A DNA stretch of 31,179 nucleotides from a virus, in IMG/VR virus record IMGVR_UViG_3300028925_006336, positions 1-31,179 of that record. One strand, written 5' to 3'. The notes under the pieces were generated by a model. That model was not told the DNA's origin and did no database searches. It saw only the letters and a program-made list of their open reading frames with translations. Positions 1-31,179 of the stretch are shown here, piece after piece (position 1 is the stretch's first letter; each line of letters starts with the position of its first letter). Position numbers and translations under genes: made by a program.

Positions 1-35
1 GAACCTTTAATGTGAAGTATCATAATTTCCTCAAA

Positions 36-389
36 TTATTTCAGATACAGGGGGCCGGTCCACCGGATGGTGTAACCACCGTCAATGATGTTTCCCCGTG
101 CAGCGTTCCGAGCAGGAGCGTTATAGCCCGCAGCCTTCAGAATGTCACCTTTGGCAAACTTCTTGTCCTTGAATGTATTGACAACAAAACCCCAAACACT
201 ACCGCCTTCTGTGAAGACCTTGATGTATTTGGAACCTGTCTTGTAGGTCAGATTATCATTGAACCTATCAATCATTTCCTTATTGGTATCGCTCAGAATG
301 CACCGACCAGCGGCGGCCGCACAACCCGTGGTCCACTCAAAATAGTCCTTTTTGATATTCTCAATCAGGGCAGTCATTTCGTTGTTCAT
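36..389 (-). CDS. Conserved phage protein of unknown function (117 aa)
   Basis: I do not assign a function. The ATG at 389 is preferred over the upstream in-frame start at 431 because it has an AAGGAAG ribosome site about 8 nt upstream and lies about 26 nt below a good sigma70-type promoter at 422-450. The C-terminal half has a pattern I recognise from small T4-like cyanophage proteins: KKFAKGDILKAAGYNAPARN, then ARGNII and a final Trp-rich stretch. There is no signal peptide or membrane segment. By eye, GC is higher than in the neighbours (many gcc/ccg codons), which could mean high expression or a different origin. It is the last gene in transcription order in this window and has its own promoter. 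Confidence 0.75.
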   Translation of the reverse strand: MNNEMTALIENIKKDYFEWTTGCAAAAGRCILSDTNKEMIDRFNDNLTYKTGSKYIKVFTEGGSVWGFVVNTFKDKKFAKGDILKAAGYNAPARNAARGNIIDGGYTIRWTGPLYLK

Positions 390-421
390 GTCTCTGTCTT
401 CCTTATTTCTGACTATACCTA

Positions 422-450
422 ATAGTACCATAGTCAGAAGGGTTTGTCAA
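422..450 (-). promoter_or_regulatory. Sigma70-type promoter for the 36-389 gene
   Basis: On the minus strand TTGACA (445-450) is followed by a 17-nt spacer and TACTAT (422-427). The start should be near 415, leaving about 26 nt of leader that contains AAGGAAG before the ATG at 389. Three other sites in the window have the same TTGACA-N17-TAT architecture. Confidence 0.75.
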
Positions 451-515
451 GAGAAATCGTACCTCCTAAGTCATTGATTCTAAACGATTCTGTAAAAAAG
501 TTCGATAATCTGTCA

Positions 516-995
516 TTACCCGTTTGCTGGGCCGGGTGTTTGAGGATAAACATGATGGTCATCAACCATATATTCATCATTCCAATTGAATGCTTCCTTG
601 ACTACAGGAGCAGAAAGACCCTTATACATTTGATGCAATTTCTTGTCCTTTGCAGCCACCAGAAGTGCTGCTTCACTCTCATGAAGACCTTCTAATAGTT
701 GAACGAACATTGATTCTCGCTTGTTCTGATTAATTTGATTATCACCACCACGAATGAAATGATACAACTTACGAGATTCGTATGACAGAGAAGAATGCTC
801 TGTTCCTTCTGGGGCCTCATTGCGAGTATAAGGAACATCACCTTCTGGTAATGCCCACTCAATAGTTGGATCAAAGGAAGCCTTAATAACCATTCTCAAA
901 GATTGATGATCATTTTCTCTTAGGATATCAACCTTATCCTTTTTAGTCTTGACTTTTGAAACCTTTTCCAAAATTTCTGAAATTAATAAATTCAT
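516..995 (-). CDS. Conserved marine T4-like phage protein (159 aa)
   Basis: The function is not known to me. The sequence matches a small family common in T4-like cyanophages and pelagiphages, possibly catalogued as DUF6433 (from memory). Residues 1-35 are helical and charged. The middle holds WALPEGDVPYTRNEAPEG, an aromatic/Pro segment typical of the family. The C-terminal part has a helical LLEGLHESEAALLVAAKDK region, then KGLSAPVVKEAFNW, which in homologues also closes the conserved part. It starts one base after the RNase H stop, so it is almost certainly co-transcribed with it. The tail (PQTPGPANG) is low complexity and probably disordered. Confidence 0.8.
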   Translation of the reverse strand: MNLLISEILEKVSKVKTKKDKVDILRENDHQSLRMVIKASFDPTIEWALPEGDVPYTRNEAPEGTEHSSLSYESRKLYHFIRGGDNQINQNKRESMFVQLLEGLHESEAALLVAAKDKKLHQMYKGLSAPVVKEAFNWNDEYMVDDHHVYPQTPGPANG

Positions 996-996
996 T

Positions 997-1842
997 TTAA
1001 AATTCTCCTATGGATTCTGTGAGAGTTCTCAATCTCTTTTGTATAAAGTAATTTAGTAGTTTGCTGCGATCACCATATGGAGCTTCCTTATATGTATTAA
1101 TTATCTCTGAAGAAAGTTCTTCTGGTGTGTATGTCAAATCAATCAATTTGCGATTTCTTTGGTAGTTTCTTTTCACTTCATCATTAGGAGCAACATCTTC
1201 AAAATCATGTTCCACCCATGAAGCAATTTTCTTTTTACTTAATGGTTTTTGTCGTAAGCCATCAGTAAATGTATTGTCAGGAGATAGAACATTAGGTACT
1301 CCATCACTAGTGTCACCCTTAAAGATATGCTCTTTAAGATATGTGCCAGAATTTTCACCACTTATTATTTTCTTAGTAATCGGACTGAATTGTTTTACAT
1401 TAGGATATTTTTGGAGCTGAATAAAATCTTTGTCACCAGAAATTATCATGATTTCTTCTGAATATTCGGAGCAAAGAACACCGATAATATCATCAGCTTC
1501 TGCGCCATATATTTCTACAAACTTATATGGCATATTATTCCTAAGCTCATCCTTTATCTCATTGAGACAAAGAAAAATTGCATTCCAATCATGTGTGGAT
1601 TTTTCTCTACTCTTTCGTCTGCTAAATTTATATTCTGGAAAGTAATCACGCCTCCAATAATGCTTAGAGTCATAACACAAAACCAATTCCCCAAATTCAG
1701 ATGAATATTTGGTACGGTACATACGAAGCGAATTAAGAATCATATGCCGCACCATATTTTCATCTATCTCTTTAGACTTACTCATATGCAAGTGCATCAT
1801 CATACTTGCAAGAGAAATCTGATTCATATCAACTAATATCAT
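997..1842 (-). CDS. rnh: T4-type RNase H, 5'-3' flap exonuclease
   Basis: This is a FEN-1/T4 RNase H family nuclease (281 aa; the T4 protein is about 305), which removes RNA primers from lagging-strand fragments. Metal-binding acids are visible in order: D5 in the N-terminal MILVDMNQ, D58 in CYDSK, D117 and D118 in GAEADDIIG, D137 and D139 in ISGDKDF, and D177 and D180 in GDTSDGVPN. The last is the helix-hairpin-helix entry typical of the family. The sequence between residues 60 and 85, rich in Arg/Lys (WRRDYFPEYKFSRR), fits the flexible arch. The start overlaps the oxygenase stop by 4 nt (ATGA), so translation is coupled. The active site looks intact. Confidence 0.93.
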   Translation of the reverse strand: MILVDMNQISLASMMMHLHMSKSKEIDENMVRHMILNSLRMYRTKYSSEFGELVLCYDSKHYWRRDYFPEYKFSRRKSREKSTHDWNAIFLCLNEIKDELRNNMPYKFVEIYGAEADDIIGVLCSEYSEEIMIISGDKDFIQLQKYPNVKQFSPITKKIISGENSGTYLKEHIFKGDTSDGVPNVLSPDNTFTDGLRQKPLSKKKIASWVEHDFEDVAPNDEVKRNYQRNRKLIDLTYTPEELSSEIINTYKEAPYGDRSKLLNYFIQKRLRTLTESIGEF

Positions 1843-2513
1843 TCTGGCACAAACATATGAGCATTAAAGCTCATACTCCTTCTCTCACCTTCACTCTTAA
1901 AGGGATATACAAAATGTTTCAACCATGATGGGAATACTAACATCTTTCCTACTACTGGTTTAAACTTCAAATTGTCGCTTCTAAATATTTGATTCTCACC
2001 AAACATAAACTCTATCAATCCATTTGCTGGATAATGATCCTCATAATCTTCTTCTATTTCTTTGTGCATATTGGGTGGCAATTTAAGATAGATAACTGCC
2101 GAGAAATCACCATTATGATGATGCCAAGGATTATATTCTCCGGCATATTGACTGACTACCCAACTATGAGTTAGATGAATGTTAGCCAAAGTTGGAATTG
2201 CATCACCAGCAAGTTTCTTCCATGCATGATGATTGCCTTGATTTATAGATTCCTTTAGATAATCTAAACATGCAGACTTCATTACATTTAAAAGAAACTC
2301 TTTATCGTCTTTACCTTTTATGGGGATTCGAACTTCTTTATGTACTTTGCCAACCAGCATGTGTGACCAATCCCATTCCACACTTGCAGCTTCACTACCA
2401 AGCACTTTATCAGCAGTGCTGTTGATTTTATCAACAAACTCCTTTGGTGCTTCTGTTTCCATAATTATAGGACTAAATGGTTTATGAAACTTCGGGATCG
2501 TCGTCATTATCAT
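1839..2513 (-). CDS. 2OG-Fe(II) oxygenase family protein
   Basis: A 224-residue protein with the double-stranded beta-helix signature of 2-oxoglutarate/Fe(II) dioxygenases. The metal triad is probably within WHHHNGD (H131-H133 with D136) and H200 in FPSWLKHFVYPF. The 2OG-binding Arg is R211 or R212 in ERRSMSFN. This layout is common in T4-like marine phages, whose genomes often carry several such proteins with unidentified substrates. It begins inside the end of the preceding gene (32-nt overlap) and its stop overlaps the rnh start by ATGA. The substrate cannot be read from sequence. Protein or nucleotide hydroxylation are the usual options. Confidence 0.88.
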   Translation of the reverse strand: MIMTTIPKFHKPFSPIIMETEAPKEFVDKINSTADKVLGSEAASVEWDWSHMLVGKVHKEVRIPIKGKDDKEFLLNVMKSACLDYLKESINQGNHHAWKKLAGDAIPTLANIHLTHSWVVSQYAGEYNPWHHHNGDFSAVIYLKLPPNMHKEIEEDYEDHYPANGLIEFMFGENQIFRSDNLKFKPVVGKMLVFPSWLKHFVYPFKSEGERRSMSFNAHMFVPE

Positions 2514-2919
2514 CCTCTAAATCTTTATTATCCTCAACAAATTTCTCTAACATATTTAAATCAATATGACTATGAATAGTGTTGTCATCTTCATCAACAT
2601 CAATGTCTACAATAGTTTCAAAAAATGCATGTGTTGGATGGGGAATTCCCATACTTCTATATATACTTCCTTTTGTCATTTCAATTATCAATCCTAAATC
2701 ACGAATAAAAGATGGGTCTGAAACGCCAACTCCATTTTCACCCATCATTTGAACCATTTGGATAATTAGGTCTTGATTAAGCTCTTCAGCAAATTCCATA
2801 TTTTCTCTTAATGCAAGAATTTCTTCATCAGGAACTTTAACCTTTCTTTTTGACTTTGGCCACGGGCCCTGTACTACGTTGTCGGGTTTCTTTACGTTTC
2901 CGTTTTTCTGATCCGGCAT
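2482..2919 (-). CDS. Conserved acidic phage protein (145 aa)
   Basis: The function is unknown. The start at 2919 (MPDQKNGN) is chosen because AGGAGAGAGG lies about 9 nt upstream. An earlier in-frame start at 3096 would add a Met-rich segment read out of frame from the neighbouring gene. Residues 25-90 form helices ending in RDLGLIIEMTKGSIYRSMGI followed by PHP, a pattern I recognise from cyanophage genomes. The C-terminus is strongly acidic (DNDDDPE). It overlaps the upstream gene by 83 nt and the downstream oxygenase by 32 nt. There is no membrane segment or signal peptide. Confidence 0.75.
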   Translation of the reverse strand: MPDQKNGNVKKPDNVVQGPWPKSKRKVKVPDEEILALRENMEFAEELNQDLIIQMVQMMGENGVGVSDPSFIRDLGLIIEMTKGSIYRSMGIPHPTHAFFETIVDIDVDEDDNTIHSHIDLNMLEKFVEDNKDLEDDNDDDPEVS

Positions 2920-3460
2920 TAGAAATACCTCTCTCCTCGTTAAACATTTCTTTAGTATATTCACAACCCAAATCTGGATAATAAACACCCACATTCCTTT
3001 TAGGAGTACCATCATCATAATATGCCATTGCAACACAATACCAACCAATTTTGTTTTGTTGATGCTCACCATAAAAATCATCAACCCAATCACCATCCCG
3101 AAGATATCTATGCATATTCTTTATATATCCTTCATGGCTAGCTAATTGTGCTTCTGCTCCCTTTATTTTTTGTTTTACAGCACTTCGTGCTGAACTTGCA
3201 AGGTCTTTTTGAGTTTTAATCCATTCCTTAATTTTTTTAGGATGTCTTGGATGTTCCTCTGGCAAATCTTTTAAAACTAATGGAAGCGAACTTTGTCCAT
3301 AATCAGGATTTTTCTCTTTGCGTTTTTCTCTTGCTTTTTCTAAACGTGCTGCAGCTGCAACCCGTTGTTCTTCACTCATAGGTTTACGTTTTTTACGAAC
3401 CTTGGGGGCCTGCCAATTACTATTATCAGTCTTAACAGCAATTTTCTTCTTTTTAACCAT
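2837..3460 (-). CDS. Basic conserved phage protein (207 aa)
   Basis: The function is unknown. I take the ATG at 3460 (MVKKKKIAV), just after the bS21 stop. The in-frame extension to 3559 would run back through the bS21 gene. Residues 1-60 are Lys/Arg-rich with a helical EEQRVAAAARLEKAREKRKE segment. The middle (about 75-125) is helical. Residues 125-180 form a more globular part with MHRYLRDGDWVDDFYGE and GWYCVAMAYYDDGTPKRN. The C-terminus returns to Lys/Arg-rich sequence (KRKRKETRQR, KVKKKG). Both ends look suited to nucleic acid or ribosome binding, which is inference only. It lies directly below a ribosomal protein gene in the same transcription unit. Confidence 0.75.
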   Translation of the reverse strand: MVKKKKIAVKTDNSNWQAPKVRKKRKPMSEEQRVAAAARLEKAREKRKEKNPDYGQSSLPLVLKDLPEEHPRHPKKIKEWIKTQKDLASSARSAVKQKIKGAEAQLASHEGYIKNMHRYLRDGDWVDDFYGEHQQNKIGWYCVAMAYYDDGTPKRNVGVYYPDLGCEYTKEMFNEERGISNAGSEKRKRKETRQRSTGPVAKVKKKG

Positions 3461-3461
3461 T

Positions 3462-3661
3462 TTAATATCCCAATTCTTCCATACGTTTTTTCTGTTCTTT
3501 TTTAAATCTACGAATACCAGAAGCCTTTGCCCGACGATATTTTTCACCCTTTGATACAAAGCTTTCTCGTTCTCTTAGTTCATTAAAGAATCCATCCAAC
3601 AACAACTTTTTCTTTAGAACCCTTAATGCCTGATCGACATTATTATTTCTTACATCAACTC

Positions 3662-3665
<4 letters not shown>
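3462..3665 (-). CDS. rpsU: Phage-encoded ribosomal protein bS21
   Basis: At 67 aa it matches the usual bS21 length of about 70 and pattern: VDQALRVLKKKLLLDGFFNE near the N-terminus, then LRERESFVSKGEKYRRAKA and a basic helical tail. Bacterial S21 binds the 30S platform near the anti-Shine-Dalgarno end of 16S rRNA and influences initiation. Phage copies are known from marine phages and are thought to enter host ribosomes and favour phage messages; that role here is inference. The start overlaps the stop of the preceding reading frame by ATGA (3662-3665). It sits directly downstream of two tRNAs, making a compact translation-support block. Confidence 0.92.
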
Positions 3666-4084
<419 letters not shown>

Positions 4085-4091
4085 AATTATC

Positions 4092-4120
4092 AATATATCA
4101 TATTATATTAAAATTGTCAA
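4092..4120 (-). promoter_or_regulatory. Sigma70-type promoter for the tRNA-bS21-RNase H unit
   Basis: TTGACA (4115-4120), a 17-nt spacer and TATATT (4092-4097) on the minus strand. The expected start is about 4085, one base from the ATG at 4084, so any protein made from that ATG would come from a leaderless message. The TGA stop of the upstream gene (4117-4119) lies inside the -35 hexamer. Confidence 0.75.
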
Positions 4121-4359
4121 GGGTATTTTGAAGATTTTATTGCATCTCGCAATGTTTTAGCAATTACTTCAGAAATAGGAATGAGTTCTTTCTCACCATC
4201 TTTGTCGGTGGTGGTATAGATAAAACCATCCGATTCCAGCTTATCTAGCATTTTTGAAATGATAGGTTCAAACATTTTTTTTGTTGCCAAATAATGTCCA
4301 GCATAATAACAACCGGCCATGCAACCTATTGCAATTAATGTGTGTAGTATCGGGTCCAT
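4117..4359 (-). CDS. Small single-span membrane protein (80 aa)
   Basis: The function is unknown. Residues 3-25 (PILHTLIAIGCMAGCYYAG) form a probable transmembrane helix with few charges ahead of it, followed by a cytoplasmic-type helical domain with EPIISKMLDKLESDGFIY and a charged tail. Small proteins of this plan occur in marine T4-like phages. It has its own promoter at 4395-4423, giving a leader of about 29 nt with a weak GAGAG ribosome site. Its stop codon is embedded in the -35 box of the next promoter. Confidence 0.75.
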   Translation of the reverse strand: MDPILHTLIAIGCMAGCYYAGHYLATKKMFEPIISKMLDKLESDGFIYTTTDKDGEKELIPISEVIAKTLRDAIKSSKYP

Positions 4360-4394
4360 GACAATATTTATCTCTCTTTTTCTTCACTATATAT

Positions 4395-4423
4395 ACTATA
4401 CAATAAAAATGAGAGAATGTCAA
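4395..4423 (-). promoter_or_regulatory. Sigma70-type promoter for the 4117-4359 gene
   Basis: TTGACA at 4418-4423, a 17-nt spacer, and TATAGT at 4395-4400 on the minus strand. It lies just below the last gene of the curli/cyclase chain (stop at 4433), so it restarts transcription after that chain. No convincing terminator separates the two. Confidence 0.75.
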
Positions 4424-4432
4424 GAACTATTT

Positions 4433-4594
4433 TTAAGAAAATAATATTATTAATAGTCCGGTCAATATACTGCCTGTTACAAATCCAAGCACCCACGACT
4501 TTACTATATCTATATCATGCCAAACTGCTAAATTCTTAAAATATTCATCAGATGGCCCGTGGCCTGTTTTTGATGAAAAAAAGTTTTTTTTCAT
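4433..4594 (-). CDS. 53-residue membrane protein coupled to the CHASE2 cyclase
   Basis: This short gene starts with an ATG (4592-4594) that overlaps the cyclase stop as ATGA, and ends at a TAA at 4433-4435. The product has a polar N-terminus (MKKNFFSSKTGHGPSDEYF), an amphipathic stretch and one C-terminal transmembrane segment (SWVLGFVTGSILTGLLIILF). There is no recognised family. Overlap with the cyclase and the lack of its own promoter suggest a partner of the membrane-bound cyclase or simply a phage membrane mini-protein. That link is inference from position. Confidence 0.65.
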   Translation of the reverse strand: MKKNFFSSKTGHGPSDEYFKNLAVWHDIDIVKSWVLGFVTGSILTGLLIILFS

Positions 4595-6648
4595 TTAGTT
4601 GTCGCTCTATAGACGCCATCCCAATCAGGAGGGAGGTCTTCTTCTCGTAATACCTCTATACGTTTTTCCATCATAGCATAATAATCTGCCATAACACCAT
4701 TAAATTCATCTCTCAAATCATTCAACCATCTTAATGCCAAGTCCCAATGTTGTTGTCTGTACAAAACTAAGAATTTATCATGTTGTTGTATACATGTACT
4801 ATAGTAATTCATTTCTTGATGAAGTTGTTCGTATCTACCTAAAGAGGTAAAAATGGTTACACCTTCAGTCTTACCTTTGACAGCAATCTTGTCTAATTCA
4901 ATAATTGCAAATTCTTCTTCCATTCCTTTAGATGTTTCGTCACCAAGAATTATCTTCATGCCGTATTCTTTACTTTGTCCTTCAAGTCTTGCAGCAAGAT
5001 TAACTGCATCACCAAGACAACTATAATCAAATCTCTGATCACTTCCCATATTACCCACAACTACCTCTCCTGTATTCAAACCTATTCCAACATTAATAGG
5101 TAAAGCTTTTTCCTTAGCTAATTCAGCATTCAAAACTTTTAAATGATATAACATTTCATGAGATGATCTTAGAGCCAACTGTCTTTGTTCTTCAACATCA
5201 AGAGGTGCGTTCCAAAATGCCATAATACAGTCACCCATGTATTTATCTATAGTTCCACCATTTTTCATAATAATATCTGTCATTGGTGTTAAAAATCTAT
5301 TGATTAGTTTTGTTAATCCTTGTGGGTCTGTTTTGAATTGTTCGCTGATTGGTGTGAACCCTCTTATGTCACAAAACAATAATGTTAGTTCTCTTGTCTC
5401 ACCACCCAATTTGAGTAGAGATGGATTCTTCTGTAATTTTTTAACCATTGCTGGTGCAAGGTAATGCTCAAACTGTTTCTTAATTTCCATTCGTAATTTA
5501 TGTTCTTCCATAAATCTTAGGAATGTTGCAAGAGCCCAAGCAATGAATACTGTGAGTACAGGATAGCTCCAATCTACCAACAAATCATGTTTAGTAAAGA
5601 GATATGAACTGCCATAGAACAATCCATACAATGATGCAGGCATTAGTGCAACACTAAAATACCAAGGCAACAATAATACGACAACCATTAGTGTAAGTGC
5701 GAAACCAAACGATGCTCCCAGCTCTGCGACATTTGTCCAGTATGGTCTTGTGATGTTTCGTCCTGTCATCATCGTCGCAAGAGATGAACCAATCAAATCA
5801 TGCGAATGAATTACACCAACAGGAGTAGATACGGGATTATCAAGACCAGAGGCGGTCATAGACACTATCACAATTTTTCCTTTGAGGTCTGGTAATTTTT
5901 CGTGCAATGCATAGGTTGGCGTTTTCCATTTGAAGTCAAGCCATATGTTCCCATGAGCATCCGTATCAATCATTTTAAATTTAGGTATGCGTAATTTCTC
6001 TACCCCTGCAATACCTGTCTTCATCTGATATGATATGTCTCCTGCGGCCATGCGTAGAATTTCCATACTCATAGATGGATATAATTTATCACCCACTGCA
6101 ATCACCAGAGGCATACGCCTAACCACACCATCCTTCTCTGGTGCAATTATCATCATACCAACAGCATGAGCATTTCTTGCAAGTAGGGGTATTGGACCAA
6201 TGGCGCCTGGATATTGATATACCCAACCTTTCCACGGTTTACCTATTGTTGAAACTCCTCTTATAACACCGCTGTTATCTTTCTCATTGGTAGGTATTTG
6301 TCCTATAATAGTGGGAGTCTTCTTTAGAACTCTTGCTAATGCTCTGTCCTTACCAAACCTATCATCATCTGCAAATAGAATAGGAAGTACGACTAACGCA
6401 GCTCCCGCTTGATATAGTTTTATAATCTCATTTGATAAAGTATTTCTATCCCAAGGCCATTGACCTTTTTTCTTGAGAGTTCCGTTATTGATTTCTATTG
6501 TAACAAGATTGGATAGACTTTGTTGGGTTTGATTGCGTTGATGCTGATCTAGTGCTTTCATACGCACCATATCTAAAAACCAAGGATCAGTGAAGCGAAC
6601 TCCGCATAAAACCAGAATTACTATTAATGATATAATCCATTTTTTCAT
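4591..6648 (-). CDS. CHASE2-domain class III adenylate/guanylate cyclase
   Basis: A 685-aa membrane sensor cyclase. Residues 4-19 are a transmembrane segment or signal anchor. About 30-300 is the periplasmic CHASE2 domain. Hydrophobic segments lie near 310-330, 332-350 and 362-380. The cyclase domain spans about 418-600. Catalytic features are present: metal Asp D427 in FCDIRGF and D473 in DKYMGD, base-recognition K469, and transition-state N550 and R554 in GDAVNLAARLEG. The second specificity position is S543, where Asp or Thr is usual, so ATP is the likelier substrate but this is not certain. Residues 605-685 form a helical tail. I chose the ATG at 6648 because it overlaps the upstream stop (ATGA) and places the hydrophobic segment at the N-terminus. 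It is unusual in a phage. Confidence 0.93.
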   Translation of the reverse strand: MKKWIISLIVILVLCGVRFTDPWFLDMVRMKALDQHQRNQTQQSLSNLVTIEINNGTLKKKGQWPWDRNTLSNEIIKLYQAGAALVVLPILFADDDRFGKDRALARVLKKTPTIIGQIPTNEKDNSGVIRGVSTIGKPWKGWVYQYPGAIGPIPLLARNAHAVGMMIIAPEKDGVVRRMPLVIAVGDKLYPSMSMEILRMAAGDISYQMKTGIAGVEKLRIPKFKMIDTDAHGNIWLDFKWKTPTYALHEKLPDLKGKIVIVSMTASGLDNPVSTPVGVIHSHDLIGSSLATMMTGRNITRPYWTNVAELGASFGFALTLMVVVLLLPWYFSVALMPASLYGLFYGSSYLFTKHDLLVDWSYPVLTVFIAWALATFLRFMEEHKLRMEIKKQFEHYLAPAMVKKLQKNPSLLKLGGETRELTLLFCDIRGFTPISEQFKTDPQGLTKLINRFLTPMTDIIMKNGGTIDKYMGDCIMAFWNAPLDVEEQRQLALRSSHEMLYHLKVLNAELAKEKALPINVGIGLNTGEVVVGNMGSDQRFDYSCLGDAVNLAARLEGQSKEYGMKIILGDETSKGMEEEFAIIELDKIAVKGKTEGVTIFTSLGRYEQLHQEMNYYSTCIQQHDKFLVLYRQQHWDLALRWLNDLRDEFNGVMADYYAMMEKRIEVLREEDLPPDWDGVYRATTK

Positions 6649-8096
6649 TGTGTTCCCTGTGTTGTATTTATCGTACAACCTAAAGCATTACTACAAGTAT
6701 TGTCTAAATTATAATATTGAGCACTGCTACCTTGTTGAATTAAATCAAAATCAGTACTGTGGCCATCTAAGTTAACTCTTGCTCCATGATTACCACTGCC
6801 ACGTTGAGTAATATTTACCTCATGGTCTGCATCTAGTGTAACGTCAAGATAGTGAGTTCCAGTGTCTTCTTGAATAAAAGTTCCTTCATTACTATTTCCG
6901 TTCACATCTAAGAACATTGTTTTCTGGCCATTGTCTTTTTGTGTGACAGTCAAATTATTACTACCACCATCTACGTCTGCCTCAAAAAAGTGTTTTGATA
7001 ATGTTCCACCATCATATTGAGTAAGGTTCATAACATTAGAAGCTCCATTAATATCTATTACTGCTTTATGCTCCCCTTGGTCGTTTGCATGATCCCCTTG
7101 ACTTATTGTTAAATTTGTGTTATTACCATTTATATATAATCCTATTCCATTCTCATCACTACTGCCAGTTGTAGTTACATTGCCTTGTTTTATAGTTAAT
7201 ACGAGATTGTCTCCTGTTAAAGTAGCAGGCCCTGACCAATCTTTATCTACAATAAAATTATCATCACCGTCTTGTCGTATGTTAATTGTGGGGTTGTCAC
7301 CTGATTGTACTATACAAACATTACAACCATTTTCTATACTAGCATTTATTGCAGCAGTTCTTTTTGTAGTTTGTGCTGATGATATGGTTACAGCACTAGT
7401 CGGTTGGTTGAATGTACTTGCTATAGCAGTACGCAATGCATTCATAAATGCTTTGTTGTTATTTGTATAGTATGAACTATGGGATGCATAGTTAATATCT
7501 GTGAATACAAAAACTATACCATCACTATACGCATTGTTTAAACTCTCACCATACCATACTGCTACAACAATATTACCGCTACTATCTTTAGCCAACCATG
7601 TACCATCACCAACCGAAGTTAAAATTCCTCCGGCAGACCAAGTAAGACTACCACTATGATTAGCAATATAAGATTGAGATGTATTAAATGTCGTAATCGA
7701 ATTACCAGAATATGTAGAACTATTATAAACTACATTTCCTCCACCCAATTCATCTTTAATAAATTCTGTTATATTTTGGTTACGAGGATTAAGAGTGGAG
7801 TGAGGATTTTCACCTTGAAGATACAAAGTTCCTCCTCTTGCTAGCAGAGCTTTATACGCTGTTTCTTCTGCTGAGGATAAGTTATACGAATATCTTATAT
7901 CAAATATTTGCTCATAACTAGTCGTAACACTAGGAAGAGAATTTCCCATAGTAACTGTATGACCAGCATCCTCTAGTCTATTCTTCCATTTTTGATGAGT
8001 GTTGCCATACCCCTGATGAAGAATAAAAACATCTTCAGCATATACAGTAGTACTACTGAATATGAATATCAATAGTAGAAGTATAACCCGCTTCAT
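6645..8096 (-). CDS. Secreted protein: GATase-like N-domain plus curlin-type repeat tail
   Basis: 483 aa. Residues 1-20 are a signal peptide ending VYA. Residues 21-230 resemble a ThuA/type-1 amidotransferase-like Rossmann fold (VFILHQGYGN, a GGTLYLQGENPHS segment, GIVFVFTDINY), but I see no convincing catalytic triad. Residues 258-480 contain about nine curlin-like units with Gln near 264, 275, 304, 333, 360, 386, 409, 431, 454 and 480, usually followed by Gly or Asn (VQSGDN, ISQGDHAN, VTQKDNG, ITQRGSGN). Spacing is mostly 22-29, close to the curlin repeat. Cys258/261 and Cys468/473 could form disulfides. The start overlaps the FecR gene by 44 nt. It could be a CsgA/CsgB-like subunit or a capped adhesin secreted through CsgG. 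Confidence 0.8.
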   Translation of the reverse strand: MKRVILLLLIFIFSSTTVYAEDVFILHQGYGNTHQKWKNRLEDAGHTVTMGNSLPSVTTSYEQIFDIRYSYNLSSAEETAYKALLARGGTLYLQGENPHSTLNPRNQNITEFIKDELGGGNVVYNSSTYSGNSITTFNTSQSYIANHSGSLTWSAGGILTSVGDGTWLAKDSSGNIVVAVWYGESLNNAYSDGIVFVFTDINYASHSSYYTNNNKAFMNALRTAIASTFNQPTSAVTISSAQTTKRTAAINASIENGCNVCIVQSGDNPTINIRQDGDDNFIVDKDWSGPATLTGDNLVLTIKQGNVTTTGSSDENGIGLYINGNNTNLTISQGDHANDQGEHKAVIDINGASNVMNLTQYDGGTLSKHFFEADVDGGSNNLTVTQKDNGQKTMFLDVNGNSNEGTFIQEDTGTHYLDVTLDADHEVNITQRGSGNHGARVNLDGHSTDFDLIQQGSSAQYYNLDNTCSNALGCTINTTQGTQ

Positions 8097-9204
8097 CTGT
8101 CCTTATCTCCGGCGCAACGCTACCTTTTTGATCTATATTAATCTTATGTCCATCCACTCTATCTAAGGTGATGTCTATCATACTGCTATCAAATTCTCGA
8201 ATCAATTGAACTGAGTCACCTTCTATAAGAGTTGTTACTAGAGACTCTGGATTATATCCAGCAACTCTGCCATCTGTATTAGATATTGTTCTTGTTAATA
8301 TCGTATTTGGTTTTTTGTATTTTTTGTTTAATTCCGTTAGTACATTTAATAACAAATTAACATCCAAAGGATTAATATCTAAGCTGGTAAATCCACCTTC
8401 TTCTTCTTGACCTTCACATTCTTCCTCTAAACAATTTTTGTCAATCTCTTTCTCTTCATCTAAGAAATTTCCTAGATTCTTTTTCTTTTTCTCTTCAATC
8501 GTAGCAGATGCTAAATCTACTTTCTCTTTAGGTGGTTTGATGATTAACATATTATTAATCATACTTTCTGTTAGATCAAGTATTTTGGGTTTTGTGGGAG
8601 AAGCCTCCCTTGATCTAACCGACGTTGCTTGAAACGCTCTCGTTAATATCACTTGACCTATATCAGACTCCACTGATATCTCTCCTACAGTCCCATCAGC
8701 ATTCGGTAACAATATAATAAGTGATTGGCCTATCTCATCCACCGTCATACTAAAAGCAGTACCACGAACACCTATTCTAGCGGTCGGGGTACGAATGTCA
8801 ACATTTTGTTTGTTTAGCTTTGCTATATTACCACTAGCATACCGTACTGTACCAAGAGCTATTCTAAGTACTAACTTAGAACCTTCAGCACTATTAGGGT
8901 CATAAACAAAATCATCTATGATGAGAGAGCTTTGAGAACTCACGGCCACATTGGTATCATCTATAAATGTGATACCAATTTCCCCTTTACCAGTTTTGAC
9001 ATTATCCATAAACATAATGTCAGAATCTAGGTTAAGGTTAGATTCCGTTCCTTTTCTCTCAACAGACGCAACACCTTCTTGAAGTACTACATTACCAATT
9101 GCTGCAGCATATGATAGCTGGGGCAATAATACTAACAAAATTGCTATTAGTGTCCATCTCAAGTTAGTCCGTAATAATGATATCAACATCTGAGCTAGTT
9201 GCAT
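8053..9204 (-). CDS. FecR-domain periplasmic protein with curlin-like C-terminus
   Basis: An exported protein of up to 383 aa. An N-terminal hydrophobic segment ends LPQLSYA. A FecR domain follows: GNVVLQEGVASVERKG, VKTGKGEIGITFIDDTNVAV, then PTARIGVRGTAFSM. Later come a Lys-rich then acidic linker (about 225-275) and a C-terminal beta-rich part (about 320-383) with HKINIDQKGS at 353-362, resembling one curlin strand-turn. The start is uncertain: ATG 9204, ATG 9189, or a TTG at 9162 directly after the upstream stop, which would give a tidy 19-residue signal peptide. No ribosome site stands out. FecR-domain genes next to CHASE2-cyclase genes are common in bacterial chromosomes, which supports a functional pair. 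Confidence 0.88.
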   Translation of the reverse strand: MQLAQMLISLLRTNLRWTLIAILLVLLPQLSYAAAIGNVVLQEGVASVERKGTESNLNLDSDIMFMDNVKTGKGEIGITFIDDTNVAVSSQSSLIIDDFVYDPNSAEGSKLVLRIALGTVRYASGNIAKLNKQNVDIRTPTARIGVRGTAFSMTVDEIGQSLIILLPNADGTVGEISVESDIGQVILTRAFQATSVRSREASPTKPKILDLTESMINNMLIIKPPKEKVDLASATIEEKKKKNLGNFLDEEKEIDKNCLEEECEGQEEEGGFTSLDINPLDVNLLLNVLTELNKKYKKPNTILTRTISNTDGRVAGYNPESLVTTLIEGDSVQLIREFDSSMIDITLDRVDGHKINIDQKGSVAPEIRTDEAGYTSTIDIHIQ

Positions 9205-9868
9205 TAGTTACTGTTAAATCAACATCTGTACTATTTGCTCCAGTTTGTGACATAGTAAAATCACTACCAGCACAAGAACCCGTACATAACAGTTTTGTTT
9301 TGTGTGCGCCTGCACCAGTATGAGTAATAATTATATCAACATCATCACTGTCCGTTGCAATATCAATATCGGTTGTTTTATCCGATCCAGTACTGGATGA
9401 ATTTTCAAGAAGTGTTATATCAATATCATCGCCGACAACATCCACAGTAACACTAACATCTTGAACTGTAGCTGCATTACCAATTGTGTATGAAGTTTCA
9501 CCGCTACTTCCTACTCTAGTTTCTATGATTCTTACATCATCCGTTGCTGCCGATGCGCCAACATTTATTGCAGTAGTATTAGTACTACCTGTTTGACTTA
9601 TTTTTAGATCGTCTGCGCCTGCTTCACCAGCACCAATAAAATCACCAGTTATCACATTAGAAGCACCAATTAAATCAATGTCAACATCTAAGTTAGCACC
9701 AGTAAGTAATGTTCTGTCACCTGTTGCACCAATAAGATTTCCGTTTCCATCCATAGTTATGTCTAGGTCTAAGTTAGCACCAGACTGAGTGATATAAACT
9801 TTACTGTCTGCAAAACTTGCACTTGTCATAGCAAAAAACATTATAAATGCAAGTATTACTTTCTTCAT
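9164..9868 (-). CDS. Curlin-like secreted beta-repeat protein (234 aa)
   Basis: A signal peptide of 20 residues ends ASFA. The mature chain is Asp/Thr/Gly-rich with alternating hydrophobics typical of a beta-solenoid. Curlin-like turns appear as ITQSGAN (Q28), ISQTGSTN (Q92) and MSQTGAN (Q208), with degenerate strands such as DLDITMDGNGN, DVDIDLIGASN and DVDIIITHTG between them. Cys195 and Cys199 may form a disulfide. It is the gene directly after csgG (ATGA overlap at 9865-9868), the position expected of a secretion substrate. It is more acidic and more degenerate than E. coli CsgA, so the fold assignment is probable and amyloid formation is inference. Confidence 0.75.
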   Translation of the reverse strand: MKKVILAFIMFFAMTSASFADSKVYITQSGANLDLDITMDGNGNLIGATGDRTLLTGANLDVDIDLIGASNVITGDFIGAGEAGADDLKISQTGSTNTTAINVGASAATDDVRIIETRVGSSGETSYTIGNAATVQDVSVTVDVVGDDIDITLLENSSSTGSDKTTDIDIATDSDDVDIIITHTGAGAHKTKLLCTGSCAGSDFTMSQTGANSTDVDLTVTNATSSDVDIIITD

Positions 9869-10674
9869 TTTTTTACCTCCTTCTTTTGATCATCCTCTAC
9901 TTTCTTAAATTCCCACAATCCTTTTTTAGTTCCTTCGTGGATCATATCAACAATAACTTTATCAATAGCTTTTCTTACTGCATATGTTACAGATTCATTC
10001 TCTGTATATCCAGCCTCCACTTCTAGTAGTTTAGTTCCTAAGTCTAAGAATCTAAACACTGTAGCAGATAGTCTCGTACTTAATATGGTCTTCTCACTAC
10101 TAACTGCTAATAAAATTTCACCAGTACTAACCGATACTAATCTTATACCAACAGATACGCTATCTTCTCTGTATTCTTCTTGTGCGCCAATTCCTAGTAG
10201 TCGAGCTCCAATTCCTCCTGTCATTGTGTTAGTATCATATCCTACAATACCACCTTCGATCAATACTCCAGCAAACAGTAAAGGTTTTAAATCGTCTTTA
10301 TCACCGTGTGTCTTTCTCGTTTGACGTATAATCTGTCTTTCTTTCAACAGATTATCTAACCCAATACGTTCTATAACCATGAACCATTCACCACCACCAG
10401 CACGTTTCAATGAATGTAAAAGCCATACATGAGCGCCTTGAGTGACTGCCATACTTATCAATGCCACACCATCACCTGGTTTTCTTTGTCCCGTCATGTC
10501 TGTAAATGAATAGACTGCTATCGGAACCTTCTGTACAGGTGATGAAATCTCTTCTAGTTTTTCATATAATAGTTCAGTTGTTGATGTAGGCGGATCAGAC
10601 GGAACCGTTTGACATCCAAACAGTATACTAAAACTGAAAATCGTTAAGAGGCAATGTAATGACTTGACTACCAT
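9865..10674 (-). CDS. csgG: CsgG, curli outer-membrane secretion channel
   Basis: 269-aa lipoprotein: a signal peptide ends in the lipobox LFGC with C21 lipidated. The CsgG domain is clear: PIAVYSFTDMTGQRKP (51-66), RIGLDNLLKERQIIRQ, EGGIVGYDTNTMTGGIGAR, then LVSVSTGEILLAVSSEKTIL and FRFLDLGTKLLEVEAGYT, ending in EGTKKGLWEF. Length and order match E. coli CsgG (277 aa precursor), a nonameric barrel that exports curlins. The loop that forms the constriction (Tyr51, Asn55, Phe56 in mature E. coli CsgG) appears here as GDGVALIS, lacking aromatics. The start overlaps the csgF end by 47 nt. The tail is Lys-rich. Confidence 0.95.
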   Translation of the reverse strand: MVVKSLHCLLTIFSFSILFGCQTVPSDPPTSTTELLYEKLEEISSPVQKVPIAVYSFTDMTGQRKPGDGVALISMAVTQGAHVWLLHSLKRAGGGEWFMVIERIGLDNLLKERQIIRQTRKTHGDKDDLKPLLFAGVLIEGGIVGYDTNTMTGGIGARLLGIGAQEEYREDSVSVGIRLVSVSTGEILLAVSSEKTILSTRLSATVFRFLDLGTKLLEVEAGYTENESVTYAVRKAIDKVIVDMIHEGTKKGLWEFKKVEDDQKKEVKK

Positions 10675-11173
10675 CTGGCCCTACTATATCTAATATCACT
10701 ATATCGTTTGCAACATCCTTTGTGTATGTAACTGTTGTATCATTAAATGTATATGTTCCAGTACAGTTACTACCAACACCATCAGTGTTTCCTGCTTCTG
10801 GATTCAAAGTATTTTGTGATGTTATTACTACTCCATCAACTGGTCCAGTTGTATAAGTTGTTCCACATGATTCGCCAAACAAATTATCCGTTAACTGTTT
10901 TGAAAACTCTGCATATATTCTTGACTCCAAATTATCTAAAAATTTTGCGTAATTCGTATTCTTTGCTGCTGATATTTTTTTAGCTGCAGCAGAATCTTTC
11001 TTTCCTCTAATTTCAGCCTTACGAGTAAACTCTTGGTTCTCAATAGTCAAGAAATGGGCACTTGCTCCTATTCCACTAAAAGAAGGTGATTTCCATTTAT
11101 GTACCATACCCCCACCAAATGCATTAGATGTAATGGCAACGGAAAAACAAAGTATGTAAAATATATATTTCAT
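10628..11173 (-). CDS. csgF: CsgF-like curli assembly factor
   Basis: 181 aa. The signal peptide ends NAFG, so the mature protein starts GGMVHKWKSPSFSGIG, matching the E. coli CsgF N-terminus (GTMTFQFRNPNFGG) that plugs into the CsgG barrel. A helical segment (about 60-95) and a C-terminal beta part (VANDIVILDIVGPDGSQVIT) also match. Relative to E. coli CsgF (138 aa) there is an insertion of about 40 residues around 100-145, Gly/Thr/Asn-rich with two Cys (C103 and C136 by my count). It precedes csgG with a 47-nt overlap and follows a membrane-protein gene by ATGA. CsgF normally couples the channel to surface nucleation. Confidence 0.88.
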   Translation of the reverse strand: MKYIFYILCFSVAITSNAFGGGMVHKWKSPSFSGIGASAHFLTIENQEFTRKAEIRGKKDSAAAKKISAAKNTNYAKFLDNLESRIYAEFSKQLTDNLFGESCGTTYTTGPVDGVVITSQNTLNPEAGNTDGVGSNCTGTYTFNDTTVTYTKDVANDIVILDIVGPDGSQVITLPLNDFQF

Positions 11174-11529
11174 TTTTTTAATTTTGCTATCTCTTTTTTA
11201 TTTGCAGTAATTTCTTTATCTTGATTATAATCCAATTCTGCTTGTCTAACTTCCATCCTTTTTTTATTAGCTGCTTCAAAAGGGTCCATCTGTTGATTTT
11301 GTATTTCTATTATAGTATGTATCTTTTGATCCAACCTAATCATGTCATTATCTAACATTCTCACTCTGTCAATCAAGCCCACTAATGTACTACTTGCTGT
11401 AGCTAAACTTGGTAAAATATTGTGCGTAACAAATTTCCAGACGTAATATATAAAATACGCCATCCCTACAGCAACCACTGTAGGAACGCCATACTGATTA
11501 AACATATCAACAATAGTAGTAATTCCCAA
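11170..11529 (-). CDS. Membrane protein with coiled coil (119 aa)
   Basis: The function is unknown. Residues 14-40 (VPTVVAVGMAYFIYYVWKFV) form one transmembrane helix. Residues 45-119 are helical and charged with coiled-coil spacing (LIDRVRMLDNDMIRLDQKIH), ending in Lys-rich KKEIAKLKK. It resembles its upstream neighbour at 11532-11810 (VGLIDRVRMLDNDMIRLD against IGALDNRVKTINNEIVRLD), so the two are probably duplicated. It is linked to csgF by ATGA overlap and to its neighbour by a 2-nt gap. It could be an inner-membrane part of the secretion apparatus or a small holin-like protein. Confidence 0.75.
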   Translation of the reverse strand: MGITTIVDMFNQYGVPTVVAVGMAYFIYYVWKFVTHNILPSLATASSTLVGLIDRVRMLDNDMIRLDQKIHTIIEIQNQQMDPFEAANKKRMEVRQAELDYNQDKEITANKKEIAKLKK

Positions 11530-11531
11530 AA

Positions 11532-11810
11532 TTAATCCTTCCTAGTATCTTCTTTTCCATCGGCCGCAGACAATCTGCGAGTATCGGGTTTAACACCTAA
11601 CGCATGACATATGAGAGCATCAAGCCTTACTATCTCATTATTAATAGTTTTTACACGATTATCTAATGCACCAATCATGCTATTAAGGCCAACTGCCCTA
11701 CTAACAACAGAATCAAGAATATATTTCAAAAGTAGTATAATAAAAAACCCGCCACCAATTACGGCTGCGATGGAAAAGCCTAGGTCAGCAATTAAACTAA
11801 ATGCTTCCAT
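11532..11810 (-). CDS. Membrane protein, paralogue of its neighbour (92 aa)
   Basis: The function is unknown. It is the first gene of the curli/cyclase chain. Residues 12-35 (FSIAAVIGGGFFIILLLKYI) form a transmembrane helix, then a heptad-like region (NSMIGALDNRVKTINNEIVR) and a polar tail. The ATG at 11810 has GGAG 6 nt upstream and lies about 44 nt below the start predicted for the late promoter at 11860-11867. Similarity in plan and sequence to the 119-aa neighbour suggests a tandem duplication or a heteromeric pair. Confidence 0.75.
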   Translation of the reverse strand: MEAFSLIADLGFSIAAVIGGGFFIILLLKYILDSVVSRAVGLNSMIGALDNRVKTINNEIVRLDALICHALGVKPDTRRLSAADGKEDTRKD

Positions 11811-11825
11811 AAGCTACTCCATTTT

Positions 11826-11849
11826 TATCGTGATTATATGATCACGATA
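11826..11849 (-). promoter_or_regulatory. Hairpin at the 5' end of the late curli/cyclase transcript
   Basis: A perfect 9-bp inverted repeat (tatcgtgat, 6-nt loop, atcacgata). With transcription starting near 11854 the hairpin would lie within about 5 nt of the mRNA 5' end, upstream of the GGAG ribosome site. Such a 5' stem typically stabilises mRNA. The same palindrome could instead be an operator. Confidence 0.55.
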
Positions 11850-11859
11850 TTACTGATAC

Positions 11860-11867
11860 TATTTATA
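11860..11867 (-). promoter_or_regulatory. T4-type late promoter TATAAATA
   Basis: An exact match to the T4 late consensus on the minus strand, in the short gap between a hairpin-terminated unit and the first gene of the curli/cyclase chain. T4-type late promoters are read by RNA polymerase carrying a gp55-type sigma with the sliding clamp, so the downstream chain should be expressed with virion genes. Confidence 0.8.
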
Positions 11868-11882
11868 AGTTTTGGGTAAGAA

Positions 11883-11925
11883 ACCTATACTTAGACTTGT
11901 TCTAACATCCAGTCTAAGTATAGGT
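11883..11925 (-). terminator. Long hairpin ending the primase-NrdJ unit
   Basis: A perfect 15-bp inverted repeat (acctatacttagact and agtctaagtataggt) with a 13-nt loop. One arm covers the methyltransferase stop codon at 11891-11893. The run after the stem on the minus strand is TTCTTACCC, a weak U-tract, so it may be a factor-assisted terminator or a 3'-end stabiliser. It lies just upstream of the late promoter and would insulate the two units. Confidence 0.55.
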
Positions 11926-12457
11926 CTTCATTTAGAATGGAATAATTGTTGCAATTTCCATGAGTTTTTATGTGCGTATACACACGATTTGGAGCATATT
12001 TCTCTATCATCTCTACCCACCACTCTATAGGTTTTAATGTACAATGTGCATTATCTCCGTTTGGTAGTACTGTGCTAGCTGGGTCTGTTGCAATACCAAG
12101 AAACACAAATTTGTTTGCAACTTTAGTAATCTGATATATTGTTTCTGGGATTTGTATCTCTGGAATATGTTCTAATACATCAAATGACATAACTCCGTCA
12201 AATGTTCCAGCTGGGACATTTTCATATTCTGGAATTGCTGGATCATATAATGATGGCATTATACCTCCCCACATTTCGTGATGATTATATTCTAAATATC
12301 CTTCAGCTTTACCACAACCATAATCTAATAAACTTTCTGATTTTGTATCTTGTACTAAATCTATTATGTGTTGTAGATAAAACTTTAAACCACCACCATT
12401 ACCATATTCTGTGTGTTCTGCATGATATTGTTTATATTGTTCAATCCACTCGTTCAT
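11891..12457 (-). CDS. Class I SAM-dependent methyltransferase (188 aa)
   Basis: Motif I is LLDYGCGKAEG (43-53), followed by FDGVMSFDVLEHI (86-98), the acidic motif and post-motif of many small-molecule methyltransferases. Further on, LPNGDNAHCTLKPIEWW precedes a C-terminal beta-rich end. The start at 12457 (MNEWIEQYKQYH) is preferred over 12490 because AGGAT lies 6 nt upstream. It overlaps the nuclease gene by 17 nt. The substrate is unknown. Similar proteins are found in marine phages with sugar or surface-modification genes, but none are visible next to it here. Confidence 0.82.
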   Translation of the reverse strand: MNEWIEQYKQYHAEHTEYGNGGGLKFYLQHIIDLVQDTKSESLLDYGCGKAEGYLEYNHHEMWGGIMPSLYDPAIPEYENVPAGTFDGVMSFDVLEHIPEIQIPETIYQITKVANKFVFLGIATDPASTVLPNGDNAHCTLKPIEWWVEMIEKYAPNRVYTHIKTHGNCNNYSILNEDLYLDWMLEQV

Positions 12458-12782
12458 TGTGTATCCTAATGAAATATTCTGCATCAACAACCACTAAAGG
12501 TTTTTGATTGTTTCTCTTGATAAAAACGATAGGTTCATAATCACCAGAGTTTGCCTCTGCCTGTTCGTATGACTTCCACACGTTTAATGCTTCTTGGTTT
12601 TTGCACTCAATTGAAAATGGAAACTTCTCTCTTGCAGCACGGGCCATGATTAGGTCTTCACCACCAGCACCCATACTACGAGATTCTATATCTTCTGGAT
12701 GTACATTCAATGTTTCAATTAGTTGGTCACGAACCCACTGTTGGAATCTACGACCTTTAGCTTTAGCACTACTCGTCTTCAT
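12441..12782 (-). CDS. PD-(D/E)XK-type resolvase-like nuclease (113 aa)
   Basis: A small protein with an N-terminal basic helix (SAKAKGRRFQQWVRDQL), then SRSMGAGGEDLIM and FSIECKNQEALN. The acid in GED with the ECK triad is the PD-(D/E)XK pattern of archaeal-type Holliday junction resolvases and restriction-like nucleases. The C-terminal PIVFIKRNNQKPLVVVDAE gives the following strands. It probably resolves recombination intermediates or trims replicating DNA. It sits between a zinc-ribbon protein (14-nt overlap) and a methyltransferase (17-nt overlap) in the DNA-metabolism unit. Confidence 0.75.
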   Translation of the reverse strand: MKTSSAKAKGRRFQQWVRDQLIETLNVHPEDIESRSMGAGGEDLIMARAAREKFPFSIECKNQEALNVWKSYEQAEANSGDYEPIVFIKRNNQKPLVVVDAEYFIRIHNERVD

Positions 12783-12924
12783 CTTCCCACTCTATTTCAT
12801 CTTCAAGCTCATCTGATAATTCTGACCCACAAAATATACAATGAGAAATTATATAATATCTATCATTCATAGAATGTCTTATAGAGAACTCAGCTTCACA
12901 TTTCTCACATACTATTAATTTCAT
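12769..12924 (-). CDS. Zinc-ribbon mini-protein (51 aa)
   Basis: This short gene starts at ATG 12922-12924, overlapping the NrdJ stop as ATGA, and ends at TAG 12769-12771, overlapping the next gene by 14 nt. The product begins MKLIVCEKCEAEFSI and has a second pair in HCIFCGSELS. C6/C9 with C29/C32 form a rubredoxin-like zinc knuckle pair. The tail is acidic (ELEDEIEWEDEDE). Such proteins are frequent in T4-like marine phages. The partner is unknown; the acidic tail could contact basic proteins or polymerase. Confidence 0.75.
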   Translation of the reverse strand: MKLIVCEKCEAEFSIRHSMNDRYYIISHCIFCGSELSDELEDEIEWEDEDE

Positions 12925-14846
12925 TGAATTTCACAACCACCCGCAGCACATGCCAACTCCTGTGATCCAATAGTCATATCTGTTTTTTCATACTCTGACA
13001 ATTTACTCCACTCCACTTCCTTAGGCATTTTATCAAGAAGAATTTCATACTCTTCTTTTTTGATATCTTGATATGGTGCTTGTTTATATGTATGTTCTGC
13101 AAATGGAAGGAAACTGACACCACTCATAAAATCAAAATGTTTAAAGACCCATGCACCAACTTCCAACCATTCATCCTCCTTAACAGAAATAGTAACAGAT
13201 GGTTTGTGTTCACACCAATATTTTTGATATGTTAACCACAACTCCAACTGCTCAATAGCAGACATGTCTGTACGAAATACAGCACCATCATCTACTTTCA
13301 TAGGAAAAGAAAACACAGATGTATTGCTTGGATTCATTGCATCATCTTCTATAGGAAATCCAGCATCAGCCATCATTCTTGTAAGAGGGTCTTTCTTATC
13401 TCCACGCACCGTACGAATATAGTAAGGATTATGACGAGCATGGATACCAGATGCTGCATCAACCAACTGAGAGACGGTCCCAGAGGGTTTGACGCACGTT
13501 ACAGCGACACTTTGGTTGATACCTATCTTTTTTGCAAACTCTGCATTGGTTCTGATTGCTTCGTTTTTCAAATCTTGTAATAACGCTGGTAATACCTGGC
13601 GTGGTGATTTACCGTTAAGAAGTTTGCTATCCATGATGCCAGTAAGAGAAACACCAAGAAGCCTTTCCTCTTCACAATTTTTTCTCCATGCAGATGAAAC
13701 ATATTTGAAGTTGACAAGTGTGGTTTGGAATGTACCCAGAATCGTTGCAAGACGCACCTTTGCCAAAAGAGACTCCCGTGTATCAGTTGGACGAACTACA
13801 ACTTCTGACAGATTGCAGAACTCACGATTACGCAAAATAATTTCTGAGCATGGATTTGTACCAAAATCAAAATCTGTAGTATTACGTCTACCATTTTGCT
13901 CTGATATCTTCACCGCACTTTCACGATTAAAAATACCACGTTCACCAGACTTGGATTCATAGAGAGCTTTCCACTCATCCATGAATACACCGATATCTGG
14001 CTTCTCTGTATAACATGCAGAATTATTTGCAAGAGATCGTTGAGGTTCAGTAGTCCACCACTGGCCATGCTTTGCAGCTCTCATACGGTCATCAGATAAA
14101 TTTGATAAACTAATAAGAGCAGACCTACGAACACCACCAACAACTACAACCTCTGCAATCTTGCAAACAATATCATGGCACTCAATTGAAGACAACTTAC
14201 GACCATTTGCATTTTTAAATACGGTGATTGCAAAATTAAATAAGGCTTCTAATGGTTCTGGGCCTGATGCACGACCACCAAAAGTTTTCAAAGGAGCGCC
14301 TGCTGGACGTATTTTAGCTAAATCCCAACATGGAATTTGTCCTATATACAACATACCAACCAATTCCTTAAAAGCTTTTGCCCAGCCCATTTTAGAATCT
14401 GCAACAGTTATCGTTGTATCAGAAATATGAAACTCATCTGCAATAGTAGGCAACTGAGAAACATATTGGCGCTCAACACTAAATCCTACACCAGTTCCAT
14501 TCATCAATACATAAAGGATTTCATCAAAGGCCTGTGGTCGATCTATAGCAACATAAGAACAATTATACCCTGCAATATTTTCTCGTTTAAGTGCTTCTCC
14601 AGCAGTCATAAGACAACGCATTGAAGGCATTACTTTTAAAGACAATACTGCTTCTTCTAATTCTTCTCTTAGGGCTTTTGTTAGTTTGTAATCATGCAAA
14701 TCATTCAGATGTTCAGTAAAGAAATCAAAATATCTTGCAACTGTTTCAGCCCACGTTTCTCTACGCTCTTTTTCTGGCAACCATCTGGAATATCTAGATA
14801 AATGAATGAACTCTTGATAGGTTGTGGGGAGATAGTTGTTAGACAT
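12921..14846 (-). CDS. nrdJ: Class II (B12-dependent) ribonucleotide reductase
   Basis: 641 aa, of the monomeric RTPR type, which makes deoxynucleotides from ribonucleotides using adenosylcobalamin. Visible signatures: C96 in AGYNCSYVAID, GTGVGFSVERQ, GVRRSALISLS, GERGIFNRES (301-310), NPCSEIIL with C333 as the expected thiyl-radical cysteine, and KPSGTVSQLVDAASGIH. The C-terminal C633/C638 in CAAGGCEIQ re-reduce the active site. Length fits the phage enzymes. It needs no NrdB partner and is oxygen-insensitive, but the host must supply cobalamin. The ATG directly follows the upstream methyltransferase stop. It belongs to the unit driven from 16458-16486. Confidence 0.95.
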   Translation of the reverse strand: MSNNYLPTTYQEFIHLSRYSRWLPEKERRETWAETVARYFDFFTEHLNDLHDYKLTKALREELEEAVLSLKVMPSMRCLMTAGEALKRENIAGYNCSYVAIDRPQAFDEILYVLMNGTGVGFSVERQYVSQLPTIADEFHISDTTITVADSKMGWAKAFKELVGMLYIGQIPCWDLAKIRPAGAPLKTFGGRASGPEPLEALFNFAITVFKNANGRKLSSIECHDIVCKIAEVVVVGGVRRSALISLSNLSDDRMRAAKHGQWWTTEPQRSLANNSACYTEKPDIGVFMDEWKALYESKSGERGIFNRESAVKISEQNGRRNTTDFDFGTNPCSEIILRNREFCNLSEVVVRPTDTRESLLAKVRLATILGTFQTTLVNFKYVSSAWRKNCEEERLLGVSLTGIMDSKLLNGKSPRQVLPALLQDLKNEAIRTNAEFAKKIGINQSVAVTCVKPSGTVSQLVDAASGIHARHNPYYIRTVRGDKKDPLTRMMADAGFPIEDDAMNPSNTSVFSFPMKVDDGAVFRTDMSAIEQLELWLTYQKYWCEHKPSVTISVKEDEWLEVGAWVFKHFDFMSGVSFLPFAEHTYKQAPYQDIKKEEYEILLDKMPKEVEWSKLSEYEKTDMTIGSQELACAAGGCEIQ

Positions 14847-15458
14847 TTATTTATTTCCTTCTTTCTTATATACGCTGAAATAGCCTCTAAGGGGAGGCTC
14901 TATGTTGCTGTAAAAAAATGTATCCTTTAATTGAATACATGTAAAACCAAATCCAGAGAAAAACTCCATCAATTGTTTTTCATTAAAACGATAAGGCCCA
15001 GAGTGAGTTGCTGGATTAAACCTTGTCTCATACGGACTTAATACTTTGAGAACAATATAACTGTCATCATGAGTTATATTTCCAATCATCTCAAAATATT
15101 TGTGTCTTTTATTCTTTAAATGAAAAAGATTGTGTATCAATCCTCTATCTAAAATAATATCGTATTTCTTAGTTAACTTAGAATTCAACGCATCATCTAT
15201 AATAAAATTACTAACATCATATTCTAAAGCATTTACTATATCCGTAGCAGTTACATCAAATATATTATTATTTTCATTACCAAATTGATTTTCTATGTAA
15301 TATGCTTGAGAACCATTCCCACAACCTAAATCTATAACTGAAAACTTTTTATTATCATAAACTCTAACTCTAAAAAAATACGATAAATCATCATCAAATA
15401 AATCATAGTTCCAAGGTGGTTTTTTTTCTTCGTACTGTTTTTCCCATATTTCCTTCAT
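14847..15458 (-). CDS. Class I SAM-dependent methyltransferase, TehB/TPMT-like (203 aa)
   Basis: The N-terminus (MKEIWEKQYEEKKPPWNYD) is the WxxxYxxxxPPW opening of the thiopurine/tellurite-type methyltransferases. Motif I is FSVIDLGCGNGSQAYY and the later motif is YDIILDRGLIHNLF, whose DRG-LH pattern is typical of that group. The C-terminal third holds PYRFNEKQLMEFFSGFGFTC. The start overlaps the primase end by 56 nt and has GGAAG upstream. The substrate is unknown. In phages these may modify nucleotides, detoxify thio compounds, or act on small metabolites. Confidence 0.82.
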   Translation of the reverse strand: MKEIWEKQYEEKKPPWNYDLFDDDLSYFFRVRVYDNKKFSVIDLGCGNGSQAYYIENQFGNENNNIFDVTATDIVNALEYDVSNFIIDDALNSKLTKKYDIILDRGLIHNLFHLKNKRHKYFEMIGNITHDDSYIVLKVLSPYETRFNPATHSGPYRFNEKQLMEFFSGFGFTCIQLKDTFFYSNIEPPLRGYFSVYKKEGNK

Positions 15459-16446
15459 CTATTTTCTTCCATTCTGCAAATCTCAATTGTGCAGCTACAC
15501 CAGAAAATGTATTATCATCTATAATTTCCTGTATCTGCTCTTTCGTATATCCGGCAATAATCATATCGTTAATATCTTTATGTTTCATACTGTCGGGCCA
15601 CAATACAACTTTATGTCCTTTTTTAATTTCTTTTTCAATCTGTTTTAACAATTCTCTATTTCTAGGTTCATTGTCAAAAATTACAGTAAAGTCACAATCC
15701 ATTGAAGGAATATCTGCTCCTGCAGCGGCGATGCAATTATCTAAAAACAAACTATCAAGCGGGCCCTCAACTATATAAACATGTTGGCTTTTATCAACCC
15801 TATCTAATCCAAAAATCTTATCTCGTTCTTCTAATTTGATAGTTAGATACTTGGGGTTTTCTTTCCCAAAAGCTCTTCCTTGATATGCAAATATTTCTCC
15901 TTTCTCATTCCTAAACGGTATCAACAACCTTGGGTGATCACCATCCAAGGAAGGAAATTTATTTGGTATTAATGTGTTCGTGAATTTAAAAAATGACTGG
16001 CATAGATATAGATCGCAGAGTGATTTAGATGGTATAAGTCTTTTCTCAATAATCTTTCGTGCCGGGTGGTCTGTGGATAAATCTGAAATAGGTTTGAGAT
16101 TTTTAAGAACACCCTTTTTGCGAAAGACAGGAACATCAAAATTAAACTCCGGCTCTGGGTTGTTGGTCTTAACCCCATTTTTATATCGTTCCATTATATA
16201 GTCTTTGTGGATTTTAGAGTCTACATACTTGATGAGATTACCAAGAGTTGATCCTGTACCACAATTATGACACTTATAGAATAGGTCATTTTTCTTGCGA
16301 TAGACAAATCCTCTTGCCTTGGAACGAGACTTCTGTGAATCTCCACAATACGGGCACCTAAAATTCCATAAAAAATCCCCCTTCTTCTTGAATTTGAGAA
16401 GTTGGGGGCCAATAATGTTTAGGTATTTTGAATCAATATAAGACAT
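15403..16446 (-). CDS. 61: DNA primase, T4 gp61 type
   Basis: 347 aa (T4 gp61 is 342), the lagging-strand primase that works with the gp41 helicase. The zinc-binding site is C31/C34 in CPYCGDS and C59/C62 in CHNCG. The TOPRIM catalytic core has E227 in VYIVEGPLDSLF and acid D258 in VIFDNEP, with a third acid around DINDMII (about 295). The middle holds RLLIPFRNEKGEIFAYQGRA. The first gene downstream of a strong promoter (16458-16486); the predicted mRNA start is only about 5 nt ahead of the ATG and no Shine-Dalgarno sequence is visible, so initiation is probably leaderless-like. Confidence 0.93.
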   Translation of the reverse strand: MSYIDSKYLNIIGPQLLKFKKKGDFLWNFRCPYCGDSQKSRSKARGFVYRKKNDLFYKCHNCGTGSTLGNLIKYVDSKIHKDYIMERYKNGVKTNNPEPEFNFDVPVFRKKGVLKNLKPISDLSTDHPARKIIEKRLIPSKSLCDLYLCQSFFKFTNTLIPNKFPSLDGDHPRLLIPFRNEKGEIFAYQGRAFGKENPKYLTIKLEERDKIFGLDRVDKSQHVYIVEGPLDSLFLDNCIAAAGADIPSMDCDFTVIFDNEPRNRELLKQIEKEIKKGHKVVLWPDSMKHKDINDMIIAGYTKEQIQEIIDDNTFSGVAAQLRFAEWKKIDEGNMGKTVRRKKTTLEL

Positions 16447-16457
16447 AATATTAATAT

Positions 16458-16486
16458 ATAATACATGATAATTGTTATAATGTCAA
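16458..16486 (-). promoter_or_regulatory. Sigma70-type promoter for the primase-NrdJ unit
   Basis: TTGACA (16481-16486), a 17-nt spacer, TATTAT (16458-16463). The predicted start is about 16451, against an ATG at 16446. The TGA stop of the upstream gene (16483-16485) is inside the -35 hexamer, the same arrangement as at 4115-4120. Confidence 0.78.
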
Positions 16487-16917
16487 GGACTAAAATCAAC
16501 AAATTTGTGTAATATAAATCCTGCTACAATAGAGCTTCCTATAAGAACATGGCGCCATTTTTCCAGAACACCTACTCTGGTAATAAGTTCATCTCTTATT
16601 TTCTGTATTTCTTTATTTTGTTGTTGATGCTGTGTTGATGCAGCAGCCATGATCTCTTTTGTATTTGTGGTAATACGAGAATGTAATTCATCTATTTTTA
16701 CGGATAGTTCAGTCCGGCGAACCTCTAACTTCTGTTCTGCTTCAATAATAGATTCTTCTTGTCGAGAAATCTTCTCTTCATGCACAGCTAACATGCGATG
16801 AATAGAGTTGGAAACGTCAGTCAACTTCTCAATTGCAATATCCAAACGACCATGTATTTTTGCTTGATCTTGCAACTCTTTTTTAAGAAGTTTAACCTCC
16901 GTTTCCAACTCTGTCAT
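16483..16917 (-). CDS. Coiled-coil protein with C-terminal membrane anchor (144 aa)
   Basis: The start MTELETEVKLL at 16917 is preferred; an upstream in-frame start would be read through the 16920-17084 gene. Residues 1-110 are almost continuous coiled coil (KLLKKELQDQAKIHGRLDIA, RQEESIIEAEQKLEVRRTEL). Residues 112-140 include KWRHVLIGSSIVAGFILHKF, a tail-anchor helix. This plan is shared by a family frequent in T4-like marine phages, with no known function. A tail-anchored cytoplasmic coiled coil near the lysis genes may work in envelope disruption or virion assembly at the membrane. Confidence 0.78.
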   Translation of the reverse strand: MTELETEVKLLKKELQDQAKIHGRLDIAIEKLTDVSNSIHRMLAVHEEKISRQEESIIEAEQKLEVRRTELSVKIDELHSRITTNTKEIMAAASTQHQQQNKEIQKIRDELITRVGVLEKWRHVLIGSSIVAGFILHKFVDFSP

Positions 16918-16919
16918 AA

Positions 16920-17084
16920 CTAATCTTTCTTCAACATAGACCACACGCCCCAAGCGAGGGCACCCCATAAAACAACTTTAGTCAAAGGTACAGCAAAGAA
17001 TAATACTGCTACAGCAGCTGCTGCAACAATTACGCCTTGATGGGATGAACCTTCACTTATTCTATCTGAAATAAAATTACTCAT
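16920..17084 (-). CDS. Small membrane protein (54 aa)
   Basis: A short gene with a strong ribosome site (AAGGAG about 8 nt before the ATG at 17084) and stop TAG at 16920-16922, 2 nt before the next gene. The product starts MSNFISDRISEGSSHQG and continues with a long hydrophobic region (VIVAAAAVAVLFFAVPLTKV and WGALAWGVWSM), probably one long or two short membrane spans, ending LKKD. No family is recognised. The size and composition are compatible with a holin or antiholin, which would suit its place next to the spanin genes, but this is not shown. Confidence 0.7.
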   Translation of the reverse strand: MSNFISDRISEGSSHQGVIVAAAAVAVLFFAVPLTKVVLWGALAWGVWSMLKKD

Positions 17085-17094
17085 TTAATTCTCC

Positions 17095-17466
17095 TTAAAA
17101 GTTAAATTTGGTTTTAACACCAACGATTTCTGCGCCCCGTTTCAAATCGTCATCATAATGCAATTCGCCATAGGGAGTTACAGAAATATTATCCATCACG
17201 TTGACAGTATATGATGCAGCAATTTCAATATCAGTAATCTTTTTAGTTTCCCAATTATATGTGGGTAACAAAGACATTTCTATTTTTTGAAATCCTACAA
17301 TCGCACCAAACTCAGTAGCAGCTTGCCCTGTATCATTATTATATGAAGTGTCAGTAACAATTGACGTATCAATTAAGCTCAAAGGATTTACTTTTTCTGC
17401 GTCTTGAGCAAAAGCTGCACCTGTCATGAGCGAGGCAATAGTTGCCACCAATAAAAATACTTTCAT
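17095..17466 (-). CDS. Secreted beta-rich, outer-membrane-like protein (123 aa)
   Basis: A signal peptide of 20 residues ends GAAFA. The mature part alternates polar and apolar residues (ATEFGAIVGFQKIEMSLLP, ITDIEIAASYTVNV, ISVTPYGELHYDDDLKRG) and ends in VKTKFNF, with a terminal Phe as in outer-membrane barrels recognised by BamA. At about 103 residues it is too short for a standard 8-strand barrel, so it may be a partial barrel, an oligomer or a periplasmic beta protein. AAGGAG lies 6-7 nt before the ATG. It could alter the host surface, for example superinfection exclusion, but that is inference. Confidence 0.72.
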   Translation of the reverse strand: MKVFLLVATIASLMTGAAFAQDAEKVNPLSLIDTSIVTDTSYNNDTGQAATEFGAIVGFQKIEMSLLPTYNWETKKITDIEIAASYTVNVMDNISVTPYGELHYDDDLKRGAEIVGVKTKFNF

Positions 17467-17715
17467 TTAATTCTCCTTTTCTAGTTTCTTTAATCTGGCT
17501 TCAAGTTCTTCGATTTTCATGGCGACATTTGGATACTTTGTCTTCCAATTGTTTTCATCCTTTAAAATCTTCAACCCCAACTTTTTTGAAGCCCATGTCG
17601 AAACATCATCAACTTTATTGTAGGTCCAAATTCCTAGTTTAGTGTCTGCAAACCAACTATCGGCTGCATTCCCAAGAATTGATCCCGCAATACTGCTAAT
17701 TATAAAAAACCACAT
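17467..17715 (-). CDS. Membrane-anchored small protein (82 aa)
   Basis: The start is taken at ATG 17713-17715, which overlaps the stop of the Cys-rich gene as TAATG. The earlier in-frame start at 17766 would run through that gene. Residues 1-15 (MWFFIISSIAGSILG) are hydrophobic, followed by an aromatic polar region (GIWTYNKVDDVSTWASKKLG) and a C-terminal coiled coil (KIEELEARLKKLEKE). The stop directly abuts the start of the secreted protein at 17466. The function is unknown. The architecture (short anchor, periplasmic or cytosolic coil) recalls small phage envelope proteins. Confidence 0.7.
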   Translation of the reverse strand: MWFFIISSIAGSILGNAADSWFADTKLGIWTYNKVDDVSTWASKKLGLKILKDENNWKTKYPNVAMKIEELEARLKKLEKEN

Positions 17716-17831
17716 TACTCCCCATCCCACACCAAACAACAGGTGCAAGGATTTTCCTGTGAACAATCACAAGGATCACAATCACATAGGGGGTTTTTAC
17801 ATTCTTCGTTGATACAATCTATTCCAGCCAT
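17715..17831 (-). CDS. Cys-rich, metallothionein-like mini-protein (38 aa)
   Basis: Nine of 38 residues are Cys (positions 6, 11, 16, 18, 21, 23, 29, 31 and 32), with CDC, CDPCDC and CTCC clusters, which is the metallothionein-like pattern of metal ligands. The start at 17831 has AGGAGG about 6 nt upstream. The stop TAA overlaps the next ATG. It lies next to a second Cys-rich gene (17841-17981). Metal (Zn or Cu) binding is a reasonable inference. An alternative is a disulfide-rich or zinc-structured adaptor. Too short for most gene callers, but the ribosome site, overlap and composition argue for a real gene. Confidence 0.72.
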   Translation of the reverse strand: MAGIDCINEECKNPLCDCDPCDCSQENPCTCCLVWDGE

Positions 17832-17840
17832 TTTTTCCTC

Positions 17841-17981
17841 CTACCAGTCTGGGCGCCAGCATTTTTCACACCGGCACTTATTACATACTACTACTATTGG
17901 ATTTCTATCTCCATCTAACATTTCTTTTTTTAGTGAAATCTTACAGTGAGATGCAAGACCACAATTGTTACATGTAGACAT
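17841..17981 (-). CDS. Zinc-binding Cys-rich small protein (46 aa)
   Basis: The start at 17981 (MSTCNNCGLASHC) has a strong AAAGGAGG about 6 nt upstream and overlaps the stop of the upstream DUF1353 gene by one base. Cys/His pairs are CNNC, SHC, CNKCRCEKC (four Cys in nine residues) and a final RPDW. This suggests one zinc-ribbon or treble-clef-like site split over the protein. It is 9 nt upstream of the metallothionein-like gene. The function is unknown; possible roles include metal handling and small regulator of transcription. Confidence 0.72.
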   Translation of the reverse strand: MSTCNNCGLASHCKISLKKEMLDGDRNPIVVVCNKCRCEKCWRPDW

Positions 17982-18457
17982 CAATCCTCCTTTCTGGGAA
18001 TTATAGACCATCTCCCAAACATTTTTACTGAATAATACGCTGCAGCAATCTTCCACCCTGCAACAGATGGGTTTGCATCTTTCATAGCCATATGAAATAC
18101 ATCATCAGATGCTTTCTTTGCATCACCAATAACTTTTGGGTCTTCAGAACACTTTAAAGATTTACGATGTGCTTTACGATATTGACGAATACGTTTATAA
18201 AGAAGGTCATGAATAATTGCAGCACGAGCAACATCCCAAGGTGCCATAAATGCCCAGCACATACGAGGAACAGATGCAAGGTCAGTAACAAAATCTTTTC
18301 CCACAGTAATCGTAGAATCTGTTACGGGAGGCACACCAACAAGCTCTAATGCATCTTCATCTATATCTGGATTTGTATATGTTAATGCTCGAGACAAAAT
18401 CCATTTACGAGGAGGGTCAAACTCTGCTTCTATTTTGTCGTTAAACGTACCCATCAC
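17981..18457 (-). CDS. DUF1353 family phage protein (158 aa)
   Basis: The DUF1353 signature is clear: an N-terminal beta region with WILSRALTYTNPD, then TITVGKDFVTDLASVPR, WDVARAAIIHDLLYKR, and a helical C-terminus with KKASDDVFHMAMKD and AAAYYSVKMFGRW. The family is found in many phages, often next to lysis genes, and its biochemical role is not settled. Here it directly follows the o-spanin gene (ATGA overlap at 18454-18457), consistent with a lysis-cassette position. The His in IHDLLY and Asp in TDLASVPR are the most conserved polar residues I can recognise. Confidence 0.88.
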   Translation of the reverse strand: MMGTFNDKIEAEFDPPRKWILSRALTYTNPDIDEDALELVGVPPVTDSTITVGKDFVTDLASVPRMCWAFMAPWDVARAAIIHDLLYKRIRQYRKAHRKSLKCSEDPKVIGDAKKASDDVFHMAMKDANPSVAGWKIAAAYYSVKMFGRWSIIPRKED

Positions 18458-18831
18458 TTTTTATCCTTTTCTACTTTTGGTTCAGGCCCGACGGCGTTTT
18501 CATAATATACAATAATTTGTTTTTGTTGTTCTATATACCGTCTTAGTTCTGCAAAGTTTAAACTAAGGTTCTCATAGTCCTTGACTGATAAAGCAATATA
18601 CGAGTCAGCACCATTTTTCTTTTCATATTCTTTGATAAAATTTTCGTAGTTAACTTTCGAAACTACATAGATTTTTACATCATTGAGCTGGACTTGTTTT
18701 GGTCTTGCTACTATCGGGACTTCCGTCTTTACTGTCTTTGTCACCATCACCACTTTTGGTTCCGGTATCAGACTGCACCCCATTAGGGTTAGTGATGTCA
18801 GCAAGATCATCCCATAAACGATTGGTCGCAT
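18454..18831 (-). CDS. Outer-membrane spanin lipoprotein (Rz1-like)
   Basis: 125 aa with a lipoprotein signal: MRPIVYGMILLTSLTLMGC, where LMGC is the lipobox and C19 the lipidated residue. It continues with a Pro/Val-rich stretch (IPEPKVVMVTKTVKTEVPIV) and later a helical region (NLSLNFAELRRYIEQQKQI). The first about 50 codons overlap the end of the i-spanin gene in a different frame (18680-18831), the classical Rz/Rz1 overlapping layout. It is longer than lambda Rz1 (60 aa precursor). With the inner-membrane partner it should fuse the two membranes during lysis. Confidence 0.82.
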   Translation of the reverse strand: MRPIVYGMILLTSLTLMGCSLIPEPKVVMVTKTVKTEVPIVARPKQVQLNDVKIYVVSKVNYENFIKEYEKKNGADSYIALSVKDYENLSLNFAELRRYIEQQKQIIVYYENAVGPEPKVEKDKK

Positions 18832-19159
18832 TTTGCATCTTCCTCTGTATCAAGCCCGGCTTCTTATTTGCCAGATGTGTTAGGTTATGTTTCTGTAGAG
18901 TAGCACGGAGTTGATCTCCATATTTCTCTGCTGTCTGCAATTCCTTTTGCAATTCTCTATTTAGTTCTGCGTTTTTTGCAATATCATTTTGTAGGGTTGC
19001 AACACTTTCCTCACTAATCTGTATAGCAGTTTCAAGCTTAGCATTGTTTTCAGTTAGCGTAGCAATACGCTGCTGTGTGTCCTTATAATATAAGTATCCA
19101 CCATAACCTACAGCACCAATCACACCCATAATAATTAGGAATAGATAAACTTTAATCAT
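18680..19159 (-). CDS. Inner-membrane spanin (Rz-like)
   Basis: 159 aa. A short N-terminus precedes one transmembrane helix (VYLFLIIMGVIGAVGYGGYL), then a long periplasmic coiled coil (about 28-105: IATLTENNAKLETAIQISEE, LQNDIAKNAELNRELQKELQ), and a flexible polar tail (DGDKDSKDGSPDSSKTKT). This is the i-spanin architecture. The tail codons overlap the lipoprotein start in another frame. It overlaps the upstream gene by 8 nt. No endolysin is recognised in this window, so the murein hydrolase must lie elsewhere. Confidence 0.82.
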   Translation of the reverse strand: MIKVYLFLIIMGVIGAVGYGGYLYYKDTQQRIATLTENNAKLETAIQISEESVATLQNDIAKNAELNRELQKELQTAEKYGDQLRATLQKHNLTHLANKKPGLIQRKMQNATNRLWDDLADITNPNGVQSDTGTKSGDGDKDSKDGSPDSSKTKTSPAQ

Positions 19160-19472
19160 TAGGTTTCATAGTATCAAAACCATGACCATATGCCATTTCG
19201 GAAGTTTTCTTTTTAATATTCTCAATAAATTTACTACCAGCAGAATTTTTACGTTCCAGACGTTTATTTCTTGATGCTTCCAATTTTGCACGATGCTCTC
19301 TATATGATTTTGAACGACCATCAATCTTACCGTTACGGTCAATAAGAGTTTGTTTCTTTTTCTTTTTGACAGCATCAGGTGGCATTGATACATTACCACT
19401 TCCAGCATTATTTGCTGGTGCGTCTTCTTCTATTCCAGTATAAGGAGATACTGTTTTCCATATGGTTTTCAT
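19152..19472 (-). CDS. Basic phage protein with DGRxKxYREHR motif (106 aa)
   Basis: The function is unknown. An N-terminal MKTIWKTVSPYTGIEEDAPA is followed by a Gly/Asn linker, a KKKKK run (36-40) and a basic motif IDGRSKSYREHRAKLEASR (50-68), then further Arg/Lys-rich helix. The same DGRxKxYREHRxKLExxR motif occurs in the 277-aa protein at 23460-24293, so the two are related by a shared module. Basic composition suggests binding to DNA or to acidic virion scaffolds. It overlaps the upstream gene by 4 nt. Confidence 0.72.
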   Translation of the reverse strand: MKTIWKTVSPYTGIEEDAPANNAGSGNVSMPPDAVKKKKKQTLIDRNGKIDGRSKSYREHRAKLEASRNKRLERKNSAGSKFIENIKKKTSEMAYGHGFDTMKPND

Positions 19473-20095
19473 TCTTTAATGTCCTCCAAACTAACATAAA
19501 TTTTCTCTTTTGTTTTCATATGTATAACAGGAAAGATTTCAATTCCCAATATTGTATCTACAGGAGATTCATCTTCGAATGCAACAACCTTATCTCCTTC
19601 TTTAGCAGTAAGTTCTTCTTCCTCTTTATTTAAAATATCATTGACTAGAACATATTCTCCCTTTGGAAGAACTTCGCCAAATCCAATAACTTCCTCTGAA
19701 ATGCTATCATCAATTTCATAGCCCTGTTCTTTAAGATATTTCATAAATTCCTTTTCAAACATATCAGGGTCATCTACTGATTCCTTGAAAGTGTCCTTGA
19801 GAAGAAATAATGCTGCAGCATAGGTTCCTAACTTAGTTCTAAGTCCAGGCACCTTTTCAAATATTTTCTTGATATTAAATATAAGTTTATGAAGAATTGT
19901 GTATGAGTTTTTTTCTTCTGATGTTCTTAAAGGCTCCATAGCAGGACGAACATTAGTTTTTGGATCACGGCCTGGCCTTATACGATTACCAGTTTTATCA
20001 ATAATGCCGAGCTCGAACGCCTTTGTTTTTTCAAAAGGCGTAACCAACAACTTTATGAATCTATATGTAACAAATAAATCTATCGCTCTGCCCAT
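19469..20095 (-). CDS. Conserved T4-like phage virion-region protein (208 aa)
   Basis: I recognise the pattern from T4-like cyanophage genomes but not a function: KAFELGIIDKTGNRI (25-39), then RTSEEKNSYTILHKLIFNIK, VPGLRTKLGTYAAALFLLKD, and a C-terminal beta domain (GEYVLVNDILNKEEEELTAK, GIEIFPVIHMKTKEKIYVSL) that looks like an SH3- or KOW-type barrel. No signal peptide. The start at 20095 overlaps the upstream stop (TAATG). Co-transcribed with the 120-aa neighbour. Confidence 0.8.
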   Translation of the reverse strand: MGRAIDLFVTYRFIKLLVTPFEKTKAFELGIIDKTGNRIRPGRDPKTNVRPAMEPLRTSEEKNSYTILHKLIFNIKKIFEKVPGLRTKLGTYAAALFLLKDTFKESVDDPDMFEKEFMKYLKEQGYEIDDSISEEVIGFGEVLPKGEYVLVNDILNKEEEELTAKEGDKVVAFEDESPVDTILGIEIFPVIHMKTKEKIYVSLEDIKE

Positions 20096-20457
20096 TATAG
20101 TTTTCCTAAAATTTCTAGAACATTTTTGTTCTCTATTACGTTTGTTAACTCATCATCCCTCAGTATATTTAGGAATAATAAAAAAGACTTGAGTGTTTCC
20201 CAATACTCTCTTTGTATTTTGAAGAGTAGGAGGGTCACGCAAGCCTCAGCACCAAACAAATTATTCAATACGATTATATGATTCAAAAGCAATCTTTCTT
20301 TAAGAATGTTTGTATCTTTATGCTTTCTCAAAAGACGTTTAATATACTTAAACCTCTTCATATCATCATAAAATTCTTTTTCCCCTTCACATTGGGGATT
20401 ATCATAATGCTTAATTGCAAACATTATGACATTATCAGTAGTTATTTTTTCATACAT
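20095..20457 (-). CDS. Conserved all-helical phage protein (120 aa)
   Basis: The function is unknown. The sequence is all helix by composition, with the family-like segments TDNVIMFAIKHYDNPQCEGE, DDMKRFKYIKRLLRKH and LKERLLLNHIIVLNNLFGAE, patterns I associate with short proteins conserved across T4-like cyanophages and pelagiphages. It starts right after the previous gene's stop (20458) and its own stop overlaps the next start. There is no membrane segment; VTLLLFKIQREY and SFLLFLNIL are amphipathic helices. Confidence 0.8.
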   Translation of the reverse strand: MYEKITTDNVIMFAIKHYDNPQCEGEKEFYDDMKRFKYIKRLLRKHKDTNILKERLLLNHIIVLNNLFGAEACVTLLLFKIQREYWETLKSFLLFLNILRDDELTNVIENKNVLEILGKL

Positions 20458-20880
20458 TTATTCAATTCGAGCAGATAACTTGCATGAATTGTCCTCTTGC
20501 ATTTCATAACCAATCACTAGTGTAAGTCCACCTTCCACCTGATGTGAAATACCGTCATCTACTTCAAACTCATCATGTGGAGTGGTTAAACCTTTACCAA
20601 ATCGGCCACCAAACGAAGTTAGGGGCAATTCAACAGAACCACTTTCACCTTCCATCATAGAAACTTCATCAAACGACAATCCAATTTTAGATAATGAGCT
20701 CCTCAAATTACTAACAGCATCTTCTGGTAATACATAACTACCAGCAATTGTTCCCACCCAAGCATTGAGCTTTTTAACAACAACTGGATCACTATAAACA
20801 CTCATGTTCATATTGTTATCTATAGCCTGATTTTGATGCGAGGTATGTACTTCATTAATGAATGATTTAAAATTCTTCAT
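20458..20880 (-). CDS. Virion-region protein with capsid-targeting-like N-terminus (140 aa)
   Basis: The N-terminus MKNFKSFINEVHTS resembles the T4 capsid-targeting sequence (MKTYQEFIAEA in T4 internal proteins), with a potential protease site after FINE. The rest is a small globular domain with KKLNAWVGTIAGSYVLPEDA, LPLTSFGGRFGKG and a C-terminal beta hairpin GGLTLVIGYEMQEDN. The function is unknown. It overlaps the 52-aa gene upstream by 14 nt. If the N-terminus is a true targeting peptide, the mature protein would be inside the head. Confidence 0.75.
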   Translation of the reverse strand: MKNFKSFINEVHTSHQNQAIDNNMNMSVYSDPVVVKKLNAWVGTIAGSYVLPEDAVSNLRSSLSKIGLSFDEVSMMEGESGSVELPLTSFGGRFGKGLTTPHDEFEVDDGISHQVEGGLTLVIGYEMQEDNSCKLSARIE

Positions 20881-21025
20881 TTTTTTCTTCCTCTAATTCT
20901 AAGTCACATGGAACCAAATCTCTAATTTGTTCTTCCAACATTCCTGGCTTCTTCTTTTTAAGTATTTTATCAATAGGTTGGCCAACCCAATCGCCCCAAT
21001 TAACTTCTGAAAGAACCTCTACCAT
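20867..21025 (-). CDS. Small acidic/basic phage protein (52 aa)
   Basis: A short gene: ATG at 21023-21025 with AGGAG 6 nt upstream, stop TAA at 20867-20869, overlapping the next gene by 14 nt. The product begins MVEVLSEVNWGDWVGQPIDK, then LKKKKPGMLEEQIRDLV and an acidic tail LELEEEKNEE. No family recognised. It is the first gene after the 21044-21066 hairpin, so it may be expressed at a lower level than the gene upstream of it. Confidence 0.65.
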   Translation of the reverse strand: MVEVLSEVNWGDWVGQPIDKILKKKKPGMLEEQIRDLVPCDLELEEEKNEEF

Positions 21026-21043
21026 TTTAATCTCCTATAAAAT

Positions 21044-21066
21044 AGGGGGAGAAGGAAGTTCCCCCT
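21044..21066 (-). terminator. Probable intrinsic terminator after the 21096-21575 gene
   Basis: On the minus strand AGGGGGA and TCCCCCT form a 7-bp GC stem with a 9-nt loop, followed by ATTTTAT. It lies in the 70-nt gap downstream of a structural gene. A second, AT-only palindrome (21086-21103) spans that gene's stop codon. Partial read-through into the 20867-21025 gene is likely because no promoter is visible below it. Confidence 0.6.
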
Positions 21067-21095
21067 CCCCCCATATAGATACAAACTAACTAAAA

Positions 21096-21575
21096 TTAGT
21101 TAGCAAGGTCAATAAGACCAACATCAGCCGAAACAGACTGCTGAGACAGAAGGGCCCAACCAGTAGCGCCCGACCACATCAACATAGCGGTGTCGCCATC
21201 GTCAACGAAGTCAAGATCAGCAAAACCAAGAGCATCAGTCACGGCGAGAATGCCGTTACCACCATCAATATCATTGATGATAATCTTGAGCTGACCAATA
21301 ACGGTGCCATCAGCAAGAGTTGAGGCAACATTGGTACCACTGGTTGCAAGTAGAGTCAACGCAGTTGTAATACCAATAGCGGTTTGAATGCCGTCAGTGA
21401 TGTTCTCAACCGAATTCGAAAATCCGATGAAAGAAGGAAGGTTATTGACTAGATCAGTAACCGAAATCTTCTTATTGATTGGTGTACCCGTGGGGTCATC
21501 AATCACATGTAGCAAGTCAGCACCGGCCACACCTGTTGAAAGGTCGGTAAGCGCTGTAATTTTCTTGTCAGCCAT
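21096..21575 (-). CDS. Phage structural protein, MADKxIT family (159 aa)
   Basis: The N-terminus MADKKITALTDLSTGVAGAD and LLHVIDDPTGTPINKKISVT is a pattern seen in tail-fibre or appendage-related proteins of marine phages. The rest is Thr/Ala/Gly/Asp-rich beta sequence (ITTALTLLATSGTNVASTLA, DGGNGILAVTDALGF, MLMWSGATGWALLSQ). GC is higher than in neighbours, in keeping with strongly expressed virion genes. It has AAGGAG upstream and is bracketed by two terminator-like hairpins (21592-21624 above and 21044-21066 below), suggesting regulated relative output. Confidence 0.78.
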   Translation of the reverse strand: MADKKITALTDLSTGVAGADLLHVIDDPTGTPINKKISVTDLVNNLPSFIGFSNSVENITDGIQTAIGITTALTLLATSGTNVASTLADGTVIGQLKIIINDIDGGNGILAVTDALGFADLDFVDDGDTAMLMWSGATGWALLSQQSVSADVGLIDLAN

Positions 21576-21591
21576 TTTGGCATCTCCTTGT

Positions 21592-21624
21592 AAAAACCCC
21601 CAGACTTAATTGCCCTTTGGGGGG
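21592..21624 (-). terminator. Probable intrinsic terminator after the 21645-21872 gene
   Basis: Minus strand: CCCCC, a 17-nt loop (itself with CCCAAAGGG), GGGGG, then five T. It falls between the 75-aa gene and the structural gene at 21575. Some read-through must occur, or an unseen promoter exists, because the next gene starts only 17 nt later. Confidence 0.6.
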
Positions 21625-21644
21625 AATCCTACTGATGGTATTGA

Positions 21645-21872
21645 CTACTCTTCTTCTTCGTCATTCCCATCATCACTAGCCATTTCTGGCTCTTCATTAT
21701 CTAACTCTTGAAGGAAGTTTTCACACTGCTGAAATGCTCCTGTAAGTGCATTCAGTAATGCAATATCTTCCTGTTTACTTTTATCATGCTCTGCCATACG
21801 TTGTTTAGCAGAATTCATATCATTCATAAGAACATTCTTACGTTCTTCAATATTTTCTTTTGTAATAGACAT
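21645..21872 (-). CDS. Small acidic coiled-coil protein (75 aa)
   Basis: The start MSITKENIEERK at 21872 has GAGGTG about 5 nt upstream and lies about 28 nt below the start predicted from the late promoter at 21907-21914. The middle is a continuous helix (VLMNDMNSAKQRMAEHDKSK, EDIALLNALTGAFQQCENFL), and the end is a highly acidic tail (ASDDGNDEEEE). The function is unknown. Small acidic coiled-coil proteins in this position could be virion chaperones or scaffold fragments. Confidence 0.72.
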   Translation of the reverse strand: MSITKENIEERKNVLMNDMNSAKQRMAEHDKSKQEDIALLNALTGAFQQCENFLQELDNEEPEMASDDGNDEEEE

Positions 21873-21906
21873 TTTCACCTCACTATATTTAATGTTGTTG
21901 TAATCT

Positions 21907-21914
21907 TATTTATA
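21907..21914 (-). promoter_or_regulatory. T4-type late promoter TATAAATA
   Basis: An exact match to the T4 late consensus on the minus strand, directly after the stop of the structural gene at 21923 and upstream of the 75-aa gene. The second perfect copy in this window, which supports a gp55-type late transcription system. Confidence 0.78.
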
Positions 21915-21922
21915 ACACTTTA

Positions 21923-22891
21923 TTAAGCAGCTGTAACGGTAACTCCATTTAATACAGAAGCAGAACCCGTAGACGAACCAGCTTGTGTGTATACAGCAAT
22001 GTCACTGGTATAATCTTCCACATCGAATCGATCATTAACATGTGCGGCTGTATCTTGTACAAGTCTACCGCCCTGATGATCATCTGTGTCGCCCTCAAGA
22101 GCAATATTAACATCATCATCGCCACCTGTCATTACAACATCAGTGATATCTGCTGTTCCTGTTACACCAGCAACTGTGAAGTCAACACCTTCCATATGTA
22201 TCTCATCACCAGCATCTGTTGCAGAACCATCTGATGCGTTCAGAATAATCTTATCACCATGCGTGTCTCTTGTACCTGATTCTTGCATCAGTCCAAGAAT
22301 TGATCCACCATCCTCTTCTGCGATATCAGCAGTACCGTGAAAGATAATTGCGGTTCTACCCTCAGATGCCGCATCACCAACACCAGAACCGTTAAATCCA
22401 AGGAAACCAGCTGTCGAAGTTGCGGCTGTACCTCTAAACACAATTTGGTTAGAACCCGTACCAGAGTAATACATACAAGCCATAGTACTATCTTCAACCA
22501 GATCAGTTGAACCCAAACGAGACAGTAAAATATATGCCTTGTTAGTAACAGTCTGATTGGCAGACCAAGCAGCAGATGTTACATCAACCGCCTCATCAAA
22601 CGTGACAGTAATATCAAATGTCCCAACATTGCCAACTGCGGCTTCTGTCCATCCGATTGAAACTGGTGTAGCAGAACCAAAAACTTCTACTAGATTACGA
22701 ATACAAACCAAAACTTCTGGTTGTGCAGCTTTATTATCATTACCAGAGTTTCCGAAGCCAGGTGCCAATCCCCAACCACCAGCAACAACAATGGCATCTT
22801 GCCTTGAACCACTTGATCCCTGAGCATTGGAATCAATTGGTAGAAACTTTGGACGACTTTCTGCGTCTGTGTCTTTTCCCCATAAGGACAT
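21923..22891 (-). CDS. Structural protein with MSLWGKDTDAESRPKFLP N-terminus (322 aa)
   Basis: The opening MSLWGKDTDAESRPKFLPID matches a conserved start in T4-like marine phage structural proteins. It goes on with GGWGLAPGFGNSGNDNKAA and VLVCIRNLVEVFGSATPVS, then long Thr/Asp/Gly-rich beta repeats (FDITVTFDEAVDVTSAAW, DKIILNASDGSATDAGDE, VMTGGDDDVNIALEGDTDD) typical of Ig- or jelly-roll-type capsid decoration or fibre domains. The ribosome site AAAGGAG is 7 nt upstream. A near-consensus late promoter lies at 22930-22937. Whether it is on the head or the tail cannot be decided. Confidence 0.8.
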   Translation of the reverse strand: MSLWGKDTDAESRPKFLPIDSNAQGSSGSRQDAIVVAGGWGLAPGFGNSGNDNKAAQPEVLVCIRNLVEVFGSATPVSIGWTEAAVGNVGTFDITVTFDEAVDVTSAAWSANQTVTNKAYILLSRLGSTDLVEDSTMACMYYSGTGSNQIVFRGTAATSTAGFLGFNGSGVGDAASEGRTAIIFHGTADIAEEDGGSILGLMQESGTRDTHGDKIILNASDGSATDAGDEIHMEGVDFTVAGVTGTADITDVVMTGGDDDVNIALEGDTDDHQGGRLVQDTAAHVNDRFDVEDYTSDIAVYTQAGSSTGSASVLNGVTVTAA

Positions 22892-22929
22892 TATTTTTCT
22901 CCTTTATTCTTTAAGAATATGTTTCCTTC

Positions 22930-22937
22930 TATTTATC
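22930..22937 (-). promoter_or_regulatory. Near-consensus T4-type late promoter GATAAATA
   Basis: Seven of eight positions match TATAAATA on the minus strand. It sits in the gap directly below the stop of the HAD gene (22938), 39 nt ahead of the 22891 start codon, the same geometry as the two perfect copies. Confidence 0.55.
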
Positions 22938-23453
22938 TTATTTGAACCCTAGACGTTTCAGTTCGCTTATGGTTTTACCAACATCAGTGTGGTGTATTCC
23001 AATTCCGCCAGCTGCTTCCCACTCTCGTATATTTTTATCATAATCATCTATCAATACATTTGGTTTTTCATCCGTTGTTGCATAACTTTTTTTCTGGGAT
23101 CGCAATACCAAATGAATATTTGCTCTTTTGAACGATGTATTTTTATTCAACCATTTCATCTTACCAACTTTAGAAGTAGGATCACGGCCAGTATGTGCTG
23201 ACAAAACATGAGGATTATAGCGAATAATGAAATCATGCAATTTCTTTGCATTTGGTTTCCAACCAAGATTTGCCCAGAAACCTTTAGTTTGATTTATTCT
23301 ATTCCACCTCTCATCTGCATCCATTTTAACAAAATTACCCCCAACAGCTGCATTTGCCCCACGCATAAAATCTACTAGAACTTCATCTAAGTCACAGTAA
23401 ATCTCCGGCAAATCCTCATTGGATACCTCTATCAATTCTATTAGTTTTTTCAT
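22938..23453 (-). CDS. HAD-superfamily 5'-nucleotidase-like protein (171 aa)
   Basis: HAD motif I is YCDLDEVLVDFMRG (19-32, with D20 and D22). A Thr/Ser pair follows in LSAHTGRDP, a Lys in RSQKKSYA, and motif IV is NVLIDDYDKNIREWEAAGG. This is the NT5C-like 5'(3')-deoxyribonucleotidase pattern common in marine T4-like phages, likely active on nucleotides or phosphosugars. It begins MKKLIELIEVSNEDL, which also resembles the capsid-targeting N-termini of its upstream neighbours, so packaging is possible but weaker than in the others. The ATG at 23453 has no clear ribosome site. Confidence 0.85.
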   Translation of the reverse strand: MKKLIELIEVSNEDLPEIYCDLDEVLVDFMRGANAAVGGNFVKMDADERWNRINQTKGFWANLGWKPNAKKLHDFIIRYNPHVLSAHTGRDPTSKVGKMKWLNKNTSFKRANIHLVLRSQKKSYATTDEKPNVLIDDYDKNIREWEAAGGIGIHHTDVGKTISELKRLGFK

Positions 23454-23459
23454 AAATCA

Positions 23460-24293
23460 TTAGTCTTCAATTTTAGGATTAATATCAATTGCAGCAACTT
23501 TCTTGCCAGTTTCAGTTTTTACCTTCTTTTTCATTTCTTTTTCATCATCTTCCTTCTTAAAAGGATTTTTACCTTCTTCCATACCCCAGATTTGTGCAAG
23601 AGCAGCTTTCATAGATTGAATTTTGAACTCTCTGACCTGAGACATAGCAGCTTCTGCTTTCTCATCATCGCCTTCCCAATTCTTATCAACATAATCAAAG
23701 AATTTCTTTTTCTGATCACCCTCTAGTTCAGCAGGAGAAGTAACTTTGAACTTCTTCAATGCAGCATCAAAGAATTTCTTGTATGCTTCTTTGTCACCAG
23801 AGGCTTCTGAAATCTCAACTTCATTTGCAGAATACAATTTAGCTCTTTTCTTGGCAACTTTTGATTTTGACTTATCAACTTTTACAGCACCGGATCGAAC
23901 TTTAGCAGCACGTTTTTTAGATTTGAGCGCTGCCTTTTTACCACCAGAAGTTTTAGCCCATTTAGCTTTTTTCTTTGCAGCAGCTTTTCTGTCACCGGCC
24001 GATTTCTTCTTCATTGCAGCTTCAAACATTTCATCATCTAATTCAAAGAGATCAATTTCTTCATTAGTCATTTGATCTAGCTCTTCATCAGTCAAAGAAT
24101 GCATTTCTTCAAGTTCAACTTCTTCTTTGTTGACTCTACGAATCCGAGCAGATTCCAGTTTCTTACGATGTTCTCTGTATTGTTTGGTACGACCATCCAT
24201 ACGATCATCGCCCTCTTCGATTGCAGTCTTCCACACTTCTAGAACGGATGACTCAAGACTGTTTTTCTTAGTCTCCAAATATTTATTACCCAT
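23460..24293 (-). CDS. Lys/Ala-rich histone-like virion-region protein (277 aa)
   Basis: The start at 24293 (MGNKYLETKKNSLESSVLEV) is preferred; CAAGGAGAGG lies upstream and the opening matches cyanophage homologues. The segment 33-53 holds DGRTKQYREHRKKLESAR, shared with the 106-aa gene at 19152. An acidic hinge (TDEELDQMTNEEIDLFELDD) is followed by a histone-H1-like Lys/Ala region (KKKAKWAKTSGGKKAALKSK, AAKVRSGAVKVDKSKSK). The C-terminal part is more globular (KFFDAALKKFKV, REFKIQSMKAALAQIWGM). DNA binding inside the head is plausible. Several ELEE and ISEA-like sites could be cleaved by the prohead protease. Confidence 0.8.
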   Translation of the reverse strand: MGNKYLETKKNSLESSVLEVWKTAIEEGDDRMDGRTKQYREHRKKLESARIRRVNKEEVELEEMHSLTDEELDQMTNEEIDLFELDDEMFEAAMKKKSAGDRKAAAKKKAKWAKTSGGKKAALKSKKRAAKVRSGAVKVDKSKSKVAKKRAKLYSANEVEISEASGDKEAYKKFFDAALKKFKVTSPAELEGDQKKKFFDYVDKNWEGDDEKAEAAMSQVREFKIQSMKAALAQIWGMEEGKNPFKKEDDEKEMKKKVKTETGKKVAAIDINPKIED

Positions 24294-26205
24294 TTTTCCT
24301 CTCCTTGAGTTTTCTATCAATTCTAGCTAGAATTGTTTCTTCTTTTACAGGTTTTCCACCCTTGGAAATAATCCCATTCATTCCATCTTTTTTAACATCA
24401 GCAAGGAATTCCTTTGCTTGGTCGAGCGTCATAAATTTTGTAACTTTAAACGGCCCCTTCTTCGACTTTGCGTACTTAACATGGTAGTCGGGAGTTGCTT
24501 CATCAATCTCAACTTCTTCATATGCAGCCTTCATCATATAACCAGCCTTCATCATATAACCAGCCTTTAATACTTTCAGCATATCCTTATAAGACTTCGC
24601 AACTTGTACCTGAAACTTCTCTTTGTCTGCTGGTTTCTTAATAGAGTTAAATTTGTCTTGAACTGCTTGACCAACCTTAGCAGGAATTTTTACCTTCTTA
24701 CCATCACCAAATTCAACTTTGAAATCTCCTCGCATAGACACTGCTTTACGCATTTGCATAATGATGTTCTTGGAAGCACCTTTGACATCATCATCTGTTG
24801 CAGCGTCATCTTTCGAAAATGGGTCTTGACTCATAGATGGGTCTGATTTCATTGACCTTTTTGCATCAGCACGGGCAGAGGCTTCATCAACTTCCTCTGT
24901 TTCACCTGGCGTCAATTTTTCAATATACTCCCGATACTCATTCGTGCCAAGTTCATATGCTTCGCTCATAAGTGCTTTAATGGTTTTAACGTCAACTCCC
25001 ATTTTCTTTGCAATCCACTCAGCAGATTTACCATCTTCAATATAACCGTGAAGTTCTTTCATTTTACCTTCATCAAGTTCCTCATCTTCTTTGAGCTTTG
25101 TAACCTCTTTCTTATCACCCTTCTTTTTAGCACGTTCAATATCATCTTCAACTGCTGCACGGCGACCCTGATCAGCAGGAGTATTACCTTTAATTTTGGA
25201 AAGTTGTTCTGCAACTTCTTCATCAAGGTCAGCTTCTTCAGCCTGAACATAACCTTTTTTCTCATACTTCGGCCAGTCTTTTTCATCAATCTTTATAACT
25301 TTTTGAGTTTTTGGATCAGCAACTAAAATCTTACCTTCATCAAGGTCAATTTTTTCATCTACTGGTTCATTTACTGGTTCATTTACTGGTTTTCCTGTCC
25401 TGACTTGCATAAGAGCATCTTTCATATCAGGCAATTTTCTTAGATCAACTTCTTCTTTGATGCCGTTCTTCTTTCTCCATCCAATAACAGTATGAGCATC
25501 ATTTACTTCATCTGCATACTTACCAGCTTTACTACCAGTGGGATTTGCTTTCATTGCTGTATCAGCATCTTTCATGATGTATTTCAGTGCATCAATATCC
25601 AAGTCCCAGAATCTTTCGTTTTCAATATATGCCCCACCTCTTGGCCGACCATCACCCATTTTCCATTTTGTTTTTTCATCAAGTTCAAATTCTTCATTTG
25701 ATGCCCACATATTATCAACCATATTAGGATATTTTCTACCAGCAGCCTTTGCACGAGCCTCTGCTTTTGCTTTCTGTGTAGGGGTAAGTTTACCTTCCTT
25801 TTCATCTTCAGGCATAGGTTCATCCCAAACTTCCTTTTCCTCAATTTCGTCTAAAGGAGGATGTGGATGTTTATGAGGTTTAGTGCCCTTATGCTCATCA
25901 AGTTCAGCTTCTTCACTCTTGAAGCCAGTAACTTTAGACATAGCAAAATCCGCCAATTTTACGATTCCTGATTTACTACCATCATTAATCATCTTTTCCA
26001 TTTTCTTCTGATTGGCAGGATTTACTTTATCAAGTATTTGCATGATGGCAGAAGCAGTAACCTTATCCATTTTCAACTTGCCATCTTTCATTTTAAGAGT
26101 TTGCATAGAGCCAGTGACTGCTTTACGCATCAAGTCCATATTATCTTCAAGAAGATAACGCACTTCTGCTAGTGCTTCCGCCATTGTTTTTGTATATACA
26201 GTCAT
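24286..26205 (-). CDS. Large virion-interior polyprotein-like protein (639 aa)
   Basis: An unusual modular protein. The N-terminus (MAEALAEVRYLLEDNMDLMR) is helical, then blocks of Lys-rich sequence are separated by acidic sites of the form [L/I]-D-E at about residues 103, 119, 176, 289, 307, 328 and 378, and EIDEA near the C-terminus. These fit the [LI]xE specificity of T4-type prohead protease, so the product may be cut into several internal peptides. One region (393-418) resembles a helix-turn-helix (DGKSAEWIAKKMGVDVKTIK). It carries two short tandem repeats. RBS AGAGGAG 8 nt upstream. The C-terminus overlaps the next gene by 8 nt. Confidence 0.78.
   Translation of the reverse strand: MTVYTKTMAEALAEVRYLLEDNMDLMRKAVTGSMQTLKMKDGKLKMDKVTASAIMQILDKVNPANQKKMEKMINDGSKSGIVKLADFAMSKVTGFKSEEAELDEHKGTKPHKHPHPPLDEIEEKEVWDEPMPEDEKEGKLTPTQKAKAEARAKAAGRKYPNMVDNMWASNEEFELDEKTKWKMGDGRPRGGAYIENERFWDLDIDALKYIMKDADTAMKANPTGSKAGKYADEVNDAHTVIGWRKKNGIKEEVDLRKLPDMKDALMQVRTGKPVNEPVNEPVDEKIDLDEGKILVADPKTQKVIKIDEKDWPKYEKKGYVQAEEADLDEEVAEQLSKIKGNTPADQGRRAAVEDDIERAKKKGDKKEVTKLKEDEELDEGKMKELHGYIEDGKSAEWIAKKMGVDVKTIKALMSEAYELGTNEYREYIEKLTPGETEEVDEASARADAKRSMKSDPSMSQDPFSKDDAATDDDVKGASKNIIMQMRKAVSMRGDFKVEFGDGKKVKIPAKVGQAVQDKFNSIKKPADKEKFQVQVAKSYKDMLKVLKAGYMMKAGYMMKAAYEEVEIDEATPDYHVKYAKSKKGPFKVTKFMTLDQAKEFLADVKKDGMNGIISKGGKPVKEETILARIDRKLKERKNG
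24526..24561. repeat. Tandem repeat, 2 x 18 bp
   Basis: Two perfect copies of agccttcatcatataacc plus a 6-bp partial third copy (24562-24567), encoding the repeated AGYMMK unit in the 639-aa protein. In frame, so it changes length without disrupting the gene. Recent slippage is suggested by exact identity. Confidence 0.9.
25361..25391. repeat. Tandem repeat, 12 bp
   Basis: Two perfect copies of actggttcattt and a partial third, encoding VNEP units in the 639-aa protein. In frame and probably polymorphic. Confidence 0.85.
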
Positions 26206-26228
26206 TGTTATAGCTCCTCTATTAGTAT

Positions 26229-28070
26229 TTAGGGTTTTGAACTTCCATTCTTTGCATAGTAAGCAGCAATGGCCATCTCTTTACGCTTTTCCTTTGACCT
26301 ACCTTTGAATTGGGGTGCATCAGATTTAACGAAATCATCAATATATTCTCCCATATCTGCATCTTTAGCAAGAACTTCATTAACCGGGCTTTTTTGTATT
26401 TGATTCACAAAATCTTTGAATGACCATTCTTCTTTAATATACTCGGCCTTCAGCTCTTGAGGAAGTATCTTCTTAGCAACCAATTTATTAATATACTTAA
26501 TAAATTCTCTGGCACCAACTCCACTATATTCACGAGCAATTTTATCAGCAGCTATATTTGGATGTTTTATATATTTGTCTTGTTTCATTAGTTCAGCATA
26601 ATCTTGTATCATTACTCCATAAGATTTGGGATGACTCATCTGACTAATTTTTGCAAATACCTTATTCCACCATTCCTCATCAAGTCCTTTACCACGCAAT
26701 CTTGGCTCTCTACGATTCTTGGATGGGTCTTCATTGCGTAGATTACTAGGGTCATTGTTCATAGGATTATTGTCTTTATGGCCTACATCCATTCCAATTT
26801 TGGTCTTGTCACCCATAATCCTACGAGCTTTATTCCTTGAAGAGCGTCTTGCAATCTGTTCTGGTGTGCCTTGATAATTCGCATATTCCTTTGCATAATT
26901 TCTTTCATCAAGTTCAGCCTCTTCAAATGACAACTTAGGATCGCTAGTCTTGAAGTCTTTCTTACGCATCACTGTCTTTGCGACCAATTCAAGTTCTTGA
27001 CCTTTGAGGTTGAGAACGAAAGGCATATTTACGTCTGTCTTCATATCGTTAATAACTGCTTCAGCATCAGGACCAAGTTGAGCAATCTTCTTACCAAACT
27101 TGGCATATGACTGTTTGAACAAGCGAGTCAACTCAGAAGTGGTAATATCTTTCTTATTACGAGCATCATTCACACGGTCAAGGAAGTGTTTTGTAAACTC
27201 TACATCAATACCAACCTTTGCGAACAATCTATCTGCAAATTTCTCTATTTGGTCTAAGTCTTTCTTGGTAATTTCCTCTACCAGAATATCATGCAACCAT
27301 GCCTTATGAACCTTACCGTCCTCAGTCACAAATGAGAGATAGTTTGTGCCCTTACGAACAATCTCACCGACAGCATCATTAGCTTCTACAACATCACCTA
27401 CATTCCAGATTTTACCTGTAAGATATGCATCACGCAATGTTTCAAAATCTGTCATATCTCCCATGTCTCGTTCTTCACGAACACCCATATACTTGCGAAC
27501 ATCTCTGTAAAGTTTCTTACCATCAGAAAATCCAGAAGGAACACCCTGTAAAAATGAATCCATATCTCCATTAGAAGCAGCAGCTCTCATTTTGGATGCA
27601 GACATACCTTCTACACCCTCGGCATCAGGATCACGTTCTCCGGCAGATACAATGTCAATAGAATCAAATTTATAATACCCATGTCTTTTACCCTCTACTC
27701 CATTGTAAGTATTAAGTAGGGTATCAAACTCTTTTATTCTATCTGAACCAGCAACCATAACAAGGTTTTTAAATCCTTCATCATATAACTTCACTGCAAT
27801 ATGTATTGCTGTTTTTGCGTCCTTATCTGCAATAATGTTTCTTGCATACTTCTTAAACATCTTTCTCATATACGCAACTTTTAATGCATGAGGAAGTGGG
27901 TCTTTCTTAGGATTAGTTGTAAAAGATGGATAAATGCGATATGGATTTGAACCAGCAACTGAAGCAGTTTTTTGAATCAATTTCTCATGGCCAGTAGTAG
28001 GAGGATTAAAGCGACCAAATGCAAATACAATCGTATCTGATGCTTCCATCAAGTCTCTAAATTTACGCAT
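26229..28070 (-). CDS. Adenylyltransferase-HNH fusion with capsid-targeting N-terminus (613 aa)
   Basis: Residues 1-10 (MRKFRDLMEA) resemble the capsid-targeting peptide. An HxGH-type nucleotidyltransferase follows: FGRFNPPTTGHEKLI (18-32) and MSASKMRAAA (156-165), as in NMNAT/cytidylyltransferases. The middle has VGDVVEANDAVGEIVRKGTN (a small beta barrel) and a helical domain. Residues 427-445 hold DVGHKDNNPMNNDPSNLR, the core of an HNH-type nuclease. Acidic LDE sites at 387-389 and 463-465 separate the parts. The start at 28070 matches related N-termini; 28106 would add codons overlapping the upstream gene. If packaged and cleaved, it would deliver enzymes into the next host. Confidence 0.8.
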   Translation of the reverse strand: MRKFRDLMEASDTIVFAFGRFNPPTTGHEKLIQKTASVAGSNPYRIYPSFTTNPKKDPLPHALKVAYMRKMFKKYARNIIADKDAKTAIHIAVKLYDEGFKNLVMVAGSDRIKEFDTLLNTYNGVEGKRHGYYKFDSIDIVSAGERDPDAEGVEGMSASKMRAAASNGDMDSFLQGVPSGFSDGKKLYRDVRKYMGVREERDMGDMTDFETLRDAYLTGKIWNVGDVVEANDAVGEIVRKGTNYLSFVTEDGKVHKAWLHDILVEEITKKDLDQIEKFADRLFAKVGIDVEFTKHFLDRVNDARNKKDITTSELTRLFKQSYAKFGKKIAQLGPDAEAVINDMKTDVNMPFVLNLKGQELELVAKTVMRKKDFKTSDPKLSFEEAELDERNYAKEYANYQGTPEQIARRSSRNKARRIMGDKTKIGMDVGHKDNNPMNNDPSNLRNEDPSKNRREPRLRGKGLDEEWWNKVFAKISQMSHPKSYGVMIQDYAELMKQDKYIKHPNIAADKIAREYSGVGAREFIKYINKLVAKKILPQELKAEYIKEEWSFKDFVNQIQKSPVNEVLAKDADMGEYIDDFVKSDAPQFKGRSKEKRKEMAIAAYYAKNGSSKP

Positions 28071-28431
28071 TCTTCTGTGTCTCTTTGGCCTTTTTGACTC
28101 TTTCAATTTCTAATTTCTGAAGTTGCTTAGCAACCTTTTTAGATATTTTATCTATCTTCTTACCATATTTCTGCATGACCATTTGATCAACTTTGACCCT
28201 CTGTTGAAGCGACATGTCTTTATGGCCAGGATAAAACTTATCTCTAAATGATTGAATAGTTTTCTTTCTTGCAAGAAGAGCAAGTTTAGCAGGATTACGC
28301 ATTTTTAGCATAGCCCGTTGTTTTTTCATTTGAATAACAGGAGATTTTGCCATCTTGGCCATGCGGCGTTGCATTTTTTTTCGTTGCACAACAGAAGCAA
28401 CAGCTTCATAGAAGTCTCTAAATTTTTTCAT
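28063..28431 (-). CDS. Very basic internal-protein candidate (122 aa)
   Basis: It starts MKKFRDFYEAVASV, the clearest capsid-targeting-like peptide in the window, with a predicted protease site after FYE. The rest is Lys/Arg/Met-rich helix (QRRMAKMAKSPVIQMKKQR, LKMRNPAKLALLARKK, FRDKFYPGHKDMSLQ). The charge and length suggest a DNA-condensing internal head protein. It is linked to the upstream gene by ATGA and overlaps the downstream one by 8 nt. A family with the same pattern occurs in T4-like cyanophages. Confidence 0.8.
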   Translation of the reverse strand: MKKFRDFYEAVASVVQRKKMQRRMAKMAKSPVIQMKKQRAMLKMRNPAKLALLARKKTIQSFRDKFYPGHKDMSLQQRVKVDQMVMQKYGKKIDKISKKVAKQLQKLEIERVKKAKETQKNA

Positions 28432-29669
28432 TTATCCCATGCCTTTATTGCGGTGAAGTTATTAAACGAGAACTCCATTCGATCTACAAGTTTAACCGCT
28501 CCACCACTTACTCTGTCAATAGCAACATATCCCTCTGGATTAGTCACCTTAAATCCATTTTTGGTTTTTACAAATGTGTCTGTCAAACCCTTAACACTAT
28601 TTAGTTTTTGAACGATTTGCATTTTGGCGTCAACAAGTAGATTTTGAAATGTAATAATTTGTATTAAATTTCTTGTGTATTTTTTTACTTCTCTCACATA
28701 TTCTTTTTGAATATTTCTATACTTATCCTTACCCTTTTCACTCTTTGCCTTATCAATTTGTTTCTGAATAGAATCCCAAACCCAAGCCTCATATCCTTTG
28801 GCATGTGACATAGGATTTGTAATTTTCTCACCAGCACGAACCCTACTATTATTATAAGTCTTTAATGATGCACCAACAATACTCCCGGTCATACTTTCTT
28901 GTAATTTAAGAAATGAATTTAATTGCCCAGAATGAATTTTTCTAAATGTAGTTCCAACTTGTGATAACACAGCAGTAATTTTTTCTGTCTCTGTTTCTGT
29001 AAATGTTGCCCTACCAGAAGCATCTTTGTATGTTGCATCATCCATCCATACGCTTGATGGTTTATTCAATGAGGATATGTTTGCACCGAATGAAGCTTTC
29101 ATATCCTGTAATGCATCACCTGTATATGTGGTATGCCAAACAATACCAACCTTTGCCTTTTTAATAGTTTTCGCTAATTCAGAATTATCAGGTATAGCAT
29201 AAACAATAGTGTTAGGCTGAAAAGTAAGATACTTGTTGCCGTCAATAGTCGATGTTTCCACATCATCCGTGAACATAAGGTCGCCTTGGAGTACACCCTT
29301 GATACCCAACTTGGAAAATTCTTTAAGTGCGACTTTAAACTTTGAATTAAGCACTCCCGATAAATCTGCATCAATTTCTGCCTCCGTTTTATATAATTTA
29401 GGAGACACGTTAAAGACACTTTTCTTTGCAACAAAAAATTTACCATCGTCGGGGTCTATACCAGCAAATATAGCAGGAGCCCCATCCCACTTTACCGTCA
29501 TATTTACAGATGACCGACTTGCACCCGCCATCATATCTCTAAGTGAGCGTAGGAAGTTAAGAGCAGCACGACCACCATCAACACCATAGTTGAGAATTTC
29601 ATCCTCTAGATGCTCTAGGTGAAGGTTCTTGCCACCTTTGTCTTCTGTTAGTTCTCTAAAGCTTATCAT
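28428..29669 (-). CDS. KxDG nucleotidyltransferase-like protein (413 aa)
   Basis: Motif I of the DNA/RNA ligase and capping superfamily is visible as VKWDGAPAIFAG (59-70, K60 the expected AMP-carrying Lys). Then comes FFVAKKSVF (79-86), GVLQGDLMF (125-133, possible motif III) and IVWHTTYTG (about 175). I believe phage proteins of this type are catalogued as DUF6267, from memory. It starts MISFRELTEDKGGKN, again resembling the capsid-targeting peptides. The C-terminal half is helical. A nucleotidyl transfer or RNA/DNA ligase-like activity is likely, but could have decayed. The start overlaps the upstream stop as TAATG. Confidence 0.78.
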   Translation of the reverse strand: MISFRELTEDKGGKNLHLEHLEDEILNYGVDGGRAALNFLRSLRDMMAGASRSSVNMTVKWDGAPAIFAGIDPDDGKFFVAKKSVFNVSPKLYKTEAEIDADLSGVLNSKFKVALKEFSKLGIKGVLQGDLMFTDDVETSTIDGNKYLTFQPNTIVYAIPDNSELAKTIKKAKVGIVWHTTYTGDALQDMKASFGANISSLNKPSSVWMDDATYKDASGRATFTETETEKITAVLSQVGTTFRKIHSGQLNSFLKLQESMTGSIVGASLKTYNNSRVRAGEKITNPMSHAKGYEAWVWDSIQKQIDKAKSEKGKDKYRNIQKEYVREVKKYTRNLIQIITFQNLLVDAKMQIVQKLNSVKGLTDTFVKTKNGFKVTNPEGYVAIDRVSGGAVKLVDRMEFSFNNFTAIKAWDK

Positions 29670-30619
29670 TATGACCCACCTGTAGCCTTATTCGCAACAT
29701 CTCTTACATGTGCTTCCATCTTCTGGGCATTAGTAATCTCAACTGGAAGACCTGTGAGCGATATATTAGTTTTAAATTCTTTAGCATCACCAGGCATCAT
29801 TTCATCTGAGTCTTCAATTATCCATACCTTTTTGATTTCAAAATCATCAGTTACAATCTCATCCCAGTTATCATCAGTTTTGCGGCGTTGCATATAACGA
29901 GTCAATACATCTTGAACCTGTTTGGAATTTTGTTTAAATACTTTCTCAACACCATCCAAATAATCCTTTATAAGAGTTTGCATTATTTTACCAGCATTTT
30001 TTACTTTAGAATTTTTATATGTCCCATGCATGTACATCCATTTTTCAAAATCATCTTTACCTTTTGGTTCATCTCCATCAAACGACTTTCCATATTTTTT
30101 GATTAATACTTTCAATAGTATTTCAAGTCCTTTTTGCATTTTCTTTACATCATCTGAACCCCACGGCCCCCTGAACCAATTGAACGCCATCATCCTTCTA
30201 CCAGATGTTTCGGGAATAGACATAAGGTCTTCTCTGGCTGCTGCAAGAATGTTTCCATCCACTTCAACGACAAGACCACTACCACCTTGAATGCCTCTAT
30301 AAATCGGTTGTCTATCCATATTTGTAAATGCAGATATGGCACGCCTTGAGTTTTGGATTGCATATAACTGCTCAAAATTAGACATTCTTGTTACATGAAA
30401 AACTGTTGCTCTAACTTCTTTCGGGAATATTCTTCTAAACATGGAACCAGATAGAGGCAACCACATACTATTAGCTGACGAACCGGAGCCCCCTCTTACT
30501 ATTGAAGTATCGGACATATCTGACCCGCCCATTGCATGAGTAAAAATAAGTTCTGATAAACTTAATGAATGCGTAGGTGCAAAATCTAATCCCTCGTATA
30601 ACTCTTTAAAGGTTTTCAT
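29669..30619 (-). CDS. Putative packaged effector, possibly ADP-ribosyltransferase-like (316 aa)
   Basis: The N-terminus MKTFKELYEGLDFAP resembles T4 capsid-targeting MKTYQEFIAEA, with a possible cleavage after LYE. The segment about 70-125 (ATVFHVTRMSNFEQLYAIQN, RRAISAFTNMD, GLVVEVDGNIL) has the Arg/His-x-T and ST-like order of ADP-ribosyltransferase folds, but I cannot confirm a catalytic Glu. T4 packages its own ART (Alt) by the same peptide, so the parallel is attractive. The rest is helical with a Lys-rich region. AGGAT is the ribosome site. Treat function as speculative. Confidence 0.7.
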   Translation of the reverse strand: MKTFKELYEGLDFAPTHSLSLSELIFTHAMGGSDMSDTSIVRGGSGSSANSMWLPLSGSMFRRIFPKEVRATVFHVTRMSNFEQLYAIQNSRRAISAFTNMDRQPIYRGIQGGSGLVVEVDGNILAAAREDLMSIPETSGRRMMAFNWFRGPWGSDDVKKMQKGLEILLKVLIKKYGKSFDGDEPKGKDDFEKWMYMHGTYKNSKVKNAGKIMQTLIKDYLDGVEKVFKQNSKQVQDVLTRYMQRRKTDDNWDEIVTDDFEIKKVWIIEDSDEMMPGDAKEFKTNISLTGLPVEITNAQKMEAHVRDVANKATGGS

Positions 30620-30627
30620 TTTATATC

Positions 30628-31179
30628 CTAAAGTTTAATTTTATATCCAACACGGGTTCCAGCAGCAGATGGACCACCATATGTTGATAATCTAAATTCT
30701 TTAAATAGAGGTAATTCGTCAACAATTTTGTTATTGATTTTTAATATATTATTTGTCGAATTTACATTATATAATTCAAAAGTATCATTTGACCTATTGT
30801 GAATTACAAAATAGTCATCACCACCCTTTTTGAAATGTTGCAATATCAAACTATGAATATTTTTCAGTAATCCACTACTTGTAGTTTTAAGTGAAGATGG
30901 TAGTTTGCCAGATTTAACCACTCCATCATCTCCAGCATATCCAATAGTTGGGTCAAGTTCTTTATAATATTCCATTACGGCATGAAATGCACCACCTTCA
31001 TCGCCACTTTTCTTACGAATCTTATCCCAAGTATTGCCTAGTTTTTTAAATACATTTTTAAGTTCTGGAACACTGTTAATATAAAATTCCGTTGTCTTAT
31101 CTAATTCTATCTTACCCACTTTTGACTTTGCATTTTGTTTTCTTCTTGCAGTAATATCAAAAAAAGTTATTTCATTTTT
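30628..31179 (-). CDS. Virion-region protein, N-terminus beyond the window (at least 183 aa)
   Basis: The frame is open to the window edge, so the true start is outside. An internal GTG at 31119 is possible but unsupported. The visible part has a helical region (TEFYINSVPELKNVFKKLGN), IHSLILQHFKKGGDDYFVIH followed by NRSNDTFELYNVNSTNN, and ends FRLSTYGGPSAAGTRVGYKI. I recognise no family. The gene is just upstream of the ART-like gene and probably belongs to the same virion-interior set. Confidence 0.7.
   Translation of the reverse strand, partial: KNEITFFDITARRKQNAKSKVGKIELDKTTEFYINSVPELKNVFKKLGNTWDKIRKKSGDEGGAFHAVMEYYKELDPTIGYAGDDGVVKSGKLPSSLKTTSSGLLKNIHSLILQHFKKGGDDYFVIHNRSNDTFELYNVNSTNNILKINNKIVDELPLFKEFRLSTYGGPSAAGTRVGYKIKL

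Follow-up and report, generated by a model that had tools for sequence, protein, structure and literature searches.

The window, the whole stretch of DNA analysed, makes up a virus record 31,179 bases long. It carries nine open reading frames on the minus strand (Table 1), chained in the order of the original prediction by one 2-nt gap, 4-nt ATGA overlaps, and overlaps of 47, 41, and 44 nt. An alternative in-frame ATG at 6648 would give a cyclase of 685 aa with a 4-nt overlap.

Table 1. Genes and promoter element of the module in the window
Feature	Position	Strand	Description
TM 1	11532-11810	-	92 aa
TM 2	11170-11529	-	TTG start, 119 aa
CsgF-like	10628-11173	-	181 aa; PF10614 2.6e-7
CsgG-like outer-membrane secretion pore	9865-10674	-	269 aa; PF03783 1.3e-56
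Curlin-like 1	9164-9868	-	234 aa
FecR-domain exported protein	8053-9204	-	383 aa; PF04773 4.7e-7
Curlin-like 2	6645-8096	-	483 aa
CHASE2 + class III adenylate cyclase	4591-6678	-	695 aa, TTG start; PF05226 1.5e-36, PF00211 1.8e-20
Small TM (last gene)	4433-4594	-	53 aa
T4-type late promoter element TATAAATA	11860-11867	-	~50 nt upstream of first gene

The flanks proposed earlier (hairpin, late promoter, and tRNAs) were found as an inverted repeat where the upstream gene ends, the element TATAAATA, and two tRNAs; an Rfam scan returned the two tRNAs and nothing else. The claim that the DNA is phage also held, and a host-chromosome origin is ruled out by the virus record, by a T4-like primase and exonuclease closest to those of Melnitz (52.6% and 55.4%), by an RNR also encoded in the window, and by a synteny common to many virus contigs. 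Between the window and L169, dN/dS is 0.07-0.23 for seven genes, with both curlin-repeat proteins under purifying selection; in some other pairs it reaches 0.56.

Judged by its count in the window, TATAAATA is not above chance (2 found versus 3.63 expected), and sigma-70-like matches in the region are also near chance (47 versus 40.2, sd 5.9). The evidence for the predicted late promoter at the module head comes from its conserved position: at 34 of 80 loci the element stands no more than 150 nt from the first TM gene, whereas 2.1 such loci would be expected. It precedes CsgG in 0/114 loci and FecR in 0/107. Because some relatives also carry it before CsgF (35/112), curlin-like 1 (4/112), or the cyclase (8/90), a single transcript is not universal.

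Architecture of the encoded proteins

Both the CsgG pore, which carries a lipobox-like LFGC, and CsgF are recognised by Pfam, as expected for curli (type VIII) secretion. Neither the two curlin-like proteins nor the three TM proteins of the window have a Pfam match of their own, and the curlin copies did not match PF07012 at E 0.1 or 0.01; their curlin repeats were identified by alignment and their signal peptides by eye. In a set of 39 proteins, comprising 34 long homologues of curlin-like 2 and five other open reading frames, Curlin_rpt (PF07012) was matched in 18 (best 1.3e-11). Curlin-like 1, whose homologue in HTVC008M is annotated CsgB, has a median identity of 0.86 among 64 close pairs and is the putative conserved stem subunit.

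Curlin-like 2 consists of a GATase/ThuA-like head (residues 22-228) on a curlin-repeat ladder (260-481). The stem is shared between phages, whereas the heads are unrelated, being GATase/ThuA-like here, of the PA14 type elsewhere (5 of the 39 scanned proteins), or missing. Among the 64 close pairs with CsgG 70-98% identical, which are not mutually independent, curlin-like 2 is less than 35% identical in 44%, with identity computed over the longer protein; the other genes never are. The second curlin gene is thus an exchange slot for heads, and it is missing altogether from 22 of 93 loci. On a tree built from 93 of 143 non-redundant clusters, head labels partly follow the phylogeny (31 changes, shuffled mean 56.1), whereas for PA14 alone there is no such agreement (6 changes against a shuffled mean of 6.8; 80 of 500 shuffles were as low). 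PA14 is a sugar-binding type of domain in RTX adhesins, according to the part of PMC6650083 that was available. The GATase/ThuA-like head lacks the catalytic Cys of class I glutamine amidotransferases: across 21 sequences, no cysteine in the head is invariant or nearly so.

The FecR-domain protein begins with a signal-peptide-like helix, followed by the FecR domain (~37-196), a low-confidence linker (~210-310), and a C-terminal beta domain (316-382) with a curlin-like tail. Its structure model (pLDDT 82) is similar to two known folds, PupR with Z 15.4 and, with Z 11.4 and 30% identity, the surface-anchoring domain 5ix9, an "antifreeze protein" that we take to be the Marinomonas RTX adhesin. 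The latter match concerns the first half of the FecR domain and is one of fold, the sequence match being weak (E 0.0059); the domain belongs here to a protein of 383 aa that ends in a curlin-like tail, not to a giant type I adhesin. PF04773, as expected for a FecR fold, is the sole Pfam match, and the cytoplasmic N-terminal anti-sigma region of FecR iron-citrate regulators is absent before the signal-peptide-like helix. By architecture, "FecR" is a predicted exported protein and not an iron regulator.

Of 117 phage FecRs, 113 end in the curlin-like tail, compared with 48 of 1555 other open reading frames (mechanical, at least 120 aa, both strands), with 2/115 cyclases, 0/123 CsgG proteins, and 8.7% of shuffled FecR tails as controls. 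A one-unit tail is present in both curli-linked Caulobacteraceae FecRs, in 6 of 78 FecR open reading frames at 71 bacterial loci without CsgG, and in 0 of 9 type I FecR adhesins. The FecR tail goes together with curli. A profile comparison with the C terminus of curlin-like 2 gave a moderate match (probability 51.9%), versus at most 4.3 for four control profiles and at most 0.42 for 20 column shuffles; the tail alone gave no convincing fold match in the PDB (~Z 3).

The last large gene combines CHASE2 with a class III cyclase domain. All catalytic residues checked (D, D, K, N, and R, in the roles that we presume for them) are present in the window. D, D, K, and R are kept in 110 of 110 cyclases and the transition-state Asn in 86, including that of the window. 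In the other 24, and in Melnitz, Ser replaces this Asn, and in all 24 the adenine-site Asp is changed as well. Since the cyclase is 65% identical to that of L169 and FecR 89%, the two do not always move together. A cNMP-binding protein was found in none of 10 phage records, of which several are incomplete, and in 9 of 147 genomes from the family to which a MAG titled Candidatus Pelagibacter belongs.

TM 1 has one TM helix and a coiled-coil-like segment and is a paralogue of TM 2; both match PHROG 18771 (8.9e-23 and 5.6e-28), and PDB sequence matches resembled coiled-coil noise. Compared by position, these two genes of 92-119 aa stand where PMC9599517, in its available text, places one or two "histidine kinase" genes. 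Given their size and the absence of a kinase domain in 30 of 204 distinct family members scanned (Pfam, E 0.05), a histidine-kinase identity found no support. No holin family appeared among the Pfam matches of the 30 either. The 53-aa TM protein at the module end matched neither Pfam nor PHROG.

Conservation and relatives of the module

Scans used the best 80 matches each, favouring near relatives, and co-occurrence was counted where the flanks were long enough. FecR is present at 31/31 CsgG loci, the cyclase at 30/31, and curlin-like substrates at 31/31; conversely, CsgG accompanies the cyclase in 20/20 loci and FecR in 42/42. The proposed tie between secretion genes and a signalling pair is thereby borne out. 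The novelty claimed for the gene set was lost, its description in other phages having been named in advance as what would remove it. HTVC008M (KC465899) and Melnitz (MZ577097) have syntenic CsgF, CsgG, curlin-like 1, FecR, curlin-like 2, and cyclase genes plus two TM genes, with FecR and curlin-like 2 annotated "hypothetical" in HTVC008M. These phages differ from the window in the neighbouring phage genes and in the head of curlin-like 2, which is of the PA14 type in HTVC008M, missing in Melnitz, and GATase/ThuA-like here. A pelagiphage T8SS partner-AMG module with FecR and cyclase, in myo- and podophages, is also described in PMC9599517 (mSystems 2022). In the text available, its order is (HK), CsgF, CsgG, CsgA/B, FecR, second curli repeat, and cyclase; the core set and order CsgF-CsgG-curlin-FecR-curlin-cyclase are those of the window. 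The labels given there, an iron-dependent regulator for FecR and a histidine kinase for the first gene, differ from the readings here. Relative to the available text of that paper, which does not describe them, the head exchange, the curlin-like FecR tail, and the use of type I export by related cassettes look new.

In other phages, the FecR/CHASE2-cyclase/TM cassette accompanies a type I secretion operon (TolC/HlyD) and a giant FecR-domain adhesin. HlyD was found in 18 of 31 type I loci, which include loci with as little as 250 nt upstream. None of the six type I contigs tested had Gp23, Terminase_6N, or the phrog_47 primase. One type I contig, G542, encodes a phage family-B DNA polymerase (phrog_262, 3.5e-192), Hsp70, and SufB, and on these genes is read as a probable incomplete phage genome. 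Searches of open-licence PMC articles on a type I cousin, on CHASE2/FecR in phages, and on phage curli with PA14 or in pelagiphages, judged by titles and abstract openings, brought up no recognised report of these features.

In bacteria, alphaproteobacterial curli loci share CsgF, CsgG, and, within the stretch examined, curlin-repeat genes with the window. Five such loci were drawn from the top CsgG matches in 385 genomes, and in all five FecR, cyclase, and TM genes are missing for ~9 kb to either side. The FecR and cyclase partners are said to be absent from bacterial T8SS operons in the available part of PMC9599517. Two Caulobacteraceae contigs (L240 and L241) carry CsgF, CsgG, two curlins, FecR with a terminal Q-tail, and CHASE2-cyclase consecutively. 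They differ from the window in having chromosomal neighbours, no TM pair, both curlins before FecR, no curlin between FecR and cyclase, and no head domain in that slot. Their FecR is 52% identical to that of the phage locus L236. The neighbours are a glycosyltransferase, TonB receptor, prolyl oligopeptidase, amidohydrolase, acyl-CoA dehydrogenase, and methylmalonyl-CoA mutase, and no phage hallmark was found among 10 proteins scanned. These chromosomal loci speak against a phage-only invention of the module, which is not confined to phages. All or part of the phage-type set is found at six further loci (L237-L239, L242, L243, and L245), and five of these include TM genes. A CHASE2-cyclase-model gene lies within the stretch examined at 17 of the 71 bacterial FecR loci without CsgG. 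A similar pairing occurs in Burkholderia BiofilmReg: in the available portion of PMC5192318, the operon of a response regulator that affects biofilm also encodes a CHASE2 kinase and an exported LysM-FecR protein; CHASE2 is there on a histidine kinase, and curli genes are not among the four of the operon.

Proposed function and alternatives

The module is predicted, as a narrowly probable reading, to display a curlin-type adhesin on the surface late in infection, its anchored end being monitored by FecR and the CHASE2-cyclase. The infected cell would export and display a curlin-type, amyloid-like fibre and read its assembly state. CsgG/CsgF would, by homology, form the outer-membrane gate, and curlin-like 1 the conserved stem subunit. 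Curlin-like 2, with its swapped heads, would be a stem-compatible subunit with an exchangeable adhesive or ligand-binding head. The FecR protein, with its folded domain like both the PupR/FecR signalling domain and the adhesin surface-anchoring domain, would sit at the anchored end of the fibre, which its curlin-like tail may join or template. Because the FecR-CHASE2 pairing is conserved and the active site intact, periplasmic FecR may contact CHASE2, so that fibre assembly or blockage would alter host cAMP. The likely benefit would be that infected cells adhere or aggregate, or that their surface is masked against competing phages. Several observations count against surface display: no clumping was seen in Melnitz cultures (PMC9004378, in the text available), no cAMP receiver was found in the 10 phage records, and the tail match is moderate. 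The Ser-type cyclases, the divergence of the L169 cyclase, the loci without curlin-like 2, and the higher dN/dS in some pairs also weigh against it.

Rather doubtful is the alternative that the fibre alone matters, with FecR and cyclase as passengers or acting independently, for example FecR as a second nucleator and the cyclase perturbing host cAMP. The curlin-like tail does give FecR the look of a nucleator, the L169 cyclase differs from that of the window far more than the L169 FecR does, and a known cAMP receiver is missing from the 10 phage records and from most of the 147 genomes mentioned above. However, the pair persists when the secretion system changes, and bacterial FecR loci without CsgG also carry the CHASE2-cyclase-model gene (the 17 of 71 above). 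From structure models and synteny, a gated pore for lysis timing has been suggested for Melnitz (PMC9004378, available text). Such a pinholin- or secretin-like CsgG/CsgF would depolarise the envelope when infection ends, and the TM proteins would be its holin-like partners, in agreement with the late promoter and the holin-like size of two small TM proteins. This is improbable: it leaves unexplained the purifying selection on two curlin-repeat proteins, the exchangeable heads and curlin-like FecR tail, and the cousin module with TolC/HlyD and giant adhesin, and the scanned TM proteins matched no holin family. Least probable of all is a nutrient-import pore under an iron sensor, put forward in the Discussion of PMC9599517 as far as available, in which CsgG admits siderophores or cofactors and FecR senses iron. 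Against it, the FecR of the window lacks a region fit for a cytoplasmic anti-sigma part, the pore is kept with curlin-like substrates at every one of the 31 loci, and the cassette occurs with type I export too.

Beyond late surface display, a more tentative proposal is that FecR, CHASE2-cyclase, and the paired TM proteins form a portable "surface-polymer checkpoint". It would read the anchored end of a polymer, type VIII curlin or type I RTX-like giant adhesin, into cAMP, the head being swapped like a receptor-binding protein and the tail letting FecR read an amyloid rather than belong to the adhesin.

The results call in question two published labels, iron regulator and histidine kinase, as well as the published statement that FecR and cyclase are absent from bacterial T8SS loci, and the signalling cassette is not tied to one secretion machine. 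If late surface display is true, open-ocean phages would coat the cells they infect in amyloid-type fibres, with tips that evolve through domain swapping, and would carry their own sensor for this surface structure; "sibling capture", superinfection masking, and phage-driven aggregation would become testable with defined parts.

A phage-borne module and its linkage

The nine ORFs, their order and their junctions in the window agree with the original prediction, and Pfam matches over the cut-off were obtained for CsgG, CsgF, FecR, CHASE2 and cyclase. PHROGs matched six of the nine proteins, with five main families, every one of 'unknown function'. The assignment to phage was likewise borne out: the DNA belongs to a virus record, and its primase and exonuclease are T4-like and closest to methylophage Melnitz (52.6% and 55.4%, respectively). 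The proposed novelty did not hold. Melnitz and the Pelagibacter phage HTVC008M both hold the same core gene set, and the available text of PMC9599517 lists HK, CsgF, CsgG, CsgA/B, FecR, a second CsgA/B and adenylate cyclase for pelagi-podophages and pelagimyophages alike, and supports the pelagiphage type VIII secretion (T8SS) module by metatranscriptome evidence. Phage CsgF and CsgG also have earlier accounts: the available parts of PMC7029224 and PMC9004378 propose that they serve sibling capture and form a pore that times lysis. The submitted finding is therefore not new; the module is real, carried by phage and described before. What looks new is the tail of FecR, the exchange slot, the cousin with type I secretion and the relatives on chromosomes.

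Four IMG/VR scans, the window and isolate loci gave 237 sequences in 143 non-redundant clusters. Among loci with enough flank, nearest relatives only, those with CsgG carried curlin and FecR in 31/31 cases and cyclase in 30/31, those with cyclase carried FecR, CsgG, CsgF and curlin in 20/20 each, and those with FecR carried CsgG in 42/42 and cyclase in 36/36. In 34/50 loci the TM genes occupy an upstream position on the same strand; in several others they lie elsewhere on the locus. The T4-type late promoter element TATAAATA stands ahead of the first TM gene in 34/80 loci (2.1 expected) and CsgF in 35/112 (3.8 expected), and was found before neither CsgG (0/114) nor FecR (0/107). Between the window and its relative L169, dN/dS was 0.07-0.23 for seven genes; three further comparisons gave 0.03-0.56.

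The curlin-like tail of FecR

The window FecR begins with a signal-peptide-like helix, and neither Pfam nor the model revealed a region fit for a cytoplasmic anti-sigma part. An AlphaFold model from 84 sequences (mean pLDDT 82) consists of the FecR domain, a low-confidence linker of ~100 residues and, set apart from them, a beta domain at the C terminus (residues 316-382, pLDDT about 86-93). The FecR domain matches the structures of PupR (Z 15.4) and of the surface-anchoring domain 5ix9 (Z 11.4, 30% identity across 73 residues); 5ix9 is in addition a weak sequence match (E 0.0059).

A C-terminal hydrophobic-x-hydrophobic-x-Q end was found in 113 of 117 distinct FecRs, compared with 8.7% when the same tails were shuffled. 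The motif recurs in 84/129 proteins of the curlin-1 class and 56/79 curlin-2 proteins; elsewhere it ends 2/115 cyclases, 0/123 CsgG, 8/114 CsgF, 7/204 TM proteins and 48/1555 other ORFs. A two-unit form is present in 94/117 FecRs versus 3/1555 other ORFs, the units being most often 21-22 residues apart; in the curlins 22-23 is also frequent, besides 11 and 26-29. Gln-359, Ile-378, Ile-380 and Gln-382 (numbered as in the window) show conservation of 90% or more among the 84 sequences. Over its full length, the tail profile aligned with the final curlin-2 repeat (probability 51.9%, E 1.5e-4) and reached 31.1% with curlin-1, compared with 0.14-4.3% for four control profiles and at most 0.42% for column shuffles. 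This sequence likeness to curlin-2 is moderate, not decisive. Among 71 bacterial FecR loci without CsgG, the one-unit tail occurs in 6/78 FecR ORFs and the two-unit tail in 1/78; a CHASE2-cyclase-model match of at least 60 bits was obtained in 17/71, and TM genes in 0/71.

The curlin-2 exchange slot

BLAST grouping of curlin-2 proteins of at least 400 aa gave four types of head: 21 GATase-like (including the window), 7 PA14-type, 5 'FENG' type and 1 other. The 93 loci on the CsgG tree comprise 24 headless, 22 without curlin-2, 20 GATase-like, 15 'mini', 7 PA14, 4 FENG and 1 other; on this tree (FastTree only) the GATase-like label requires 12 changes, 9 of which are imposed by branches with good support, and the PA14 label 6. 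In HTVC008M (PA14) and locus L127 (GATase-like) the last 170 curlin-2 residues are 93% identical, CsgG 70% and FecR 65%, whereas the heads align no better than shuffled sequences (score 41, shuffled mean 40.8); two PA14 heads aligned to each other score 845. Across 64 pairs with 70-98% identical CsgG, median identity is 0.55 for curlin-2 and 0.76-0.86 for the other genes, and identity falls below 0.35 in 44% and 0% of cases, respectively.

The model of the window head, of uneven confidence, is an alpha/beta domain resembling IFT52-N (Z 15.0), ThuA-like proteins (13.0) and class I GATases (about 11-12). Foldseek returned no match at E <1e-3, and the GATase-like head alignment contains no conserved Cys. 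A DDG stretch is present in the PA14 heads inspected; RTX adhesins with PA14 domains bearing a D-cis-D motif appear in the available text of PMC6650083. Additional genes lie beside the slot in some loci (see table). One scan member was matched by SoxY and SoxZ models, and we infer that it is the L045 protein, whose start is similar in L069. The exported-looking protein of L019, L078, L079 and L105, of unknown family, is a predicted further cargo of the slot.

Positions of related modules and of additional genes at the exchange slot
Feature	Locus	Positions	Remark
Type I cousin locus	L244	5210-15365	
Chromosomal module, Caulobacteraceae	L240	7049-13106	
Chromosomal module, Caulobacteraceae	L241	7086-13106	
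Protein between FecR and curlin-2	L045	12674-13417	
636-676-residue protein between curlin-2 and cyclase	L019	14017-15927	
Same	L078	13007-15037	
Same	L079		incomplete, contig end
Same	L105	11893-13884	

Relatives, origin and signalling

Contig L244, from a 'Rickettsiales' MAG, encodes a protein of 1317 residues that combines a FecR domain close to the N terminus with a GATase-like head (E 1.1e-18); TolC-like, ABC-type membrane, HlyD-like, CHASE2-cyclase and two TM genes follow. The set from giant FecR-domain adhesin to cyclase recurs in L355, L357, L358, L366, L378, L385, L388, L401, L404 and L406. A viral scan was made with the L244 cyclase (best 80 of 302 stretches taken). The two L244-based scans together gave 8 non-redundant loci whose upstream sequence spans 6 kb or more; 7 of these carry FecR-adhesin, TolC, ABC, HlyD and cyclase, and 1 the T8SS set. 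Downstream of the cyclase, a pair of TM genes is present in 32/44 loci. Of nine distinct complete adhesins, four end in RTX-like repeats, as read from the sequences, and none has the curlin-like tail. In a FastTree tree of the cyclases with 101 T8SS and 14 bacterial rows, the 29 type I rows group as a single clade (support 99). The HlyD-like protein matched only six INPHARED records, at 28-31% identity and none over >80% of its length. One type I contig bears a phage family-B DNA polymerase, and CsgG was absent from five contigs searched whole. The short contig L421, where CsgF and CsgG come after a type-I-class cyclase, may carry the two modules in tandem.

Five alphaproteobacterial curli loci were taken from the strongest CsgG matches (36 of 385 genomes gave any); none of them has FecR, cyclase or TM genes. 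The available text of PMC9599517 states that bacterial T8SS operons are without FecR, HK and AC; as regards FecR and AC, this is at odds with two Caulobacteraceae MAG contigs, L240 and L241, in which CsgF-CsgG-curlin-curlin-FecR-cyclase lies amid ordinary chromosomal genes. Their FecRs end in the Q-tail and are 52% identical to a phage FecR; TM genes and a variable curlin-2 slot were not found there. These sequences speak against a purely phage-made fusion. Either an alphaproteobacterial module passed to phages, which is consistent with the published alphaproteobacterial origin, or a phage module passed to bacteria; the two loci may represent the origin of what the phages carry, or be related to it. 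Whole or partial phage-type modules also occur in L237, L238, L239, L242, L243 and L245, with MAG labels Flavobacteriaceae, Rhodobacteraceae, Pirellulales and Pelagibacter; these are probably phage contigs.

In the cyclase active site, 110/110 proteins retain the two Asp assigned to metal binding, the Lys assigned to adenine and the Arg assigned to the transition state. The transition-state Asn is kept in 86, including the window, and replaced by Ser in 24 (e.g. L034, L173, L169 and L010), all of which also have an altered adenine-site Asp. Melnitz is Ser-type as well. From these substitutions, the Ser-type proteins may be altered or weak cyclases. L362 and L425 carry tandem cyclase genes. No kinase domain was detected in 30 TM proteins scanned, nor a cNMP-binding domain in 10 phage records searched. 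The module would provide surface display late in infection with a built-in cAMP report. Because only 9/147 genomes from the family of a MAG titled Candidatus Pelagibacter contain a cNMP-binding domain and 2/147 a class III cyclase over the cut-off, cAMP would be a novelty for many hosts of this kind.
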